Shown here one piece after another: positions 1-64,000 of a stretch of 64,000 bases of DNA. Below the pieces are notes generated by a model. That model did no database searches and was not told the DNA's origin. It was given only the letters and a program-made list of their open reading frames with translations. The number at the start of each line of letters is the position of its first letter. The first letter of the stretch is position 1. Both the position numbers and the translations under genes were made by a program. This DNA is from Thermogladius calderae 1633 (GTDB lineage Archaea > Thermoproteota > Thermoprotei_A > Sulfolobales > Desulfurococcaceae), in NCBI RefSeq assembly GCF_000264495.1, contig NC_017954.1, positions 806,001-870,000 on the forward strand, given 5' to 3'.

Positions 1-817
1 ATAGAGCAGTGTATACGACGTAGAGGACTAATGACGCGGCCCATGCGAACTGGAACTGTGAGGGGAACGGGGAGCTCGAGAGAGTGAAAATTAGCGTCGT
101 GATAGTGGACGACGGCTGGAGTAGGCTGTAGAGCGATGAGGGGTAGGTGTTCATAGCGTTGCCTATCGTGAAGAGGAGCGGTGCTGTCTCCCCCATCACC
201 CTCGCCAGGGTCAGTGCCACAGTGGATGCCACCCCCGACTTCCCGATCCCTATCAGTACTCTCCTCAATACCAACCACCTCGTGAGCCCGATCGCGTAGC
301 CGGCCTCCCGGTAAGTCTGGGGAATACTCGAAAAGACGCCCTCTAGGTACGATATCTCAACCGGGAGCGCCACTAGAGTCAGTGAAAGGGAGCCGGCCAA
401 GAGGCTCTGTGTCCTCATTGGTATGACTAGTAGGCTGTACACTATGACAGAAATCGTGATCGTCGGCAGCCCATACAGGCTCGTGAAGACCACTCTCAAG
501 AAGTCGACGAACTTCCTCCCCTTGTACTCGACCATAGTGAACGCGGCAATGAGGGCCACGGGGGTCGCTAACGCGACGGCGATACCCGATGACACGAGAG
601 TCCCTACTAGGCTGGGACCCACACCCCCGACCGGGGCTTCTTGGTTGGGGAGGGGTGGAGTAGCGTAGAGCAGGCTCAGCCCGTTGAGTAGTGCTAGTGG
701 GAGGCCGTACATGATTACTACGATATGTACTAAGAGTATGAGGGACAGGGACATGAGTGCGGAGGCCAGTATGGAGGCCTTGACGAGAGCGACCTTGAGA
801 GACCGCCTTCTACTCAC
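1..817 (-). CDS. pstA: Phosphate ABC transporter permease PstA (3' part cut by window edge)
   Basis: Inner-membrane permease that with PstC forms the phosphate channel of the PstSCAB importer. Translated from GTG at 817 (reading MSRRRSLKVAL) the frame stays open to the left edge, so the C-terminus lies outside. Several hydrophobic helices are visible, and the cytoplasmic coupling loop typical of ABC importers is present (EAGYAIGLTRW, followed by an ALTLARVMGETAP stretch characteristic of PstA). The start overlaps the end of pstC by 8 bp, so the genes are translationally coupled in the order pstS-pstC-pstA. The ATPase pstB is not in the window and would be expected just beyond the left edge. 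Identity is strong from the family motif and the operon; the exact start is less certain. Confidence 0.9.
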   Translation of the reverse strand, partial: MSRRRSLKVALVKASILASALMSLSLILLVHIVVIMYGLPLALLNGLSLLYATPPLPNQEAPVGGVGPSLVGTLVSSGIAVALATPVALIAAFTMVEYKGRKFVDFLRVVFTSLYGLPTITISVIVYSLLVIPMRTQSLLAGSLSLTLVALPVEISYLEGVFSSIPQTYREAGYAIGLTRWLVLRRVLIGIGKSGVASTVALTLARVMGETAPLLFTIGNAMNTYPSSLYSLLQPSSTITTLIFTLSSSPFPSQFQFAWAASLVLYVVYTAL

Positions 818-1736
818 TTACCACCACCCTGAACCTCTTGTTGAGGTAGAGACCAGCTGCATTCAACAACAGGGATAAAACGAAGAGTATCAGGGAGGAG
901 GCAAACAACACGCTGTCGAGTAGGGGGTACATGACGGAGTAGCCGAAGTTGTTCACTATGAGCGAGGGGATGGTCGACACCGGCGAGAGGGCGCAGGGGG
1001 TTATCACGTACTGGTTGCCCGCGACTAGTGAAACTATAGTAGTCTCGGTCAGGACCCTGCTGGACGATAGTAGTAGGGCTGAGACTATTGCCGGTCTTAC
1101 CATTGACAGCTTCATCAGTATAACCTCCTCCTTGTAGAGCCCTATGCTGTAGGACGCCTCTACGTAGGTCTTTGGTATCATCCTAAGAGACTCTCTGACC
1201 AGGGCGGCCATGTACGGGACTGCGGAGATCGAGAGGATCACGGTGGCTGTCATGAGGTTCTGGCCTGTCAGGGGCCTACAGGCGAACAGGGGAATGAAGC
1301 CGAGTAGCTCGTGCAAGGGCTTCTCCAAGAAGTCCTTCAATACGTTGGACATGAAAGCTAGGCCTATGTACGCGTAGATCACCGTGGGGAGGCCCGCAGA
1401 CAGGTCGATCACGAGGTTGACTAGTTTGCCTGCTAAACCCCTGAGGTACTCCTCTGCGAAGACCACTAAGGGTATGGAAAACACGAGAATTAGGGGTACC
1501 GAGTAAACAGTCACGAGAACAGAACCCAGGAGGGGTGCGAGGAGACCGAACCTACCCTCGTCCGTGTTCCACACGGAGCCTAACAGGCCTACCCCAAGCG
1601 AGGAGATCGACGGTGCTGACTTAACGGCTAAAACATACACGACCAAAACGAACAACACGACGAGAATTGCCAGGTTCAAACCCGCCAGGTAAACGAATTT
1701 GTCACCTGAAAAAACTCTTATCTTCATCTCAAGCAC
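810..1736 (-). CDS. pstC: Phosphate ABC transporter permease PstC
   Basis: Membrane permease of the high-affinity phosphate importer, partner of PstA. The 308-residue product has a helix at about residues 12-38, a long extracytoplasmic loop (visible as the SLGVGLLGSVW region typical of PstC) and further helices, with the coupling loop YVEASYSIGLYKEEV near residues 190-205 contacting the ATPase. Length matches the family. The ATG at 1736 overlaps the pstS stop by 8 bp; ATG 1727 (MKIRVFSGDK) is an equally good start lying just after that stop. Transcription is expected from the pstS promoter, so phosphate control reported for archaeal pst operons would act on all three genes together. Confidence 0.93.
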   Translation of the reverse strand: MLEMKIRVFSGDKFVYLAGLNLAILVVLFVLVVYVLAVKSAPSISSLGVGLLGSVWNTDEGRFGLLAPLLGSVLVTVYSVPLILVFSIPLVVFAEEYLRGLAGKLVNLVIDLSAGLPTVIYAYIGLAFMSNVLKDFLEKPLHELLGFIPLFACRPLTGQNLMTATVILSISAVPYMAALVRESLRMIPKTYVEASYSIGLYKEEVILMKLSMVRPAIVSALLLSSSRVLTETTIVSLVAGNQYVITPCALSPVSTIPSLIVNNFGYSVMYPLLDSVLFASSLILFVLSLLLNAAGLYLNKRFRVVVSE

Positions 1737-2883
1737 CCTGTGTGAGGCTGTTCAATAGCTCGCTAACGAGCCTCTGGGGGAGCGGGTGGAACCCCTCGAT
1801 CGTTTTCTCCTGTCCCTTCGTGAGTACGAAGCGTATCCACAGGTTGACTGCCTCCTGCTTGCTCTTGTCGGAGTAGGACGTCCAGAACAACTGGTAGGTG
1901 AAGGTAACTAATGGGTAGGAGTTGTTGCCAGGCGCGTAGATCACCTCGCTAGAGGACTGGCTCCAGTCCGCTCTGACAGATGAGGGGAGCTTGTCGATTA
2001 CGCTCTCCACGGCGGCTGATACGCCATTAGGGGTGGGCAGGACGAAGAAGCCCTCTCTATTCTGTAATGCGGCGTACTGTAGTCCCGAGGACAGGGCGTA
2101 CTGGACCTCCACGTAGCCAATCGTGTACGGGTTGTTTTTCACCGCGAGAGTGAGGCCGTCGCTACCCTTCGCCCCGATAGCCCTGCTGGACTCGGTGACG
2201 AAGGTAGGCATAGACAAACCCACGAGGTTACTGGGCCACAGTGAGGGACAGGACCGCGAGAGATACGTGGTCAGGATATTGGTTGTCCCACTCTTGTCGC
2301 TCCTATACACGACAACGATATCCTTATCGGGGAGCTTGTCGGCTACAGCTGGGTTAAGGCTCTTGATAGCCGGGTCGTCCCACCTCGTCACGTTGCCTCC
2401 AAGGATCTCGGCTAGTAGGCACCCAGTGATGTTCAGGTGGACCTCTTTAGGTAGCTCCGGGAGGTTGTAGACCACGACGACTACACCTACTGTGATCGGG
2501 AGCTGTAGGACTCTACCCTCGTAGTTCTTGTAGACGTCGTGCGGGAGGGGTACGTCGCTTCCCGCGAAGTCGGTTGTCCCAGCCAAGAACATGCTGATCC
2601 CAGCACCACTGCCGACACCCTGGTAGTTCACCTGGACACCCGTCTCCTCCTGGAAAAGTCTAGCCCAGTACTGGACTAGCGGCGCCTGAAGCGTAGAGCC
2701 CCCACCGTTGAGTACGACGTTCAGAGGGGGAGAGGTCGGGGTCGGAGACGTGTACGTGGGCGAAGGAGATGTTTGACTGGTCTGCGGTGCTCCCGGATAC
2801 GTCCTACCCGCCATGTAGTACCAGGCTACACCCAATACGATAATGGCGATAACAAGTATAGGCAAGATAACTTTTTTGTTCAT
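1729..2883 (-). CDS. pstS: Phosphate-binding protein PstS, membrane-tethered
   Basis: Extracellular phosphate-binding protein that delivers phosphate to PstC/PstA. Residues 5-24 form a hydrophobic N-terminal anchor without a lipobox cysteine, followed by a Pro/Thr/Ser-rich linker (about 30-52) and then the binding domain opening with GGGSTLQAPL, the phosphate-contacting motif of the family; GVGSGAGISMF and a later YRSDKSGTT motif supply other ligand loops. At 384 residues it fits archaeal PstS. ATG at 2883 has a GAGGTC ribosome site just upstream, and an A/T box (TTAAAAAA, about 2921-2929 on the minus strand) lies at promoter distance. It is the first gene of pstS-pstC-pstA and is divergent from the PhoU-type regulator. 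Confidence 0.95.
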   Translation of the reverse strand: MNKKVILPILVIAIIVLGVAWYYMAGRTYPGAPQTSQTSPSPTYTSPTPTSPPLNVVLNGGGSTLQAPLVQYWARLFQEETGVQVNYQGVGSGAGISMFLAGTTDFAGSDVPLPHDVYKNYEGRVLQLPITVGVVVVVYNLPELPKEVHLNITGCLLAEILGGNVTRWDDPAIKSLNPAVADKLPDKDIVVVYRSDKSGTTNILTTYLSRSCPSLWPSNLVGLSMPTFVTESSRAIGAKGSDGLTLAVKNNPYTIGYVEVQYALSSGLQYAALQNREGFFVLPTPNGVSAAVESVIDKLPSSVRADWSQSSSEVIYAPGNNSYPLVTFTYQLFWTSYSDKSKQEAVNLWIRFVLTKGQEKTIEGFHPLPQRLVSELLNSLTQGA

Positions 2884-2941
2884 AACGACCTCACTGGGAT
2901 TGTATAACCAGATGCGTGTTTTTTAATGCATATACAATAAC

Positions 2942-2973
2942 CTTTAAAGCTAGGAACAAACTTTAAAGTTTGT
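2942..2973. promoter_or_regulatory. Candidate operator: 18-bp perfect palindrome plus CTTTAAAG repeat upstream of pstS
   Basis: ACAAACTTTAAAGTTTGT at 2956-2973 is a perfect 18-bp palindrome. Its core CTTTAAAG recurs at 2942-2949 and again at 3166-3173 in front of the divergent phoU-type gene, with a close variant CTTTAAAT at 3155-3162. Part of each core also resembles a TATA box, so some copies may simply be promoter elements, but the extended palindrome is not explained by that. Binding by the neighbouring AbrB-PhoU protein is inference. Confidence 0.45.
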
Positions 2974-3033
2974 ACAAAGAGAGTACGACGTCTTTAGTAG
3001 AGAATAAGTACTCGACGCTATTTAGTTACAACT

Positions 3034-3114
3034 ATGAGTAAGAACAAGAGAGCCTCGAAGCCTAACAGTAGGGCAATTGTGATCGAGATCTTCTTCTTTA
3101 CATTCATGGTTTGA
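3034..3114 (+). CDS. Possible 26-residue small protein in the pstS-phoU gap
   Basis: An ATG-initiated frame encodes a basic N-terminus (MSKNKRASKPNSR) followed by a short hydrophobic run (AIVIEIFFFTFMV) and a TGA stop, which would suit a tiny membrane peptide. A weak A/T-rich box lies about 26-30 nt upstream and there is no clear ribosome site. I do not recognise a family. It may be chance, since the gap is AT-rich and only 27 codons are involved. Confidence 0.2.
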   Translation: MSKNKRASKPNSRAIVIEIFFFTFMV

Positions 3115-3209
3115 GCATATAGTCTTTGCTGTTAATATGTTTAGCCTTGTTAACCTTTAAATGCCCTTTAAAGTATTTAACCCTCTACCGCTATACTTTA
3201 TCGAGGGCG

Positions 3210-4220
3210 TTGTTCAAGAGAAGAATACAGGTGATGAGCGGCTCTACCTACATGGTATCGCTACCCAAGGACTGGGCTAGGCTACACAACCTCAAGCAAC
3301 ACGACGAGGTTGTCATTGAGATACTGCCAGACTTGAGCTTGAAGATCAGCCCAGTGCAGTCTAGGAGGAGCTTTGAAAAGTCCTACACCTTCTACTTGAG
3401 CGGCCTCCGCGCCTACGACATGATACAACTGGTATCAGCCTACCTCGCGGGTTACGACGAAGTAAAGATCAACTGCGGCAGGTGCTCAGCCGACTACGCG
3501 AGGAGTGTGGTAAGAGAGCTTATCAACAAGACGATCGGGTTAGAGATAGTCGAGACGAGCCAGTTCGAGTACGTGGTCAAGAACGTGGCGGGAGACTTCA
3601 GCATAGGCGTCGACGAGATAATCCTAAGAGTCTTCAGAATACTGAAGATGATGCTCCAAGACCTCTCCAACGCGCTCGCCAAAGAAGCGGGGAGAGACGT
3701 CTACCGGGAGATCGCCGAGAGAGACAGCTTAGTAGACAAGCTGACCCTCTACGGGCTGAGGGTGTTCAACAAGGTGTTCATGGGCGAGATCTTGCCGAAG
3801 GACGTCGGGTTCAAGTCGTTTGCGGAGGTGAACGTGTACTACAACATCCTAAGAAACCTCGAGAGGACTGTAGACCACGTCGCTATCCTTGCGAGAGACC
3901 TGGGCGACCTCGACGGCAGGCTAGACGAGAGGGTGAGGGAGGCGACACTGAACCACATCAACACGCTCGCAGACTTCTGCGACAAGGTTATGAACCTCTA
4001 CGCCTCCAAGAGCGGGAAGGACTTCTCCAGCCTGTTGAACGTGGAGTACGAGAACGTGAAGAAGGCAGAGGAGACTAGCCGGCGCATGATCGCCTCTAAC
4101 CCGAACTACTTCTTTATCTACGATAACCTCTACAGGGTCAGGGGCTACCTCTTGGACATAGTGGAGCTCGTGAGCGACATAAAGTACCTGACTCAACGCC
4201 TACAGTTTGAAGAAGGCTAG
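3210..4220 (+). CDS. AbrB-PhoU fusion phosphate-uptake regulator
   Basis: Predicted regulator of phosphate uptake. The first 45 residues read FKRRIQVMSGSTYMVSLPKDW, an AbrB/SpoVT-type swapped-hairpin DNA-binding domain; the remainder is helical and matches archaeal PhoU-like proteins, which have two three-helix bundles. The frame is open further upstream, but I choose TTG 3210 because the homologous region begins there and an A/T box (CCTTTAAAGTATTTAA, 3165-3180) sits about 30-35 nt before it. It is divergent from pstS-pstC-pstA, which ties it to phosphate control. Its 3' end overlaps the convergent glycosyltransferase by 21 bp. Function as a DNA-binding repressor is inferred from the AbrB domain. 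Confidence 0.85.
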   Translation: MFKRRIQVMSGSTYMVSLPKDWARLHNLKQHDEVVIEILPDLSLKISPVQSRRSFEKSYTFYLSGLRAYDMIQLVSAYLAGYDEVKINCGRCSADYARSVVRELINKTIGLEIVETSQFEYVVKNVAGDFSIGVDEIILRVFRILKMMLQDLSNALAKEAGRDVYREIAERDSLVDKLTLYGLRVFNKVFMGEILPKDVGFKSFAEVNVYYNILRNLERTVDHVAILARDLGDLDGRLDERVREATLNHINTLADFCDKVMNLYASKSGKDFSSLLNVEYENVKKAEETSRRMIASNPNYFFIYDNLYRVRGYLLDIVELVSDIKYLTQRLQFEEG

Positions 4221-4895
4221 CTTCAAGATATGGCGGATATGCGCCAAGACCACTCTGAGGCCTAGCTTAGACTCCCCCTTCTCTCTCGAAACGAACACGT
4301 AGGGCTGGTCGCACACCCTCGCTTGCCGGGCCCTCCGCAGTAGATCCAGGAGAACCTTGTAGCCCCTCGGCTCAACCGTGTCAAAGTCCCCGATCACTCG
4401 TCTTTTAAACCCGAAGAAACCCGACATCGGGTCGCTTGTCTTGCGCGACTCGGGTAAGAGTAGCCAGGCGATAACAGCAGCGCCTCTGGACATCAACCTT
4501 CTGTACCACGGGAAGCCCGAAACGCCTCCTCCCTCCACGTACCTCGACGCTACTACGACGTCGCACCGGGAGAGCTTCTCGACGATCAGAGGTATCACCT
4601 CGGGTGGGTGCTGCAGGTCAGCGTCCATGACGACGACGAAGTCCCCGTCCGCGTGCTTCACCCCCTCGACGACCGCGGAGGCGAGCCCCAGCCTCCCGGG
4701 CCTCTCCACGACCTTGACCGGGTAGAGGCCGCTGAGCTGCCGGGCAAGCTCCGCCGTGCCGTCAGGCGAGTTGTCGTCTACAATTACGACCTCGTAATCC
4801 CACCCGTGAGGCCTCATCGCCCCGTCGATCCTTCTCAGGAGCTCCGGTATGTTGTCTCTCTCGTTGTACGTGGGGACTATGATCGAAACCTTCAT
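4200..4895 (-). CDS. Family 2 glycosyltransferase, dolichyl-phosphate mannose/glucose synthase type
   Basis: Transfers a sugar from a nucleotide sugar, probably to dolichyl phosphate on the cytoplasmic face of the membrane, supplying protein N-glycosylation. The 231 residues show a GT-A fold: IIVPTYNERDNIPELL at the N-terminus, VVIVDDNSPDGT for nucleotide binding, VVMDADLQHPPEVIP containing the DXD metal motif, and DPMSGFFGFKR further on. There is no C-terminal transmembrane extension, so it resembles the short soluble DPM1-like enzymes. It is monocistronic, between the PhoU-type gene (convergent overlap) and leuS (divergent, sharing a 76-bp spacer). The sugar is not determinable from sequence. 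Confidence 0.85.
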   Translation of the reverse strand: MKVSIIVPTYNERDNIPELLRRIDGAMRPHGWDYEVVIVDDNSPDGTAELARQLSGLYPVKVVERPGRLGLASAVVEGVKHADGDFVVVMDADLQHPPEVIPLIVEKLSRCDVVVASRYVEGGGVSGFPWYRRLMSRGAAVIAWLLLPESRKTSDPMSGFFGFKRRVIGDFDTVEPRGYKVLLDLLRRARQARVCDQPYVFVSREKGESKLGLRVVLAHIRHILKLAFFKL

Positions 4896-4921
4896 ACCTG
4901 ACTACCGGTTTGCCAAGGCAC

Positions 4922-4971
4922 TACAATTATATTTCCTGATAAGGCTCATATAATTACCTTAGCCAAGTACG
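4922..4971 (+). promoter_or_regulatory. Promoter region of leuS
   Basis: Two A/T-rich boxes, AATTATATTT near 4922-4931 and CATATAATTA near 4945-4954, precede leuS. The second lies about 25 nt before the GTG at 4972, which would give a leaderless or nearly leaderless mRNA, a common arrangement in crenarchaea. The first box could alternatively serve a longer leader. Confidence 0.5.
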
Positions 4972-7893
4972 GTGTTAGGCTTGCAGCATGGCTCTAACGA
5001 GTTCTTGGAGTGGCTAAGGGGTGTCGAGAGGAAGTGGCAGAAGCTGTGGCGTGAGAGCCACGTCTTCGAGCCTGAGCCAGACCCATCCAAGCCTAAGTTC
5101 TTCATAACCGTTCCCTACCCGTACACTAACGCCCCTCTCCACATAGGCCACGGTAGGACTTACACGATAGGCGACATCGTAGCCAGGTACAAGCGTCTCC
5201 GCGGCTTCAACGTCCTGTTCCCCATGGCCTTCCACATAACGGGCACACCTATCGTAGCTATATCCGAGATGATCTCGAGGGGGGACAAGAAGGTGATAGC
5301 TAGGTACGAGTCTTACATAAGGATGTACCTCAACGACGAAGAGAAGGTGAAGGAGACCCTCGAGTCGTTCAAAGACCCGCTTAAGCTGGCGGAGTTCTTC
5401 GCAGAGAACGTCCACGTTGACTTCGACGCTCTGGGCTACAGCATAGACTGGAGGAGGAGGTTCCACACCGGCGAGCCGCTCTACAACAAGTTCGTGGCGT
5501 GGCAGTACGTGAAGCTCTCGGAAAAGGGGCTCTTGACACGGGGGAGCCACTACGTCACCTACTGCTTACTACACAAGCAGCCGGAAGGAGAGGACGATAT
5601 AGAGGACGCCGACGTGAACCCCGTGGAGATAGTGGAGTATACCGGTGTCAAGTTCAGGCTGGTGGACGGCGGGGACGTGCTCTTGGCAGCCACGCTTAGA
5701 CCCGAGACCCTTTACGGCGCGACCAACTTATGGGTCAACCCGGAGGCTAAGTACGTGAGGTTCAGGATGGGCGGGGAGGTCTTCATCACCTCCGAGAAGG
5801 CGTTCGTGAAGCTAAGACACCAGCACCCCGAGCTGGAGTTCGAGGTCATCGAGGAGCTACCGGGGAGTAGGCTCCTGGGCCGGAAGGCTAGGAGTCCCCT
5901 TGGGCACGAGCTCGTGGTCTTGCCAGCGTGGTTCGTGGACCCCGACCTCGGGACAGGCGTTGTGTACTCCGAGCCGAGCGACGCCCCCTACGACTACGTC
6001 GCCTTGAACGACCTGAAGAAGGACAAGAGCCATCTGGCCAAGTACGGCCTAGACCCCTCACTGGTCGACTCGATAAACCCGATCAAGATCATAGACGTCC
6101 CAGGTGTGGACGGGCACTACGCACAAGTGGTCGTCGAGTCGATGGGGATAAAGGACCAGTATGACGAGAGGCTCGAGGAGGCGACGAGCATAGTCTACAA
6201 GGAGGAGTTCTACAAGGGCCGTATGCTTGTCAAAGACCCGCTCGTGGAGGGGAAGCCGGTCAGAGAAGCGAGGGATATTGTTAAGCAGTCGCTGATCGGG
6301 AGGGGCGACGCAATAAGGTTCCTGGAGCTTAATAGGAAGGCTAGGTGTAGGGCCGGCGGCGAGATCATTGTAGCCAAGATCGTAGACCAGTGGTTCCTGG
6401 ACTACACTAGCGAGAACCTCAAGAAGACCATGCTCGACTACATCGAGAACAGGCTCGTTGTCAAGCCGGAGAAGTACAAGAAGGCGTTCGTTGACGCGAT
6501 AAACTGGCTCGAGAAGAGGCCCTGTGCCAGGAAGAGGGGTATTGGCACGAGGCTGCCCTTCGACGAGGAGTGGATCATCGAGAGCCTGAGCGACTCGACG
6601 ATATACATGGCCTTCTACACCATTGTCCACAAGCTGAGGCAAGCCGGGGTCAAGCCGGAGAACCTGAAACCGGCGTTCTTCGACTACGTCTTCCTGGGTC
6701 TAGGCGAGAGGGAGGAAGTAGCCGCTGAGACGGGGCTTAGACCGGAGTTCCTCGACGAGCTGAGGAGGGAGTTCGAGTACTGGTACCCCGTTGACCTGAG
6801 GCACACGTCGACGCCCCACATATCGAACCACCTCTCGTTCTACCTGATCCACCACGCCGTGATCTTCCCGGAGAAGTACTGGCCCCGCGCGATAACGCTG
6901 AACGAGCCCGTCATTAGAGAGGGCGCAAAGATGAGCAAGAGCAAGGGGAACGTGATCAACCTGAGAGACATATCGGAGAAGTACTCCTCCGACCTCTTCA
7001 GGCTCTACATCGCCTGGGCAGCCAGCCTAGACACGGTCTTGGACTGGAGGGAGAAGGACGTGTCGGCCACTGCGGACCTCCTACAGAAGTTCACCAGGCT
7101 CGCGCTCGACCTGATAGAGGGGAGGTGTGTCGACGTAGGCGAGGACGTACTGTCGAGGTGGTTTAGGAGCAGGTTCTACAGGCTCGTGAAAGCCGGCGAA
7201 GAGGCGGTCGAGGCCTACCAGGTTAGGGACTATGTCCAGAACGTGTTCTTCAACGTGGTAAACCTAATAGACAGATACAGGGATATGAGAGGGTTCCTAC
7301 CCTGCGACGTGAAAGGGGTACTACAGGACTGGCTTAAGGTTCTCAACCCTGTTATCCCGCACTTGACGGAGGAGCTGTGGAGCAGGATGGGGGGTAACGG
7401 GTTCCTGTCGACTAGTAGCTGGCCCAGCGGCTACGAGGCCTATTTCGACGATACCGCTGAAGCACTAGTCAACGAGGTGGAGAGGGTCGTCGAGGACGTA
7501 AAGAACATTCTAGGAGCCGTGGGGAGGAAGCCACGCGAGGTCTATGTGATAGTCGCGTCCCAGTGGAAGAGGAGGGTCTTAGAGTTGGCAATGAAGGGCT
7601 TGGAGCTAAGGGAGGTGATAAGAGAGGTGTCGAGGACGGTCGGCGCTGGTAAGGAGAGGCTGGTGTCCGAGGTGTACAGGGTGTGGAAGTCGGGGCAGCT
7701 AGACAAAGAGGCGGTGAAGGTCGATCACAGCCTAGAACTTGATACTCTGAGGAGGCTGTCCGAGTACATAGGGAGGAAAACGGGCGCTGAGGTCAAAGTC
7801 GTGGAAGAGGAAGAGGCTCTCTCCATGGGGTTATCCAAAGCCGAGAAAGCGCTCCCCGGGAAGCCGGGCTTGTTCGTCCTGTTCGAGTCGTAG
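4972..7893 (+). CDS. leuS: Leucyl-tRNA synthetase, archaeal type
   Basis: Cytoplasmic class I synthetase charging tRNA-Leu. The 973-residue product carries the HIGH signature as HIGHGRTYT (residues 57-65) and the KMSKSKG loop at about 653-659; between them lies the inserted CP1 editing domain that hydrolyses mischarged amino acids (TLRPETLYGATN near 242 is its Thr-rich editing motif). The C-terminal anticodon-binding region follows. Size and the VPYPYTNAPLHIGHGRTYT neighbourhood fit archaeal/eukaryotic LeuRS rather than the bacterial form. GTG 4972 is used; TTG 4981 is a possible alternative and cannot be excluded because the mRNA may be leaderless. Confidence 0.96.
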   Translation: MLGLQHGSNEFLEWLRGVERKWQKLWRESHVFEPEPDPSKPKFFITVPYPYTNAPLHIGHGRTYTIGDIVARYKRLRGFNVLFPMAFHITGTPIVAISEMISRGDKKVIARYESYIRMYLNDEEKVKETLESFKDPLKLAEFFAENVHVDFDALGYSIDWRRRFHTGEPLYNKFVAWQYVKLSEKGLLTRGSHYVTYCLLHKQPEGEDDIEDADVNPVEIVEYTGVKFRLVDGGDVLLAATLRPETLYGATNLWVNPEAKYVRFRMGGEVFITSEKAFVKLRHQHPELEFEVIEELPGSRLLGRKARSPLGHELVVLPAWFVDPDLGTGVVYSEPSDAPYDYVALNDLKKDKSHLAKYGLDPSLVDSINPIKIIDVPGVDGHYAQVVVESMGIKDQYDERLEEATSIVYKEEFYKGRMLVKDPLVEGKPVREARDIVKQSLIGRGDAIRFLELNRKARCRAGGEIIVAKIVDQWFLDYTSENLKKTMLDYIENRLVVKPEKYKKAFVDAINWLEKRPCARKRGIGTRLPFDEEWIIESLSDSTIYMAFYTIVHKLRQAGVKPENLKPAFFDYVFLGLGEREEVAAETGLRPEFLDELRREFEYWYPVDLRHTSTPHISNHLSFYLIHHAVIFPEKYWPRAITLNEPVIREGAKMSKSKGNVINLRDISEKYSSDLFRLYIAWAASLDTVLDWREKDVSATADLLQKFTRLALDLIEGRCVDVGEDVLSRWFRSRFYRLVKAGEEAVEAYQVRDYVQNVFFNVVNLIDRYRDMRGFLPCDVKGVLQDWLKVLNPVIPHLTEELWSRMGGNGFLSTSSWPSGYEAYFDDTAEALVNEVERVVEDVKNILGAVGRKPREVYVIVASQWKRRVLELAMKGLELREVIREVSRTVGAGKERLVSEVYRVWKSGQLDKEAVKVDHSLELDTLRRLSEYIGRKTGAEVKVVEEEEALSMGLSKAEKALPGKPGLFVLFES

Positions 7894-7971
7894 AGTTTGC
7901 CTCACGAAGCCGAGCGCGAGTAAGTGTTTTGTTCACAGGTAGTCCGCGACACTCCTGGGCTGTGAGAGAAA

Positions 7972-8007
7972 TTTTAATTTTATTGAGATGTTTTTAATTT
8001 TATTTGA
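7972..8007 (+). promoter_or_regulatory. Duplicated TATA-like box before the amidohydrolase gene
   Basis: TTTTAATTTTATTGA (7972-7986) is repeated almost exactly as TTTTAATTTTATTTGA (7992-8007), with start-to-start spacing of 20 bp, about two helical turns. The downstream copy is at promoter distance for the ATG at 8032, which also has a GGGG ribosome site at 8021-8024. The pair could be two start points or a repeated recognition site. Confidence 0.45.
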
Positions 8008-8031
8008 CATATTGAATCCAGGGGTTCAACC

Positions 8032-9381
8032 ATGAGTGTCGGTAGCGTTCTCATCAAGAACGCCAAGGTCCTCATCGGTAAAGAGTTCGTTGAGGGCAAC
8101 ATCTTGGTAGAAGATGGCAAGATAGCGGCGCTGGGTAAAAAGGACTTCCCCGCCGAGAAGGTGATCAACGCAGAGGGGCAACCAGTGGTCCCAGGCGGAA
8201 TAGACATCCACGCCCACGTTTACGACCCCCAGTACACGCAGAACGAGGACTGGAAGTCGGGTAGCCTAGCCGGCGCTTTCGGCGGACTCACCACCCTGAT
8301 CGACATGCCGCTCAGGGTGTACGTGGACAACCTAGACGTGCTCAGGCTGAAGGTCGAGGAGGCCAAGAAGAACTCTTACCTGAACTACGGTATTACAGCG
8401 GGCTTTATGAACGGGGAGAACAAGGACTCCATACCGGACCTCGCACGGGAGGGCGTCAAGACATTTAAGGTCTTCACCGCGAGGCCCTTCAAGGCCGAGG
8501 ACTACGATATAATCGAAGTATTCGAGCAAGTAGCCAACGTCAACGGCGTAGTCGTCGTCCACGCAGAGGACGACCCCCTCATAGAGCTCGGCGAGAAGAG
8601 GTACAAGTCTTTGGACGACCCGTCCTACTACCACTTGCACAGGACAGACAACGCCGAGGCCGCCGCGATCTTGAAGGTCGGGTTCTACGCGCTTGAGACA
8701 AACGTGTCTCTCCACATAGCCCATCTCAGCAGTGCCAAGGGGCTGCAGGCGATCGAGTTCCTAAGGCGCTACTACAGCAGGGTGACAGTCGAGACGTGCC
8801 CGCACTTCCTCTACTTCACGCGAGACGACACCCTCAGGCTCGGCAACTACATCAAGGTCGCACCCACCCTGAAGACCCAGGCGGACAGGGACGCGCTCTG
8901 GAGGGGTCTGGAGTCAGGCGAAATAGACGTATACGCGAGCGACAACGCGCCTGCGCCCAGGTCCGAGAAGGAGAAGGACGCGTGGAGCGCTTGGGGAGGC
9001 GTCCCCAACCTAGAGATAATGATGCCATTCCTCTACACGTTCGGCGTAGAGGGGAGGAGGATCTCCGTGGAGACGTTCATCGACGTGACCTCGAGGAACC
9101 CGGCCCGGATACTCGGGGTCTACCCGGTAAAGGGCGAGATAGCCTTAGGCTCAGACGCGGACTTGGTTGTACTCGAGACGAGGAAGCCTCGTAGGATATC
9201 GGCATCGACACACCACCACAAAGTGGACTGGACGCCCTGGGAGGGGCTTGAGCTCAAGGGGCACCCGTTGCACTTGCTTGTCAACGGCGTGCCGATCATA
9301 GAGAAGGGCGAGCTGGTGGGGAAGCCTGGGCACGGGGTCTACGTGGGCCTCCTCGCGAGGAGACTAAGGAAGGGAGAGTGA
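8032..9381 (+). CDS. Cyclic-amidohydrolase (allantoinase / dihydropyrimidinase / dihydroorotase-like)
   Basis: Metal-dependent hydrolase opening a cyclic amide ring. Binuclear-site residues are all visible: HAH at 60-62, a candidate carbamylated Lys in TFKVFTA (K146), HAE (H177), IAHLSS (H231) and SDNAP (D304). The 449 residues and the late WTPWEG segment are typical of the dihydroorotase/allantoinase branch. In true dihydroorotases the first motif is HXHXR, with Arg holding the orotate carboxylate; here it is HAHVYDP, so the Arg is absent and pyrimidine synthesis is not a safe assignment. A BMP-type ABC importer of the nucleoside-transporter class follows downstream (from 10173), which would suit ureide, hydantoin or base breakdown (inference). 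Confidence 0.8.
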   Translation: MSVGSVLIKNAKVLIGKEFVEGNILVEDGKIAALGKKDFPAEKVINAEGQPVVPGGIDIHAHVYDPQYTQNEDWKSGSLAGAFGGLTTLIDMPLRVYVDNLDVLRLKVEEAKKNSYLNYGITAGFMNGENKDSIPDLAREGVKTFKVFTARPFKAEDYDIIEVFEQVANVNGVVVVHAEDDPLIELGEKRYKSLDDPSYYHLHRTDNAEAAAILKVGFYALETNVSLHIAHLSSAKGLQAIEFLRRYYSRVTVETCPHFLYFTRDDTLRLGNYIKVAPTLKTQADRDALWRGLESGEIDVYASDNAPAPRSEKEKDAWSAWGGVPNLEIMMPFLYTFGVEGRRISVETFIDVTSRNPARILGVYPVKGEIALGSDADLVVLETRKPRRISASTHHHKVDWTPWEGLELKGHPLHLLVNGVPIIEKGELVGKPGHGVYVGLLARRLRKGE

Positions 9382-9444
9382 GAAGCGCCACGTAGTCCCT
9401 TTGCTTAATACCCAGTCTTACTCGAGTTATTGACTGGGGAGTTC

Positions 9445-10056
9445 ATGGTAGACCTACCAGTGCTGCTCACTCAGTACTACGTGCAGTTACTCGCTATTAT
9501 GAACCCGTTCTCTGCCCTGCCTACCTATATCTCGCTCACCGAGAGGCTCAGTAAGGAAGAGCGGGAGAGGATTGTGAGGAGGGCATTTTGGGCGATGCTG
9601 ACGATAATGCTCGTTTTCACGTTCCTCGGGAGTACCATACTCGAGGTATTCAACATATCGTTAGCCAGCCTCCGAATAGGGGGTGGGATCGTCTTAATGG
9701 TACTAGCCGTCGACATGCTCGGCGAGATGCCGAGGACGAAGAGGGTCGAGCCAACAGACATGGCAGTAGTGCCAATTGCCACACCGCTCATTGTGGGGCC
9801 CGGCACCCTCACTACCATCCTGCTGCTGACAAGCTCGGAGAGGACTCTTACGAACATGGCTCTCATCGTAGTCGCCGAACTGGTCGCTGTTGCGACCACT
9901 TACTTAATACTCAAGTTCTCCGATACGCTAGTCAGGTTCCTGAGAGTCAGTACTGTGAGAGCGCTCGGCAGGTTCATGTCGATTATAATTGCCAGCGTGG
10001 CTGTCGACATGATAGCGAAGGGGGTCTACGGCTATATCGTAAGCGTTTACAAGTAA
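9445..10056 (+). CDS. MarC-family integral membrane protein
   Basis: Six-helix membrane protein of the MarC (UPF0056) family, whose transport substrate is unknown. Family features visible: LLAIMNPFSALPTYISLT at the N-terminus, a central LRIGGGIVLMVLAVDML, and PIATPLIVGPGTLTT, the conserved Pro/Gly-rich helix break. Length (203 residues from ATG 9445) is normal. ATG 9445 follows GGGGAG closely; an in-frame TTG at 9430 would add five residues. It sits in the same direction between the amidohydrolase and the BMP importer, but its own A/T box near 9402-9411 suggests separate transcription. Confidence 0.85.
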   Translation: MVDLPVLLTQYYVQLLAIMNPFSALPTYISLTERLSKEERERIVRRAFWAMLTIMLVFTFLGSTILEVFNISLASLRIGGGIVLMVLAVDMLGEMPRTKRVEPTDMAVVPIATPLIVGPGTLTTILLLTSSERTLTNMALIVVAELVAVATTYLILKFSDTLVRFLRVSTVRALGRFMSIIIASVAVDMIAKGVYGYIVSVYK

Positions 10057-10122
10057 GTATAAGTAGGCTCAAAAGAAGAACTGTGTGGTCAAACCGTTTT
10101 ACGTCTATATACATACGTTAGC

Positions 10123-10172
10123 TTTATATATTACGCTTGTGGAAAATAACTATATCAAGACGGTGGAAGTCT
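10123..10172 (+). promoter_or_regulatory. Promoter and ribosome site of the BMP transporter operon
   Basis: TTTATATA at 10123-10130 predicts a transcription start near 10150-10155. GGTGGA at 10162-10167 is placed six to seven nt before the ATG at 10173 and decides that start over the upstream in-frame codon. Almost the same start context occurs at ppsA (27079-27091). Confidence 0.6.
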
Positions 10173-11615
10173 ATGAGTCCTAAAGTATTGACAACGATCT
10201 TCGTAATCATCATAATAATAGTCGGTGTAGCCGCGTTCTATGCTGGTACATCTATGGCACCTGCGAAGACTGTGACCCAGACTGTGGGGGCGGGTGGTGT
10301 AGCAACGACAACGGTAACCCAGACACCTACGTGGACCCCGCCCTCGACTATCAAGGCGGCCTGGGTGTACGTGGGGCCAATAGGAGACTTCGGCTGGACT
10401 TACGCGCATGACGTTGGTAGGAGGGTTGCTCAGCAGCTCTTCAAGGACTGGTTACAGACCACTTACTTGGAGAGCGTGACTGCTGACCAGATACCCTCGG
10501 TGATAGACAACCTCGTCTCCCAGGGCTACAACGTGATATTCACCACGAGCTTCGACTTCATGGAGAACACTATAAAGTCTGCTCAGAAGTACCCGAACGT
10601 CATATTCTTCCACTGCTCTGGATACATGAGGGCTCCCAACGTAGGGACCTACTTCGCTGACTTGTACCAGGCCTACTACCTCAACGGACTGTTAGCCGGT
10701 GCTCTGACCAAGACCGGCCAGATAGGCTACGTGGCAGCAGTCGAGATCCCCGAGGTGGTTAGGCACATCAACGCCTTCGCCATCGGCGCTCAAGAGGTGG
10801 CCCAGCAGCTGGGTAAGAACATAACGGTTCACGTGATCGTGATCGGCGGGTGGGTCGCCCCCGACAAGGCCAGGCAGGCAGTACAGACCCTGTTCCAGAC
10901 TTACAACGTTGACACCTTTGCCTTCACGGAGGACACGCCCACCGTTATACAGACCGTCGAGCAGCTGTACAAGAGTACAGGGAAGCAACTCTACGTCTTC
11001 AGCCACTACTCACCGGGCTACACCTACGGTACTGATGTAGTCGTGTCAGGGCAGATCGTCCACTGGGAGGTCATCTACGTCGACATCCTAGCCAAGATCA
11101 AGGCCGGCGTCTACACCCCCTACAACCTACAGAACGTTGACTACTGGTACTTGATGAACACTGGCGCGGTCGACGCCGGCGCTCATATCTACTCCAACGG
11201 CTCCATCATGTACATCAACCCGAAGTTCATCGACACGCTTAAGAGCATCATGGTGACCGACAAAGTGACCGGTATGAAGATGAGCGTCTACGACCTGTTC
11301 ATGGAGAGGATGAGGGAGTTCCAGGAGGCGCCTCTACTAGAGAACATACAGGAGCAGGCCAACACCCACGAGTACGAGACTGTTGTAGGACTGAAGATAC
11401 CTCCCGCCAAACCAGGCGTCTCCGAGCCCGCGACCGAGTGGAGTTGGAACGTGGCCTCAGTGTTCGACCCGTTCACAGGCCCGCTGACGTTCTGGAACAT
11501 CTCCAACCCCAGCCAGCTCATTAATGTGCCGGCGGGAGTAAGGCTAGGGCACGACGACCTGTGGTCGATGCAATACTACTTATACCCCATCGTGCATAGA
11601 GTAGGTGCAATATAG
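10173..11615 (+). CDS. BMP-family (PnrA-like) substrate-binding protein
   Basis: Surface receptor of an ABC importer of the basic-membrane-protein class; characterised members bind purine or other nucleosides. After an N-terminal membrane anchor (about residues 4-24, no lipobox Cys) and a short Thr-rich linker, the binding domain shows the family hallmarks: AWVYVGPIGDFGWTYAH near 72-88 (ligand loop), VIFTTSFDFMENT, and NGLLAGALTKTGQIGYV. The 480 residues are longer than bacterial PnrA (about 340), mainly in the C-terminal part. It is the first gene of an operon with the double ATPase and two permeases, overlapping the ATPase start by 11 bp. The substrate is inferred, not shown. Confidence 0.87.
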   Translation: MSPKVLTTIFVIIIIIVGVAAFYAGTSMAPAKTVTQTVGAGGVATTTVTQTPTWTPPSTIKAAWVYVGPIGDFGWTYAHDVGRRVAQQLFKDWLQTTYLESVTADQIPSVIDNLVSQGYNVIFTTSFDFMENTIKSAQKYPNVIFFHCSGYMRAPNVGTYFADLYQAYYLNGLLAGALTKTGQIGYVAAVEIPEVVRHINAFAIGAQEVAQQLGKNITVHVIVIGGWVAPDKARQAVQTLFQTYNVDTFAFTEDTPTVIQTVEQLYKSTGKQLYVFSHYSPGYTYGTDVVVSGQIVHWEVIYVDILAKIKAGVYTPYNLQNVDYWYLMNTGAVDAGAHIYSNGSIMYINPKFIDTLKSIMVTDKVTGMKMSVYDLFMERMREFQEAPLLENIQEQANTHEYETVVGLKIPPAKPGVSEPATEWSWNVASVFDPFTGPLTFWNISNPSQLINVPAGVRLGHDDLWSMQYYLYPIVHRVGAI

Positions 11616-13191
11616 CGGTAACACAGTAGAGGCGGCGAGGTGGAGCTGGGTGGAGAAGACAGGTAATAAGGTTTTTTCCCCAATCCCCTCTCCTCAAACC
11701 CCTATCGTTAGAATGGAGAACATAACCAAGAGGTTCCCAGGCTCAGTAGCCCTAGAGAAGGTCACAGTGGAGTTCAGCGAGGGCGAAATACACGCAGTCC
11801 TGGGTGAGAACGGCGCCGGCAAGTCTACACTAGTCAAGATCCTAGCAGGGATATACACGCCGGATCATGGCACGATCTACTACAAGGGCGAGAGAGTCAC
11901 AATAGAGAACCCGATGAAGGCGCTGAGTCTCGGAATAGCCATGGTATCCCAGAGCCCTGTACTGATAGGCAGGCTCACAGTCGCAGAGAACCTAGTTCTA
12001 GGCATGAAGCAGCTCGGCGTCTTCGAGTCGCCAAAGAAGATCAGGAAGTACTTCGAGGAGGTCGCGAACAAGATCGGGATCAAGGTAGACCCCGAAGAAG
12101 AGGTCTGGAAGCTGACCTACACTCAGAAGCAATTGGTGGAGATAGCTAGGGCGTTGATACTGAGGTCGAAGGTGATAATACTGGACGAGGCCCTCACATA
12201 CCTCCCGCTGGAGGAGAGGAGGAAGTTCTACAAGTACCTCAAGGAGTTCACACAGCAAGGCGGCACAGTGGTATTGATAACCCACAAACTATTGGAGGCC
12301 TTCGAGGTGTCAAACAGGATAACGGTCCTCAGGCGCGGTAAGCTCGTTGGGACTGTGAGGACCGGCGAAGTCGACATCGAGAGGGTTAGGGAGATGATGT
12401 TTGCTGAGAGGGCTAAGGAAATCACCTACGAGAGGCTCATGGACGGTAAACCCTCAGAGCCGGTGCTGGAGGTCAAGGACTTGTGGGTTAAGAACGACTA
12501 CGGGACTTACGCCCTCAAGGGGGTCTCGCTAACCGTGAACCGAGGAGAGGTACTAGGCATAGCCGGCATAGTAGGTAACGGGCAGGCGGAGCTTGTCCAG
12601 GCGATAATGGGGTTGCGCAACGTAGAGAGAGGAACAGTCGCGATCAATGTCAAGGGCAGGAAGTATGTAATGCCCGACACCAAGACGCTGAGAGAGCTGG
12701 GTGTCGGCTACATCCCCGACGAGCCGCTGTCGCACGGTGTGTCGATAGACTTCGGTCTTAGAGAGAACATCGCTGTGATGCCAGGGTACACTGGTGCTGT
12801 GATCAACTGGGGTAGGCTGACGCACCTGGCGAAGAAGTTCATTGAGGAGTTCTCGATCGTCACCCCTGGTGCTAAGACCCCGCTGAAGTTCCTCAGCGGC
12901 GGCAACTTGATGAAGAGCCTTGTGGCGAGAGAGCTGGACTTGTCGAAACACCTCCTGGTGGCCTACAACCCGACTAGGGGTCTAGACGAGGTGACCAGTA
13001 TCAAGGTCAGGAGGGTCATCAAGGAAAAGGTGGTCGAGGAGAACATAGGAGTCTTGATGGTCAGCGAAGACCTAGACGAGATATTCCAGGTGAGCGACAG
13101 GATAGCCGTTATAAACGAGGGCAAGATTGTAGGTCTATTTGAGGCCAAGTCGGCCGACAGAGTTGAAGTAGAGCGCTTAATGGTGACTTAG
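11605..13191 (+). CDS. Tandem-NBD ABC ATPase of the BMP/nucleoside importer
   Basis: Energises the importer; two nucleotide-binding domains in one chain, as in RbsA/MglA/NupO-type proteins. NBD1 has Walker A GENGAGKST (about 67-75) and Walker B VIILDEAL; NBD2 has the family-type degenerate Walker A GIVGNGQAE and the SGGN signature (FLSGGNLMKSLVARELD). Odd points: the NBD1 signature, normally LSVGQQQ-like, reads LTYTQKQLVEIARAL, and the usual DEPT after Walker B is DEAL. The start is uncertain: GTG 11605 overlaps the binding-protein gene and yields about 34 residues before the ABC domain; ATG 11713 begins exactly at MENITKRFPG but would be unusually tight. Confidence 0.87.
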   Translation: MQYSGNTVEAARWSWVEKTGNKVFSPIPSPQTPIVRMENITKRFPGSVALEKVTVEFSEGEIHAVLGENGAGKSTLVKILAGIYTPDHGTIYYKGERVTIENPMKALSLGIAMVSQSPVLIGRLTVAENLVLGMKQLGVFESPKKIRKYFEEVANKIGIKVDPEEEVWKLTYTQKQLVEIARALILRSKVIILDEALTYLPLEERRKFYKYLKEFTQQGGTVVLITHKLLEAFEVSNRITVLRRGKLVGTVRTGEVDIERVREMMFAERAKEITYERLMDGKPSEPVLEVKDLWVKNDYGTYALKGVSLTVNRGEVLGIAGIVGNGQAELVQAIMGLRNVERGTVAINVKGRKYVMPDTKTLRELGVGYIPDEPLSHGVSIDFGLRENIAVMPGYTGAVINWGRLTHLAKKFIEEFSIVTPGAKTPLKFLSGGNLMKSLVARELDLSKHLLVAYNPTRGLDEVTSIKVRRVIKEKVVEENIGVLMVSEDLDEIFQVSDRIAVINEGKIVGLFEAKSADRVEVERLMVT

Positions 13192-13193
13192 AG

Positions 13194-14282
13194 TTGGTCA
13201 GCATAGTTGTAGTAAGGAGGGTCAAGCCGATACCATACTTCGTCGTGCCGATAACCGCGCTAGTGATAGGAATAGTAGTCAGCATGGCCATACTCTTCTT
13301 CCTGACAGGATACATGGTGTGGCCTACTGACGTGCTCAACTCTATATGGGACGGGCTCACACACCCTAACGTGATCGCCAATATCTTCCTATTGTTAACG
13401 ATTATAGGGTTCTCGCTGGCTCTGAGCTTCAAGGGCGGCGTCTACAACATCGGCGGTGAAGGGCAGTTCTGGATCGCCGCCTGGGTCATGGTGTACCTGG
13501 TCTTCACGACGCCCTACTTGACGTCGGGGACGCCACTGGTCTCTAAAGTACTAGTTCTATTAATAGGGTTCGCCGCAGGATTCGCTTGGGCTCTAGTGGC
13601 AGGCCTATTGAGAGGCTTCATCGGCGTAGACGAAGTCCCGCTGACTCTGATGATGAACTACGTCGCCTACAACCTAATCGACTGGTTCGTCATGATACCA
13701 GGCATGCCCTGGAGAGACGTCTACGGGTACGCTAAGACGAGGTCTCTACCCCAGAGTCTCCAGTACTCCATACTGCCAGGCTCCACGGTATCGGTGGAGA
13801 TGATAGTGGTCACGATCCTGGCAGGGGTTATCGTGTGGCTCCTACTCGACTACACAAAGCTCGGGCTCACCATAAAGATACACGGCAGCAACGTGAAGTT
13901 GCTGAGGAGCGCCGGTTACAGCGTGCCTCTAACAGCAGCCGTAGCCCTAGCGCTCTCGGGCGGCTTCATAGGGCTGGCCGGCGTGGTTTACCTCTGCGGC
14001 GTCACTCCGAGTATCAGGATACCGGTCGAGACCAGCACCTCCGGCTTCGGCTACCTCGGGATACTTGTTACATGGCTGTCAATGCTGGAGCTCTTCGCCG
14101 TGCCGATAGCGGCCTACGTCGTCAGCAGCTTGTACAACGCGGGCTTCACCCTCATGGCGATGAAGGGCATGCAGCAAGCGGGTATTACAGCCGGCGTGAC
14201 GAACGTCTTCATAGGCAGCGTACTGCTCATGTACGCGCTGTTGATAACGATATCGGAGTACAAGATAAAGATCGTGTGGTGA
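13194..14282 (+). CDS. ABC importer permease 1 (BPD_transp_2, YufP/NupP-like)
   Basis: One of two membrane subunits of the BMP-type importer. The 362 residues hold about nine to ten hydrophobic segments; the family core FKGGVYNIGGEGQFWIAAW (about 82-100) and VDEVPLTLMMNYVAYNLI (about 144-161) are plain, as is the GLTIKIHGSNVKLLRSAGY coupling segment near 224-242. The start is TTG 13194, only 2 nt after the ATPase stop, with no better upstream choice; translation is probably coupled. It pairs with the 308-residue permease directly downstream. Confidence 0.87.
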   Translation: MVSIVVVRRVKPIPYFVVPITALVIGIVVSMAILFFLTGYMVWPTDVLNSIWDGLTHPNVIANIFLLLTIIGFSLALSFKGGVYNIGGEGQFWIAAWVMVYLVFTTPYLTSGTPLVSKVLVLLIGFAAGFAWALVAGLLRGFIGVDEVPLTLMMNYVAYNLIDWFVMIPGMPWRDVYGYAKTRSLPQSLQYSILPGSTVSVEMIVVTILAGVIVWLLLDYTKLGLTIKIHGSNVKLLRSAGYSVPLTAAVALALSGGFIGLAGVVYLCGVTPSIRIPVETSTSGFGYLGILVTWLSMLELFAVPIAAYVVSSLYNAGFTLMAMKGMQQAGITAGVTNVFIGSVLLMYALLITISEYKIKIVW

Positions 14283-14286
14283 GACC

Positions 14287-15213
14287 ATGTTCGACCCCTC
14301 TATTGCCACCCTCGCAGACCTAATAATTGCCTCGGGAGGGCTCTTCATAGCGTTCTACCTGATGGCGCTCGGGCACTCAGTGGTCGAGAAGAGCGGGATA
14401 CTGAACCTGGCGATAGACGGTACCTTCGCGCTAACGGCTACGCTGGCCTTCTTCATGGACGTGTACTACGACAACAACCTACTGCTATCCTTCCTTGTAC
14501 CGGCTGTCGTCGCAATGCTGTTCGGGCTGTTCATGTCCTTCACACTGACGAAGTTCCCCGTTAGCCACGGCGCGGTCGGCCTATCGCTGATGTTCCTAAT
14601 GTACGGCCTCGCGAGCATAATAGGGTACGGGCCGAGGATTGTCCAGGCCTCGCTACCCAACTTCTCGCCAGGTGTAGCCCTAACTGAAGAGGAGAGGGTC
14701 GCCGGTTACCTGGTGATGCTTGTATTAGGCCTGATCACGTACTGGCTAATAGAGAAGACCAAGCTCGGCGTCTCCATCAAGGCGTCGGGCGAAGACCCGG
14801 CTGCCGCCGAGTCTCTCGGTGTCAACGTGCTGGCGTCCAGGCTCATAGCGGCAGCGATCGGGTTTGCCATGATAGGGCTGGGTGGCGCAGCCTACATGAA
14901 CTTCTACGTGAGGTTGTGGGACGAGAGGTCGATCATACTAAGCGGCTACGGGTGGCTGGCGTTCGCTGTGGCATTGAGCGGGGGTAGACACCCACTAGTG
15001 GTGTTGCTAACGGCCTTCGTATTCTCCATTCTAGTACACTCGAGCCTCCAGTTCGTAGCGTGGTTCAACATCTCCAGAGAGCTATCGTACTCTCTACCGT
15101 TCATCGTCGCGATAGCGGCTATGACAATATACATGGCAACACCTCTCAGGAGGATACTCGCACCACCCAAGAGCCTCGGCAGGATCTACTTCAGAGAAGA
15201 GAGGACTGTGTGA
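14287..15213 (+). CDS. ABC importer permease 2 (BPD_transp_2, YufQ/NupQ-like)
   Basis: Second membrane subunit of the BMP-type importer; 308 residues with about eight to nine helices. Family features are VEKSGILNLAIDGTFALTA (about 35-53), corresponding to the ExGxxNxG motif of permease 1, and the coupling segment KLGVSIKASGEDPAAAESLG (about 159-178). ATG 14287 lies 4 nt after the permease 1 stop. It is the last gene of the operon and is followed by a pyrimidine-rich termination tract. Confidence 0.88.
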   Translation: MFDPSIATLADLIIASGGLFIAFYLMALGHSVVEKSGILNLAIDGTFALTATLAFFMDVYYDNNLLLSFLVPAVVAMLFGLFMSFTLTKFPVSHGAVGLSLMFLMYGLASIIGYGPRIVQASLPNFSPGVALTEEERVAGYLVMLVLGLITYWLIEKTKLGVSIKASGEDPAAAESLGVNVLASRLIAAAIGFAMIGLGGAAYMNFYVRLWDERSIILSGYGWLAFAVALSGGRHPLVVLLTAFVFSILVHSSLQFVAWFNISRELSYSLPFIVAIAAMTIYMATPLRRILAPPKSLGRIYFREERTV

Positions 15214-15221
15214 GCCGAACG

Positions 15222-15262
15222 TTTTTTCTTCTCTTCTCCTCCCTCACTTTCCTCCACACTCT
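15222..15262 (+). terminator. Pyrimidine-rich termination tract after the BMP importer operon
   Basis: A T6 run followed by about 30 nt of almost unbroken C/T lies 8 nt after the operon stop. Oligo-T and pyrimidine tracts are the usual archaeal termination signal, so this fits the end of the transporter transcript. Confidence 0.5.
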
Positions 15263-15303
15263 CTAATCCTTTAAACCCCTAGTGAGAATACGTCGAGTGC
15301 GAG

Positions 15304-16128
15304 GTGCGGGGTGGTTTGGAGAGGGTCTACAAGTTGGCTCTGATTTTAGCGTCCGTGGCTTTCGCATTGATAGTCCTGTCTTTCAGTCTCCCCCGCGAGT
15401 TTGGCCTTAAGATGGTTTCCACGGTCGGAGTCAACGGTTCAGGGGAGGGTTGGACGATAATTTGGCTCGACACCAACGACCAAGTGACCGTGGCTTTACC
15501 CAAGCTGTCGAACGGCACCTTCAGTATCACGGGCGGGGGCTACAACTACACCGACGTATTCTGGGACACAACCTCGTTCACCGTCCTCTTCAAGGGCTCT
15601 AGCGGGCTCTATAACATATCTCTCGTGAGCGAGGTGCCGCTGGACTACTTCAACGTAAGCGTGAGCGGCGCGCGGTTCACGTGGGTCCATAACTTGCTGG
15701 CGGTAGCCGGCCTCGTTATGCTTGCGGCGAGCCCGGGCTCTATATTCTTTTACTACCTCACCAAGCAATACCCCGACACAAAGTCAGACGTGGTCGAGGG
15801 GGTAGCGGTTACCTGTAGGACAAAGGGCTACGACAGACACGAGTGCCAGCTAAGGCTACCTGCCTCCCTCGACGAGGGAGTTAAGACCAGGCTGCGCTCG
15901 GCTCTCGTCGACTTCTACACCCATCACAACTACGTTTGCACCGAGTTGACAGGCGACCTCATATACGCACGCCATCGAAGAGGGAGAAACGAGGTCTTTA
16001 TAAACGTGGGCCGAGAGGTGGTGACGTTCCAATACCGCGTAAGGAAGTTCTTGGCGCACGGGAGTAGAGACCTGGAGTGGGTTTTCAAGGAGGTCAGAGA
16101 CGTGGCCAGGGCTACACTAGGGTATTAA
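15304..16128 (+). CDS. Membrane protein of unknown function, two helices
   Basis: I do not recognise a family. The 274-residue product has a helix near residues 10-28, an extracytoplasmic stretch to about 135 with several N-glycosylation-type NXS/T sites (for example NGS, NGT, NYT, NIS, NVS), a second helix near 136-155, and a cytoplasmic C-terminal domain of about 115 residues containing three Cys. GTG 15304 is used; TTG 15316 (MERVYKLAL) follows GGGGTGG and is a credible alternative. It stands alone between the importer operon and the sRNA/ferredoxin region, with A/T-rich sequence (CTTTAAAC, about 15270) as a possible promoter. Confidence 0.7.
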   Translation: MRGGLERVYKLALILASVAFALIVLSFSLPREFGLKMVSTVGVNGSGEGWTIIWLDTNDQVTVALPKLSNGTFSITGGGYNYTDVFWDTTSFTVLFKGSSGLYNISLVSEVPLDYFNVSVSGARFTWVHNLLAVAGLVMLAASPGSIFFYYLTKQYPDTKSDVVEGVAVTCRTKGYDRHECQLRLPASLDEGVKTRLRSALVDFYTHHNYVCTELTGDLIYARHRRGRNEVFINVGREVVTFQYRVRKFLAHGSRDLEWVFKEVRDVARATLGY

Positions 16129-16159
16129 AGCCGATTAGGCGGCGTGAGGAAGGCAAGGG

Positions 16160-16165
16160 TTTAAA
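16160..16165 (+). promoter_or_regulatory. TATA box for the candidate C/D sRNA
   Basis: TTTAAA lies about 26 nt before the C box at 16189, the spacing expected for a transcript beginning at the C box. A second TTTAAA at 16183-16188 abuts the C box itself. Confidence 0.4.
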
Positions 16166-16188
16166 CCTGCACAGTACTACGGTTTAAA

Positions 16189-16243
16189 GTGATGATGAGG
16201 AATCCTGGGCTGTCTCCTGGTGTAGAGGGCCCCGCATAGCTGA
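16189..16243 (+). ncRNA. Candidate C/D-box sRNA (2'-O-methylation guide)
   Basis: The 55-nt segment opens with a C box GTGATGA (16189-16195; ATGATGA at 16192-16198 also fits), has a D'-like CTGT at 16210-16213, a weak C'-like TGGTGTA at 16218-16224, and a perfect D box CTGA at 16240-16243. This gives guide lengths of about 11-14 and 15 nt, the normal archaeal layout and total size. A TATA box sits 26 nt before the C box and no protein gene covers the segment. Weak points are the degenerate D'/C' boxes, a poor terminal stem and no target identified by eye. Confidence 0.45.
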
Positions 16244-16295
16244 AGCCCTCCGATATCGTGATAACGTTTTTATTTTCAGCCTCTCTAGAATAACC

Positions 16296-16553
16296 ATGGT
16301 GCTATGTATGGCCAAGTACAAGGTCGAGATCAACCCTAGAGAGAACTGTATATCGGACATGGTCTGTGTGTCGATATGCCCTGACGTGTTCGAGATGAGC
16401 CCTGAGGACAACAAGTCGCAGATAGTGGAGAAGTACAGAGCTGACAAGGCGAACATTGCTGTGGGCATCGTGCCCGAGGACTTGAAGAGCTGTGTTGAGG
16501 ACGCTGCCGCTGCCTGCCCGGTCCAGATCATTCACGTGACGAAGGCCGAGTAA
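16296..16553 (+). CDS. Single [4Fe-4S] ferredoxin with Asp-type ligand motif
   Basis: Small soluble electron carrier. The cluster motif CISDMVCVSICPDVFEM matches the P. furiosus ferredoxin pattern, where an Asp replaces one Cys ligand: C18, D21, C24 and the distal C74 (in ACP) are the expected ligands, while C28 and C66 correspond to the pair that forms a disulfide in the Pyrococcus protein. The 85-residue length is slightly above the usual 66-70 because of an insertion near residues 36-58. ATG 16296 lies about 25 nt after a T-rich box (GTTTTTATTTT), consistent with a leaderless mRNA; ATG 16308 (MAKYKVEINP) is the alternative. It is the likely partner of the hydrogenase encoded 3 kb downstream (inference). 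Confidence 0.92.
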   Translation: MVLCMAKYKVEINPRENCISDMVCVSICPDVFEMSPEDNKSQIVEKYRADKANIAVGIVPEDLKSCVEDAAAACPVQIIHVTKAE

Positions 16554-16560
16554 AAAACGC

Positions 16561-16572
16561 CGTATTTTTTAA
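16561..16572 (+). terminator. Oligo-T terminator after ferredoxin
   Basis: CGTATTTTTTAA just past the ferredoxin stop has a T6 run; together with the A6 run at 16552-16557 it can form a short A/T hairpin. It is typical in position for an archaeal 3' end. Confidence 0.4.
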
Positions 16573-16709
16573 CCCTGGCCTGCTCTTAATAGACGCCCTT
16601 TTAAGGGTGTGCGGCTACGGCCATCCCCGAGTGGGTTGAAAAACTAATTGAGAAGACCCTGGTCGACAGCATACGGTTCCCCACAGTCCTCGGCGAGAGC
16701 TACGAGGCA

Positions 16710-17846
16710 ATGGTCGACTACTACAGGGAGGTGCTTAGTAGCCACGGCGTTCACGTAACGGTTCACAGAGTCGACGACGACTACGTCAGGAAGCACCTGC
16801 CGCGAGAGTACAACCCCGACAAGCCTAGATACATACTCCTAGCCCGCGTCGGCAGCGGTGAGAGAGTCCTCCAGTTCAACGGGCACTACGACGTGGTAGC
16901 GGCCGGGGAGGGCTGGGAGACACCCCCCTTCCAGCCCGTTGTAAAGGACGGCCTTGTCTACGGTAGAGGGGCAACGGACATGAAGGGCGGCATAGCCTCC
17001 GTTGTAGGCGCGCTCGCTTACGTGGCCTCTGGAAAAGAGCCGGAGATAGTCGTCGAGGCGGCCCTCGTACCCGACGAGGAAATAGGGGGGTTGACAGGCA
17101 CCGGCTACCTGGTCAACGTTCTGGGTAGTAGGCCTGACTGGGTGGTGATAGCGGAGCCCAGCGGTATCGACAACATCTATATCGGTCACAGAGGCGGTGT
17201 CTGGGCGATGGTTAAGGTCTACGGGGTTCAGGCTCACGGCTCGACTCCCTGGCTAGGTGACAACGCCTTCGAGAAGATGGTTTACCTGGCCAAGCTGTTC
17301 ATAGAGGAGTACAAGCCTAGCCTGGCGCAACGTAGGAGCAGATTCGAGTACGAGATGCCGGAGGCCTCAAATCCTACCCTGACGTTGGGCGGTAAGCTGG
17401 TGGCCCCAGGGTCAATAAACATCGTGCCCGGTATTGTCGGGTTCAGTGTAGACAGGAGGTTGATCGTAGAGGAGAGAGCAGACGAAGTAGTCGAAGAACT
17501 GAGGAGGTTCCTTGAAAACGCCTCTGCGAGGCTCGGAGTGAGGGCGGAGCTCGAGGTGATGGAGAAGTCGGACCCCGCCCTGACAGACCCTGGCTCCCAC
17601 CTCGTGAGAGTCCTCGAGGACTCCATCACTGGAACCCTCAACCTTAAGCCGAGGAAGACGATTTGTGTTGGCGGCTTAGACCTACGCTACTACGCGGCGA
17701 AGAACATACAGGCGGTAGCCTACGGCCCAGGAGAGGTCGGGATGGCCCACAAGGTCAACGAGTACGTCAAGCTCGCGGACATCGTCAAGGTTGCCGAGAC
17801 CTACGTGGATCTGGTCTACAGGCTTTCCCCCGGGACAAGTAGATAA
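16710..17846 (+). CDS. M20-family metallopeptidase (ArgE/DapE/CPG2 group); N-terminus starts upstream of the first ATG
   Basis: Zinc amidohydrolase removing an acyl or amino-acid group. Metal ligands are visible in family order: HYD (in NGHYDVVAAGEGWETPPF), GATDMKGG, PDEEIGG, a downstream AEPSG, and a distal His in MAHKVNEY. The first ATG (16710) is too late: the preceding 35 codons in the same frame from 16605 read like a genuine M20 N-terminus (IPEWVEKLIEKTLVDSIRFP), but contain no ATG, GTG or TTG before the in-frame stop at 16602. Either a rare start (for example ATT 16647 or CTG 16659) or a small frameshift from GTG 16607 must be assumed. The substrate is unknown, and no lysine or arginine biosynthesis genes are nearby. 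Confidence 0.85.
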   Translation: MVDYYREVLSSHGVHVTVHRVDDDYVRKHLPREYNPDKPRYILLARVGSGERVLQFNGHYDVVAAGEGWETPPFQPVVKDGLVYGRGATDMKGGIASVVGALAYVASGKEPEIVVEAALVPDEEIGGLTGTGYLVNVLGSRPDWVVIAEPSGIDNIYIGHRGGVWAMVKVYGVQAHGSTPWLGDNAFEKMVYLAKLFIEEYKPSLAQRRSRFEYEMPEASNPTLTLGGKLVAPGSINIVPGIVGFSVDRRLIVEERADEVVEELRRFLENASARLGVRAELEVMEKSDPALTDPGSHLVRVLEDSITGTLNLKPRKTICVGGLDLRYYAAKNIQAVAYGPGEVGMAHKVNEYVKLADIVKVAETYVDLVYRLSPGTSR

Positions 17847-17919
17847 CACTTTAAGACCGCACACGACATCTTAGACTCTGTGACACGGCTGTTCACGGCT
17901 GTTCAGTGGTCGGGTGGTA

Positions 17920-19431
17920 ATGCCTATCAGAGTCCTCATCTCTAACAGGGGCGAGATCGCGATAAGGGTTGCGAGGAGCGTCAGCGAACTGGGCTATACT
18001 CCACTAGGTGTCTACACGTCTGTGGACAAGAACAGCCTACACAGGAGGTTTGTGATCGAGGACTCGGAGGTCTCCAGCTACTTGGACATGGACGACATCA
18101 TTGAGGCAGCCATCCAGCTGGGCGCAGACGCAGTCCACCCCGGCTACGGGTTCTTGAGCGAGAACAGCGAGTTTGCCAGGAGAGTGATCGCCAAGGGGCT
18201 CGTATGGATTGGCCCCCGCCCCGAAGTCATCGACAGGGCTGGGGACAAGTTGGGGTTGAAGGAGATAGTTCTCAAACTAGGACTGCCCACTCTCCCCTAC
18301 CAGAGAGTCGAAGACCCCGAGGACGTCCTGGAGTTCGCGAGGGATTATGGATACCCGGTACTGCTGAAGGCGGCAGGCGGCGGAGGAGGTATCGGCATGA
18401 GGGTGGTACGTAGCGAGAGGGAGGCTGAGTCAAAGGTCTCGGAGTCCGTCATGGAGGCCGAGAGAGCTTTCAAGGACCGCAGGATCTACGTTGAGCCTTT
18501 CATCGAGATGGGTAAGCACATAGAGGTACAGATAATAGGCGACGGCGACAACGTTGTCCACCTGTACGAGAGGGAGTGCTCGGTCCAGTTCAGGTACCAG
18601 AAGATCGTTGAAGAGGCACCCTCACCCTCTATAACACCGGAGACTAGAAGGGCGCTGACCGATGTAGCTGTAGAGCTCATGAAGAGCATGAGGTACGACA
18701 ACGCGGGGACGGTGGAGTTCATATACGACGTTAAGACAGGTAAGTTCTACGTCATGGAGGTGAACGCTCGGATCCAGGTCGAGCACCCTGTTACCGAGAT
18801 GATCACGGGTATAGACATTGTGAAGAGGCAGATTAAAGTAGCGTTCGAGGGCTCACTAGACCTCAGACAGAACGAAGTGGCTTACAGAGGGCACGCGATC
18901 GAGGCGAGGATAGAGGCGCAGAACCCCCTCGACCTTTCTCCTTCGACAGGCTACATTACACGCTACATAGAGCCAGCGGGCCCGGGCGTGCGGGTCGACT
19001 CGGGTGTAACGGCTGGGTCCTACGTCCCCATAGACTATAACCCGCTTATCTCGAAGGTCATCGCTTACGGCAGAGACAGAAACGAAGCAGTCTCGAGGCT
19101 CTTGAGGTCGTTGAACGAGTACGTGGTCGAGGGGATACAGACAAACATACCGTTCGTGAAGGCCATCATCAACTCCCCTAGTTTCAGGGACGCCACGTAC
19201 ACGACCACCTACGTTGAGCAGAGTCTCGGGGACCTCTTCAAGCAAGTGGAGAAAGAGGTAGCGACCCAAGCCCTAGCGACGGCTGTAGTGGCAGTCGTCA
19301 AACCAGAGTTCAGCAAGACGTTAAAGGGCAAGCTAGTTAAGGAGAAACTCCCCGAAAGCCGGGTGGAGTCGATCAAGAGGAGGGCCTGGACGTACTGGAC
19401 CCTCACGAGGAGCAGGCTTAGGAGAAAGTAG
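17920..19431 (+). CDS. Biotin carboxylase subunit of an acyl-CoA/pyruvate carboxylase
   Basis: ATP-dependent carboxylation of the biotin on the carrier protein. The 503-residue product has the N-terminal domain (RVLISNRGEIAIRVARS), an ATP-grasp domain with the glycine loop KAAGGGGGIGMRVV (about 147-160), and the catalytic FEYNxR-type motif as EVNARIQVEHPVTE (about 285-298). About 40 residues follow the usual BC C-terminal domain. ATG 17920 is chosen over GTG 17914 because GGGTGG lies directly before it. A carrier-protein gene begins at 63611, about 44 kb away; the carboxyltransferase is not in the window, so the acceptor (pyruvate, acetyl-CoA or propionyl-CoA) cannot be decided. Confidence 0.9.
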   Translation: MPIRVLISNRGEIAIRVARSVSELGYTPLGVYTSVDKNSLHRRFVIEDSEVSSYLDMDDIIEAAIQLGADAVHPGYGFLSENSEFARRVIAKGLVWIGPRPEVIDRAGDKLGLKEIVLKLGLPTLPYQRVEDPEDVLEFARDYGYPVLLKAAGGGGGIGMRVVRSEREAESKVSESVMEAERAFKDRRIYVEPFIEMGKHIEVQIIGDGDNVVHLYERECSVQFRYQKIVEEAPSPSITPETRRALTDVAVELMKSMRYDNAGTVEFIYDVKTGKFYVMEVNARIQVEHPVTEMITGIDIVKRQIKVAFEGSLDLRQNEVAYRGHAIEARIEAQNPLDLSPSTGYITRYIEPAGPGVRVDSGVTAGSYVPIDYNPLISKVIAYGRDRNEAVSRLLRSLNEYVVEGIQTNIPFVKAIINSPSFRDATYTTTYVEQSLGDLFKQVEKEVATQALATAVVAVVKPEFSKTLKGKLVKEKLPESRVESIKRRAWTYWTLTRSRLRRK

Positions 19432-19439
19432 CGAGGTAT

Positions 19440-19476
19440 AAGTATTCGTGTTCGGTCCTGCTAATACTTACACGAA
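19440..19476 (+). repeat. Overlapping inverted repeats between biotin carboxylase and hydrogenase genes
   Basis: AAGTATT (19440-19446) pairs with AATACTT (19463-19469), and TTCGTGT (19445-19451) pairs with ACACGAA (19470-19476). The left arms share two bases, so the two 7-bp stems compete. It lies just after the biotin carboxylase stop and 100 bp before the hydrogenase operon. It could act in termination or be incidental. Confidence 0.35.
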
Positions 19477-19508
19477 GACCACTTTAATGATAGCCAGCCT
19501 TAAGCGAG

Positions 19509-19541
19509 GGATATAACCGTCTCTTTTCACATATTCCGATA
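19509..19541 (+). promoter_or_regulatory. Promoter of the hydrogenase operon
   Basis: GGATATAAC (19509-19517) is a good BRE/TATA-like box predicting a start near 19538. That is immediately before ATG 19542, leaving open a leaderless product, but a ribosome site GGAGGCG at 19568-19574 points to ATG 19581. Confidence 0.55.
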
Positions 19542-19580
19542 ATGGAGTACATAACTAGTTTTTACACGGAGGCGCTTTAC

Positions 19581-19997
19581 ATGAGCTACTTCAGGAAGAA
19601 GAGTATTTGGGTATACCACTTCAACTCCGGCGGTTGCAACGGCTGCGATATCGAGTTCGTAGACGCCCTCACCCCTAAGTACGACGTGGAGAGGCTCGGG
19701 GTTCAGCTCGTGTCGAGCCCCAGGCACGCCGACGTCCTCGTAGTAACAGGCCCTATAACTACGATGGCCGCTAGAGCTCTGAGGAACATCTACGAGCAAA
19801 TACCCGAGCCAAAGAAGGTAATCGCTTTAGGGACGTGCGCTTGCACAGGCGGCATCTTCGCTGGGGGCTACAACGTGATCGGGGGTGCAGACAAGGTCAT
19901 ACCCGTCGACGTAAAGATACCGGGTTGCCCCGCGCACCCGGGCGTGTTCCTGAAAGCTCTTGCTAGGCTCGCAGGTGTTGAGCGGGATGGGGGGTAA
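19581..19997 (+). CDS. Hydrogenase small subunit, NuoB/MbhJ-like
   Basis: Small subunit carrying the [4Fe-4S] cluster next to the active site, on the cytoplasmic arm of the complex. All four family cysteines are visible: CNGCDIE near the N-terminus, GTCACTGG in the middle and PGCPAHP near the end. I use ATG 19581 (MSYFRKKSIWVYH) because of the GGAGGCG site seven nt before; ATG 19542 would add 13 residues. With 138 residues it is a compact NuoB-like subunit. It is the first gene of the eight-gene operon, and its end overlaps the next gene by 11 bp. Confidence 0.9.
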   Translation: MSYFRKKSIWVYHFNSGGCNGCDIEFVDALTPKYDVERLGVQLVSSPRHADVLVVTGPITTMAARALRNIYEQIPEPKKVIALGTCACTGGIFAGGYNVIGGADKVIPVDVKIPGCPAHPGVFLKALARLAGVERDGG

Positions 19998-21603
19998 GCT
20001 AATCCAGGAGAAGACCAAGGTCTCGCGTGACGCCCTCCTGGACAGCATAAGGCTCTTCATGGAGCAGGGGTTCAGCAACATCGTGGCTATAACAGGTGTG
20101 GACCGGAAGGACAACATCGAGTTGATATACCACTTGGGCGACGAGCATGGGGGTATGGTACACCTATCCGTGCAACTCCCCAAGGGAGACCCCGTCGTAG
20201 ACGACATATCCAGTCTCAAACCTGGTGCTAAGATTCTGGAGAGGGAGGTACACGACCTTTTCGGTGTAGAGTTTTGGGGCTTCGACGAGCTCGACAAGAA
20301 GAGGCTCCTCCTACCCGAGTGTTACCCGGAGAAAGCCTCGCCCCCGCTTTTGAAGGACGTGGACTCCGATACCTTCAAGAAGTACATAGGGGACCCGATG
20401 GCCTGCGCTTACGAGGCGCTGACCCTCAGCGCCCCGTTGTCGCCCGAGAGCGCTCTAGTCCCTATAGGCCCATACCACCCTGCGTTGAAGGAGCCCGAGT
20501 TCTTTAGTCTCGTCGTGGAGGGGGAGAGGATCAAAAAGGCTTTTGTAAGAATAGGCTTCGTCCACAGGGGCATCGAGAAGCTCGCGGAGTCCAGGACTTA
20601 CATTAAGGACATATTCCTGTTTGAGAGAGTGTGTGGTATCTGCAGTACTCACCACGCCTGGACCTTTGTCGAGGCCGTGGAGAAGCTCCTGAACGTGGAT
20701 CCGCCGCCAAGAGCGCAGTACTTGAGGACTCTAATAGCGGAGCTCGAGAGGATACACTCCCACTCCCTTTGGCTCGGTCTGATCGGTTACTGGATAGGCT
20801 TCGAGTCCATGTTCATGTGGGTCTGGGGGCTCAGAGAGACGGTAATGGACCTGTTCGAGGAGCTCACTGGTAACAGGGTTCACAAGTCCTTCATAACGAT
20901 CGGTGGTGTTAGGATGGACATAAGCGACGAGAAAGTAAAGAAGGCCGCTGCGAAAGTCTCGGAGTTTGAGAAACAGATCGACAGCGTTATGGAGACGGTG
21001 ATGTCCTCAGACCTGTTCATTGAGAGGTCTAAGGGGATAGCTAAGTACACGCTCGAGGAGGCGAGGGCGTTCTCTGCCGTCGGCCCTGTGAGAAGGGCTG
21101 CGGGCGACCCCTACGACATTAGGAGGATAGAGCCATACGGTGCTTACGGCGAGCTAGACTTCGAGGTGAGGACCACTAAGACCGGAGACGTGTACAACCT
21201 CGTCCTCCTCAGGCTCGGCGAGATAAAGGAGTCAGCCAGGATCATCAGACAGATCGCCGAGAAAATACCCTCGGGTAACCCAGTGCCGCCGAAGCCGTTC
21301 CTCGGCGTCGTCAAGGAGGGGGAGGCGTACGCTAGGACAGAGGCCCCTAGAGGGGAGCTCTTCTACTACGTGAACTCCAACAATACCGCGTACCCGTACA
21401 GGGTTAAAGTGAGAACGCCAACCCTGCTGAACATCCAGTTGGCGGCACACCTTCTCGAGGGTGCCACGCTATCCGACTTCCCGGTGATAGTCACCAGTAT
21501 AGACCCGTGCTTCAGCTGCATGGACCGCGTCCTCGTCTACGACGAGAGAGCTGGTTGTGCCAAGATAATATCGGCCGAGGAGATCGGCCGGAAGCGGATG
21601 TGA
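19987..21603 (+). CDS. Fused NuoC-NuoD-type [NiFe]-hydrogenase large subunit (HycE-like)
   Basis: Catalytic subunit. Residues 1 to about 110 are NuoC-like (EREVHDLFGVEFWGF); the rest is NuoD/large-subunit-like. Both nickel-binding pairs are intact: RVCGICSTHHAW (C216/C219) and DPCFSCMDR (C508/C511), which are lost in true complex I, so hydrogenase activity is predicted. A 24-residue tail follows R514, the position after which HycE-type precursors are cleaved by a maturation protease, so processing is likely. No hyp or protease gene lies in the window. ATG 19987 overlaps the small-subunit gene and is preferred to the in-frame upstream codons. C+D fusion is known in formate-hydrogenlyase enzymes, but no formate dehydrogenase is nearby. 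Confidence 0.93.
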   Translation: MGGKLIQEKTKVSRDALLDSIRLFMEQGFSNIVAITGVDRKDNIELIYHLGDEHGGMVHLSVQLPKGDPVVDDISSLKPGAKILEREVHDLFGVEFWGFDELDKKRLLLPECYPEKASPPLLKDVDSDTFKKYIGDPMACAYEALTLSAPLSPESALVPIGPYHPALKEPEFFSLVVEGERIKKAFVRIGFVHRGIEKLAESRTYIKDIFLFERVCGICSTHHAWTFVEAVEKLLNVDPPPRAQYLRTLIAELERIHSHSLWLGLIGYWIGFESMFMWVWGLRETVMDLFEELTGNRVHKSFITIGGVRMDISDEKVKKAAAKVSEFEKQIDSVMETVMSSDLFIERSKGIAKYTLEEARAFSAVGPVRRAAGDPYDIRRIEPYGAYGELDFEVRTTKTGDVYNLVLLRLGEIKESARIIRQIAEKIPSGNPVPPKPFLGVVKEGEAYARTEAPRGELFYYVNSNNTAYPYRVKVRTPTLLNIQLAAHLLEGATLSDFPVIVTSIDPCFSCMDRVLVYDERAGCAKIISAEEIGRKRM

Positions 21604-21610
21604 GCGACTC

Positions 21611-22312
21611 ATGGTGTCCATGAGAGACCGCCTCCGCTTGTTCGCCCTTACGCTGAGGAACGCCGTCTCGAGACCCATAACAGTCGACATTTCGAGGGCT
21701 GTCGAAAGGGAGGTCTTGCGAGGCTACCCGAAGGTTAACCCGGAGAAGTGTATTGGTTGCTCGCTTTGCGCTAGGTCGTGTCCCTCGGACGCCATAACAA
21801 TGAGAGTCGTGGGCAAGCAGGTACTCGGCGGTAAGCAGGTTGACAAGAAGATCCCCTTCTTCAACTACTACAAGTGTATATACTGTGGTTTGTGCTCGAA
21901 CGTCTGCCCAGTCAAGGCCATCGACATGGTCAAGGGTACGCCGCTAGACGCTCTAGAGCAAGCTCCTTCCCTAATATCTGCTTCGTTGGTATTCGGGCAC
22001 GAACTGAAGATACTCGCGGCCTATGTCTCTATTTTAGTAGCACTAACAGCCATCTACCTGCTCTCGAGAGCAGTCTCGGCGCGGGGACGCCACCAGCCGG
22101 TAGCCTACGAGCCGTTCGCTGGGGGAGGCACGTACAATGGTAGGTGGGAGAAGTACTACATGCCGAGTCTACTAAGGTTTGTGCTGATCTTCCTCTTGAT
22201 CGAAATAGTCGTATTCGCTGCGCTCGTATACGAGACACCGGTAGTCCTCTTCTTGTCAGTAGTCCTATTCGTGGTAGCGCTCGTAATGGAGTTGAAGGGT
22301 GGTTTCGAGTGA
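21611..22312 (+). CDS. NuoI-like diferredoxin fused to a NuoA-like membrane domain
   Basis: Residues 1 to about 115 form a NuoI/HycF-type 2[4Fe-4S] protein: CIGCSLCARSC and CIYCGLCSNVC are two complete CX2CX2CX3C motifs. The remaining 120 residues contain three hydrophobic helices with a loop reading AYEPFAGGGTYNGRW after the first and RFVLIFLLIEIVVFAAL in the second, the layout of NuoA (YECG-type loop, then an acidic residue in the next helix). The frame is continuous with no stop. I therefore call an I-A fusion that would tether the electron-input ferredoxin domain to the membrane. The NuoA likeness is my reading by eye. NuoH starts in a GTGA overlap. Confidence 0.83.
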   Translation: MVSMRDRLRLFALTLRNAVSRPITVDISRAVEREVLRGYPKVNPEKCIGCSLCARSCPSDAITMRVVGKQVLGGKQVDKKIPFFNYYKCIYCGLCSNVCPVKAIDMVKGTPLDALEQAPSLISASLVFGHELKILAAYVSILVALTAIYLLSRAVSARGRHQPVAYEPFAGGGTYNGRWEKYYMPSLLRFVLIFLLIEIVVFAALVYETPVVLFLSVVLFVVALVMELKGGFE

Positions 22313-23271
22313 TAGACGTGCTGTTCTATGCTCTCGTATTCCCTGGGCTCGCCTTTACGGTCCTGCTAGCCTTCTGGTTTGAGTACGTCGAGAGAAAACT
22401 CACGGCCCGTATACAGAAGAGGGTCGGGCCGCTCTACACGGGCTTTAAGGGGACACTACAACCGGTAGCCGACTTCGTGAAGCTTTTGCTGAAGGAAGAG
22501 CTGGTCCCCCGTACGACGGACAGGCTACTCTACGTCGCGTCCCCTATAGTAGCGTGCTCCATCCCTATACTCGGTATGACTATTTTGCCTATAACCGACC
22601 CGCGCTCACTACTCGGTTTCCGAGAAGACGTCTACTTCTTGTTGTTCCTGTTCATACTCGAGTCTTTTGCCGTAGTGTTGATGGGGATCGCCGTGTTGAC
22701 GCCCTACACGGTCATTGGCGTCGGGAGGCACATTCTACAGTACACAATGTACGAGGGAGTGTTCATGCTCGCAGTGGCGTCGGTGGCCGTACAGACTAGG
22801 TCGGTTGGCATCGACCAGGTCATCGAATACCAGGAGCTCCACGGCCCAATACTCCTATACCAGCCCCTGGGCTTCGTAGTGGCTGTGATAGCCCTGCTAG
22901 CGAAACTTGAGAAGAGGCCTTTCGACCTACCCCACGCTAAACAGGAGATCGTGACGGGGTGGATGACAGAGTACTCGGGCGCTAGCCTCGCACTGGTCAG
23001 GCTGTACTCCTACCTTAGCATGGTCTGGAGCTCCTCGATCATCGCGGACATGTACCTCGGAGGCCCGGGCTGGCCTCTGGGGGTCGGCGGTTGGCAGGGC
23101 TTTCTCTTGTTCTTCCTAAAGTTGAACGTTGTACTCGTGCTCCTCACCGTGGTCAGCGCGTCCACTGGGAGGATTAGAGTCGTAGGATTGGCCAGGAGGT
23201 TCTGGGGCTTCCTATACCCGCTAGCTGTTGTCCAGTTCGTCTTAGCTACCGTAATGAGGTATGCCTTATGA
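22309..23271 (+). CDS. NuoH-like membrane subunit (MbhM/HycD type)
   Basis: Membrane subunit linking the redox arm to the ion-translocating arm. The 320 residues have about eight helices and the family motifs RVGPLYTGFKGTLQPVADF with KLLLKEE close behind, and EKRPFDLPHAKQEIVTGW followed by EYSG, which forms the quinone-site-like cavity in complex I. GTG 22309 overlaps the upstream stop (GTGA) and has GGGTGG before it; longer N-terminal readings run back through the upstream gene in another frame and are not credible. Confidence 0.92.
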   Translation: MIDVLFYALVFPGLAFTVLLAFWFEYVERKLTARIQKRVGPLYTGFKGTLQPVADFVKLLLKEELVPRTTDRLLYVASPIVACSIPILGMTILPITDPRSLLGFREDVYFLLFLFILESFAVVLMGIAVLTPYTVIGVGRHILQYTMYEGVFMLAVASVAVQTRSVGIDQVIEYQELHGPILLYQPLGFVVAVIALLAKLEKRPFDLPHAKQEIVTGWMTEYSGASLALVRLYSYLSMVWSSSIIADMYLGGPGWPLGVGGWQGFLLFFLKLNVVLVLLTVVSASTGRIRVVGLARRFWGFLYPLAVVQFVLATVMRYAL

Positions 23272-23702
23272 CACCCGTCCTCTTTGCTCTCGTAGGCCTG
23301 GTACTCGTCTTTTGGAGCCTGCTCGCCAGAAGGCCTCAATTCTCGATCGTTCTCATGGCAGCGGCCAGTGTCTTCGTAGGCCTGTCCGTGTCCGAGCTAG
23401 TGGGCCACGTGGGCGGACTCATCATAGCGTCGCTATACGTAAGCGTGCTCATCGTGTTACTAATGGTCTGGTTCATGGTCTCGACCCCGGAGACCCCGAA
23501 GACCGACGTATACTCGGTTCTAGCAGCTGTCTTACTGGTGTTGACTCTCGTAGCTGCTACACTCGTCGTTTGGTTCGTAGAGCCGGAGATCAGCCCGAGG
23601 CCAATCGCGAGAGGGGTCAGCTGGACAGACTACGTGCTTTTAACTGTTTTAGTCGTAGTCGCGCTGACGGGCGGACTATGGTTCGTGGAGGAGGCTGATT
23701 AA
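23268..23702 (+). CDS. NuoJ-like membrane subunit
   Basis: Five hydrophobic helices in 144 residues. The third helix region, VGHVGGLIIASLYVSVLIVLLMVWFM, corresponds to the NuoJ helix that carries a pi-bulge in complex I. ATG 23268 overlaps the nuoH-like stop by 4 bp. Sequence conservation in J subunits is low, so the call leans on position (H-J-K-L order as in nuo/fpo operons), size and topology. Confidence 0.8.
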   Translation: MTPVLFALVGLVLVFWSLLARRPQFSIVLMAAASVFVGLSVSELVGHVGGLIIASLYVSVLIVLLMVWFMVSTPETPKTDVYSVLAAVLLVLTLVAATLVVWFVEPEISPRPIARGVSWTDYVLLTVLVVVALTGGLWFVEEAD

Positions 23703-23704
23703 CG

Positions 23705-23989
23705 GTGTTCGACGCTCTCACCTTGATCTCCCTCTCCATGGTTCTAGTGGGCCTGGCGGCGGTGGCCTCTACAAGGAACGTCGTCAAGGTTATACTAGGA
23801 CTGCAGGCAATGTCTCTCGGAGGTCTCTTACTGCTGTCGTACGCGTTCTCAGAGTCGGGCCTCTCGGCGAGGGACATCGTACTACTCCTCAGCGTTGTAA
23901 CAGCCGTGGTGGAGGTCTCCACCGTGACAGCCGTCCTCCTCTACTGGTTTAGGCTTAGGACTCTAGACACTAGGGCTGCCGGGGGCTGA
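23705..23989 (+). CDS. NuoK-like membrane subunit
   Basis: The 94-residue product with three helices fits NuoK/MnhC size. The second and third helices carry acidic residues (FSESGLSARDIVLL, and VVEVSTVTAVLLYW), in line with the buried Glu residues that relay protons in NuoK. GTG 23705 starts 2 nt after the J-like stop. It lies between J-like and L-like genes in classical complex I order. Confidence 0.85.
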   Translation: MFDALTLISLSMVLVGLAAVASTRNVVKVILGLQAMSLGGLLLLSYAFSESGLSARDIVLLLSVVTAVVEVSTVTAVLLYWFRLRTLDTRAAGG

Positions 23990-23992
23990 GAG

Positions 23993-25666
23993 ATGTACGC
24001 AAGCCTCACAATACTGACCCTAGCCACTGGTATAATGCTGGTCCTGCTACTCCACAAATGGAGGAGAGCTGTAGAGCTGGTGAGCGTGTCCGCAACGGGT
24101 TTAGCGCTGTTGTTCTCGCTCCTCTACTCCATTACAGGTGATGGTGGGGGCCTTCTAGGTCTGGGCTTTTTCGCGGACGGGCTGAGTAGGCTGTACACTG
24201 TTACCCTGAACTTCCTAGGCCTCCTGATCTTGACGTACAGCGTTGGATACATGTCGGACGAGGAGGAGTACACGAGGTACTACACCCTCATGTTACTCTT
24301 CATAGCTTCCATGAACCTCCTATTGCTTACGACAAACATAGTGGTCCTATACGTCTCCTGGGAACTGGTGGGTGTGTGTAGCGCCCTCTTGATCGCCTAT
24401 TACTGGTGGAACCCCAGGGCGAGGAGCGCTGGTGTCAAGGCTTTTGTGGTGACCAGGATAGGCGACATGGGGCTGATAGCCTTCGTGTCCACGGTAGCCC
24501 TGAAGCTCGGTTCCTTCGCTATACCAGACATCATATCCCACTACTCGCAAAGCCCTATCGAAGCCTATTCTGCATCCCTACTCCTACTGCTCGCGGCAGT
24601 CGGCAAGTCAGCGCAGTTCCCCCTGCACATATGGCTACCCGACGCGATGGAGGGGCCTACGCCCGTGAGCGCGTTACTCCACTCGGCTACGATGGTCAAG
24701 GCCGGTGTCTACTTGGTTTCGAGGTTCTACCCTCTCTTCGCCTACAGTGGAGTGGTCCTCGAGCTAATGGTCGCGCTGTCAGTGGTCACAATAATACTGT
24801 CAGGCTTAGCCGCACTGGCCTCCGTGGACATAAAGCGAGTGCTTGCGTATAGTACAATAAACAACATCGGGCTTATGTTCCTGGCCCTGAGCGTGGGCAA
24901 CTGGCTTATGGCGCAGCTGCACTTCCTATCCCACGCACTCTTCAAATCACTACTGTTCCTGTCGTCCGGGACGGTGACTAAGGGTGCGAAGACCAGGAGT
25001 ATCGACGAGCTCGGCGGTATGTGGTCGGCTGGCTACGCGAGGAGCGGCTTTGGCTTCCTCGTAGGAGCCCTAAGCACGGCCGGGGTACCGCCTCTACCCG
25101 GGTTCTTCACGAAGGCGGGCATACTCTTGTCATTCCTCGAGAAGTACCACGGGTGGACGGGCCTCTTCTTCGTCTTATTGGTGTCGCTCATATCGCCCCT
25201 CTACATCTTCAGGGCTTTCTTCAGGGTGTACACTGGGAAAACCCAAAGGGTGCCCGAGGTCTACGAGCCCGCCCCAATGGCTGTGACCGTGATGGCCCTC
25301 ACGGCCGCGAACCTTGCCGGCCCTATTATCATGTGGGACGTGTACCGCGTTCTAAACCGCACCGGCCCTCACTTGGTCGTGATCGACCCCTTCGACCTGT
25401 CGGCCCTAGCATTGGGCGTAATACTAGCATACTCGGTCTGGTACTCGGGCAGACTGGGCACGCTAAGGGTTGGGCTGCGGGGTCTGTCTGCTATTGCCAG
25501 AGAGGGCTTTTACCTCGACGCCCTTCTGGTCACGGCTAGTTCTTACTCGGCGAGGTTCCTGGTAGGAGCGGTAGCATACCTTAAACGGACTAAGCCGCCT
25601 GTCTTGACTCTGTGGATCATGGGGTTCCTACTGGTGGCCCTCATGGTTCTACTGGGCGTTTACTAG
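23993..25666 (+). CDS. NuoL-like antiporter-type subunit
   Basis: Ion-pumping subunit homologous to Mrp antiporters. The 557 residues carry about 14-16 helices with intact channel residues: SWELVGVCSALLI (helix 5 Glu), AVGKSAQFPLHIWLPDAMEG (helix 7 Lys, His) and HALFKSLLFLSSG (helix 8 Lys). The C-terminal part includes EGFYLDALL and a last hydrophobic helix, suggesting a shortened version of the lateral helix that in NuoL runs along the membrane arm. ATG 23993 is 3 nt after the K-like stop. Whether protons or Na+ are moved cannot be told. Confidence 0.92.
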   Translation: MYASLTILTLATGIMLVLLLHKWRRAVELVSVSATGLALLFSLLYSITGDGGGLLGLGFFADGLSRLYTVTLNFLGLLILTYSVGYMSDEEEYTRYYTLMLLFIASMNLLLLTTNIVVLYVSWELVGVCSALLIAYYWWNPRARSAGVKAFVVTRIGDMGLIAFVSTVALKLGSFAIPDIISHYSQSPIEAYSASLLLLLAAVGKSAQFPLHIWLPDAMEGPTPVSALLHSATMVKAGVYLVSRFYPLFAYSGVVLELMVALSVVTIILSGLAALASVDIKRVLAYSTINNIGLMFLALSVGNWLMAQLHFLSHALFKSLLFLSSGTVTKGAKTRSIDELGGMWSAGYARSGFGFLVGALSTAGVPPLPGFFTKAGILLSFLEKYHGWTGLFFVLLVSLISPLYIFRAFFRVYTGKTQRVPEVYEPAPMAVTVMALTAANLAGPIIMWDVYRVLNRTGPHLVVIDPFDLSALALGVILAYSVWYSGRLGTLRVGLRGLSAIAREGFYLDALLVTASSYSARFLVGAVAYLKRTKPPVLTLWIMGFLLVALMVLLGVY

Positions 25667-26968
25667 GTGGTCGCCTTGTACGCCGAGTACGTGTCCCTAG
25701 CAGGCGTCGTCGCCGTATCCCTCACACAAATCGCCCCGAGGAGGGTCAGGGACTGGGCGGCCCTCGTTATAGGAGCGGCTACTCTGGCGTCCCTACTGTA
25801 CTTGTCTGTCCTCGAGAGGTCGCTCGCGGGGCTAGTGGGCCTAACAGTCTCAATAGTGGGGATTGCGTCCTTAGTCTCGGCCTTCGGCCTGCTGGACGCG
25901 GGTAGGAGCGTGTTCACTCTACTGGTATTGGCGGCGTGCTCGTCCTCGACGATACTCGCGTACGCGACCGACGCCGTGGTCGTCTTTACCGCGTGGGAGA
26001 TCCTCAGCCTATCTGTCCTGTTCACCGCGGGCTACACGAAGTCGGAGGAGAGTGCGAGTGCGGTAATCAAGTACTTGGTCACGTGCTCAGCCGGCTCGCT
26101 ACTGCTCCTGACAGGCTTTGCGCTCGCGTTTGCCGAGACAGGCACCACAAGCCTGGCCGGCCTAGCGGGGGCTTCGCCTCTAGCCAAACTACTCGTGCTC
26201 GTCGGTGTCGGTGTAGAGGCCTCTCTGTTCCCTCTCGGATTCTGGCTACCGGACGTCTACGCGGCCGCCCCCGAGCCTGGGGTAGCAGTGATATCGAGTG
26301 CTGCCACTGGTGTCGCCAGTATACTGCTCTATAGGACGGTCCTCGCCGACCCCTTAGTAGGCAGGGTCGTAGCGATACTGGCGTCCCTCGGTGTGGTAGT
26401 CAGCGTAGCACACATGTACAAGGAGAGCGACCTTAGGAGAGTCTTGGCCTACTCTAGCATGTTCTCCTCAAACGCCATGCTCCTCGCGTTCTCGTCGAGT
26501 AACAGCCTCGCTATCTCTATGGCCCTCGTTTACTACCTGGCACACTCGCTATCCAAGACGTCCGCCTTCATACTGGCGGGGGGTCTACGTAGAGACTACG
26601 GTTACTCCAGCGTGCAGGACTTGGTGGGTGTGGCCTCTGGTTGGGGGGTGATGAAGCTTAACCTAGCGCTCTCGTTGTTGGGAATACTCGGGGTGCCCCC
26701 ATTCGTGTCCTTCTGGGGGGACTTCTACATAGCAGTCGGTCTGTTGGAGGCCGTCCCCGAACTAGGCGTAGTGTTTATGCTGGCGTTGATAGCGTTGATA
26801 CCAGTAATACTGAACGTGTTGTTTACGCTGGTATCAGGGACTGGTAGGTCCCAACGCGTCTCCTCCACCCCCGTCTACCTAGCGGTCTCCACGGCGTTGA
26901 ACGTACTGGCCATAGCCCTATTCCCATGGTACTCCTTGCTCCTGGCTTACGCGGTGACCGGTCGGTAG
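25667..26968 (+). CDS. NuoM/NuoN-like antiporter-type subunit with altered helix-7 motif
   Basis: Second antiporter-like subunit; 433 residues, about 12-13 helices, last gene of the operon. The helix 5 Glu is kept (AWEILSL, E111) and a helix 8 HSLSKTSAF is present, but the normally near-invariant GKxxxxPxHxWLPDA segment reads GVEASLFPLGFWLPDVY, so the central Lys is E184 and the His is G191. This may weaken or alter ion transfer. GTG 25667 directly follows the L-like stop. A T-run at 27010-27015 (TGTTTTTAACTCC) may end the transcript. Confidence 0.88.
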   Translation: MVALYAEYVSLAGVVAVSLTQIAPRRVRDWAALVIGAATLASLLYLSVLERSLAGLVGLTVSIVGIASLVSAFGLLDAGRSVFTLLVLAACSSSTILAYATDAVVVFTAWEILSLSVLFTAGYTKSEESASAVIKYLVTCSAGSLLLLTGFALAFAETGTTSLAGLAGASPLAKLLVLVGVGVEASLFPLGFWLPDVYAAAPEPGVAVISSAATGVASILLYRTVLADPLVGRVVAILASLGVVVSVAHMYKESDLRRVLAYSSMFSSNAMLLAFSSSNSLAISMALVYYLAHSLSKTSAFILAGGLRRDYGYSSVQDLVGVASGWGVMKLNLALSLLGILGVPPFVSFWGDFYIAVGLLEAVPELGVVFMLALIALIPVILNVLFTLVSGTGRSQRVSSTPVYLAVSTALNVLAIALFPWYSLLLAYAVTGR

Positions 26969-27031
26969 CTCTGCGGGGTCTACGAGGGTCGAGTATAGAC
27001 GCGTACATGTTTTTAACTCCGATAAGGTAAA

Positions 27032-27088
27032 CTATTAAAACCCTACTTTGCGTATCACAGAGTAGAGCCGCTCTGAATGGTGGAGTCT
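27032..27088 (+). promoter_or_regulatory. Promoter and ribosome site of ppsA
   Basis: CTATTAAAA (27032-27040) predicts a start near 27062-27066. GGTGGA at 27079-27084 supports ATG 27089 rather than ATG 27077, and the string GGTGGAGTCTATGAGTC repeats the context seen at the BMP gene. Confidence 0.55.
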
Positions 27089-29593
27089 ATGAGTCAGCCG
27101 AAAGAACAGAGGTTCGTTGTCTGGTTAGATGAGGTAAGGAAGGAGGACACACTGTTAGTGGGAGGCAAGAATGCGAACCTGGGCGAGATGATCGCAGCAG
27201 GTATACCAGTGCCGCCCGGCTTCGCCGTCACGTCGTACGCCTTCAAGTACTTCCTCGACAAGACGGGGCTAGCCGAGAAGATCTACTCGATGTTGAACAA
27301 GCTCGATGTCAACAACACGAAGGAGTTGGAGGAGACCACCGCCAAGATAAGGCAGATGATCCTAGAGCAGCCCATGCCGCCGGAGGTGGAGACAGAGATC
27401 AAGAAGTACTACAGGGAGCTAGCCAAGAGGCTCAACATGGAGCCCTCCAGGCTCAGGGTAGCTGTGAGGAGTAGCGCTACAGCAGAGGACATGCCCGAGG
27501 CTAGCTTCGCGGGCCAGCAGGACACCTACCTGAACGTGTACGGCGAGGACAACGTGGTCTACTACGTGAAGAGGTGCTGGGCCAGCCTATTCACGGCTAG
27601 GGCCACCTTCTACCGTGTAGCCCAGGGGATACCTCACGAGAAGGCGCTGATGAGCGTCACTGTCCAGAAGATGGTCAACAGCAGGTCTGCTGGAGTCATG
27701 TTCACTCTACACCCCGTGACAGGCGACGAGAACGTCATCGTGATCGAGGGGAGCTGGGGCCTAGGCGAGTCGGTGGTAGGAGGCAAAGTCACACCCGATG
27801 AGTTCGTCGTAGACAAGGGTTCGCTCAAGGTCGTAGAGTCCAAGATCAACAACAAGAACTTTGCTATCACCTTCGACCCTAGCAAGGGCAAGAACATCGA
27901 CATTAGGTGGGACGAGAACAAGAAGGCCTGGGTACACGAGGGTAGCGTTGTCGACGTCCCGCTAGCCAAAGTGGCCCAGCCAGACAAGACCGCTCTCACA
28001 GAGGAGGAGGTCAAGAGGCTGGCAGAGCTAGGACTGCTCATACAGAAGCACTACGGCAGGCACATGGACATAGAGTGGGCAGTCGACATGGACCTGAAGT
28101 TCCCCGAGAGCGTGTTCATAGTCCAGGCAAGACCCGAGACGGTGTGGAGCGTCAAGAAGGCCAAGGAGGCCGAGAAGAAGGTGGGCGCCGTGGAGGCCAA
28201 GAAGACCGTGAAGCTGGCAGAGGCCAAGATCCTCGCGAAGGGGTTGCCGGCGAGCCCCGGCGTCGGCGCAGGCGTGGCGAAGGTGATATTCGACCCGAAG
28301 AGCAAGGAGGCCATGGAGTTCAAGCAGGGCGAGATCCTCGTCACTAGGATGACCGACCCCGACTGGGTACCACTCATGAAGAAGGCTGCCGCTATTGTGA
28401 CCGACGAGGGTGGTATGACAAGCCACGCCGCTATCGTGAGCAGGGAGCTCGGTATTCCGGCAGTGGTTGGCACTGGTAACGCCACCAAGGCGATCCAGTC
28501 CGGACAGGAGGTAACTGTCGACGGCGCTAGAGGCGTCATATACGAGGGTATAGTTGAAGAGCTGGTCAAGCCCAAGGCAGCCGCCCCAGAGCAGCCCGTA
28601 GCCGGAGCCGTTGTCGCGGCTGTGGGCATCAGCCCGGAGCAGCTCTTGCCACTCTACCCGGTAACAGCCACGAAGATATACATGAACTTGGGAGAACCCG
28701 ACGCGATCGACAAGTACAAGGACCTCCCGTTCGACGGCATAGGGTTGATGAGGATAGAGTTCATCTTCACGGACTGGATAGGCTACCACCCAATGTACCT
28801 GATAGAGACGAAGCAGGAGGACTTCTTCATCAACAAGCTGGCTGCCGGTGTTGCCAAGGTAGCCCAGGCGATATACCCGAGGCCGGTGGTCGTTAGGTTC
28901 AGCGACTTCAGGACGAACGAGTTCAGGGGCTTGAAGGGCGGTGAGAAGTTCGAGCCGGACGAGAGGAACCCGATGATTGGCTGGAGAGGCGTCAGCAGGT
29001 ACATCCACCCGAAGTACGAGGCGGGCTTCAGGCTGGAGGTCAGGGCTATCAGGAAAGTCAGAGAAGAGATGGGTCTCACAAACGTCTGGGTCATGTTCCC
29101 GTTCGTAAGGACGCTGTGGGAGGTACAGAGGGTCGTTAAGATACTCGAAGAGGAGGGCCTCAAGAGGAGCAAGGACTTCAAGGTCTGGGCTATGGCGGAG
29201 GTTCCCAGCGTGGCGATACTCGCGGACAAGTTCGCCGAGTACGTGGACGGCTTCAGTATCGGTAGCAACGACCTGACACAGCTAGTCCTGGGCGCCGACA
29301 GGGACAGCCAGATACTCGCCGAGATGGGCTACTTCGACGAGAGAGACCCGGCGGTTCTCGAGGCCATAAGAATGCTGATCGAGAAGGCTCACAGCAAGGG
29401 CGCCACTGTCAGCATCTGCGGGCAGGCCCCCAGCGTCTACCCGGAGATCACGGAGTACCTAGTGAGGCTGGGTATCGACAGCATCAGCGTTAACCCCGAC
29501 GCGGTCGTATCGACCAGGAGGCTCGTCGCCAGCATCGAGAGAAAGATCATGCTCGAGAAGCTCGACGCCATCCTGAAGAAGATGAACCTCTAA
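27089..29593 (+). CDS. ppsA: Phosphoenolpyruvate synthase (pyruvate, water dikinase)
   Basis: Interconverts pyruvate + ATP and PEP + AMP + Pi in the cytoplasm, for gluconeogenesis or glycolysis in hyperthermophilic archaea. Three domains are seen: N-terminal ATP-grasp ([12 protein letters not shown], then [20 protein letters not shown] near 123-142), a swivelling phosphohistidine domain ([14 protein letters not shown] with His about 446), and a C-terminal TIM barrel with substrate residues ([18 protein letters not shown], and ICGQAPS with Cys about 777). The 834-residue length is normal. An Ala/Lys-rich segment near 350-375 links the first two domains. It is monocistronic, followed 60 nt later by the COG2403 gene, which may be co-regulated. 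Confidence 0.96.
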
Positions 29594-29653
29594 CCCCTTT
29601 AGGCAAACCAAAGTTTTTTATTCATGCCCTTTATTCTTCTACATGGTGTATAT

Positions 29654-30985
29654 ATGCCTAAGAGAGTCGTGATTGTAGGCGCTTCCGGTAGGGACTTCCA
29701 CAACTTCAACGTGTACTTCAGGGACAACCCCGAGTACCGTGTAGTGGCATTCCTCCAGACACAGATAAAGGGGCTGAAGACGAGGGTCTACCCTCCAGAG
29801 CTCGCTGGCAGGCTATACCCGAACGGGATACCCGTCCTCGGGATTGGGTACTTAGAGGAGCTCGCCGAGAACCCCGGGTTCGAAGAGGCGGTCTTATCCT
29901 ACAGCGACCTTACGTTCCAAGAGCTAGGCGAGGTAGTCTCCAGAGTCCTCAAGACGGGGGCCAGCTTCAGGATCCTCGGCTTCAAAGACACGATGCTGGA
30001 GAGCATTAAGCCCGTTGTAGCAGTGACGGGCGTGAAGACGGGTGTAGGGAAGAGCAGCGTCTCACGCGAGGTCGCGTTAGAGCTTAAGTCTAGGGGTTTA
30101 AGGGTGGGTGTTGTAAGGCACCCTATGCCGTACAGCGAGGTCTTCTACCCGGTTCAGAAGTTCGAGACGTTCGACGACCTAAGTAAGTACCAGATAACAG
30201 TAGAGGAGAGGGAGGAGTACGAGCACTACCTGAAACTGGGGTTCACGGTCTACGCCGGCGTAGACTACGGGATGATCCTGAGAGAGGTCGAGAAGAGCAG
30301 CGACGTGATCCTATGGGACGGGGGCAACAACGACTTCCCGTTCTACAAGCCAGACCTTTACATCACAGTGGCAGATGCTATGAGGCCGGGTATTGAGACG
30401 TCAGCTTTCCCGGGCATGGTGAACCTCCTTGCCTGCGACAACGTGATCATAAACAAGGCAGACCAGGCGACCAGGCAAGTGCTGGACAGCCTCGTGGAGA
30501 GGGTCAAGGCCCTGAACCCGAGAGCCGAGGTGAGCATAGCCGTAAGCGACGTGTTTATAGAGGAGGGCGAGCCGAAGGGTGTTAGGAGAGTCGTCGTTGT
30601 CGAGGACGCCCCCACTGTAACACACGGCGGTGCCGGTTACGGAGCCGGCTACGTGGCGGCCAAGAAGTACGGGCTCGAGGTAGTCGACCCGCGCCCCTAC
30701 GCGAGGGGCTCCCTGAAGGCGGTGTACGAGGAGTTCAGGAGTATAGGGCCCGTAGTACCCAGTATGGGGTACAACCCTGATCAGTTGAGGGACTTAGAGG
30801 AGACCCTGAACGCGGTGCCGGCTGACGCCGTTTTACTCGCTACGCCCAGCGACCTCACCAAGCTTATTAAGCTGAACAAGCCGGCTCTACACGTGTCCTT
30901 CAGGGTGCGCGTGGTAGAGGGCCCCACTTTCAAGGACATTGTAGACAAGTTCCTGGAGAGGGCCGGTAAAAAATTCATTTTCTAG
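29654..30985 (+). CDS. COG2403-family P-loop protein (cyclic 2,3-diphosphoglycerate synthetase-like)
   Basis: Members of this family are annotated as predicted GTPases or as cyclic 2,3-diphosphoglycerate synthetase-like, an enzyme making a thermoprotective and phosphate-storage solute. The N-terminus VVIVGASGRDFHNFNVYFRDN is the family hallmark; a Walker A loop GVKTGVGKSS lies near residues 135-144, followed by ILWDGGNNDFPFYKPDL and INKADQAT. The 443-residue size fits. ATG 29654 (MPKRVVIVG) is chosen; the in-frame ATG 29624 would add ten odd residues and leave little room for a promoter (GTTTTTTATTC, about 29612-29622). The 3' end overlaps the convergent phosphoesterase gene by 11 bp. Actual product formation is unproven. 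Confidence 0.82.
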   Translation: MPKRVVIVGASGRDFHNFNVYFRDNPEYRVVAFLQTQIKGLKTRVYPPELAGRLYPNGIPVLGIGYLEELAENPGFEEAVLSYSDLTFQELGEVVSRVLKTGASFRILGFKDTMLESIKPVVAVTGVKTGVGKSSVSREVALELKSRGLRVGVVRHPMPYSEVFYPVQKFETFDDLSKYQITVEEREEYEHYLKLGFTVYAGVDYGMILREVEKSSDVILWDGGNNDFPFYKPDLYITVADAMRPGIETSAFPGMVNLLACDNVIINKADQATRQVLDSLVERVKALNPRAEVSIAVSDVFIEEGEPKGVRRVVVVEDAPTVTHGGAGYGAGYVAAKKYGLEVVDPRPYARGSLKAVYEEFRSIGPVVPSMGYNPDQLRDLEETLNAVPADAVLLATPSDLTKLIKLNKPALHVSFRVRVVEGPTFKDIVDKFLERAGKKFIF

Positions 30986-32456
30986 CCCTAGCCCTCCTGA
31001 GGTACAGGTAGGCCAGGGCGAGCACGAACAGTAGGACTACAACTACCGTCACGACATCCCGAGCCACAGTCGCCTCGGGAGCCCCTGTTGTTACCTGCGC
31101 CGTCGTTGTCGTGGTTGTCGTAGTAGAGGTAGCGGCTGGAGATGGTGCCATCGTGGTAGTCGTCGTGGTTGTAGTAGTTGTAAGAGTAGTCGTAGTCGTC
31201 GTGGTCCTCGTAGTGGTGGTCGTCCTCGTAGTGGTCGTGGTCTGCGTGGGCTGTACAACCATAGGTGGCGAGACCGCGGTGACGCCAGACAAGTTTAAGG
31301 CGGAGAGGTCTGCTAACCCTGCTCTGACCTCGACCACAGTCGCCTCGTAGGGCCTGTCGAGGCTCTGCACGTAGACGTAGGCGTTGGTCAGGTTTGTCCT
31401 TATCGCCTTACTCGACTCGTCGTACGTGGCGTAGGACACCGAGTTGGCTGGAGCGAAGCCGACGAGGTAGACGACTGTGCTACCGGCCGTCCAGACCAGC
31501 CTGACAGGCACGTCACTGTAGTTCCCGTACACATCCAGCTTGGTGTTGTTCACAACGAAGCTGACCGAGTCGACTACTCTCACTGTCACGTTGCCCGAGC
31601 CCGGCCCCGCCTTCAACGGTATGTAGCTGTACTCCCCGGTCGGGTAGAGTACTAGGACGACGTAGTTGTGGGTCGACGAGCAGAATGTAGCGTTGGACGA
31701 GGAGCAGCCGTAGAGAGGCGCACCTCCACCGCCCGTCACGAGCCAGAGTGTGCTGGGCGTCGCGTTCTCGGCGTAGCCGTGCCAGTGGCTCTGCAGGACT
31801 ATTCTCGGCGGGGCAGGGAGAGAGGATGAGAAGTTCAGTATCGCGCTGGCCTTGTCTGGCTCCTCGTCCTGCATGTTGTGACCGACGTAGGGGTAGATAG
31901 GCCTGTGGTAGGCCAAAATTAGCGACCTGTTGCCAAGACCGCTCAGCGTCGCGTTGAGCCCGTAATAGAGGTCGCTGAGAGACCCCTCAGCGTTGAGCGA
32001 GGCGATCCTCCACCCGGGTATGTCGTCGAAGACGACGGTCGTGTTCCCCACGTACGCCGCGTAGTAGCTCCAGGAGTCGGGGCCGTAGGCCACGTCGTGG
32101 TTGCCAATGACCGGTATGAAGTTGTCGATTCTAGCCTGCGACAACAGGTTGTAGAACGCCTTGTACTGGTCGAGAGTGCCAAAGGACACGAAGTCGCCTC
32201 CACCGATCACCGCCTGGGGGTATATCCAGCTGATTTCGTTCAGTATGTCCACGAAGACATTTGGGTACACCAGCGAGGAGGGGCCCGAGGTAGACGAGGG
32301 TCTGTTGTCGCCCCACACGACCAGCACGTAGTAGGGTAGGTTCTGCGGGAGAGGTCTAGAAGTGGCCTGCTGGAGGGGCTGCGCTCCCTCGGCGTGTACA
32401 CCCATGGCGGTGGTCAACGTCAGGAGCAGCAATAACGCGGCTATCTCATGCCTCAA
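30975..32456 (-). CDS. Secreted, Thr-stalked, membrane-anchored metallophosphoesterase
   Basis: Surface calcineurin-like phosphohydrolase. Order: signal peptide (about 1-22), catalytic domain with VVWGDNRP, GGGDFV, GNHD and QSHWHGY as the metal-binding motifs, a C-terminal beta-rich region, a Thr-rich stalk (about 405-450, mostly TTT with few other residues), then a membrane helix (about 465-485) and a basic tail. The first motif has DNR where many relatives have DXH. TTG 32456 is the only reasonable start and lies about 35 nt after an A/T box. It shares the stalk/anchor plan with the three surface proteins at 34624, 36873 and 38095. The natural substrate is unknown. Confidence 0.85.
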   Translation of the reverse strand: MRHEIAALLLLLTLTTAMGVHAEGAQPLQQATSRPLPQNLPYYVLVVWGDNRPSSTSGPSSLVYPNVFVDILNEISWIYPQAVIGGGDFVSFGTLDQYKAFYNLLSQARIDNFIPVIGNHDVAYGPDSWSYYAAYVGNTTVVFDDIPGWRIASLNAEGSLSDLYYGLNATLSGLGNRSLILAYHRPIYPYVGHNMQDEEPDKASAILNFSSSLPAPPRIVLQSHWHGYAENATPSTLWLVTGGGGAPLYGCSSSNATFCSSTHNYVVLVLYPTGEYSYIPLKAGPGSGNVTVRVVDSVSFVVNNTKLDVYGNYSDVPVRLVWTAGSTVVYLVGFAPANSVSYATYDESSKAIRTNLTNAYVYVQSLDRPYEATVVEVRAGLADLSALNLSGVTAVSPPMVVQPTQTTTTTRTTTTTRTTTTTTTLTTTTTTTTTTMAPSPAATSTTTTTTTTAQVTTGAPEATVARDVVTVVVVLLFVLALAYLYLRRARARK

Positions 32457-32539
32457 CTACACGTCACCGATACTAGCTTGACTAGGCGAGCTTTAAAACC
32501 TGTTTTCCAATTAGCAAGCAGTGTAATGGTGGATAGGTA
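32457..32539. promoter_or_regulatory. Divergent promoter with one symmetric TTTAAA box
   Basis: CTTTAAAACC (32491-32500) lies at promoter distance for both flanking genes: about 26 nt to a start near 32469 on the minus strand (phosphoesterase) and near 32521 on the plus strand (PIN-ATPase). GGTGGAT at 32526-32532 is the ribosome site for GTG 32540. I see no second box, so one symmetric element may serve both directions. Confidence 0.5.
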
Positions 32540-34099
32540 GTGGGTATAAGGCTTGCCGGCGAGACTGTCGCTGTGCCGGACCTGACGGCGATCGTCCAGG
32601 GGATAGTCTCTAAGCTGGTGGAGGAGGGGCGGCTCAGGGGTAGAGTTGTGGTCAGGAAGGAGATAATCGCCTACCTCGAGCAGGCCGCTCTGAGGGACCA
32701 GGCAGTAGGGTACGCGGGGCTGGAGGAGCTGAAGAGGTTAAGAGAGCTCAGCGCGAGGGGGCTCATTAGGCTGGAGTACGCGGGCGACGAGTCGGCGTAC
32801 AGGGCGAGGGAGCTCGACGAGAGCGCCCTTAACATGGTTGTGAGAGACTACGCCATGCAGGTCGGGGGCTTAGTCGTGACCGGGAGCAGGGTCGCGAAAA
32901 TGGTCTCCGAGGCGATGGGCGTCGACGCCCTCTTATACGAGCCCGAGAACCGGGTCCGCCTATCCTTCGAGAGGTTCTTCGACGAGAACACGATGAGCGT
33001 CCACATAAAGGAGAACACTCAGCCCGTGGCCAAGAAGGGCAGGCCGGGCGACTGGAGCTACGTCAGGCTCTCCGACGGCGCCTTGACGAGGAGCGAGATA
33101 GAGCAAATGGTCAACGAGATCGTCGAAGAGGCGAGGAGGAGGGAGGACAGCTTCATAGAGATCGACAGGCCGGGGTCCTCCATAATACAGCTCGGCCTGT
33201 ACAGGATTGTCGTGACGAGGCCGCCGATGAGCGATGGCTGGGAGCTGACCATAGTGCGCCCACTCAAGAAGCTCAGGCTCGAGGACTACAACCTACCGCC
33301 CAAGCTGGTAAACAGGCTTAACGAGAGGGCTGAGGGCATACTGATCGCCGGGGCACCGGGTATGGGGAAGACGACCTTCGCACAGGCACTCGCCGAGTAC
33401 TACTACAGGAGGGGCAAGATCGTGAAGACTATCGAGAGCCCTAGAGACATGGTACTTCCGGAGGAGGTCACCCAGTACAGCAAGACGTACGCCGACGCGA
33501 GGGAGCTGCACGACATACTCCTCCTCTCCAGGCCGGACTACACAGTCTTCGACGAGATGAGGACCGACGAGGACTTCAAGCTATACGCAGACCTGCGGCT
33601 GGCGGGCATCGGGATGATAGGCGTCGTCCACGCGACCAGCCCAATAGACGCTATCCAGAGGTTCATCGGGAGGGTCGAGCTTGGTATGATACCCTCCCTG
33701 GTCGACACTGTGATCTTCATAAGGAACGGGTTCGTCGAGAAGGTCTACGACGTCAGGATGACGGTCAAGCTGCCGACAGGGTTAAAGGAGGCGGAGCTCT
33801 CAAGGCCCGTAGTAGAGGTCAGGGACTTCATGACCGACGAGCTGGAGTACGAGATATACACTTTCGGCGAGCAGACGGTGGTCGTCCCCGTCAAGAAGCT
33901 GAAGTTTGGTAAGCAGGCAAATAACAGGCTGTACGCCCAGCTCGAGAGGCTGTTCCCCGGGGCCAGGCTCGAAGAGGTAGAGGACGGGGTTGTCATATCG
34001 ATACCCAGAGACTCGGCCAACAAGTATGTAAAGTCCATGAGAAAGCTCAGGAAGCTCATGGAAAAGTACAAGGTAAACATAAGAGTCAAGCTCGAGTAG
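32540..34099 (+). CDS. pinA: PIN-domain/PilT-type ATPase/KH protein (PINA)
   Basis: Archaeal hexameric ATPase; the Sulfolobus member PINA unwinds DNA and promotes Holliday-junction migration. Three parts are visible in 519 residues: an N-terminal PIN domain (VPDLTAIVQGIVSKLVEE), an ATPase core with Walker A GAPGMGKT (271-278) and acidic Walker B FDEMR (D338/E339), and a C-terminal KH-like RNA/DNA-binding segment (about 445-519, rich in basic residues). GTG 32540 has GGTGGAT seven nt upstream. The neighbour tail to tail, with a 2-nt gap, is the Holliday-junction resolvase gene hjc, which fits the reported PINA-Hjc partnership in Sulfolobus. Confidence 0.9.
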   Translation: MGIRLAGETVAVPDLTAIVQGIVSKLVEEGRLRGRVVVRKEIIAYLEQAALRDQAVGYAGLEELKRLRELSARGLIRLEYAGDESAYRARELDESALNMVVRDYAMQVGGLVVTGSRVAKMVSEAMGVDALLYEPENRVRLSFERFFDENTMSVHIKENTQPVAKKGRPGDWSYVRLSDGALTRSEIEQMVNEIVEEARRREDSFIEIDRPGSSIIQLGLYRIVVTRPPMSDGWELTIVRPLKKLRLEDYNLPPKLVNRLNERAEGILIAGAPGMGKTTFAQALAEYYYRRGKIVKTIESPRDMVLPEEVTQYSKTYADARELHDILLLSRPDYTVFDEMRTDEDFKLYADLRLAGIGMIGVVHATSPIDAIQRFIGRVELGMIPSLVDTVIFIRNGFVEKVYDVRMTVKLPTGLKEAELSRPVVEVRDFMTDELEYEIYTFGEQTVVVPVKKLKFGKQANNRLYAQLERLFPGARLEEVEDGVVISIPRDSANKYVKSMRKLRKLMEKYKVNIRVKLE

Positions 34100-34101
34100 C
34101 C

Positions 34102-34563
34102 CTAGCTCTTCAGGAACTCGCGTAGAGGCCTAACCCCTAGTGCAATGGCCACTAGGTTGTCTATCCTCAAAAAGCTGCCCTCCCGCATGTCGCCGAGTGA
34201 GAGCTTGTAATTGCCTCCAGGCGTCTCCACAAGCTCCTTCACGGGTACGAACATCCACCCCCCTTTCCCTACGATCTTGACCGCTATGAATGCGGTCCCT
34301 CCCGACCTCCTGACAAACTCTACGAGTTTTTGGACTTGGTCTCTGTGAATGTACAGAGTCTTTTCCCCCGTTCTAGTGGTTTTGACCTCGAAAGCGAAGA
34401 CATGGCCGTTCATGATAGCGACCACGTCGGGGTATACCACCCTCTTGGCTTTCGAGCCGCTCGCCGGGGCTCTCATGACAGCGAAGCCCTTCTCCCAAAG
34501 CCTCCTAGCAAGGTCTCTCTCGTGCGCGAAGCCCCTCTTCCTGTTAGACAAACTCTTACTCAC
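34102..34563 (-). CDS. hjc: Holliday junction resolvase Hjc
   Basis: Structure-specific endonuclease that cuts four-way DNA junctions during recombination and fork repair. The 153-residue chain has the archaeal Hjc catalytic set in order: E15 (FAHERDLA), D46 (YPDVVA), E59 and K61 (FEVKTT), matching E-D-ExK of characterised Hjc enzymes. The C-terminus is about 10-20 residues longer than typical. It is convergent with pinA and divergent from a secreted phosphoesterase gene; promoter elements for both lie in the 60-bp spacer 34564-34623. Confidence 0.93.
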   Translation of the reverse strand: MSKSLSNRKRGFAHERDLARRLWEKGFAVMRAPASGSKAKRVVYPDVVAIMNGHVFAFEVKTTRTGEKTLYIHRDQVQKLVEFVRRSGGTAFIAVKIVGKGGWMFVPVKELVETPGGNYKLSLGDMREGSFLRIDNLVAIALGVRPLREFLKS

Positions 34564-34623
34564 GCTCGTTAAGTTTATTTGACTAGGGTATGAGAGTATA
34601 AAAATGCCGTTCCGGTGGACCTC

Positions 34624-36804
34624 ATGGTCAAAAAAGTCATTATCGCAACCATTGTCCTCACACTAGTGTTAACATTAATAGTTATACCTATGCAAGCGGT
34701 ATCTGCAGGTGAGGCCCCGGTACTACCCGGCGTGGTCTACAAGCCTTGGGTCTCGCCTGCGACAAACGTGTCGATGAATAAACCGGCTGTAGCGTTCCCC
34801 GGAGACACGGTCTACATCAAGCTGAAGGACGAGTACGCGGGAGTCAGCATTACGGGCGGCTACATCTGGACTGTGAAGCTCGTGGGCAACGCCCTAAAGC
34901 TGTTCAACTACACTATAGCAGCTACATCAAGTGGCGGCGTCGTGTCTGTAAAAGTGCCTAACGAGGCCGAGGGCGGCGTCTACGACATCGTTTTGACGGG
35001 TGGGCAGACGCTCTACCTGCCAAGAAGCCTGTGGGTCATCAAGACTCTGGGCGACGTCCTCAGGATAGTCCACATCTCGGACCAGCACTACGGGGCCGGG
35101 CAGCCCAACATAATAACAGGCGACATGAACAGGTTCTCAAGCTACCTCGTCACGGGCCTGTTCTCCCCCGACCTAGTCATAGACACGGGAGACGTAGCCG
35201 ACACCGCCTCGGCCCCACAGTACGAGCAGGCCGTGGGCTTCGAGTACGCCTTCCTATACAGCTTCCCGATATTCGGCAACCCGGGCAACCACGACATGCC
35301 GAACGACCAGTACTACAAGTACCTCGGCGACACCCAGTGGTATAGGGTCATCGGCGGGAAAGTGCTCATCGTAGCGGTTAACACGAGGGAAGCGGGCTAC
35401 CTGGACTGGGACCAGCTGGTCTTCTTAGAGAGCACCTTAAAGCAGTTCTCGAACGTGCCCATCAAGATACTCTTGATGCACCACCCGATGTTCTACTACC
35501 AGGGGGAGCTGATAACGAGCAGCGACGACCAACAGACGTTGAGGCCCTACGTGTCCGGAGGGCCGTGGACGCCCGTCAGTAGCTACTGGAGCGGAAACAT
35601 GACGAGCTTCTTCTACACGCTCAGGCTCATAGAGGACTATAACATAACCTACGTCCTCGCCGGCCACGTCCACAGGGACTTGTTCGTCAAGTACGTCAGT
35701 ACCCGGACTAACACCACGACGTACTTCTTGACAATAACCACCAGCGGTATGGGCTCAGCCATATACGACGGCATAGACTACTACGGGCTGGACACGAAGA
35801 CGGGAGACCTCCAGTTCTTGGCTAAGCCGCCAACGTTCATCGGTTTCAGTAATATAACGGGCGACCTGGCAAAGAAGTACAAGCCCAACCTCGCCATGAA
35901 CTCGCTACCCATCGGAATATACCCGCCTAGGAACAACTACGGAGTCGAGAACCAGTCCTTCGTGCCAGCTGTACTCCTGCAGACACCCCGCGCCTACATT
36001 GTGAAGGCCTACAACAACCTCAGCTACCTCAACTTGTCCGGGGTGGTGGTCTGGTCCCTCCCGTGGGCTGGGGACTTTGTCTTCAAGCTACTGAACGCGA
36101 CGGGCGGCGCGAGCGTCCAGGTTGTCGACAAGTTGCTAGTGGGAGACAGGCTGTTCGTGGCCCTGAACATAAGCCTCCCGTACGGCTCGGGCCTCGAGTT
36201 CGCTCTGGCTAACATGGTTGACGAGGAGCCTCCCCAGGTCAGTATAAAGCTCACAGTCCCGAAGGTGCCAACGCTGGGCAGGCAGCTAATAGTCTACCTC
36301 GACCTGACAGACAAGGGCTGGGGCCCGAAGAACATAACGGTGACCTACACGTACGACGGCAACACTGTCACCATACAGCCCACCCTCAGTAGCCCCGGCA
36401 CCCTGGCTAACAGCTTCGACACCTACACGTACCTGCTCACACTCCCATCACCCAGCGGCGAGCAGCCAACCAGCGCCTACTTGAACGTTACCGGCTACGA
36501 CAACGCTGGTAACAGGGTCGACGCCGCGTTCGTGATATACTTCTACCCACAGGGCCAGACACCCACCACTACGCCCATCGTGCCCATAACCACTACTACG
36601 ACGACCACGACTACTACGACTACTACAACAACCACAACTACTACGACCACGACGACAACCACCACGACCACCACTACTACTCCCCCACCAACTCAGGCGA
36701 CGGGCCCAGGGGCACCCTCGTCAGTAATTGTGCTGACTCTTGTCGCGGTCGCCGCGATCGTAGTAGTAGTGGTAGCGCTCCTTCTACTGCGTGGTAAAAA
36801 ATAG
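34624..36804 (+). CDS. Large secreted, Thr-stalked metallophosphoesterase
   Basis: Surface phosphohydrolase of 726 residues. Signal peptide (about 1-27), an N-terminal beta domain, then a calcineurin-type catalytic domain with VHISDQHYG, IDTGDVAD, GNPGNHDMP, LLMHHPMF and AGHVHRD, all metal motifs intact; a C-terminal Ig-like region (about 530-640); a run of 31 consecutive Thr encoded by 36589-36681; then PPP and a final helix with basic tail. ATG 34624 is used because GGTGGA precedes it at 34614-34619. Asn-X-Ser/Thr sites are frequent, consistent with glycosylation. It is first of four same-strand surface/transport genes; no operon is certain, since each has its own spacer. Confidence 0.86.
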   Translation: MVKKVIIATIVLTLVLTLIVIPMQAVSAGEAPVLPGVVYKPWVSPATNVSMNKPAVAFPGDTVYIKLKDEYAGVSITGGYIWTVKLVGNALKLFNYTIAATSSGGVVSVKVPNEAEGGVYDIVLTGGQTLYLPRSLWVIKTLGDVLRIVHISDQHYGAGQPNIITGDMNRFSSYLVTGLFSPDLVIDTGDVADTASAPQYEQAVGFEYAFLYSFPIFGNPGNHDMPNDQYYKYLGDTQWYRVIGGKVLIVAVNTREAGYLDWDQLVFLESTLKQFSNVPIKILLMHHPMFYYQGELITSSDDQQTLRPYVSGGPWTPVSSYWSGNMTSFFYTLRLIEDYNITYVLAGHVHRDLFVKYVSTRTNTTTYFLTITTSGMGSAIYDGIDYYGLDTKTGDLQFLAKPPTFIGFSNITGDLAKKYKPNLAMNSLPIGIYPPRNNYGVENQSFVPAVLLQTPRAYIVKAYNNLSYLNLSGVVVWSLPWAGDFVFKLLNATGGASVQVVDKLLVGDRLFVALNISLPYGSGLEFALANMVDEEPPQVSIKLTVPKVPTLGRQLIVYLDLTDKGWGPKNITVTYTYDGNTVTIQPTLSSPGTLANSFDTYTYLLTLPSPSGEQPTSAYLNVTGYDNAGNRVDAAFVIYFYPQGQTPTTTPIVPITTTTTTTTTTTTTTTTTTTTTTTTTTTTTTTPPPTQATGPGAPSSVIVLTLVAVAAIVVVVVALLLLRGKK
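36589..36681 (+). repeat. 31-codon Thr-only tract
   Basis: Thirty-one uninterrupted ACN codons using ACA, ACC, ACG and ACT in irregular order. The mixing of synonymous codons argues for selection on the amino acid sequence (a glycosylated stalk) rather than recent slippage of one DNA repeat unit. Confidence 0.85.
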
Positions 36805-36825
36805 AAGGCAGAATACACGAAAACA

Positions 36826-36831
36826 TTTTTT
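36826..36831 (+). terminator. Oligo-T tract after the large phosphoesterase
   Basis: A T6 run 21 nt past the stop codon, in an A-rich context, is a plausible archaeal transcript end. Confidence 0.35.
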
Positions 36832-36872
36832 ACCTAGACCCCCTCTATTAGTCTAAGAAGGGGTGTAAACGG

Positions 36873-38027
36873 TTGAACAAAGGACCACTCCTACTAATGG
36901 CTATCGTGTTCTCCCTCTTCATCGCCCTAACTGTACTAGCCCCAGCCCTCTCTAGCGCGCAGACCACGAGGACCGTCACTGTAATGGCCGACCTGGCCCA
37001 CGGCGAGAGCGACAAGTACCTGAACTACATCATGGGTAACATCACCTTCGTGAAGTGGATAGTGAACAATGACATGTTAACCCCCGACAAGTTGGCCGAC
37101 GTCGACATCCTCCTGATAGGGCAGCCCACGGTCGCCTTCAGCGCCGACGAGATCAACGCGATCATAGACTGGCTTAGCAAGGGCAACAAGGCCCTATGGG
37201 TAGGCGGCGACAGCGACTACGGCAACGGCTACCAGACGATCCAGATAGTCAACAACCTAATGGAGGCCATCGGGTCTAAGCTCAGGCTGGAGCAGGGCGC
37301 TGTCTACAGCAACTACAACGGGACCTACACCTACGGCGGTAGCGACTGGCCTGTAATCGCGAAGGCCTACTACAGGATGCTGGCCTTCGTGGAGCCGGAC
37401 AACAGGCCGGACCTGTACACGCAGATACTGTCCGCCGGTATATCCAAGCCGATACTGATGCACGGGCCCACCTGCGTCATATGGGTTGATTCCAGCGGGA
37501 ATTACCACGACCCGGTCACAGACATCACCTCCGACCTGATAAGGCTGGTCTACTTCCACTACGCTCACATAGGCGTAAACTACGCTAACTGGGCGCCACT
37601 GGTCTACGACCCGGTGAAGTACTCTAAAGACGAGAACACGTTCGTGGGCTACATGGCGGAGTACTGGGGCGACAAGAACGTCATTATAGTGTTGTCCGGC
37701 GAGTCGATATACGGCGACTACGAGCCTGCATGGGCCTCCAGCTACTACGGCATACCACTGGACGGCCCCAGGTGGGTGACGAACTTCATCACCTGGCTGG
37801 CCACGATAGTCACGTCTAGGGTGACCACGACCGTGACCTCTACCGAGACTTTCACAACCACGGCTACTACGACCGTCACGTCGACCACGACTTTCACGAC
37901 CACCTACACTACCACGTCGACAACTACCACAGTAGACTGGACTACCACGGGAGTTGTAGCCGGAGTCCTTGTACTGATCATAATAATCGAGGGAGTGCTG
38001 CTAGCTAGGAGACCCGGGAAGAAGTAG
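36873..38027 (+). CDS. Secreted Thr-stalked protein with a GATase-1/ThuA-like domain
   Basis: Surface protein of 384 residues. Signal peptide (about 1-29), then an alpha/beta domain reading DVDILLIGQPTVAFSADEI and ALWVGGDSDYG, the pattern of class I glutamine-amidotransferase-like or ThuA-like domains found in archaeal surface proteins; I see no Cys-His catalytic pair, so an enzymatic role is doubtful. A Thr/Val/Ser-rich stalk (about 312-352) and a C-terminal helix with RRPGKK tail follow. TTG 36873 comes after AAGGGGTG. It sits between the large phosphoesterase and an ABC solute-binding protein with the same stalk, so it may contribute to the same uptake function (inference). Confidence 0.7.
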   Translation: MNKGPLLLMAIVFSLFIALTVLAPALSSAQTTRTVTVMADLAHGESDKYLNYIMGNITFVKWIVNNDMLTPDKLADVDILLIGQPTVAFSADEINAIIDWLSKGNKALWVGGDSDYGNGYQTIQIVNNLMEAIGSKLRLEQGAVYSNYNGTYTYGGSDWPVIAKAYYRMLAFVEPDNRPDLYTQILSAGISKPILMHGPTCVIWVDSSGNYHDPVTDITSDLIRLVYFHYAHIGVNYANWAPLVYDPVKYSKDENTFVGYMAEYWGDKNVIIVLSGESIYGDYEPAWASSYYGIPLDGPRWVTNFITWLATIVTSRVTTTVTSTETFTTTATTTVTSTTTFTTTYTTTSTTTTVDWTTTGVVAGVLVLIIIIEGVLLARRPGKK

Positions 38028-38038
38028 GCTTCGAACCC

Positions 38039-38056
38039 TTTTTTAAGCTTTTTAGC
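38039..38056 (+). terminator. Oligo-T terminator after the GATase-like protein
   Basis: Two T runs (T6 and T5) around AAGC form a short AAGCTT-centred dyad 12 nt past the stop; a good archaeal termination candidate that could overlap the next promoter. Confidence 0.4.
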
Positions 38057-38094
38057 CTCGTCCACACCATTATTAACCTGGCCGGGTGACCTAA

Positions 38095-39831
38095 TTGCGT
38101 AGTATAAAGATCGCCGGTCTCCTACTGTTCTTGACAGTAGTGCTAATGGTTTACGCGCCTCCGGCGAAGGCCGAGTGGCCGTGGGGCTCCGCCAGCGAGC
38201 CCTTCCCGTGGCTCAACTACTTGAAGAGCCTCCCCCACAGTGAAGGTGTTACGCTCTACGTTTTAACGAGGCACGAGCAGACTATTCAGAGCGCTGCTAG
38301 GGTGGCGTTCCTCAACAGCCCTGTCGCCAAGGCCCTCGGCATAAGCGACGTGGTGTTCGTGTACCCTGGTAGCGCTCAGTGGCCGACCTACATACAGAGG
38401 GGCGAGATCGACGTGGCATGGGGCGGCGGCCCCACACTATTCAACTGGCTAGACCAGCAGGGTCTCCTCCAGCCGCTGGACAACAAGTCGCACCCGGAGT
38501 TCAACGCCGTCCTCTACGAGCTCTCTAAGATACCCCCCACCTACGCCGGCGTCCAGTCCTACTTAGTCGGTAGCGACGGGTTTGTTCACTGGATAGGGGC
38601 AAGCCTGAGCTCGTTCGGTTTCACGATCAACAGGAGGGTCCTCGCCCAGTACAACGTCCCCGCTCCACAGGTATGGTCTGACCTCGGCGACCCCGTTTAT
38701 GCCAAGTACCTACCCGCGAAGCCCCTCGTAGGCATTGCCGACCCTACAACTAGCACCAGCAATACTAGGATGTTCGAGATCATACTGCAAGTATACGGGT
38801 GGGAGAAGGGCTGGAGGGCGCTGACAACCATGGCGGCTAACGCCATAATCTACGGCGGCTCCAGCGACGTGAGGGACGAAGTCATTAGGGGGACCATCGC
38901 TGCGGGCACGACCATCGACTTCTACGGTTACACGGCGATGCAGCAGAACCCGGACTGCCAGTACATAATACCGCCTAACCAGAGCATTGTGAACTACGAC
39001 CCGATAGCGATAGTGAAGAACGCACCGCACAAGGTCCAGGCTGCCGCATTCGTTGCTTGGGTTCTGAGCGAGTACGGCGGGCAGCAGGTGTGGCTTGACC
39101 CGAACATAAACAGGCTCCCAGCCAACCCACGCGTGTTCGACACTCCCCAGGGCGCCCAGAGGCCCGACTTGAAGAAGGCCTACGTGGCTGCCGCTCAAGC
39201 CGGCCCTATAGAGTTCAACGAGACTCTCAGCTCGATGTGGGTCTACTCGGTGATATACTACTTCAAGGCCACGCTAGTGAACACGCACGACCAACTACAG
39301 TCGACGTGGGCGGCACTAGCCCAGGCCTACCTCAACGGGAGGATAACCAAGGACCAGTTCAACAAGCTGGTCGACGACCTAGTATCCTTCTTCCCGTTCA
39401 AAGACCCGTTGACAGGTCAGTACACGACATTCACACTCGACTACGCGCTGAAGATCAACGGCTACTTGGTCAACAACACGAGGGTCTACCAAGCGCTCAT
39501 GAGCGAGTGGACTAGCGGCGCGACTACCAAATACCAGTGGGTGTACCAGGAGCTACAAGCCATACTAGCAGGGCAGACACCACCTCCACCGCCGTGGTCG
39601 GGCATCACTACCCAGACTACAACGACAGCCACAACCACTACGACCACGACGACAGCCTATACGACGACCACGCAGATGGCCACTACGACCACTACTACGA
39701 CAACTACCACAGCACCGCCAGCGACCACGCCAGCCCAGGCCCCGCAGTCCAACGTGGCTACGGTAGTGAGTATAGCCGTTGTCGCCCTACTGGTAATACT
39801 ACTGGTCGTCTACTTTATGCGCAGGAAGTGA
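38095..39831 (+). CDS. ABC solute-binding protein, iron(III)/sugar-phosphate (FbpA/AfuA-like) class, Thr-stalked
   Basis: Surface receptor for the ABC importer encoded downstream. Signal peptide (about 1-27, ending AKA), a long binding domain starting VTLYVLTRHEQTIQSAA and containing EIDVAWGGGPTLFNWL and PLVGIADPTTSTSNT, features of the family that includes FbpA, AfuA and thiamine/phosphonate receptors; then a Pro/Thr stalk (about 500-545) and an anchor helix. At 578 residues it is longer than bacterial FbpA (about 340), partly through an extra helical region at 370-490. TTG 38095 is used. The substrate is unknown: iron, thiamine or a phosphorylated organic compound are all possible, and the flanking surface phosphoesterases make the last attractive. 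Confidence 0.84.
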   Translation: MRSIKIAGLLLFLTVVLMVYAPPAKAEWPWGSASEPFPWLNYLKSLPHSEGVTLYVLTRHEQTIQSAARVAFLNSPVAKALGISDVVFVYPGSAQWPTYIQRGEIDVAWGGGPTLFNWLDQQGLLQPLDNKSHPEFNAVLYELSKIPPTYAGVQSYLVGSDGFVHWIGASLSSFGFTINRRVLAQYNVPAPQVWSDLGDPVYAKYLPAKPLVGIADPTTSTSNTRMFEIILQVYGWEKGWRALTTMAANAIIYGGSSDVRDEVIRGTIAAGTTIDFYGYTAMQQNPDCQYIIPPNQSIVNYDPIAIVKNAPHKVQAAAFVAWVLSEYGGQQVWLDPNINRLPANPRVFDTPQGAQRPDLKKAYVAAAQAGPIEFNETLSSMWVYSVIYYFKATLVNTHDQLQSTWAALAQAYLNGRITKDQFNKLVDDLVSFFPFKDPLTGQYTTFTLDYALKINGYLVNNTRVYQALMSEWTSGATTKYQWVYQELQAILAGQTPPPPPWSGITTQTTTTATTTTTTTTAYTTTTQMATTTTTTTTTTAPPATTPAQAPQSNVATVVSIAVVALLVILLVVYFMRRK

Positions 39832-39923
39832 TCTCGAACACCCAATTAACCTTTTTAATCCCTCCTCCCTATTCTAAATAGACCTTACAAGACAGAGGTG
39901 TATATATAGTAAGGGGGATTAAG

Positions 39924-42152
39924 TTGCCGACGGTTACTACGCGTGACTTGCTCGTAGTAGGCGTAGTCCTCGCCGCCATATACTACACAGTGTTCACTCT
40001 CGTAGGGGTCAGCACCGTCGTCACCGAGATATTGTGGCTGGTAGGCATAGCAGTGGGGTTGGCGTCTCTGAGGTTGGGCTTCGACTACGATAGAGTCAGG
40101 TTCAGCTCCACGCTCAGCTTCGCAGCGATCGTGGCGTTCATCTACGTCTTTGTAATCGCGCTCACAGACCTGGAAGGCCCCTCAATGGCGGTAGCGCTGG
40201 TCTTCCTGCCGTTCCTGTCTGCTACGGCGGCCTCGGCCGTTATAGGCTTCGTCAAAAGAGAGGCGCCCCCGTCAGCTGAGGTCGCTAAACCTGGCTTCGA
40301 GAGGAGGCTCAGGGCCCTCCTCTTCGAGTTAGACCCGATCATCTGGGTTTTCCTAGTGGTCAGCGTGGCCTACCTCACCGTGTTCCTGATACTGCCGCTG
40401 GCATACATGCTCAGGTACTCCTTCGTGTCAGAGGCCGGCTGGCTGGGGAACTTCGTCTCGATATTCAGGGACCCCAGCCAGGGCTTCGTGAGGTCCTACC
40501 TGCTCCCGGGCGATACCCAGCCCTACCAGCTCATCCCCATGGGGGACACGACGCTGATCAACTTCTACTTCATGAACTACGGGTACGGGACGGTCTTGAA
40601 CAGCCTCATAATCGCCACGATAGTCACCGTTTTCGCGACGGTTCTAGGCGTACTAGTCGCCTTCGTGATAGCGAGGTTCAACTTCCCTGGCAAAGACCTG
40701 CTGAGGATCATCGCGATCATACCGCTGTTCGTGACGCCCTTCGTGAACGCCTACGCGATCAAGCTGCTCTTCAGCGACTCGGGCCCGATCTCCCAGTTGG
40801 TCTACCTCCTCACGGGGGGTAAGTTCAAGCTGATGATCTCGGGCATGGCGGGTGTCATCATAACGCAGGTTATAACGTTCTACCCCATCGTCTACCTGAA
40901 CACTTACGCTAGCCTGATAAACATAGACCCCTCTATGGAGGAGCAGGCCGAGAACCTCGGCTCCAAGGGGCTGAGGCTCTTCCTGGACGTCACGATGCCG
41001 CTGGCTCTCCCGGGCATTGCTGCTGGCGCCATACTAGTGTACATATTCAGCCTAGAGGACCTGGGCGCTCCGATAATATGGAGGTTCGACAAAGTGATGA
41101 GCTATTACATTTTCAGCAACTTCCTCACCGAGCAGGCGATCATATCGCCGACCGCGGCCGCGGTGGGGGTTGTCATGCTGTTCTTCGCGATAATGGGCTT
41201 CCTCGCCATCAGGAACTACGTGAGTATGAGGTCGTATGCTATGATCAGCAGGGGCGGTAGGCTCGTCTCGAGGGCTAGGAAGCCGGGTCTCCTGGCGAGT
41301 CTCGCCATCTACCTGGGAGTGTTCCCCCTAATCATATTCACTTCGCTACCGCAGATCTCCGTAATATTGCTCGCGATGAAGGTGCTCCAGCCCTTCGGCT
41401 GGACGTTTGTCCTCTACTCTAACCCGGCCACTTACCTAGAGTCGTTCAGGATGATCGCGGCAGACCCCCAGGTGTTCAACGGGATACTCAACACGCTGAA
41501 GTACGCTGCTACGTCCGTGGCGATAGGCGTTATACTCGCTGTAATGGTCGGCTACAGCGTGAGCAGGGTCAACATAAGGTGGTTGACGAACCTCCTCGAC
41601 TCCGTGGCTACGATGCCCATCGCTATACCAGGCCTCGTGATAGCACTAGGGTACTGGTTCTTCTTCAGAGACCTAGCCGAGGTCACCAGACTGTCGATAC
41701 TCAACCCCCTAGACATACGGGCCTTCCAGCTATGGCTCGTCCTAATAATATCCTTCAGCGTGAGGAGGCTCCCCTACGTTGTGAGGTCGGTTTATGCGGG
41801 GTTCCAGCAGGTGCACAAGAACTTAGAAGAGGCCGCGTTGAACCTGGGGGCTAGCAGGACGAGAGTGATATTCGGTGTCGTCTTCCCGTTTATACTCTCG
41901 TACGTCTTGAGCGGCGCGCTCCTCGGGTTTGTCTACATGGCGACAGAGGTCACAACCAGTATAACACTGGGCGGCTTGAAACAGGACCAGGCGCCAGTGA
42001 CCTTCTGGCTGTACATGTACACGTTGAAGGCCACGGCAACCGGGATACAGGAGGCGGCTGCTATCGGTAGCCTCCTCATTCTCATCCAGTTGATAGCGGT
42101 TATGATTATAATCTTGGTGTTCAAACAAAGATATGCATTCATAGGGGTGTAA
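39924..42152 (+). CDS. Fused double ABC permease (FbpB/ThiP-like)
   Basis: Membrane channel of the importer, with both permease halves in one 742-residue chain (about 12-14 helices). Each half has its own EAA coupling loop: EEQAENLGSKGLRLFLDV (about 339-356) and EEAALNLGASRTRVIFGV (about 635-652). About 120 extra residues with four helices precede the first half. TTG 39924 follows AAGGGGGAT; a strong TATATATA at 39901-39908 lies too close for it, so either a box near 39873 is used or translation begins later, for instance TTG 39948. The ATPase gene follows after 2 nt. Confidence 0.9.
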   Translation: MPTVTTRDLLVVGVVLAAIYYTVFTLVGVSTVVTEILWLVGIAVGLASLRLGFDYDRVRFSSTLSFAAIVAFIYVFVIALTDLEGPSMAVALVFLPFLSATAASAVIGFVKREAPPSAEVAKPGFERRLRALLFELDPIIWVFLVVSVAYLTVFLILPLAYMLRYSFVSEAGWLGNFVSIFRDPSQGFVRSYLLPGDTQPYQLIPMGDTTLINFYFMNYGYGTVLNSLIIATIVTVFATVLGVLVAFVIARFNFPGKDLLRIIAIIPLFVTPFVNAYAIKLLFSDSGPISQLVYLLTGGKFKLMISGMAGVIITQVITFYPIVYLNTYASLINIDPSMEEQAENLGSKGLRLFLDVTMPLALPGIAAGAILVYIFSLEDLGAPIIWRFDKVMSYYIFSNFLTEQAIISPTAAAVGVVMLFFAIMGFLAIRNYVSMRSYAMISRGGRLVSRARKPGLLASLAIYLGVFPLIIFTSLPQISVILLAMKVLQPFGWTFVLYSNPATYLESFRMIAADPQVFNGILNTLKYAATSVAIGVILAVMVGYSVSRVNIRWLTNLLDSVATMPIAIPGLVIALGYWFFFRDLAEVTRLSILNPLDIRAFQLWLVLIISFSVRRLPYVVRSVYAGFQQVHKNLEEAALNLGASRTRVIFGVVFPFILSYVLSGALLGFVYMATEVTTSITLGGLKQDQAPVTFWLYMYTLKATATGIQEAAAIGSLLILIQLIAVMIIILVFKQRYAFIGV

Positions 42153-42154
42153 GG

Positions 42155-43249
42155 ATGAGCCTGGAGCTCCACCCTGTAAGCGTCACGCTCGACGACGTGA
42201 GCAAGTACTTCGGGAACGTCGTCGCGGTGGACCACGTCTCCCTAAAGATCGACAAGGGCGAGTTCTTCACGATACTCGGCCCCAGCGGCTGTGGTAAGTC
42301 TACGACCCTTAGGATAATCGCTGGCTTCGAAGTGCCCGACAGCGGGAGGGTCTTCTTCGACGACGAGGACGTCACGTTCAAGAAGCCCTACGAGAGGGAG
42401 ACGGCTATGGTCTTCCAGAACTACGCGTTGTGGCCCCACATGACCGTCTTCGACAACGTCGCCTACGGCCTGAGAGTCAAGAAGAAGAGGTATAACCTGA
42501 GTGAAGACGAGATAAAGAAGCTGGTTAAACAGGCGCTGGAGCTTGTAAGGCTCGAGGGGATGGAGAAGAGGTACCCCCTACAATTGAGCGGAGGGCAGCA
42601 GCAGAGGGTAGCCCTAGCCAGGGCACTAGTTGTGAGTCCGAGGATCCTCCTCCTCGACGAGCCCCTCAGTAACCTGGACGCCAAGCTCAGGATCGAGATG
42701 AGGGAGGAGCTGAAGAGGATACAGAGGAGCTTGAAGATAACCACCGTCTACGTGACTCACGACCAGGTGGAGGCGTTGAGTATGAGCGACAGGATCGCAG
42801 TCATGAACAGCGGCAGGATAATGCAGGTGGGCCGTCCCGACGAGGTCTACTTCAGGCCTAAAAACCTGTTCGTAGCCGAGTTCCTGGGGAGGAGCAACAT
42901 CTTCGAGGGCGAGATTGTAGGGGAGAAAGGGGACTACGTCCTGGTGAAAGTAGTAGAGCTCGACAAGGACATCCCGGCAACACCAGTCGAGAAAGGCCTG
43001 AAAGGAAAGGTCGCAGTAGTGATAAGGCCAGAGGTAATCGTCGTCGGGTCCCCTAAGAGCGACACGGACGTTATCTTCAAGGGTGTAGTGGACTTCAAGA
43101 TGTTCGTTGGCGATAAGCTCGAGGCGAGAGTGAAGGTGGGCAAGGTCACGCTCTTAGCGTACTTGCCAAACTACATCGACGTCTCGGTAGGGTCTACTAT
43201 CGAGCTCGGGGTCTCCGCCAGGAACATAATCGCGTTACCATACAAGTAG
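42155..43249 (+). CDS. ABC transporter ATPase (FbpC/AfuC/UgpC-like)
   Basis: Nucleotide-binding subunit of the importer. Motifs in 364 residues: Walker A GPSGCGKST (about 45-53), Q-loop VFQNYALWPHM, signature [15 protein letters not shown] (about 144-158), Walker B ILLLDEPLSNLDAKLR, and switch His in VTHDQVEAL. The C-terminal third is a beta-rich TOBE regulatory domain (about 250-364) as in sugar-phosphate and iron importers. ATG 42155 is 2 nt past the permease stop, so the two genes are coupled. Confidence 0.92.
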   Translation: MSLELHPVSVTLDDVSKYFGNVVAVDHVSLKIDKGEFFTILGPSGCGKSTTLRIIAGFEVPDSGRVFFDDEDVTFKKPYERETAMVFQNYALWPHMTVFDNVAYGLRVKKKRYNLSEDEIKKLVKQALELVRLEGMEKRYPLQLSGGQQQRVALARALVVSPRILLLDEPLSNLDAKLRIEMREELKRIQRSLKITTVYVTHDQVEALSMSDRIAVMNSGRIMQVGRPDEVYFRPKNLFVAEFLGRSNIFEGEIVGEKGDYVLVKVVELDKDIPATPVEKGLKGKVAVVIRPEVIVVGSPKSDTDVIFKGVVDFKMFVGDKLEARVKVGKVTLLAYLPNYIDVSVGSTIELGVSARNIIALPYK

Positions 43250-43298
43250 TATACTGTCGACCCGCAACGGCCGAAATACTAGGGGGGAGGCTTTTTAC

Positions 43299-43889
43299 TT
43301 GAGGATACTAGCCATAGGAGACACTCATATACCCGATAGGGCAAGCCGAGTGCCACCCCTGCTACTCGACCTCATAAACCGGGGTTCTTGGGACATAGTA
43401 GTCTTCACAGGCGACTTGACAGGAAGGGAGGTACTCGAGTGGGTTAAAAGGCTCGCCGGGAGCGTCTACGTTGTGAGAGGTAATATGGACTACCTTCCCC
43501 TCCCGAAGACGGCCGTCTTCGACGCCGGCTTGTTTAAGTTGGGCGTACACCACGGTGACCGGGTGTACCCGAGAGGCGATATCAGGCAGTTGACCGAGAT
43601 AGCGGTGCGGCTCGGGGTGTCGGTGCTCTTCTCCGGCCACACCCACTCGCCTTTCGTGGAAGTCGACAGCACTGGTAGGTACCTACACATAAACCCCGGC
43701 TCTCTTACGGGCGTGTGGGGAGGAGGGGACGCTTCCATGATCCCCAGCATGGCCGATGTCGAAGTCTCGGGCCAGGTCATATGCGTCAGGCTCTACGAGC
43801 TGAGGAACGGGGGCGTCCGCGAGACGTCGAAGTGCTTCTCCTACGAGGGCGGGGTTTTCAGGTACTGCCAGACCTCAAAGCCTCTATAA
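43299..43889 (+). CDS. YfcE/MJ0936-type cytoplasmic phosphodiesterase
   Basis: Small metallophosphoesterase; family members hydrolyse phosphodiesters such as bis-pNPP, with natural substrates mostly unknown. Motifs in 196 residues: GDTHIPD, TGDLTG, RGNMDYL, HHGDR and SGHTHSP, complete for two metals. No signal peptide, so it is cytoplasmic, unlike the two surface phosphoesterases nearby. TTG 43299 is fixed by GGGGGGAGG at 43282-43290. The C-terminal 40 residues include three Cys and extend past the usual family end; the 3' end overlaps the convergent kinase-like gene by 32 bp. Its place after the ABC importer hints that imported phosphodiesters could be processed inside (inference). Confidence 0.86.
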   Translation: MRILAIGDTHIPDRASRVPPLLLDLINRGSWDIVVFTGDLTGREVLEWVKRLAGSVYVVRGNMDYLPLPKTAVFDAGLFKLGVHHGDRVYPRGDIRQLTEIAVRLGVSVLFSGHTHSPFVEVDSTGRYLHINPGSLTGVWGGGDASMIPSMADVEVSGQVICVRLYELRNGGVRETSKCFSYEGGVFRYCQTSKPL

Positions 43890-44580
43890 AGGTCCTGCTC
43901 AAGGGGTAGGGGAGCATTAGCGAAGACACGAGTTTGACGAGGTAGGTCCCGGCCGACCTCGCGATTTCAGCCCGGTTCTCCGACCTCTCTAGATAGGAGC
44001 GGAGGAACACCGACATTTGCTCCCTGAAGCCGGCCAGGGCGAAGACGTTCTTCTCCAACGTCGCGAAAAGGTAGGAGGTAATGAATACTAACAGGTCCCA
44101 TATCATCGCTTGGGGTCTCGCTGGGCTGACCGCTTGCTCGCAGTCTATGACGTACCACTTGTCCCCTCTCTCGCTGTAGACGATGTTGTCCAGCTTCGTG
44201 TCCCCTAGAGAGTAGCCGTAGTTATGCGTCTCACTGAACACTTCTCCAAGCCTGTCCAGCTGTTTTCTAACCACCTCTACGTCGTTCGTTCCCTCGACGA
44301 ACTCCCTGGCGATCAGGGCGTCTCTGTAGTCGACAAGGATTACTCTAGGTGTGGAGAAGCCTCTCAGCTTCCTGAATGCTCTCACCTCCCGCTCCAGCCT
44401 GTTCAGGGGCTTGACCTCGAAGGGGTATACCTGGAGGGGGATTGTCGACGCCTTTATGAAAGCCCACTTCAAAATCCCTGGCTCCCTCCCGTACTCTTTC
44501 ACCACGACTTTCACGTCGCCGAGTTCGACTACCCTTACCTGGAGGTGTACCTCTCGTAAAGAGTCGACTATGTTCCTCAA
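43858..44580 (-). CDS. Small protein-kinase-fold protein (RIO/Bud32-like)
   Basis: Kinase-like fold with a plausible phosphotransfer site: a Lys in DVKVVVKEYG (ATP-binding strand), catalytic loop SLGDTKLDNIVY (GDXKXXN, similar to HGDLKPXN of Bud32/RIO-type kinases) and YVIDCEQA in the DFG position. No transmembrane helix is evident. The frame opens at 44661, but a BRE/TATA (CCTTATATATG) at 44617-44626 on the minus strand lies inside that extension; transcription should start near 44594, so TTG 44580 with an upstream GGAG is chosen (240 residues). The substrate is unknown; sugar, antibiotic-like or protein targets are all possible. Confidence 0.65.
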   Translation of the reverse strand: MRNIVDSLREVHLQVRVVELGDVKVVVKEYGREPGILKWAFIKASTIPLQVYPFEVKPLNRLEREVRAFRKLRGFSTPRVILVDYRDALIAREFVEGTNDVEVVRKQLDRLGEVFSETHNYGYSLGDTKLDNIVYSERGDKWYVIDCEQAVSPARPQAMIWDLLVFITSYLFATLEKNVFALAGFREQMSVFLRSYLERSENRAEIARSAGTYLVKLVSSLMLPYPLSRTFIEALRSGST

Positions 44581-44616
44581 ACCGCGACTCCTGTAGTAGA
44601 CTACTCTTACAGCAAC

Positions 44617-44626
44617 ATATATAAGG
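44617..44626 (-). promoter_or_regulatory. BRE/TATA element of the kinase-like gene
   Basis: CTCCTTATATATG on the minus strand is one of the clearest promoter boxes in the window and places the start of transcription near 44594, which excludes a longer N-terminus for the kinase-like protein. Confidence 0.6.
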
Positions 44627-44650
44627 AGGGTCGGGTGCCCAGGGGAGTCA

Positions 44651-44716
44651 CCCTTGCTCATCCCGCCCCGTGCCTACGGGGGTGTGGCAAGGGCCGGTCC
44701 GATAATAAAATATCGG
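44651..44716. other. GC-rich nested hairpin plus adjacent dyad in the 311-bp gap
   Basis: The gap 44581-44891 holds no gene that I can support. CCCTTGC (44651-44657) pairs with GCAAGGG (44687-44693); inside it CCCCGT (44666-44671) pairs with ACGGGG (44676-44681) around a GCCT loop, leaving an 8/5-nt internal loop. Right beside it, CCGATA (44699-44704) pairs with TATCGG (44711-44716). The GC content differs sharply from the AT-rich remainder of the gap. It could be a small structured RNA on either strand or a terminator; it lacks tRNA features. Confidence 0.4.
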
Positions 44717-44891
44717 TGGACAGCTTCTTAAACGTTCCCGTGAAAACAATTTGTAATGGAAAACCCGATCTCACTTAAAGTCTCTGTCTGTTCTATTTAA
44801 ATTCATGTCCTAGACACCCTCATGGCTCCCGGCTAAATTCTTAATTACTATGGCGACTCATCAAGGCGATTGCAACTACTGAGGGGACAAG

Positions 44892-45200
44892 ATGGCAGTA
44901 ACTGTCGTCGAGTCACAGAAGCCTATTGTCGAGCACAACATTATAACCCTTGACATAAAGCAGAGGAAGAAGGTGATATCGCTCAGAGTAGACGAGAGTG
45001 CTATAACGACTATTGACAGGTACCTGATGGCCAACGGCCTACCTTCGCGGACAGCTGTCCTGAGTAGGCTCGTCGAGGCTTTCGCTAACGGTGTTAGCGG
45101 GGAGAGGGGGAGGCTCAGGGAGATAAAACTCGTCCTCCTTTTCAACTCGGTAAGCGACAAAGAAAAAAGCGAGAGGCAGGTTATAATAAGGCTCGCGTAG
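44892..45200 (+). CDS. Ribbon-helix-helix (CopG/MetJ-type) DNA-binding protein
   Basis: Probable transcriptional regulator. Residues about 35-70 read KVISLRVDESAITTIDRYL then PSRTAVLSRLVEAF, the beta-strand/helix/helix pattern of RHH dimers. An N-terminal arm of about 30 residues and a C-terminal beta segment (about 75-102) flank it. ATG 44892 follows GAGGGGA. An A/T box (AATTCTTAATTAC, about 44836-44848) precedes it. The stop codon abuts the stop of the convergent winged-helix gene (TAGCTA shared at 45198-45203). Its target genes are not apparent. Confidence 0.72.
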   Translation: MAVTVVESQKPIVEHNIITLDIKQRKKVISLRVDESAITTIDRYLMANGLPSRTAVLSRLVEAFANGVSGERGRLREIKLVLLFNSVSDKEKSERQVIIRLA

Positions 45201-45578
45201 CTAGAGCTTCCCGGTCTTGACTTTTTCGACAATAAACCTCACAATGTCGGCGGGCATGCTTATCTGGTGAGCAAGCTGCTCCACGTTGACGTCCGGCCCA
45301 TACCTCGCTATAGCCTCTTTAACCGCGGTAACCGCCTCGATGTAGACGACTTTACGCCCCTCCCTGACCTTAGCTACGATACCCATCCTGTTTAGCTCCG
45401 AAAGGTACTTGGACTCGATGGTCCTAGGCCTGTTGGTTTTCTGCGAGACTGTGTCGGCTGTAACCTTCTTCAGGTCGAGAACGGTCTTCAGGGTCTTCAT
45501 TAGTGTTGGCCTTATCGCTATCTTCCTGTTCATTAGAAACCTTATGTCGTAAATAGAGCAATACTCTTCACTTGACAA
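45201..45578 (-). CDS. Winged-helix-like small DNA-binding protein
   Basis: 125 residues with a helix-turn-helix reading TADTVSQKTNRPRTIESKYLSELNRMGIVAK (given in part: TVSQKTNRPRTIESKYL is the recognition region) followed by a wing VREGRKVVYI, then a C-terminal helical segment. This resembles archaeal ArsR/MarR-like regulators but I cannot name the family. TTG 45578 lies about 20 nt after the start expected from the A/T box TTAATTTAAAG (near 45620-45630, minus strand), with GGGGTG upstream; ATG 45533 is an alternative. It is convergent with the RHH gene. Confidence 0.65.
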   Translation of the reverse strand: MSSEEYCSIYDIRFLMNRKIAIRPTLMKTLKTVLDLKKVTADTVSQKTNRPRTIESKYLSELNRMGIVAKVREGRKVVYIEAVTAVKEAIARYGPDVNVEQLAHQISMPADIVRFIVEKVKTGKL

Positions 45579-45706
45579 CCTAACACCCCATTGTGAAAAC
45601 TCAATCCTCTATGATGATCTTTAAATTAAGACCTTAATAAATATTTTGAATCAAGCCATGCTAGGTATACCAACTTTTCGTAAACATGCTTTTGATGACG
45701 TATAGT

Positions 45707-45755
45707 GTTTTTAACGCCTAGACCCGAATAAGATAGCTACGCTCGGGGTGGTTAC
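45707..45755 (+). promoter_or_regulatory. Promoter and ribosome site of the asparaginase gene
   Basis: GTTTTTAAC (45707-45715) predicts a start near 45737; GGGGTGG (45746-45752) is the ribosome site for ATG 45756. Confidence 0.5.
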
Positions 45756-46712
45756 ATGGGCTTCGTAATCCTTCACGGAGGGGCGGGCACGTGGCGCGAG
45801 AGTAAAGTGAAGTCGAAGGCGGTGGAGGCGATCGGTCGTTGCGCGAAACTGGGGCGGGAAGTCCTCGAGAGTACCGACAACGCCCTGGCGACCGTAGTCG
45901 AGGCCGTCAAGTGCATGGAGGACTCGGGCTACTTGAACGCAGGAGTAGGGAGCGTCCTAGACCTGGTGGGCGAGAGAAGTCTAGACGCCGGGTTAATGAC
46001 CAGCACGGGCCTCGTGGGCGCAGTGGCTGCCGTCAGACGTGTCAAGAACCCGATACTCCTAGCCAGGTTTATAGCCGAGAACACCCCCCACGTCCTCCTC
46101 GCAGGCGAGAGGGCTGACGAACTGGGCCTCCTCCTCGGGCTGGAGCCGCTACCACCCCCTCCTCCACACGTATTCGAGAGGTACAGGGAGTCGCTGGCGA
46201 GGCTCCTCGGCAAGTCTGTCGGGGACGCCTACTACCTCAAGATCTACGCCTTGCTCGACGCCTTGAAGAATCTGAAAAAGTCGCTGTCGGAGTCTTTGCT
46301 TCTCGGGGACACTGTAGGGGCAGTCGCGGTGGACGGCAAGGGCGTCCTAGCCGCGGCCACCAGCACCGGCGGTGTGTCCCTGAAACTCCCCGGGAGGGTG
46401 GGGGACTCCCCTATTCCAGGAGCTGGCTTCTACAGTGGAAAGTACACTGCGTGCAGCGCCACCGGGTACGGGGAGGTGATCATAAGAGAGATCCCCTGCC
46501 GCAGGCTGGAAGAGCTTGTGGGGAGCGGGCTGGGCTTGAACGAGGCGGCCGAGGTAGTAATAAGAGAGGCGACAAGCAGGCACGGAGCCGGGAACATGGG
46601 GTTTATAGCGGTAGACAGGGAGGGTAGGTTCGTTGTCAAGTACAACACTGAGGCGATCCTGGTCGCCTACGTAGGCGCCGACGGGAGACTTGTCGTGGTG
46701 GACAAGCCGTAG
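45756..46712 (+). CDS. Plant-type L-asparaginase / isoaspartyl peptidase (Ntn hydrolase)
   Basis: Self-cleaving Thr-nucleophile hydrolase acting on asparagine or beta-aspartyl peptides, which accumulate in heat-damaged proteins. The N-terminus FVILHGGAGTW and the central NAGVGSVLDL are family motifs; the autocleavage site GDTVGAVAVD makes T186 the nucleophile of the beta subunit, and TSTGGVSLKLPGRVGDSPIPG (in part) gives the substrate loop. A Pro-rich patch lies at 131-137. The 318-residue length is standard. ATG 45756 has GGGGTGG upstream. Confidence 0.92.
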   Translation: MGFVILHGGAGTWRESKVKSKAVEAIGRCAKLGREVLESTDNALATVVEAVKCMEDSGYLNAGVGSVLDLVGERSLDAGLMTSTGLVGAVAAVRRVKNPILLARFIAENTPHVLLAGERADELGLLLGLEPLPPPPPHVFERYRESLARLLGKSVGDAYYLKIYALLDALKNLKKSLSESLLLGDTVGAVAVDGKGVLAAATSTGGVSLKLPGRVGDSPIPGAGFYSGKYTACSATGYGEVIIREIPCRRLEELVGSGLGLNEAAEVVIREATSRHGAGNMGFIAVDREGRFVVKYNTEAILVAYVGADGRLVVVDKP

Positions 46713-46761
46713 CGCCTTTTTCAACCTGAGTTTTAATAGAAAGCTTTTAGGAAGATGCGTA

Positions 46762-47508
46762 TTGCGTAACACCTTCGAGAGCTCAGAGGAGGCGCTTGCA
46801 TATAGGTCCGCGCTGAGGAGGAGGGTCTGGAGCGCGCTGGAAGAAGCGGGTGTAGCCGCTTTCCCCAGGCCTGTCTACGGCAGGATACCGAACTTCGTCG
46901 GCGCAGAGCAGGCGGCGTCGAGACTTATACGAGTACTACTCGATACGGGTGTTAGCGCTGTCTTTGTCAACCCCGACTCCCCCCAGGCACCCGTGAGGAG
47001 GATGTTGCTCGAGGAGGGCGTTAAGGTCTACGTGTCGACCCCCAGGATATCAAGGGGTTTCGTCCTCCTCGACCCAGCCGCAACACCCAAGGGAAAGGCT
47101 CGCGAGGCCTCCACAATCAGCGGGCTCTTCAAGTACGGGAGGCCCGCAAACCCGAGAGACATGCCCAGAATAGACGCCTTTGTCGCGGGCTCGGTGGTCG
47201 TGGACCACGGTGGCGGCCGGCTAGGTAAGGGGGAAGGGTACAGCGAGCTGGAGTACGCTATACTCGCCCACTTTAAGCTGGTCGACGAAAACACAATAGT
47301 TGCGACGACTGTTCACGACCTCCAAGTAGTCGAGAGCCCGATCCCCTTAATGCCCTGGGACCTTACGGTCGACCTCATATCGACGCCTACGCGCCTCATA
47401 AGGGTCGGCGGGTTGAGACAGAGGCCCACGAGAGTCGACTGCGGACTGATACCGAGGGAGAAAGTCCTGGAGATACCCATACTGAGAGAGCTGTGTGAGC
47501 AGGCTTAA
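46762..47508 (+). CDS. 5-formyltetrahydrofolate cyclo-ligase family protein
   Basis: ATP-dependent enzyme family converting 5-formyl-THF to methenyl-THF; crenarchaeal members may act on modified folates. The 248 residues show RRRVWSALEEAGVAAFPRP at the N-terminus, the family glycine-rich segment RLGKGEGYSELEYAIL and the conserved TVHDLQVVE stretch. TTG 46762 starts the homologous region and lies about 26 nt after TTTTAATAG (46733-46741), consistent with a leaderless mRNA. It is possibly co-oriented but separately transcribed from the asparaginase gene. Confidence 0.82.
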   Translation: MRNTFESSEEALAYRSALRRRVWSALEEAGVAAFPRPVYGRIPNFVGAEQAASRLIRVLLDTGVSAVFVNPDSPQAPVRRMLLEEGVKVYVSTPRISRGFVLLDPAATPKGKAREASTISGLFKYGRPANPRDMPRIDAFVAGSVVVDHGGGRLGKGEGYSELEYAILAHFKLVDENTIVATTVHDLQVVESPIPLMPWDLTVDLISTPTRLIRVGGLRQRPTRVDCGLIPREKVLEIPILRELCEQA

Positions 47509-47545
47509 ATAGCTACTCTGCCGATAGTCCCTGGCGTGGTCTGGG

Positions 47546-48070
47546 ATGCCTGCTAGACCGTACAGGCTACTCTACCCGCTCAGAACCTACCTCATTACCT
47601 CTGGCTCCTACCCGGAGGAGTATAACGTCATGACGGCCGACTGGGTGACGGTTGTGTCGTCCCAGCCCTTCTACGTAGCGGTGTCGATCGCCCCGGAAAG
47701 GTACACCTACAGGCTGGTGAAAAAACACGGGGAGTTCGTAGTCGCGGTTCCGAGCTGGGAGTTGTTGAGAGAGGTATGGCTCGCTGGAAGCCTAAGTGGT
47801 CCCGCCAAGCTCCGCGAGTTGAGGCTGACCTTCGAGAGGGGGAGGCGCGTGAAGGCCCCGGTGATCCGCGAGGCGGTAGCAAACCTTGAGTGCAGGGTGC
47901 TGGAGTCTAAGCTCTACGGCGACCACGAGCTGTTTATCGGGGAGGTCGTCTACACTCACCACACCCCTCGGGCGTACGACGACCTCACACCCCGCCCCGA
48001 CCTCAAGGTCATCCTACACTTGTCGGGTAACATGTTCCTCTCGAACGAGACGGTCGTCACGTCAGTCTAG
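47546..48070 (+). CDS. Flavin reductase-like / flavoredoxin-type FMN-binding protein
   Basis: FMN-binding split-barrel protein of 174 residues. The motif YNVMTADWVTVVSSQPFYVAVSI (in part) matches the flavin reductase-like domain, where TADW.. contacts FMN, followed by RYTYRLVKKHGEFVV. The C-terminus LSGNMFLSN is also typical. ATG 47546 starts 37 nt after the previous stop. The physiological electron donor is unknown. Confidence 0.85.
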   Translation: MPARPYRLLYPLRTYLITSGSYPEEYNVMTADWVTVVSSQPFYVAVSIAPERYTYRLVKKHGEFVVAVPSWELLREVWLAGSLSGPAKLRELRLTFERGRRVKAPVIREAVANLECRVLESKLYGDHELFIGEVVYTHHTPRAYDDLTPRPDLKVILHLSGNMFLSNETVVTSV

Positions 48071-48082
48071 GGGAAGAACGAG

Positions 48083-48727
48083 TTGAGCGAGGAGGGCAAA
48101 CCCCGAGGGGTAGAGAGGAAGGTTCTCTTAAACCCCTTCGTAGCCTACGGCTTGATCAAGGGGTTCTTCTCGGCGAGGAAGCTCTGTAAGGTGCTAGCGG
48201 AGCAGGGTCTAGAGTTCGAGAGCACTGGTGAATGCGTCAAGCAGCTGAGGAGGCTCTCCAATAGGCTTGGGGAGCTCAGGGGCTTTGACGAGAGGCTAGT
48301 CGCCCGCATCCTTGAGGAGTCCAGCCTCGAGCTCAAGACGGACCTAGCCGTCTTGAGCGTCGACCTGGGGGCTTACCCTGAAGTCCTGAAGCTTGTCTCT
48401 GAGATAAGGGGTAGGGCGAGGTTCCTCTCCGTCATTCAGAGCGTGTCGTCTATCACGATCGTGATCGACAGGGAGCACGCGGGGCACTTTATAGAGAGAC
48501 TGGGAGCGCATGTCCTCTACACGGCGAACAACGTGTCGGCCGTGATAATGGTGAGCCCAGACGAGGTCATTAACACCCCCGGCTTCATATCAGTGGTCAC
48601 GTCCCTCCTCTCTCTCCACGGGATTAACATCCTCCAGTTGTTGTCCTGCCATAGGGACACGATAATGATCATGAGCGAGGAGGACAGTAGGAAGGCTTTT
48701 CAACTACTATCGGAGCTATCAAGATAG
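48083..48727 (+). CDS. ACT-domain protein of unknown function
   Basis: 214 residues. The C-terminal third, SAVIMVSPDEVINTPGFIS followed by LLSLHGINILQLLSC, reads as an ACT domain like the regulatory part of aspartokinases, a small-ligand sensor. A second related beta-alpha segment (SVIQSVSSITIVIDREHAG) precedes it, suggesting paired ACT units. The N-terminal 110 residues are helical and unrecognised (no kinase or HTH signature I can defend). TTG 48083 follows GGGGAAG. It may form a short operon with the following membrane protein gene, which starts 3 nt after the stop. Confidence 0.65.
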   Translation: MSEEGKPRGVERKVLLNPFVAYGLIKGFFSARKLCKVLAEQGLEFESTGECVKQLRRLSNRLGELRGFDERLVARILEESSLELKTDLAVLSVDLGAYPEVLKLVSEIRGRARFLSVIQSVSSITIVIDREHAGHFIERLGAHVLYTANNVSAVIMVSPDEVINTPGFISVVTSLLSLHGINILQLLSCHRDTIMIMSEEDSRKAFQLLSELSR

Positions 48728-48730
48728 GAG

Positions 48731-49135
48731 GTGATAGCGAAGCCGTGCTGGGGTGGTCGGTTGGTCAATAGAGTACTGGTATCGGCACTGACGATCGTTT
48801 CCGGGGTATTTTACGGTGCCGAGGCCTTTTCGTTATACGTCGGCCTATCCTACGTACTAGACTTACTCGCGTTCATGAAACCGCTGATGTCCTACTTCGA
48901 GGGTCTCAGGCTCGTGTTCACCAGCTTCAACCTCCTGTTGTCGTTGCTGTCTTTGATCGTAGGAGTGCTGGTGTTGAAAATACGCGAGGAAAGGCTCGTC
49001 TCCCTATCGCCAGTTCTGATGTTTGTCACAGTAGCGTCTATTCCTGTCGGAGGCGGGTTCCTCGTAGGTTCCGGGCTATCCGCTCTGGCCACAAGCCTAC
49101 TGCTCGGCGAGGGTGTAGAAGTAAGACTGGCCTAA
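48731..49135 (+). CDS. Small four-helix membrane protein, unknown
   Basis: 134 residues with hydrophobic helices near 14-32, 37-50, 63-81 and 92-125. No family recognised. GTG 48731 lies 3 nt after the ACT-protein stop, preceded by AGGAG, so translation is probably coupled and a functional link with that sensor is possible. The 3' end faces the convergent amidohydrolase with a 24-nt gap. Confidence 0.6.
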   Translation: MIAKPCWGGRLVNRVLVSALTIVSGVFYGAEAFSLYVGLSYVLDLLAFMKPLMSYFEGLRLVFTSFNLLLSLLSLIVGVLVLKIREERLVSLSPVLMFVTVASIPVGGGFLVGSGLSALATSLLLGEGVEVRLA

Positions 49136-49159
49136 AACGCGTTTGCTCAGAGCTTAGGG

Positions 49160-50437
49160 TTAGAGTCCAGTGATCCTGTTCTTCAGGATCGACCCGGCCT
49201 TCATGACTAACAGGATCCTATTTTTGTCCAGCAGTATCTTGGGGTCGTCGAGGGGGTTGCCGTCGACTATTATCAGGTCTGCTAGCTTCCCCTTCTCGAG
49301 GCTGCCTGTCTGGTCTCGTAGACCAGCTACCTCGGCGGCGTTGATCGTCGCGGCCCTCAAGGCCTCCGCTGGGGGCATTCCGATCTTCTCGACGAACAGA
49401 ACGAGCTCGAGCGCGTTGTCGCCGTGCTTGAACGCCCTCGCGCCGCCCCAGAAGTCCGTCCCCGTAGCGAGCTTGACGCCGGCCCTCCACGCTGCCCTAG
49501 CCCTTTCGACATGGTACTTGATGAGGAAGCCCTCTTTTTCAAGAGCCCAGTCTGGGAGACCCAACTCCCTGCCGTACGTGAGGATGTGCTCGGAGACGGC
49601 GAGCGTCGGCACCACTACGGCGTCCTTTTCCAGCGCGAGCTGGATCCCCGTCTCGTCGATCATGTCTGCGTGTGCGATGACCTTCACACCACCGAGTAGC
49701 GCGTTGACTATCCCCTTGTCCCCCTCGGCGTGAGCGTGGACGAACCTCCCAGCAGCCTTCGCCTCCTCGACGATCGCCTTTATCTCCTCCAGGGTGAACT
49801 GCGTGTACTCGGGCCTGTCCCTCTGCGACATCACGCCACCCGTTGTGAAGATCTTTATGAAGTCCGAGCCCATCCTTAGCGCGTACCTAGCGGCCTTCCT
49901 ACACTCGTCTACGCCGTCACAAATGAGGGAAGCAAAGGATCCTATCCTGTGGGGCGACCTTGCGTCGCTAATCTCTAGTGGGAGGTAGTGTGTGTCTCCG
50001 TGGCCGAACGTCTGCGAGAGTGGTGCGCCGGCCGCCACTATCCTGGGCCCCACGACAGTCCCCTCCTCTACGGCCTGCTTCAGGCCGAGGGCGATCAATC
50101 CGCCGGCGTCGACGACAGTCGTGAACCCTGCTTCGGCTAGCGCCTCAAGGTCCCTGACAGCCCTAGCCACGAGTGTCTCATAGCTCGTGAAGAGGGGCTC
50201 TTTCACCACGTCGCCCGTCCTTAGGCCTGATAGGTGCATGTGGGCGTCTATGAGCCCCGGCATAACGACCCTTCCGCCGGCGTCAATGACCTTGTCCGCC
50301 CTGGAGGCGTCGACTTCGCCGCTAGTGCCCACGTCGGCTATGTACTTGCCCTCGACTAGCAACCTAGCGTTCTCGACGATGCGACCCTTTTTCACGTCTA
50401 GGACACGTGCGTTGTCGATCAGTATCGTCTCCATCAC
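49160..50437 (-). CDS. Metal-dependent amidohydrolase (prolidase / imidazolonepropionase-like, COG1228)
   Basis: Cytoplasmic hydrolase of 425 residues. The binuclear metal site is complete by eye: DAHMHLSG (HXH near 65-67), a candidate carbamylated Lys in FIKIFTTGG, HAHAEG, HADMID and TGTDFWGGA (distal Asp). These features fit the Xaa-Pro dipeptidase/arginine-carboxypeptidase branch; the substrate cannot be named. ATG at 50437 begins MMETILIDNAR. It has its own short upstream gap (50438-50487) containing an A/T-rich box (about 50462-50475). Confidence 0.86.
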   Translation of the reverse strand: MMETILIDNARVLDVKKGRIVENARLLVEGKYIADVGTSGEVDASRADKVIDAGGRVVMPGLIDAHMHLSGLRTGDVVKEPLFTSYETLVARAVRDLEALAEAGFTTVVDAGGLIALGLKQAVEEGTVVGPRIVAAGAPLSQTFGHGDTHYLPLEISDARSPHRIGSFASLICDGVDECRKAARYALRMGSDFIKIFTTGGVMSQRDRPEYTQFTLEEIKAIVEEAKAAGRFVHAHAEGDKGIVNALLGGVKVIAHADMIDETGIQLALEKDAVVVPTLAVSEHILTYGRELGLPDWALEKEGFLIKYHVERARAAWRAGVKLATGTDFWGGARAFKHGDNALELVLFVEKIGMPPAEALRAATINAAEVAGLRDQTGSLEKGKLADLIIVDGNPLDDPKILLDKNRILLVMKAGSILKNRITGL

Positions 50438-50487
50438 CCTGATACACTAGAATGGGACATACTTTAAAAACGTATACATATATGTAG

Positions 50488-51021
50488 TCAGGCGTACATC
50501 TGCGTGTGCTTCTGCTCTCTCTGCTGTGGTAGTATCGGGTATGCCTCGTTGAAGAGCGAGACTATTATGGAGTACGCGTTGAGAACCCTCATTACCGTCT
50601 TCAGAAAAACCTGTTTACCCTGAGCTCTTACCTCGTCGTCAAACAAGACTAGCGCCACTGTCAGGGTCTGCGGGTCTAGTATACTGGGCTGGATCGTGAG
50701 CTGGCAGTCCACACAGGCGGTCAGCAAGATCCTGGTCAACCTGCTCATGAACCTCAGGACCTCCTCTTGCCTCATCGACGTCAAGTACTTCCTGTGCTCC
50801 GGTGAGACTACCACGCCTATCAGGACAACGAGCCTGTCCGGCTTGTCCAGCGTCTTGAAGACCTTGAAGTTCACCTGGAACGGTGGTGGCGTGTTGACGT
50901 CGAGCCCCCACGTGATCCTAGCCTCAGGCGGCGCCTCCAGCTTCCTAACAATAAAGCCCTCCTGTATAAGCCACTCGTTAACTCTCTCCTCTACGCTGTC
51001 CTTGCTCAAAAACCCATACAC
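50488..51021 (-). CDS. DUF2299-like archaeal protein
   Basis: 177 residues, no signal peptide or membrane helix. An N-terminal part (VEERVNEWLIQEGFIV, then an alpha/beta region with FQVNFKVFKTLDKPDRLVV) resembles the archaeal DUF2299 group, whose function is unknown and whose fold recalls type III chaperone-like domains; this call is by general likeness. A C-terminal helical half includes TVALVLFDDEVRAQGKQVF. GTG 51021 is near the start expected from TTTTTTACTT (about 51048-51057, minus strand); TTG 51009 is the alternative. Confidence 0.6.
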   Translation of the reverse strand: MYGFLSKDSVEERVNEWLIQEGFIVRKLEAPPEARITWGLDVNTPPPFQVNFKVFKTLDKPDRLVVLIGVVVSPEHRKYLTSMRQEEVLRFMSRLTRILLTACVDCQLTIQPSILDPQTLTVALVLFDDEVRAQGKQVFLKTVMRVLNAYSIIVSLFNEAYPILPQQREQKHTQMYA

Positions 51022-51079
51022 CTACCCATGAAACTATCTATGACGGAAAGTAAAAAACGTTTACAAGCCCGAGCACGCG

Positions 51080-52294
51080 TCACTCGTACCTAAGGGCCTC
51101 GGCTGGCGGGATCTTGGCGGCCCTGTAAGCCGGGAGTATTGACCCGAGGACGCCCACGAGGATTGTCAGGCCGATCACCCCTCCGATCAAACCGGGAGTG
51201 AACTTGGGGGCCGTCCTGATCGTCACCTTGAAGAACTCGCCGCTGGATATCGTTAGACCTCTAGACGCTAGCTGGAACGCGCCAACAACTCCGCCCGCGA
51301 TCCCGATGGCTCCTCCAATAAGGCTCATCAGTACACCCTCGAACAACGTCAACACGACCACCTGGGTGTCCGTGAAGCCGATGGCCTTCATGACGCCTAT
51401 CTCCCGCGTCCTCTCCATGACGCTCGTGATCATCGTGGACGCTATCCCAGCCACTGCGACGGCGAATGCCGAGAGGCTGGCCGCGAAAGTCATGAAGTTG
51501 ACAGCGCTGGTGATAGACGACGCGATCCTGGCGATGCCGACAAACGAGATAACGTTGGCGTTGTTCCCGAGTAAGTCGCTGATCTTCCTCGCCACCCCGT
51601 CAACGTTGGTCGGCGAGTCGACTAACACGAGTATCCCGCTCCAGTCGCTGGCACCCATGAGTAGCCTAGCCGAGTTGAACGGGACGAAAATCGACTTGTC
51701 GGGGTTTAGGAATAACGCTCCACCGTACTTCGCGAGGACGGCGGAGACCATGATGTTCAACCTCCTGGCGGAGACGCCGTTTGAGTTGGACACGTAGACA
51801 GTTACGGACACGACGTCTCCAGGCGAGTAGACCCGGTGACCATTGTCGTCGTAGGCGATGTCGTACCCTATCATGCCCTTCCCGACGTCCGCCTGTGTCG
51901 GGGGCGTGCCCTCCAAGACCTCGAGCGACGTGATCGCCTTCAGTAGGAAGTCGGGGTCTACGGCGTAGACGAATACCGTGTCGGTCGGCCTGCCGCCCAA
52001 GTACCCCTGTGTAGTGTAGAAGGGGGCTGCGGTGACGACGTGGTCGAGGCCCTTGATCCTGTCGAGGTCTCTCTCGCTCAGCTTGTACCCCTGACTCGGC
52101 GTGACGATCACGAGGTTCTGGCCGAGGCCCTGGATCTGGTTTACGATGTAGTCGCTGTAGGACGAGGTGACCCCGTATATCATGGTGATAGCGAGCGGGC
52201 CTATTGCCACCCCGATGATCGTGAGGAGAGCCCTAGCCCTCTTCTCGGTGAGCCCCTTGTAGCTCAGCATGATTATGTCGGAGAGCCTGATCAT
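51080..52294 (-). CDS. MacB/FtsX-type ABC permease
   Basis: Permease of 404 residues with the MacB topology: one N-terminal helix (RALLTIIGVAIGPLAITMI), an external domain of about 220 residues, and three C-terminal helices (about 270-400) with the family segment TREIGVMKAIGFTDTQVV. The end PAYRAAKIPPAEALRYE is typical of MacB/LolC proteins. The start ATG directly abuts the stop of the giant secreted-protein gene, so the three genes ATPase, secreted protein and permease form one translation-coupled unit. Members act by mechanotransmission rather than classic transport. Confidence 0.9.
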   Translation of the reverse strand: MIRLSDIIMLSYKGLTEKRARALLTIIGVAIGPLAITMIYGVTSSYSDYIVNQIQGLGQNLVIVTPSQGYKLSERDLDRIKGLDHVVTAAPFYTTQGYLGGRPTDTVFVYAVDPDFLLKAITSLEVLEGTPPTQADVGKGMIGYDIAYDDNGHRVYSPGDVVSVTVYVSNSNGVSARRLNIMVSAVLAKYGGALFLNPDKSIFVPFNSARLLMGASDWSGILVLVDSPTNVDGVARKISDLLGNNANVISFVGIARIASSITSAVNFMTFAASLSAFAVAVAGIASTMITSVMERTREIGVMKAIGFTDTQVVVLTLFEGVLMSLIGGAIGIAGGVVGAFQLASRGLTISSGEFFKVTIRTAPKFTPGLIGGVIGLTILVGVLGSILPAYRAAKIPPAEALRYE

Positions 52295-55200
52295 CTACTG
52301 CGCGCTCCTCCTCGCGAAGAACTTGCGGTGGAACAGGTAAAAGAAGCCTGCGAGGAACAAGGCCACCGCGCCCACCGTCAACGCGTAGTACAGCTGGACG
52401 CCCTGCTCCGATGCGGGGGCGGGCGTGGTGAGGGTGGCGTTAGTCACTGTGAGCGGGACAGTGAAGTCCTTCTCGTAGACGTTGTTGTACTCGTCTTTAA
52501 ACGTGACCCTCAACGTGATCTTGTCCAAGGTTATCTGCCCCACGCTCATTTCGACTCTGAACCCCGTTTGAGACGCCGCGTCTAGATCGCCCAGGAACTC
52601 GTAAGAGGAGGTGTTGCCGTATACGCAGTACACCGTCACACTCCTCGCTCTAGAAACGCCGGTGTTGATGATCATCCCGTTGACCACTAGAGTCCCTCCC
52701 ACGACCTTCGCGTTCGTGTCCGGGGTCAATACCAAGTCCACGAACGGTTTAACCGTGAAAGCCACGGTCTCGTTGAGGGTCTCCACGAAGCCGCTCGCGT
52801 CCTTGTAGATGACCGTCACAAGGAAGACGGCGGTAGGCGACGAGGCCGTCACCCCGGGTGCCACGGACACGCTCACAGGGTTGTACACCAACCTGAAGGC
52901 CAGGGTCGCGTTGCTCTTTGGTGGCAGTACCTCGATATACCTCACGTTGTCGAGGGGTACCGCCGTCATGCTCTGCGGTATTAGCAACACGTAAACGTCG
53001 TAGACCGGGTAGTCGTACGCGTTGGACAGGTATAATCTCGCCAACCCCGTGCTGTTGGCGAACTCCACGGCTACCCTGTCTGTGTACACGCCGAGCAGAG
53101 GTGGCCTAGGAGAGACCACGAGGGGGAGGGCGATATTCAACTCGTACCTCTCACCCCAGTGGTCGGTGAAGCTGGCCCGTGCGACTAATGTGGCGTTCTC
53201 TAGGGGCTCGCTCGCTATGTCTAGGACGAACAAGACGTCTACGAAAGCACCTTTCGCCACGCCCCCTGTCTGCGCGCTCGTTAACCGACTTATCAGTTCG
53301 GCCAGGCTAATCCCTCTCTGGGCTATCTGAGCGTATTGGGCGATCAGTTGGGGAAGACTGCCTGTAAACCCTGTGGCCTTCTGGGTGAGCGTAAAGGCGT
53401 CGACCAGTCCCGAGGGGAGGTCTGCCTCAACTAAGACGCCGTTCATTGCGGGGAACTCCGCGTTCAGGATCCTAGCGTAGTAGACGGCGCCCCTCTCCCC
53501 AGGGTACGGCTGGCCAGTCAGCCAGCCGTAGGACACGACGCTTATCGCCTTCGACGGGTCGCTTATGGTGAGGGGTACTTTGAAGAACTGTCTGCTCACC
53601 TGTGCTAAACCTCCAGCTGTAGTAGCATAAGACACTTCGAGGGTACCGCTGTAGACACCCGGGGTAACGTCCCCGATGTCGAGGGTGAACGACGCGGTGA
53701 AGACCTGGAAGGGCGGTACCGGCCCCTGGACGTAGTAAGTGAGGCTGTAGTTGTCGTGGCTCCTGAGCCCCTCGGGGACGACGAGCTTCAGCCACACCCC
53801 GCTGACCTGGTAAGGCAGGCTGTTGGCGAGGGTCACGGTGTAAACAGCGCCAGTGGAGTTCGGGTAGGCCGGGTAGCCGTTGAGCCAGTTTGCGGAGACC
53901 AGTGAAACACCGGCACCAGGCTCCCAACCTGGTAGCAGGACCTCCAACTCTCTACTGGTCGTGAACAACTCGTATGTGCCTACTCCGGCAGCCGCGTACA
54001 TGAGCGTCAGGTTGAACCTCTTTAGTCCAGGCGAAGCCTTTGAGAGGTCCAGGTAGAAGACCAGGCTCGCGGTGGTGCCGGGCTGGACTGGCACCTGGTT
54101 GGTGACGTTGTTGTTGAGCACTCTGAGGTCTGACACGAGAGGTGTGAGAGAAGCTATGAGTGTACCTAGCGGCACTGGACCTGGATTGTACACGATAATG
54201 GTCAGTGGGGCCATAGCGTTGCCAGGGTAGACGTACTGCGGGGTGTTGTAACCCCAGAAGTAGCTCGAGACCACGGGCTCGCCTACACTAGACGCGAGTC
54301 GGTCTGGGGGGCTCACTACTACGCCGGTGCTCAAGGCGATCTCGACTAGCTTAGTCGAGCCGTCGTTGTTTGTCAGGAAGCCCCTCACGTAAAGCTTGAG
54401 CGGGTAGTAGCCGGGTCTGGCGCCGGGCTTCACCAGTATGTCTGCGAACTCGACTCTCGTAGTCGCCAGCGGCTGGATGTTTATTCCGTGGACTACTAGT
54501 GTCGCTGGGTAAAAGGCCTCTGGCAGGTGTAGTTCGATGGTCGAGTCCCTAATGTAGGCGCTCATTGAGTTGTACAACTCGAAGACGAGGGTGTTCCCGG
54601 CACTATTCGGGTACGCCGCGCCTCTAGCCCAGTGGACCCCCTCCACGTAGAGACCGATCGGTGGGCTGACGACAGGTAGTAGTAGGTTGATCGTAGCTGT
54701 GGCGGGGAAGCTCGAGCCGCTGTAGACCACCACCGCATCGAGTACAAGGGTCAAGCGGACGAAGGTCACGTTCTCGAACAGGTTAACCCCTCTCAGTACC
54801 AACGTGAAGACGTCGCCGTAGTTGACCGGCCCGTCTACCACCACTACCTCGACGCTCGAGAGGTTGCTGAAGTACCCGTTCTCAACCATGGCGTAGACTA
54901 CGATGTTCTTGATCGTGTAAGTCGTGAAGCTGCGGATCGTCACCGAGACCCCCGTGTTGTTCATCCCCGGTAACACGACGTCCCCTGTGAAGCGGTAGTC
55001 CACGACCTGTAGTGTTAGATTAGGCGCCCTATCAACATCGAACTCGAAGGACAGCTGGGCGGAGGCATTGTACTCCACGCCGTCGCTAGTCATCAGGGTG
55101 GCGTTTAGCAGGAGTAGCCCCTTGTACACGCCGGGGGCTGCGTAGGGGCTTATCGCCAGCCCGTTGTAGACCAGTGTTCCGACCCCGTTAGGTGGTAGCG

Positions 55201-55831
55201 TAGATATGCTCGTCCTATTGCTCTCTGCCTTAATGAAGTCCGGGAGGCCCACCTCCGCGTCAAGCCTCGTTATCGTAGTGTTACCGTTGTTTTCGACCTC
55301 TATGACCAGGCTCGTGGGGTAGGCTCCGGGATAGCCCGCGGGCGTCCAGTACACGTCTCGCACCCTCACGTCGAGTGGGGGTAGAGGGCTTACAGTGAGG
55401 TTACCGTAGAGGACTTGGTAGGTTAAGACGCCCTCCTTGAAGTACGAGACATTGAGCTGGAACACGTAGACACCTGGGCTGACATACTTGCTCACGTCTA
55501 CTACGTAGCGGTAGTCCAGCAGATACCCAGACGAAACGGCGTACCCCAGCGTGTAGTTGGAGGGCGCCACGCAACCCGGCGACCTAAGAGTGAAGCCAGG
55601 AGGGAGGTTGATACACGCGACCGGGTTGTACGCCGACTGGTTAGAGCTGTACAGGATGCTCACGGTAAGCAACGCACCGGCGCTCCCGGGGTAGACGTCC
55701 CCGCCGGTCCTAGAGACGAACGTCACGCTCTGGAGCGTCCAGTCACCCGCCGGCGAGGACGCGTTGGGTAGGGGCGCGAGCAGAGCCAGGACCAGCCCTA
55801 GTATCGCTATGGCTGCGCGCACGGGCCTCAC
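52295..55831 (-). CDS. Giant secreted protein with tandem ~120-residue Ig-like repeats (COG1361-like), in an ABC operon
   Basis: 1178 residues from GTG 55831, whose GTGA overlaps the ATPase stop; an in-frame GTG at 55855 is less likely because it lies deeper in the upstream gene. N-terminal signal peptide (about 1-27), a long all-beta ectodomain, C-terminal helix (about 1145-1165) and basic tail. A YPG/YPN/LPG motif recurs at residues about 47, 171, 288, 407, 535, 656 and 776 (spacing 117-128), each unit ending with a PGVYxxxL-type strand, so at least seven Ig-like repeats are present. The architecture suggests an extended surface stalk or adaptor serving the MacB-type permease, where bacteria would have MacA. 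Confidence 0.82.
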   Translation of the reverse strand: MRPVRAAIAILGLVLALLAPLPNASSPAGDWTLQSVTFVSRTGGDVYPGSAGALLTVSILYSSNQSAYNPVACINLPPGFTLRSPGCVAPSNYTLGYAVSSGYLLDYRYVVDVSKYVSPGVYVFQLNVSYFKEGVLTYQVLYGNLTVSPLPPLDVRVRDVYWTPAGYPGAYPTSLVIEVENNGNTTITRLDAEVGLPDFIKAESNRTSISTLPPNGVGTLVYNGLAISPYAAPGVYKGLLLLNATLMTSDGVEYNASAQLSFEFDVDRAPNLTLQVVDYRFTGDVVLPGMNNTGVSVTIRSFTTYTIKNIVVYAMVENGYFSNLSSVEVVVVDGPVNYGDVFTLVLRGVNLFENVTFVRLTLVLDAVVVYSGSSFPATATINLLLPVVSPPIGLYVEGVHWARGAAYPNSAGNTLVFELYNSMSAYIRDSTIELHLPEAFYPATLVVHGINIQPLATTRVEFADILVKPGARPGYYPLKLYVRGFLTNNDGSTKLVEIALSTGVVVSPPDRLASSVGEPVVSSYFWGYNTPQYVYPGNAMAPLTIIVYNPGPVPLGTLIASLTPLVSDLRVLNNNVTNQVPVQPGTTASLVFYLDLSKASPGLKRFNLTLMYAAAGVGTYELFTTSRELEVLLPGWEPGAGVSLVSANWLNGYPAYPNSTGAVYTVTLANSLPYQVSGVWLKLVVPEGLRSHDNYSLTYYVQGPVPPFQVFTASFTLDIGDVTPGVYSGTLEVSYATTAGGLAQVSRQFFKVPLTISDPSKAISVVSYGWLTGQPYPGERGAVYYARILNAEFPAMNGVLVEADLPSGLVDAFTLTQKATGFTGSLPQLIAQYAQIAQRGISLAELISRLTSAQTGGVAKGAFVDVLFVLDIASEPLENATLVARASFTDHWGERYELNIALPLVVSPRPPLLGVYTDRVAVEFANSTGLARLYLSNAYDYPVYDVYVLLIPQSMTAVPLDNVRYIEVLPPKSNATLAFRLVYNPVSVSVAPGVTASSPTAVFLVTVIYKDASGFVETLNETVAFTVKPFVDLVLTPDTNAKVVGGTLVVNGMIINTGVSRARSVTVYCVYGNTSSYEFLGDLDAASQTGFRVEMSVGQITLDKITLRVTFKDEYNNVYEKDFTVPLTVTNATLTTPAPASEQGVQLYYALTVGAVALFLAGFFYLFHRKFFARRSAQ

Positions 55832-56550
55832 CCTGTCCCAGTGTTCGCTATACACTTCTCCTTCACGGGGGGCTTCACGTCTACTATCCTGCCGTCCCTG
55901 ATCACGTATATCACGTGGCTACAGTTGGCTACCTCGGGGTCGTGAGTGACCGTTATAACCGTCAGGCCCTTCTCGTTCAATGTCTTGAACGTCTCCATGA
56001 CCACTCTTGCGGAGGCCCTGTCGAGGTTACCTGTCGGCTCGTCGGCTAGGAGTATGGCGGGCTTGCCGACTATCGCCCTAGCGATCGCGACCCTCTGTTG
56101 CTGCCCCCCGCTCAGTTGCGTCGGCTTCTTCCTCAGCCACTCCTCCTCCCCACCAACCATTTTGAGAGCCTCCACGACCATTCTCTCCCTCTCGCCTCTC
56201 GGTACGCCCCTCGCCACTAGGGGTAGCTCTACATTCTCCATTACGCTGAGCCTCCCTATCAGGTTAAACCTCTGGAAGACGAACCCTATCAGGTAGTTCC
56301 TGTAGAAGGCCATCTCCCTACTAGACAGCCTCGAGACGTCCTTCCCTGCGAGTACGACGTCTCCTCTAGTGGGCTTGTCTAGTAGGCCGATCATGTTCAA
56401 GAGCGTGGACTTACCCGAGCCGCTGGGCCCCATTATGGCAACGAACTCCCCTCTCGCGACTCTTAGATCCACACCTCTAAGAGCCGGGGTCTCGATATCA
56501 CCGGTCTTATAAATCTTCCAGACGTCCCTAAGCTCGACTATATAGCTCAA
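55828..56550 (-). CDS. LolD/MacB-type ABC ATPase
   Basis: 240 residues with Walker [10 protein letters not shown] (about 37-45), signature [15 protein letters not shown], Walker [13 protein letters not shown] and switch VTHDPEVA; the [10 protein letters not shown] form is diagnostic for the LolD/MacB/FtsE group. TTG 56550 overlaps the HD-protein stop (TTGA) and its own stop overlaps the giant secreted protein start (GTGA), so all three genes are coupled. It powers the permease at 51080-52294. Confidence 0.93.
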
Positions 56551-57260
56551 GAACCACCACCGCAGTACTGTTTGAAAGACTCGATGAGCTTCCCCCTATC
56601 CTCGAATAGGCTTTCGAATACACGGTTAGCTCCTACTCTCCTGGCCTTCTCGTCAATAACCTTAATAGGGTTACACCCCTCTTTATCCAGAGTCTTCAAG
56701 TTGTTTACGAGGACCTGCTGTAGTATGTCAACCAACCTCGCGTCTGCGGAGTCCGCGATGTGCACTATCAGGCCCTCTAGCGTAGTGAAGGGCTGGAGGC
56801 CGTGTGCTTCTACCACAGCCCTGATAAGCCTGTCGGGCGCGCCGCGCTTAGCGAGCTCGGCTACGAGAGAGTAGTCGTGGGAGACATACCAGTCGCCTCG
56901 GGGCTTGTAGCCGCCCTCGGCCTCGTCCTTCTCGTACTGGTAGTACTTGAACAGGTCGTGGAGTATAGCGGCGGCTATCACGAGGTCTCTGTCCGCCTTT
57001 AGTCCGTAAACGGTCTCGACGTAGTCCCTGATCCTGACGGCTAGCTCGACGACGCCAAGCGTGTGGAGTAGGAGGCCTCCCGTGAAGAAGTGGTGTTTGC
57101 GCGGCGCAGCTGGGGATTCGTGGAGGGTTACTTGCGGCCTCGCGTCAGTGAACGTCAGCACCGGGTCCTTGAGCATGTCCTGTACTACTTGCCTGATGCG
57201 GGGGTCACCTATACTTCCGGCGTACTCTAGTAGCCTATCGAGCAGCTGGCTCACGGCCAT
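56547..57260 (-). CDS. HD-domain phosphohydrolase, YhaM-like
   Basis: HD-superfamily metal phosphohydrolase of 237 residues; relatives cleave nucleotides or RNA 3' ends. The HD signature is spread as FTGGLLLHTLGVV, AAAILHDLFKYY and a later VEAHGLQPF. No nucleic-acid-binding OB domain is present, unlike bacterial YhaM. ATG 57260 is used; an additional GTG directly precedes it. First gene of the operon continuing into the LolD-type ATPase; the combination with an ABC exporter is unusual and may reflect only operon packing. Confidence 0.8.
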   Translation of the reverse strand: MAVSQLLDRLLEYAGSIGDPRIRQVVQDMLKDPVLTFTDARPQVTLHESPAAPRKHHFFTGGLLLHTLGVVELAVRIRDYVETVYGLKADRDLVIAAAILHDLFKYYQYEKDEAEGGYKPRGDWYVSHDYSLVAELAKRGAPDRLIRAVVEAHGLQPFTTLEGLIVHIADSADARLVDILQQVLVNNLKTLDKEGCNPIKVIDEKARRVGANRVFESLFEDRGKLIESFKQYCGGGS

Positions 57261-57269
57261 CACACCCGA

Positions 57270-57285
57270 TATATCAGCAGATATA
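57270..57285. promoter_or_regulatory. Candidate PadR operator copy 1 (TATATC-N4-GATATA)
   Basis: Perfect 6+6 inverted repeat around AGCA. It overlaps the predicted transcription start (about 57272) of the minus-strand HD/ABC operon, whose TATA-like TTATAACC lies at about 57295-57303. It shares its sequence with copy 2, 64 bp away. Confidence 0.55.
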
Positions 57286-57333
57286 CTGTTTAGGTTATAA
57301 ATATATTCGATCAGAAACGCTTATAAAGACGCA

Positions 57334-57349
57334 TGTATCTGGTGATATA
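57334..57349. promoter_or_regulatory. Candidate PadR operator copy 2 (TGTATC-N4-GATATA)
   Basis: Same 16-bp pattern as copy 1 with one mismatch in the left arm, around TGGT. It overlaps the predicted start (about 57347-57349) of the padR-type operon, whose box CTTATAAAG is at 57320-57328. Bound protein would block both divergent promoters. Confidence 0.55.
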
Positions 57350-57364
57350 CTTAGCGGTGGCAGG

Positions 57365-57832
57365 GTGGTGGATAGACTCATATACAGAGGGATGCTAAGG
57401 GTGATCGTACTGAAAAGCCTCTCAGAGCAGCCCTTGCACGGCTACGCGTTGATGAACAGGATCGAGGAGTCCTACGGTTTTAAGCCGAGCCCAGGCGCCA
57501 TATACCCGCTCTTGCGGAGGATGATCTTGGAGGGCCTCGTCACAGTCGAGGAGAGGCGTGTAGGCGATAAGGTCGTGAAAGTATACAGTGTCACGGATAT
57601 GGGGGTCTCGTACTTGAGAGAGCACGCAAGCCTCGTGACGTTACTAGACCAGTTGTCGGCGAAGCTGAAGATCGCCAGCGATATAGGGCTGTTGGCGCTC
57701 GCCAAGAACCTTTTCTGGCTGTTCAGGCACATCAACGAGATACCGAGCGACAAGCTCAACGAGTTCAAGCCGAAGTTCTCCGAGTTGAACGAGATGATAT
57801 CGAGGCTCAAGAGGGTGGAAACGTGGAGGTAA
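57365..57832 (+). CDS. PadR-family transcriptional regulator
   Basis: Winged-helix repressor of 155 residues; relatives control multidrug or membrane-stress exporters. Family pattern: IVLKSLSEQPLHGYALMNRI then PGAIYPLLRRMILEGLVTVE (recognition helix) and a wing VYSVTDMGVSYL, followed by a C-terminal dimerisation helix region. GTG 57365 sits about 16 nt after the predicted start. It overlaps the next gene, an ABC-2 ATPase, by 10 bp. Two matching inverted repeats lie on the divergent promoters, so autoregulation plus control of both ABC operons is a natural model. Confidence 0.9.
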   Translation: MVDRLIYRGMLRVIVLKSLSEQPLHGYALMNRIEESYGFKPSPGAIYPLLRRMILEGLVTVEERRVGDKVVKVYSVTDMGVSYLREHASLVTLLDQLSAKLKIASDIGLLALAKNLFWLFRHINEIPSDKLNEFKPKFSELNEMISRLKRVETWR

Positions 57833-58797
57833 TCGTTGTAGAGAACCTGGTCAAGAAGTACAAGGACGTCACAGCGGTGAACGGGGTCAGCTTCACGGTT
57901 AAGAGGGGTGAGGTGTTCGCTCTGCTGGGGCCGAACGGTGCTGGCAAGACTACTACGATACACGTGATCGCCACCTTGCTCAAGCCGACATCCGGAAAAG
58001 TGCTCGTAGAAGGGTTCGACGTGTCGAGGGAGCCTGGCAAGGTGAGGAGGCTTATCGGGATTGTGTTCCAAGAGCCGAGCCTGGACAACCAGCTCACTGC
58101 TTACGACAACATGTACATCCACGGCAGGCTCTACGGGCTCAGGGGTAGGGAGCTCCACGAGAGGATAATGGAGATGCTCGACTTCGTAGAGCTTAAAGAG
58201 TTCGCGTATAAGCAGGTCAAGTACTTCAGTGGGGGTATGAAGAGGAGGCTCGAGATCGCTAGGGGTCTCCTCAGCAACCCCGACGTCCTGATCCTCGACG
58301 AGCCCACGATAGGGCTCGACCCGCAGTCGAGAGCCAGGGTATGGGAGTACATTAGGAGGCTTAGGAGCGAGCTCGGCATTACAATACTCATGACCACACA
58401 CTACCTAGACGAGGCAGACGAGCTCGCGGACAGGATCGCGATCATGGACCATGGGAAGATCGTCGCGATGGGCACGAGCCTCGAGCTGAAGAACATGCTC
58501 GGCAGCGATGTGATCTACCTCAGGTTCGCGCAGCCGGTAACGGAGAGCGTCTGCCGAGAGTTCAGCGGTGTCAAGGACTGCAGACTGCTGAAGGACAGTA
58601 TGGTCGAGTTGGTGGTGGAGAACGCAAACAAGCTACTACCAGAGGTCATGAAGGTCGTCGTGGAGAGAGGGCTCAGCCTCCAAGAGGTGAGCTACAGGAA
58701 GCCGAGCCTCAACGAGGTCTTCCTCCACCTGACGGGTAGAGAGCTGAGGGACAGTCTCGAATTCCCGCAACCAGTCGCGAGGAGGTGGCACAGGTAG
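57823..58797 (+). CDS. ABC-2 type ATPase (DrrA/CcmA-like)
   Basis: Exporter ATPase, 324 residues: Walker A GPNGAGKTT (about 37-45), signature FSGGMKRRLEIARGL, Walker B LILDEPTIGLDPQSR, switch TTHYLDEAD. The extra C-terminal domain (about 225-324, ending LRDSLEFPQPVARR) is of the DrrA type. GTG 57823 lies within the padR end; ribosome coupling is likely. It works with the ABC-2 permease downstream to export a drug-like or lipid substrate (family knowledge). Confidence 0.92.
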   Translation: MEVIVVENLVKKYKDVTAVNGVSFTVKRGEVFALLGPNGAGKTTTIHVIATLLKPTSGKVLVEGFDVSREPGKVRRLIGIVFQEPSLDNQLTAYDNMYIHGRLYGLRGRELHERIMEMLDFVELKEFAYKQVKYFSGGMKRRLEIARGLLSNPDVLILDEPTIGLDPQSRARVWEYIRRLRSELGITILMTTHYLDEADELADRIAIMDHGKIVAMGTSLELKNMLGSDVIYLRFAQPVTESVCREFSGVKDCRLLKDSMVELVVENANKLLPEVMKVVVERGLSLQEVSYRKPSLNEVFLHLTGRELRDSLEFPQPVARRWHR

Positions 58798-59657
58798 TGT
58801 ACAGGGACCTCTCCCCTCTAGTAGCAATGGTGTACAGGCAGGTCAAGAGGTGGATGGGGGCCAGGTCGAGGCTCGTCTCCACTGTGCTGAACCCGCTGGT
58901 GTGGATCATATTTTTGGGCCTCGGCTGGGGGTCGGTGTTCTCGGGGACGAGTTTCAGCAGGTTGCCGACCGGGATACCCGTACCACCCGGCCTCTCGATC
59001 TCCGACATGATCCAGAGGTATTTCAACACCATCTTCGGCGGCGTAGACTACCTCACATTCATGGTCAGCGGCATGGCTTCGATGACTGTGTTCATGGGCA
59101 GCTTCATCGGTGGGTTAAGCGTCATATGGGACAAGCAGTTCGGCTACTTGAAGGAGACGCTCGTAGCCCCCGCCTCTAGGAAGCTCGTGATAGCTGGTAG
59201 GATACTGGGCGACGCTATCATAACTACGCTACAGGGGCTGATCGTGGTGCTACTCGGCCTTGCGTTGGCGGGGGGCTTGAGACTAACCGGCATACCCATA
59301 GCGATAGTCTACCTGTTCATCTCGGCTCTAGCCTTCTCGTCCCTCGGGGTAATAATAGCCCTCAAGCTGACAAGTGTGGAGGGCTTCCAGATGTTGATCA
59401 ACCTACTGACGATGCCGCTGATGTTCATGAGCGGCGTGTTCTACCCGTTCACCACGATGCCCGACTGGATGAAGGTGTTTGCCCAGTTCAACCCGCTGAG
59501 CTATACTGTCCACAGCGTGAGGTACTGGCTCACCGGTGCCGACGTCGGCCTCTACCCGATGAGCCCTGTAAACGACCTCATAGTGCTCGCGTTAGTAGGG
59601 TCTGCGATGTTGTGGTTAGCGGGGGTCATGTTCGAAAAAACTTCTATTGAGGAGTAA
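58785..59657 (+). CDS. ABC-2 type permease (DrrB-like)
   Basis: Six-helix exporter permease of 290 residues with an N-terminal cytoplasmic segment (VYRQVKRWMGARSRLV), LNPLVWIIFLGLGWG as helix 1 and MLINLLTMPLMFMSGVFYPF, the typical ABC-2 LxxPxxFxSGxxxP-type motif. The GTG at 58785 overlaps the ATPase gene by 13 bp; GTG 58797 with GGAGG at 58781-58785 is a credible alternative. The 3' end overlaps convergent speE by 14 bp. Confidence 0.9.
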   Translation: MAQVVYRDLSPLVAMVYRQVKRWMGARSRLVSTVLNPLVWIIFLGLGWGSVFSGTSFSRLPTGIPVPPGLSISDMIQRYFNTIFGGVDYLTFMVSGMASMTVFMGSFIGGLSVIWDKQFGYLKETLVAPASRKLVIAGRILGDAIITTLQGLIVVLLGLALAGGLRLTGIPIAIVYLFISALAFSSLGVIIALKLTSVEGFQMLINLLTMPLMFMSGVFYPFTTMPDWMKVFAQFNPLSYTVHSVRYWLTGADVGLYPMSPVNDLIVLALVGSAMLWLAGVMFEKTSIEE

Positions 59658-60516
59658 ACCCCCTCGGGTAGATAACGCCTACTAGGATGAGCCCCTTGAA
59701 CCTCCTCCCGTCAATGTAGACGTTTTTCACACCCCTCTCCCTCATCCTCTTGTCGAACTCGTCTGGTTCTAGTTCTAGCGGGTTGTAGGCGTCTGAGGCT
59801 ATAATGAAGTTCACATTAACGGCGAAACTAGGTATCCAAGTCCAGTACTCGCCGATGTACTTGAAAGCCCTAGACAGGTTCTCTTTCACGTACAAGTACT
59901 CCTGCGTGTAGAAGTAGCTAGAGCCGGCTTGCGTGACGAGAACACCGTCCCTCTTCATTATGTTCTTCAGTTTACTGTAGAACTCGTAACTATAGAGGGG
60001 CTTCGCGGCGGGGCCCGCGTACGGGTCTGTCAGGTCTAGTATAACAACGTCGAAGTCTCTTTCACTGGCTTTCTCGACGTACACTAGTCCGTCCATGATC
60101 ACGACCTCTGCTCTAGGGTCGTGGAAGCTACCCTTGTGCATCACCTCTAGGTACTTCTTCGAGAACTCCACGACGTCTCTGTCGATGTCTACCATGACCG
60201 CCCTCTTCACCGTGCTGTGCTTCAGCACCTCCCTCAGGGTCGCCCCTTCACCGCCACCGATTATCAGGACTTTCTCGGGCTTGGGGTGTAGTGCCATAGC
60301 GGGCTGGACGAGTAGCTCGTGGTATATGTGCTCATCTGCCTCCGTGCTCTGGATGAAGTTGTCGATGACAAGGGCTTTCCCGAACCCCTCTATCTCGACG
60401 AACGCGATCTCCTGGTACGGGGTCTTCTCGACCGCGTAGACTTTGTTGACCTTCAGCACGTGCCTGGTGTACTTGCCTGCGGGTTCTAGTATGATTAACC
60501 CCTCGAACTCCACCAC
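59644..60516 (-). CDS. speE: Spermidine synthase / polyamine aminopropyltransferase
   Basis: Transfers an aminopropyl group from decarboxylated SAM to putrescine, agmatine or longer polyamines, which stabilise nucleic acids at high temperature. The 290-residue product has the SAM-type site LIIGGGEGATLREVLKH (about 84-100), VDIDRDVVEF, and the catalytic ILDLTDPYAGPA. Hyperthermophilic relatives often accept several polyamines. It starts 1 nt after the deoC stop and is probably co-transcribed from the deoC promoter. Confidence 0.94.
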   Translation of the reverse strand: MVEFEGLIILEPAGKYTRHVLKVNKVYAVEKTPYQEIAFVEIEGFGKALVIDNFIQSTEADEHIYHELLVQPAMALHPKPEKVLIIGGGEGATLREVLKHSTVKRAVMVDIDRDVVEFSKKYLEVMHKGSFHDPRAEVVIMDGLVYVEKASERDFDVVILDLTDPYAGPAAKPLYSYEFYSKLKNIMKRDGVLVTQAGSSYFYTQEYLYVKENLSRAFKYIGEYWTWIPSFAVNVNFIIASDAYNPLELEPDEFDKRMRERGVKNVYIDGRRFKGLILVGVIYPRGFTPQ

Positions 60517-60517
60517 G

Positions 60518-61237
60518 TCACCCCACCTTCATTTTGAGGAACTCCTCGATTATCTTGTCGCCCGTGCTCGTACCGATCCTAGTAGCCCCCGCGTCTATCA
60601 TGGCCAACGCGTCGAGGGCGTGCCTGATACCGCCCGAGGCCTTGACACCTATCCTCCCCTCGGCGGCCCTGTACAGCAAGCTCACGTCGTGTACTGTGGC
60701 CCCCTCGCCGAGGAAGCCGGTGCTCGTCTTAACGTAGTCGGCACCCGACTCCAGTACCAGCCTCGCTGCTTTTACTTTTTCTTCGTCGGTGAGTAGACCG
60801 GTCTCTATTATGACTTTGACGACCTCCACCCCCCTGTCCCTCGCCTCTCCCACGACCCTCTTCAGCTCGTTGAGGACGTAGTTGTAGTCGCCCGACTTAA
60901 AGGCGTTCAAGTTCATCACCACGTCTACTTCTCTGGCACCGAGCTCGGCAGCCTCAACTACCTCGGCAACCTTGACTCTCGTCGACGTGTTGCCCAAGGG
61001 GAAGCCTATTACAGTGGCTACCCTAATACCTGTGCCTCCGAGTTCAACGGCCTTCGGGACTAGGCTCAGCGGCACCACCAGCGCCTTGAAGCCGTACTTC
61101 TTGTAGTCGTTCACGTACTTCTCTAGTTGCTTGTAGTCCGACTGGGGCTTTAGTAACGTGTGGTCGATCATCGAGGCTAGCTCTCTATCACTCATTTTCC
61201 CGAGTAGCTCCAAGATCCTGCCCAAGGAACCACCCAC
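60518..61237 (-). CDS. deoC: Deoxyribose-phosphate aldolase
   Basis: Class I aldolase splitting 2-deoxyribose 5-phosphate to acetaldehyde and glyceraldehyde 3-phosphate. Catalytic features: Schiff-base Lys K170 in DYVKTSTGF, K199 in VKASGGIR, and Asp in EVDVVMNLNAF. The 239-residue size is normal. GTG 61237 coincides with the start expected from TATAATAT (about 61259-61266, minus strand); TTG 61225 with GGGTGG before it (MGRILELLG) may be the true start. speE follows in the same transcript. Confidence 0.93.
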   Translation of the reverse strand: MGGSLGRILELLGKMSDRELASMIDHTLLKPQSDYKQLEKYVNDYKKYGFKALVVPLSLVPKAVELGGTGIRVATVIGFPLGNTSTRVKVAEVVEAAELGAREVDVVMNLNAFKSGDYNYVLNELKRVVGEARDRGVEVVKVIIETGLLTDEEKVKAARLVLESGADYVKTSTGFLGEGATVHDVSLLYRAAEGRIGVKASGGIRHALDALAMIDAGATRIGTSTGDKIIEEFLKMKVG

Positions 61238-61238
61238 T

Positions 61239-61279
61239 AATAAATGGCGTGAGGGCCCATATTATACTTAGGGATTACC
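61239..61279. promoter_or_regulatory. Short divergent promoter deoC / DUF72
   Basis: TATAATATG (minus strand, about 61258-61266) serves deoC; TAATAAAT (61239-61246) is at promoter distance for TTG 61280 on the plus strand. The two promoters therefore interlock, each box lying downstream of the other's. Confidence 0.4.
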
Positions 61280-61990
61280 TTGGAGATATACGTTGGGACG
61301 AGTGGGTGGCTTTACATTTGGAACGAGGAAGGCACTTTAGACTGGTACATCGAGGAGAGCGGTTTAAACACGGTGGAGTTGAACGCGAGCTTCTATAGGT
61401 TCCCTTTCAGGAACCAGGTGTTGTCTTGGGCTAGGAAGGGCGCTGGGATCAAGTGGGCTATCAAAGTCCACAAGAGTATAACGCACGCGAGGAGGATGAG
61501 TGAGAGGGCCTTCGAGGTGTGGCTGAAGTTCAGAGACCTCTTCCAGCCCATGGACAGGATAGTCGAGTTCTACCTCTTCCAACTACCCCCGAACTTCACC
61601 TGTAAAGAGGAGAACCTAGACCGGCTGAGGAACTTCTACGACAAGACGGGGCTCGGGCAGAGGTTTGCGCTCGAGTTCAGGCACGAGTCGTGCTTCAACG
61701 AGGAAGTGGTCGAGTGGGCCAGAAGCCTCGGCCTAACACTCGTCTCGATAGACGCACCTATAGCGACATGGGTTGTGAACTCGAACGGAACTGTCTACCT
61801 CAGGTTGCACGGGCACACGGAGTGGTACGGCTACGAGTACTCCGAGAGCGAGCTCCGAGAGCTGGCCGAGAGAGTCGTGTCACAGAGACCCTCGAGAGTC
61901 TTCGTCTACTTCAACAACGACCACTACATGCTGGAGAACGCCCGTTTGATGAAGAGGATCATGGAGTCCATGGCTGGAGTATGCCAATGA
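61280..61990 (+). CDS. DUF72 (YecE-family) protein
   Basis: TIM-barrel-like protein of unknown biochemical role. Family motifs: YVGTSGWLY at the N-terminus, LNTVELNASFYRFP, FALEFRHESCF and YLRLHGHTEWYGYEYS, all conserved blocks of DUF72; the C-terminal VFVYFNNDHYMLENA is also standard. 236 residues. TTG 61280 is used. The stop overlaps the start of the RNA methylase gene by 4 bp (ATGA), so co-expression is likely. Confidence 0.9.
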   Translation: MEIYVGTSGWLYIWNEEGTLDWYIEESGLNTVELNASFYRFPFRNQVLSWARKGAGIKWAIKVHKSITHARRMSERAFEVWLKFRDLFQPMDRIVEFYLFQLPPNFTCKEENLDRLRNFYDKTGLGQRFALEFRHESCFNEEVVEWARSLGLTLVSIDAPIATWVVNSNGTVYLRLHGHTEWYGYEYSESELRELAERVVSQRPSRVFVYFNNDHYMLENARLMKRIMESMAGVCQ

Positions 61991-63006
61991 CCGACGTGTC
62001 CACGATATACAGCGAGATCTACATCGAGGCGGGTGAGAAGGCCAAGCTACTAGCGGAGAGGTACGGCTACCTCCCCTACATGGTCCAGCGCTACCTGCTA
62101 ATACTGGGCCACGAGGACACGTTGAAGCTACTGGAGGCGTTTGAGAGGCCGCTGAAACCCGTTGTGAGGGCCAACACTTTCCTAGTAGAGCCCGACAAGT
62201 TGAGGAGGAGACTCGAGGAGATGGGCTTTGGGCTGGAGAAGGTTCCGTGGTACCACGGGGCTTTCAGGGTGGTGTCTTCTCCCGGACACCCCACGATTGG
62301 GGCGACCCACGAGTACCTCAAGGGGCTCTACTACGTGCACAGGGACGCCTCGGCGCTAGCCCCAGTACTTCTACTGCTACACGAGTACAGGGGCGACGTA
62401 CTCGACGCCTGCGCGGCGCCGGGCGGGAAGGCAACGTTCGCAGCCCAGCTACTGGTTGGGCATGGTGTGGTCTACGCCAACGACATTCACCTACCCCGCC
62501 TAAGGGCCCTCGTAAGCCACTTCATGAGGATGAAGCTCCCCAACAACGTCGTCACCTGGGCTGACGCACGGCGGCTACCAAAGTCCTGGAGCAAGAGGTT
62601 CAGTAGAGTCGTAATGGACGTCCCCTGTAGCTCCGAGGGGACTATAATGAACGACCCTTCGAGGAAGACCAAGACTACACTAAAGGACCTCGCCCTGCTC
62701 GCCAAGAGGGAGATAGAGTTACTCCAAGCTGGTATCGAGATGCTCGAGCCAGAGGGTGTTCTGGCCTACATCACGTGTAGCATCGCGCCGGAAGAGAACG
62801 AGTACGTCGTGACAAAGGTCCTGGAGTCCAGGAACGACGTAGACGTCGTAGAGCCGCCGGTGAAGCTCTTCGAGTGGGACAGGGGGCTAAGCTCGTTCCA
62901 CAAGCTGGTTTTCGACGACAGGGTGAGGAGGTGTGTCAGGATATGGCCGCACAGGCACCAGATGTTCGGTTTCACCTTCTGCCTCATCACGAAGGTAAGG
63001 TGGTAG
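61987..63006 (+). CDS. NOL1/NOP2/Sun-family tRNA/rRNA m5C methyltransferase
   Basis: SAM-dependent RNA cytosine-C5 methylase, 339 residues. Motifs: LDACAAPGGKATF (SAM loop, about 139-151), MDVPCSSEGT (C214) and ITCSIAPEENE (C264, the catalytic Cys). The N-terminal part (about 1-110) is a PUA-like/RNA-binding region. ATG 61987 overlaps the DUF72 stop; although the frame is open further back through that gene in another reading frame, that extension is not credible. Its downstream neighbour is a PUA protein, a common pairing. Confidence 0.91.
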   Translation: MTDVSTIYSEIYIEAGEKAKLLAERYGYLPYMVQRYLLILGHEDTLKLLEAFERPLKPVVRANTFLVEPDKLRRRLEEMGFGLEKVPWYHGAFRVVSSPGHPTIGATHEYLKGLYYVHRDASALAPVLLLLHEYRGDVLDACAAPGGKATFAAQLLVGHGVVYANDIHLPRLRALVSHFMRMKLPNNVVTWADARRLPKSWSKRFSRVVMDVPCSSEGTIMNDPSRKTKTTLKDLALLAKREIELLQAGIEMLEPEGVLAYITCSIAPEENEYVVTKVLESRNDVDVVEPPVKLFEWDRGLSSFHKLVFDDRVRRCVRIWPHRHQMFGFTFCLITKVRW

Positions 63007-63012
63007 AGTCGT

Positions 63013-63519
63013 TTGAGGGAGAAGCGCAAGATCAAGTTCTACAACGGCCCAGCTCCTAGAGACTACGTCGCGGAGCTGCTTAGGTACTTCTCGGAAGCCT
63101 TTGGCGTAGAGGCTAGCGAGTTCTTCAACCCCAACAGGCTCGAGGAGACCTGCTTCGGGGTCGTCTGCGTCCTATACGAGGGCAGGGCTCCATCACCCCG
63201 CGCCGTGTTCTCGGGTAACGCTGTGGCCGTGGTGGTGAAAGGACACGTGGTGCTAACTCCAGTGCTCTACGAGAAGGTCTTCGGCAGGCTGGGACTGGTA
63301 GCCGCGGTCAAGGCTTCAGAGCAAGGAGTGAAGGCGTTCCTGTACGGGAAAGACCTCCTCCTCGAGAGCGTCCTGGAGATCTACCCGCCAGTCGACAGCT
63401 ACGTGGCGGTCGTGGACAGCGTAGACGGACTCGTGGTCGGTGTAGCGAGGTGGGACAGCGGGTCAAGGGTTTTCAGGAACATCTTCGACATAGGCCTATA
63501 CTTGAGGGGGTTTGGATAG
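63013..63519 (+). CDS. Nip7-like PUA-domain protein
   Basis: 168 residues. The C-terminal 80 residues contain the Nip7/PUA pattern AFLYGKDLLLESVLEIYPP, YVAVVDSVDGLVVGVARW and FDIGLYLR, an RNA-binding fold. The N-terminal half is alpha/beta and poorly conserved. In eukaryotes Nip7 works in ribosome biogenesis. TTG 63013 starts 6 nt after the methylase stop, implying an operon, so joint action in rRNA or tRNA maturation is likely (inference). Confidence 0.76.
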   Translation: MREKRKIKFYNGPAPRDYVAELLRYFSEAFGVEASEFFNPNRLEETCFGVVCVLYEGRAPSPRAVFSGNAVAVVVKGHVVLTPVLYEKVFGRLGLVAAVKASEQGVKAFLYGKDLLLESVLEIYPPVDSYVAVVDSVDGLVVGVARWDSGSRVFRNIFDIGLYLRGFG

Positions 63520-63610
63520 CTGGTTTAGGTAACGTTTTTTAAGTTTTAGTCGTTATAAGTTGAGTTCGGAGCCTGGTTCAAGTATTTGAAAGATAGCCGC
63601 GAGGTTCGTT

Positions 63611-64000
63611 ATGCCAAGAAAGATAAAGGTGAAAACGGTCTACGGGCTGACGATCGACCTAGTAATCGACAAGACGGAGAAGGACAAGGTCCTGGTGGTC
63701 TTACCGGACGGTAAACAAGTTGAGATGAAGGTCATTAAACACGGCCCTGACAGGGTCATCCTGGACTACGACGGGGTGTACTTCTCTATCCTACTGGCGG
63801 GCGAGCACGCGTACATCAACACCCAGCCCCTGCTCGTGAGCAGTATCTCGGAGATCTACGAGACGCCGGTAAAGAAGAAAGTATCCGAGGAGGCGAGACC
63901 CGTAGAGACGGGCAGTAGGGTTATCAAGGCCCCTATTTCCGGGAGGATAGTGGAGGTCAAGGTGAAGAAGGGGGACAAGGTCAAGCAAGGCGATGTCGTC
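63611..64000 (+). CDS. Biotinyl carrier-type protein of a carboxylase (3' end outside window)
   Basis: ATG 63611 opens a frame that continues to the right edge; 130 codons are visible. Residues about 1-90 form an N-terminal domain (MPRKIKVKTVYGLTIDLVIDK in part), and from about 108 the biotinyl/lipoyl barrel begins (VIKAPISGRIVEVKVKKGDKV). The biotin-accepting MKM motif would lie just beyond the edge. A TATA-like GTTATAAG is at 63554-63561. It is the expected partner of the biotin carboxylase at 17920-19431. Confidence 0.82.
   Translation, partial: MPRKIKVKTVYGLTIDLVIDKTEKDKVLVVLPDGKQVEMKVIKHGPDRVILDYDGVYFSILLAGEHAYINTQPLLVSSISEIYETPVKKKVSEEARPVETGSRVIKAPISGRIVEVKVKKGDKVKQGDVV

Follow-up and report, generated by a model that had tools for sequence, protein, structure and literature searches.

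Does a single gene of Thermogladius calderae code for both an electron-entry subunit of the NuoI type and a membrane subunit of the NuoA type? An earlier note on the window (the whole stretch of 64,000 nucleotides analysed here, positions 806001-870000 of a genome that consists of a single contig of 1,356,318 bases) had described a diferredoxin domain that continues in frame into membrane helices. This description holds: the open reading frame runs over 233 codons without a stop, and the matches to Fer4 and NuoI models cover residues 37-108 of its product. The features of the gene (I.A in the following) and of its operon are collected in Table 1.

The fused gene and its domains

The ferredoxin domain carries two CxxCxxCxxxC motifs with eight cysteines (C47/50/53/57 and C89/92/95/99). 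It matches the NCBIfam models for NuoI with scores below their curated cut-offs. Its AlphaFold model has a pLDDT of at least 90 over most of the domain, and when this model was submitted to Foldseek, the best matches were I chains of complex I.

The hydropathy profile of residues 118-233 has three hydrophobic segments and no more. The three helices, the YEPFAGGG loop and the acidic second helix of the earlier description are all present, the acid being E198. Residues 109-133, which lead from the linker into helix 1, read GTPLDALEQAPSLISASLVFGHELK. Most of the fusions described below share S/T-P-L/V-D/E at the start of the linker, which is otherwise poorly conserved in length and sequence. The 3' end of the gene overlaps the NuoH-like gene by GTGA, with GTG as the start codon of the latter.

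Table 1. Features of the operon and of the fused gene (window coordinates). Helix boundaries are from the AlphaFold2 model (AF2), with those from hydropathy in brackets.
Feature	Coordinates	Strand	Evidence
NuoB/MbhJ-like small subunit	19542..19997	+	PF01058
NuoCD-like fused large subunit, NiFe CxxC motifs RVCGIC and DPCFSC	19960..21603	+	PF00346, PF00329, PF00374
Fused NuoI.NuoA-like subunit, 233 aa	21611..22312	+	open frame; homologous fusions, full or near-full, in six Thermofilum genomes
NuoI-type 2[4Fe-4S] ferredoxin domain, residues 37-108	21719..21934	+	Pfam Fer4, NCBIfam NuoI, PDB NuoI chains, Foldseek
Linker, residues 109-129 (about 20 residues)	21935..21997	+	hydropathy, AF2
Membrane helix 1, residues 130-155 (about 134-152)	21998..22075	+	
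Loop 1 motif YEPFAGGG, residues 166-173	22106..22129	+	conservation in 17 A sequences
Membrane helix 2, residues 177-206 (about 188-206), with E198	22139..22228	+	
Membrane helix 3, residues 210-230 (about 210-228)	22238..22300	+	
NuoH/MbhM-like membrane anchor	22309..23271	+	PF00146
NuoJ-like subunit	23268..23702	+	position and match to J of related operons; no Pfam match
NuoK/MrpC-like subunit	23705..23989	+	PF00420
NuoL-like antiporter subunit	23993..25666	+	PF00361, PF00662
NuoN/M-like antiporter subunit	25667..26968	+	PF00361

The operon and its enzyme

The operon (19542-26968, forward strand) has the order B, CD fusion, I.A, H, J, K, L and an N/M-like gene, and thus unites complex-I-like B, C, D, I and H with antiporter-like subunits. 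No genes for NuoE, NuoF or NuoG were found in this hydrogenase cluster. The cysteines of both CxxC motifs of CD are invariant among the orthologues. Both nickel-binding pairs together with the PF00374 match identify the enzyme, on sequence grounds, as a group 4 [NiFe] hydrogenase rather than an NADH:quinone oxidoreductase. The earlier naming of the two domains as NuoI and NuoA is supported for the domain types, with the qualification that the enzyme, its CxxC pairs being intact, is not complex I. H2 evolution coupled to ion pumping is the role that this hydrogenase would be expected to have.

The hydrogenase operon is directly preceded by a gene for what looks by eye like a biotin-carboxylase-like protein (17914-19431, forward strand). 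Another gene, 3 kb upstream of the operon (16296-16553, forward strand), codes for a small ferredoxin-like protein that could be the electron donor. Further downstream, the reverse strand codes for a surface-type protein (30975-32456) with an N-terminal part that resembles calcineurin by eye, a long threonine-rich stalk and a C-terminal membrane helix. Elsewhere in the genome there are two further complex-I-like clusters, L069 (G000:C1:1203500-1222000) and L070 (G000:C1:922000-940000). One of them is Mbh-like, with a 122-aa gene directly before H that we read as MbhI or MbhI-like; in the other, a CD fusion lies beside pyridine-nucleotide-oxidoreductase-like and ferredoxin-like genes.

The C-terminal half is related to NuoA and ND3

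A direct match of residues 118-233 to the NuoA model PF00507, proposed earlier as a check, was not obtained; the model matched neither the fused protein nor any other place in the T. calderae genome. With phmmer, the C-terminus found only chance-level matches in the PDB, and a search for related loci with the C-terminus alone as query found none. When 229 genomes of the class were searched, weak matches were obtained to proteins of 107-112 aa that carry the motif PYxCGE and whose genes immediately precede H in other hydrogenase operons.

The relationship became apparent in profile comparisons. The C-terminus of the window protein scores 54 against the family of stand-alone A proteins, from which it had been left out, compared to a maximum of 22.6 for 100 segment-preserving shuffles of the same sequence. 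In profile-profile comparison, the fused C-termini match the stand-alone A proteins at 98.6% and archaeal NuoA at 92.7%; against archaeal NuoA, the stand-alone A proteins reach 94.0% and the union of fused and stand-alone sequences reaches 95.2%, while the control subunits J and K stay below 2%. In the alignment of NuoA with the A family, the loop and the acidic residue of helix 2 are in register. The A profile picks out true NuoA places in four other genomes (E-values down to 1.4e-6), and in the PDB it matches nothing but ND3 at E<1 (best E=5.4e-5). All 17 aligned members of the A family have the glycine of the loop and the glutamate of helix 2, and the proline of the motif is invariant or nearly so.

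Profile scores, ND3 matches and invariant residues together argue that the C-terminal domain is a NuoA/ND3 homologue beyond the reach of the Pfam model, in keeping with the NuoA-like character assigned to it earlier, and that it belongs to this wider superfamily. YEPFAGGG would then be the counterpart of YECG in NuoA and of PYxCGE in the hydrogenases. A generic membrane anchor without relationship to NuoA is a very unlikely alternative for these helices. Such an anchor would account for the missing PF00507 match and for the isolated C-terminal model, for which Foldseek found no match to the ND3 fold (a result of little weight, as this model has a pLDDT of 72 and ND3-type helices pack against partners). 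It would not account for profile links of 93-99% with clean controls, for ND3 as the sole PDB match at E<1, for the invariant glycine and glutamate or for the adjoining H gene.

A search of the T. calderae genome with the A profile retrieved a single place, which is the fusion itself, and no A gene fits into the 110 bases before B in the window. Hence, no other gene of the A family supplies the Loop 1 element in this genome.

The same fusion in Thermofilum

Among 40 genomes from the family of T. calderae, no full-length relative of the fused protein was found, and the +1 frame at the junction has three stops (TAG 21945, TAG 21954, TAA 21972). An error was therefore a possibility to be examined. 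When GTDB genomes were scanned with the CD alignment, Thermofilum sp. NZ13 was found to have a CD protein that is 66% identical to that of the window and the same operon order. In this metagenome-assembled genome (locus L112), the in-frame junction of I and A is kept; within loop 1, the frame changes at a run of eight C (10160-10170), and the rest of A is encoded in the new frame. We consider this frame change to be probably an assembly indel.

A search of the family of NZ13 yielded five complete fusions without stops (Thermofilum loci L223-L227). As aligned, they comprise 230-233 aa (open frames of 232-265), with 34-45% identity to the window protein. The operon order B-CD-IA-H-J-K-L-N is identical in all five. 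About 0.5 kb downstream of these operons, after the N gene, there is a second B-C-D(-H) cluster for another complex-I-like enzyme. In a sample of 398 genomes from the phylum, fusions of full length were restricted to these Thermofilum genomes and the window; judged by matching coordinates, the genomes G308, G341, G376, G386, G396 and G401 of this sample are the same as G245, G241, G242, G240, G244 and G229.

The search of related genomes for the same fusion, suggested earlier as a check, yielded five full-length cases and an interrupted sixth. That two adjacent genes were joined by a sequencing or assembly error is hardly credible: one extra base would suffice at a junction with three +1-frame stops, but the in-frame, full-length fusion recurs at the same place in the operon in five independent genomes, and the sixth shares the junction.

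In the open-licence literature that we searched, no fusion of I and A was described, which agrees with the earlier statement that no standard operon encodes the two as one chain. The fusions reported in a survey of complex I join D with C, or D with B and C (PMC12361115).

Origin of the fusion

In most related operons with separate genes, A codes for 109-123 aa and I for 118-143 aa, with A located upstream of B or H. In loci L057-L062 and in L113 (Thermofilaceae archaeon), A is upstream of B and I follows H. On first look, A seemed to be absent from orthologous operons; this view was rejected when the gene was found upstream of B. The closest separate-gene operons have CD proteins that are 50-57% identical to that of the window. 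Another type of group 4 operon (L063-L065, L109-L111) mostly has the order A-H-J-K-L-N-N-B-C-D-I and includes a separate gene for a NuoA-like protein; this protein has the motif YxCGE and falls below the PF00507 cut-off.

A maximum-likelihood tree of CD, built without the fused gene and thus independent of the fusion sequence, places the seven fused rows in one clade (support 99/99), with the separate state outside. The window branches together with the Thermofilum rows, in an order that the tree does not resolve. The simplest reading is that the fusion arose once. The earlier note had counted separate proteins in close relatives against the fusion. Separate genes do exist, but only outside the fused clade, so that they reflect the ancestral arrangement and are no argument against the fusion.

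An ancestral order A-B-CD-H-I-J-K-L-N was probably rearranged once: A was transferred to the 3' end of I and joined to it in frame, and I.A came to lie before H. This architecture would have been kept as Thermofilum diverged and would then have moved, probably horizontally, into the lineage of the window. The absence of the system from the window's own family makes a transfer likely, with the T. calderae lineage as the presumed recipient.

Function and membrane topology of the fused subunit

We consider it probable that I.A, as a single polypeptide, is part of a group 4 [NiFe] hydrogenase that is linked to ferredoxin and pumps ions, and that the fusion originated by a one-time rearrangement and probably reached T. 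calderae by transfer. Electrons from ferredoxin would pass through the two [4Fe-4S] clusters of the NuoI-type domain to B and on to the NiFe site of CD. The NuoA/ND3-like half, made up of helix 1, a cytoplasmic loop and helices 2 and 3, would form the Loop 1 element and is expected to sit between the active-site chamber and the pump modules J, K, L and N. The fusion would set a 1:1 ratio of I to A and would turn assembly of the Fe-S arm and insertion of the Loop 1 element into coupled steps. It may also tether the electron-entry domain at the redox-to-pump junction, a function that the earlier note had proposed and that meets a conflict in topology.

Nqo7/ND3 and MbhI have their N-termini on the outer side (PMC10396290). 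Loop 1 has a net positive charge in four of the five fusions tabulated, and the charges fit the NuoA orientation. With an ND3-type N-terminus outside, the loop facing the active site and the ferredoxin domain inside, the linker would have to cross the membrane. It would do so unlike a normal transmembrane helix: where reported, linker hydropathy is at most about 0.97 (Kyte-Doolittle, 19 residues), compared to 2.1-3.0 for the three helices. In the AF2 model, the linker consists of two short helices of low confidence, and confidence is likewise low for the loop. Either the linker crosses in an unusual manner, with H or another subunit as a shield, or the polypeptide is cleaved or in part initiated internally.

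The latter option, a fused gene with separate working subunits, appears rather improbable. It postulates cleavage in the linker, or an A half that is also started at the internal TTG 21986. The A half could then insert with its N-terminus outside as NuoA does, which would solve the topology conflict; the TTG in the window aligns with the start of the stand-alone A proteins, and the poor conservation of the linker also speaks for this option. This TTG, the one internal candidate, is not preceded by a purine-rich ribosome site, and no start codon common to the fusions is conserved at the start of A; moreover, an internal start would not be expected to require a fused frame in every member of the clade over this divergence. 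The missing ribosome site and the missing common start favour the single chain, and we infer that I.A is present as such in the cell.

More specifically, the conserved single chain may cross the membrane four times by way of a short, non-canonical linker, with movement of Loop 1 mechanically tied to the Fe-S arm; we see the chances for this detailed model as evenly balanced. If it is true, a four-crossing I.A subunit would be unlike any known structure of the complex I superfamily.

Comparison with known systems

Loop 1 (ND3/Nqo7, MbhI, MbsH') counts as a key element for coupling redox chemistry to ion pumping in enzymes of the complex I superfamily, and an interfacial Loop 1 that connects the peripheral arm to the pumps is common to the structures of MBH, MBS and complex I (PMC7684303, PMC11228991). 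It is known as a subunit of its own, in a subunit with a lateral helix and in an antiporter subunit; the electron-entry subunit would be a new host. The fusion poses a sharp topology question and may be viewed as a natural experiment on which parts tolerate covalent joining without stopping the pump. In addition, genes of the NuoA type, absent from such archaeal hydrogenase operons according to Pfam, are present in them, a point of relevance to the acquisition of NuoA by complex I.

Complex I has homologues of both domains in NuoI and NuoA (Nqo9 and Nqo7; ND3), which are two proteins rather than one chain, and the window enzyme differs in having kept the NiFe ligands. The group 4 operons L057-L062, L113, L063-L065 and L109-L111 code for the same core subunit types, with A and I as separate genes. 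The Mbh enzyme of Pyrococcus (MbhN, MbhI) is likewise a group 4 NiFe hydrogenase, and MbhI has a TM1-Loop 1-TM2 element equivalent to ND3 (PMC10396290, PMC7684303, PMC11228991). The differences are that MbhI is a separate subunit with a lateral helix and that the window enzyme has two antiporter subunits of the NuoL/N type. In the sulfane sulfur reductase MBS, the Loop 1 element is also fused to another subunit (MbsH' TMH15-16; PMC7684303). There it forms the C-terminus of an antiporter-like subunit, and in the window that of the ferredoxin subunit.

Follow-up and report, generated by a model that had tools for sequence, protein, structure and literature searches.

Comparison of sequences among related archaea makes it very probable that a dimer of the locally encoded PadR-family protein of Thermogladius calderae represses its own operon, padR-drrA-drrB, and co-represses the divergent operon HD-macA-COG1361-macB, acting at twin palindromes that would allow it to occlude both transcription start sites. 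The window, by which we mean the whole stretch of 64,000 nucleotides that was analysed, carries the following features, with both palindromes located in the 101-bp gap between the HD gene and padR:

50488-51021, minus strand: 177-residue protein (g177), which adjoins macB in genus g6 and part of genus g7 too
51080-52294, minus strand: macB, MacB/FtsX-type permease (PF12704, PF02687)
52295-55855, minus strand: 'COG1361', a 1186-residue protein encoded between macA and macB
55828-56550, minus strand: macA-type ABC ATPase of the MacB/LolD class (PF00005)
56547-57263, minus strand: HD-domain (HDIG) protein at the head of the divergent operon (PF01966)
57270-57285, no strand: O-mac, TATATC-AGCA-GATATA (TATATCAGCAGATATA), putative operator of the HD-macA-COG1361-macB promoter
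57294-57301, minus strand: TTTATAAC, TATA box of the HD/mac promoter, with O-mac 16 bp downstream
57320-57327, plus strand: CTTATAAA, TATA box of the padR promoter, with O-padR 14 bp downstream
57334-57349, no strand: O-padR, TGTATC-TGGT-GATATA (TGTATCTGGTGATATA), putative operator of the padR-drrAB promoter
57365-57832, plus strand: padR, PadR-family protein of 155 residues, a predicted repressor (PF03551, 61.4 bits against a cut-off of 27)
57823-58797, plus strand: drrA, ABC exporter ATPase (TIGR01188, 364.6 bits, above the cut-off)
58785-59657, plus strand: drrB, ABC-2 permease (TIGR01247, 234.9 bits, above the cut-off; PF01061)

The rightward genes padR, drrA and drrB overlap one another, the repressor gene adjoining the exporter as in LmrR-LmrCD-like systems; padR itself may start at its second GTG, at 57368. 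An earlier note on this DNA had placed the palindromes on two divergent start sites, those of a MacB-type operon and a drug-type exporter. The two operons are indeed opposed, but the first gene leftward is the HD gene, so that macA does not come directly first. This HD gene lies between padR and macA in all four genomes of the Thermogladius group, and in no other padR/mac locus examined. The 1186-residue protein gave no match in a search of Pfam and NCBIfam, and COG1361 is a label that we presume to apply to it; it is possibly an extracellular partner of the MacB-type pump. The COG1361 homologues of relatives are likewise encoded between macA and macB, and range from about 1080 to 1680 residues across genera.

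The AlphaFold model of PadR (pLDDT 92.6), a model of the monomer, shows a winged helix with the element order H-H-H-E-E followed by C-terminal helices, and fits the family plan of an N-terminal winged helix and a C-terminal dimerisation helix. The closest solved folds are PadR proteins, including Rv3488, LmrR and, nearest of all, TA0346 from Thermoplasma acidophilum (PDB 3elk). TA0346, an archaeal PadR-family winged-helix protein, is the best match in both sequence and fold, although its C-terminus is shorter (a 117-residue chain); we know of no operator for it. Two metagenome-assembled genomes named 'Thermogladius sp.' encode PadR proteins with 95% and 59% identity to that of T. calderae. The canonical site of bacterial PadR proteins, ATGT-N8-ACAT in the accounts available to us (PMC4517056, PMC5428041, PMC5050560), is absent from both palindromes, and the putative T. 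calderae site differs from it in letters and in register. The bacterial site is usual among the PadR proteins that have been studied but does not define the family.

The coordinates and sequences given for both inverted repeats in the earlier note are exact, as is the distance of 64 bp between them, measured start to start. O-mac has perfect 6-bp arms, whereas the arms of O-padR differ at one position. Dinucleotide shuffling of the 101-bp gap, repeated 20,000 times, produced a perfect 6-4-6 inverted repeat in 904 cases, so that a single one is unremarkable there. Two repeats with the same arms and gap arose in none of the shuffles, and a pair with any gap of 0-10 allowed arose in 12; a chance origin of the twin palindromes is rejected on these counts.

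The genome, a single contig of 1,356,318 bases, contains only two exact matches to TRTATC-N4-GATATA, and these are O-mac and O-padR. All five sites with one mismatch lie within open reading frames, leaving the twins as the only intergenic sites with at most one mismatch in 1.36 Mb; this is the outcome of the genome search that had been named beforehand as a check on the proposal. At two mismatches there is no excess across the genome (41/39 matches, compared with 70/69 for the reversed control). A genome-wide regulon is thus not seen in T. calderae, and the motif looks like a dedicated, local pair of operators. The PF03551 scan of the genome gave 62.6 bits for padR; a second, weak PadR-family gene (position 610391, 27.8 bits) has no site with two or fewer mismatches near it in the genome-wide motif search.

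Archaeal transcription starts about 30 bp past the beginning of the TATA box, and the two TATA boxes therefore suggest starts near 57350 for padR and near 57271 for the HD/mac operon; matches to sigma-70-type promoters were set aside because the genome is archaeal. Each putative operator would then span roughly -16 to +1 relative to its predicted start. The overlap of repeats and start sites that had been proposed for this gap thus holds if the starts are predicted from CTTATAAA and TTTATAAC. The divergent TATA boxes (57294-57327) are only about 25 bp apart, and two initiation complexes may for this reason compete for that segment.

These positions suggest how repression could work. A PadR dimer would bind each palindrome, and each operator would cover the region where RNA polymerase opens the DNA and starts. 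The bound dimer would leave the TBP and TFB sites free but would block polymerase entry or DNA opening, and initiation of both transcripts, padR-drrA-drrB (autorepression) and HD-macA-COG1361-macB, would be prevented. Both transcripts would be repressed rather than activated. Both exporters would open together once PadR was released by an inducer, which is probably a drug-like or membrane-active compound that one of the pumps exports.

Conservation of the site in relatives was assessed with the consensus ATATATC-N4-GATATAT, the regions upstream of padR homologues being compared with those of other genes of the same loci. A site with at most one mismatch lies upstream of 16 of 32 padR homologues (10 exact) and of none of 478 other genes (Fisher p 7.6e-22), a control set that is without genes less than 300 bp from padR and without genes inside six mac operons, these exclusions having been made after four 'control' matches proved to be COG1361 promoters of mac operons. 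With two mismatches allowed the counts are 19/32 and 4/478, and two of these four control matches are again COG1361 promoters, from mac operons of g7, with the sequence TATGTC-N4-GACATA. The 32 loci comprise most of the 30 whose upstream sequences were viewed in a first survey (some 140 matches, spread over 58 of 61 genomes), together with mac-linked padR genes; among those left out are L053 (G046) and L034 (G057).

A further 80 homologues from the class, which had played no part in defining the motif and were chosen among the matches listed (padR matches occur in 176 of 229 genomes), gave 12 exact sites, 21 with at most one mismatch and 28 with at most two, although they include close relatives and are not 80 independent events. 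Two of them that have no site, in G046 and G206, had been viewed before. A match in G316 was left out because only 55 bases separate its start from the end of a contig, and a few matches of lower rank were not included. Sites with no more than two mismatches are found in families f2 (13/19), f3 (8/17), f5 (3/4), f6 (2/9) and f9 (1/4), and in one of two homologues from f49, which belongs to another order of the class. They are absent from f7 (0/1), f8 (0/6), f10 (0/3), f11 (0/13), f48 (0/1) and f50 (0/1). Half of the first set (16/32) and 59/80 of the second have no site within one mismatch. This distribution implies that the operator is typical of one part of the PadR family and not of all of it.

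The signal lies in the location of the motif and not in its number. Exact TATATC-N4-GATATA sites number 33 in 40 family genomes, fewer than the 57 sites of the reversed control pattern in the same genomes. Fifteen of the 33 are just upstream of padR, four are just upstream of drrA genes that have no padR neighbour, and 14 are elsewhere. As a negative control, macA promoters that have no divergent padR next to them were examined; all 13 have at least four mismatches, and the drrA promoter of G033, also without an adjacent padR, has six. The twin arrangement is present in all four genomes of the Thermogladius group (T. calderae, G001, G002 and G003), even at 57-59% PadR identity, with O-mac and O-padR both conserved. 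Sites of the O-padR type recur in the padR promoters of other genera, and it is this conservation that supports an operator in padR's own promoter, a trait of LmrR-LmrCD-like systems. Outside the Thermogladius group, homologues have one site or one cluster; in relatives a single site fronts padR-drrAB or sits between padR and the mac operon.

Gene order varies around padR, which is linked to drrAB alone at 12 loci, to the mac operon alone at 12 loci, and to both in eight genomes. The order g177-macB-COG1361-macA, padR-drrA-drrB, speE-deoC is shared by T. calderae and its sister genome, which have the extra HD gene, and by three genomes of g6. Two other contigs of the Thermogladius group have the same order as far as the contigs reach, and G022 (g10) has its core. 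A padR gene facing macA with no drrAB is found in G030, G012, G049, G039, G035, G021, G062 and G009. In genus g5, padR follows macB at the 3' end of the mac operon; an operator precedes COG1361, with one mismatch in G007, G019 and G036 and two in G027, and the unlinked drrAB has an exact operator in G007, G019, G027 and G032. The g5 layout is good evidence, from comparison, that a single PadR is able to serve the two exporters at separate loci. For G032, whose assembly is 81% complete, no close PadR was found. These comparisons give good support to the proposal that twin operators place the two divergent exporter operons under one PadR: the motif tracks padR across genera, twin sites occur throughout the Thermogladius group, each operon is elsewhere found beside padR, and the unlinked drrAB of g5 carries the operator.

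Could the twin sites act through a DNA loop? The earlier note had raised this possibility. Bound PadR dimers would then bridge the two sites, enclosing both TATA boxes in a loop of about 64 bp, and repression of the two operons would be cooperative. We regard such looping as unlikely. The operators are 64 bp apart in T. calderae and G002 and 74 bp apart in G001 and G003, corresponding to 6.1 and 7.05 turns at 10.5 bp; both values are near whole turns, placing the sites on the same face of the DNA in both lineages, where they could cooperate, and both promoters would be trapped inside the loop. These are, however, only two independent spacings. The distance from each operator to its own TATA box is nearly constant, at 14 bp for padR and 16 bp for HD/mac in T. 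calderae and 14 and 17 bp in G001 and G003; in the latter two genomes it is between the TATA boxes that the additional 10 bp is found. The layout can thus be explained by the position of back-to-back promoters without a loop. In addition, an extra site is present in G001 and G003 at 86 bp, displaced 12 bp outward from O-mac and overlapping it, homologues elsewhere manage with one site or one cluster, and no tetramerisation domain is apparent in the PadR model. Looping as a requirement is therefore not supported.

It is quite improbable that the palindromes serve another regulator, for example of the Lrp or MarR type, with padR merely a neighbour. AT-rich palindromes are found in many archaeal promoters, and neighbourhood alone is no proof of binding, but the motif stays with padR in different families and when gene order changes, and it is missing from all 13 of the macA promoters that have no adjacent divergent padR. 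A role for PadR as activator of one promoter, or as a switch between two that compete back to back, has very little probability: two initiation complexes on TATA boxes about 25 bp apart might exclude each other, yet each operator is downstream of its own TATA box, a placement that as a rule leads to repression; YtrASa was footprinted at such a position in the results available to us (PMC6746942). Inverted repeats near a transcript start can also fold, and might work at the RNA level, as hairpins of the 5' leader or as attenuators. The chance of this is close to negligible. Folding is no better than for shuffled sequences (z -0.44 and +0.26), on which count an RNA hairpin was rejected; the second palindrome does not form its arms, stems of A-U pairs would be weak in a hyperthermophile, and little of either palindrome would be transcribed, since both are at or before the predicted starts.

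We return to the reading in which PadR itself occupies both operators as a repressor, and to how this circuit may have arisen. In the PadR tree, several deep branches of which are long and poorly supported, the Thermogladius proteins cluster with the drr-linked PadR of g7 (98/95) and lie apart from the clade (99/99) formed by the mac-linked PadR proteins of f4 and g7. This placement points to a PadR of the drr type as the one that would now serve both Thermogladius operons, following the gain of a second operator. Two PadR paralogues occur together in g7. The palindrome that goes with the mac-linked paralogue, between padR and macA, is altered to TATGTC-N4-GACATA, as would be expected if the two PadR circuits are kept apart. 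It is seen at L114:2822-2888, L113, L116 and L118, with the form TGTGTC-TTTA-GACATA in L118, and is repeated before COG1361 in G021 and G062 (L114, upstream of 3664, and L116). Operators co-vary within a genome: TATGTC-N4-GACATA in G021 and TATATC-N4-GATATA in G039 are each present both at the mac-linked padR and before COG1361. In g6 and g10, which have the divergent order in whole or in part, palindromes are mostly diverged or not clear, with the exception of G008 (one mismatch), implying that the operator has changed there or that the circuit differs.

A specificity code at residue P43 of PadR, with P pairing with TATC..GATA and S with TGTC..GACA, was considered and dropped after the 80 further homologues. 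Under the preset rule 0/8 S-type loci had the TGTC motif, and under a looser core pattern adopted later 1/8 had it; proteins with T or A at this position also have TATC..GATA operators.

Self-complementary units resembling GATATATC, repeated with a 12-bp period as overlapping palindromes, form runs of three upstream of padR in L072, L073, L074 and L075 and at L023:3519-3546; runs with this period are present in G009, G021, G018 and G026. A wider scheme can be put forward, tentatively and with somewhat less than even confidence. A PadR regulon that uses start-site operators built of GATATATC units set 12 bp apart may run through much of the order and reach another order of the class. In Thermogladius, a drr-type PadR may then have taken over a second, unrelated exporter operon by way of a second operator, with one sensor driving two envelope pumps from mirror-image and possibly mutually exclusive promoters, whereas the exporters of g7 would each have their own PadR paralogue, insulated by TATGTC-N4-GACATA.

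How does this predicted circuit compare with known systems? LmrR of Lactococcus lactis, a PadR-family protein encoded beside the ABC multidrug exporter LmrCD, is described as repressing its own gene and the exporter through operators in their promoters (PMC5428041, PMC4517056; accounts available to us in part). The T. calderae system resembles it in having padR beside an ABC exporter and a predicted operator in padR's own promoter. It differs in its archaeal promoter with a TATA box, in its operator (TATATC-N4-GATATA, compared with ATGT-N8/10-ACAT), in the placing of padR and drrAB in one operon, in the predicted control of a second exporter operon from the same gap, and in its 155-residue PadR, which has more C-terminal helix. 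YtrASa, a GntR-family protein of Sulfolobus acidocaldarius, represses two loci for membrane proteins, its own operon included; its footprinted, semi-palindromic site is downstream of BRE/TATA and covers the start, with extra flanking half-sites, in the portions of the report at hand (PMC6746942). As far as those portions go, the two systems share a very small regulon (predicted here) and a site past the TATA box over the start (also predicted here), but the protein families differ, and the two YtrASa targets are distinct loci in contrast to the single divergent gap of T. calderae. RosR (VNG0258H) of Halobacterium salinarum, another archaeal winged-helix regulator, weakly related to PadR, has a palindromic operator averaging within 18 bp of ORF starts; its regulon is large and concerned with oxidative stress, its motif is a GC-rich 20-bp sequence (TCGnCGACGAGnTCGnCGAC), and linkage to an exporter is not seen in the parts of these reports available to us (PMC4287449, PMC3443676).

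No archaeal PadR operator of this kind was found in the open literature, a scope outside which most subscription journals fall. Sequence comparison here yields a concrete predicted operator, its place on archaeal promoters, predicted targets that are two kinds of ABC exporter, and natural variants of regulator and operator. All of these could be tested with one purified, thermostable protein, and the loci offer a clear case of regulators spreading over, splitting between, or merging two exporter operons.

Two further palindromic arrangements were observed at PadR loci. In locus L090 of G012 (g10), the gap that separates padR (9106, minus strand) from macA holds a perfect 24-bp palindrome, TTTAAACTAATATATTAGTTTAAA, which is unlike the main motif and lies some 20-45 bp upstream of padR. 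In genus g75, outside the order, tandem palindromes resembling TGTC-N4-GAC(A/T), such as TGTCTATAGACTGTCTGCAGACA, are found just upstream of PadR homologues (L129, L130, L131 and L133), and may represent this operator plan in more distant members of the phylum.
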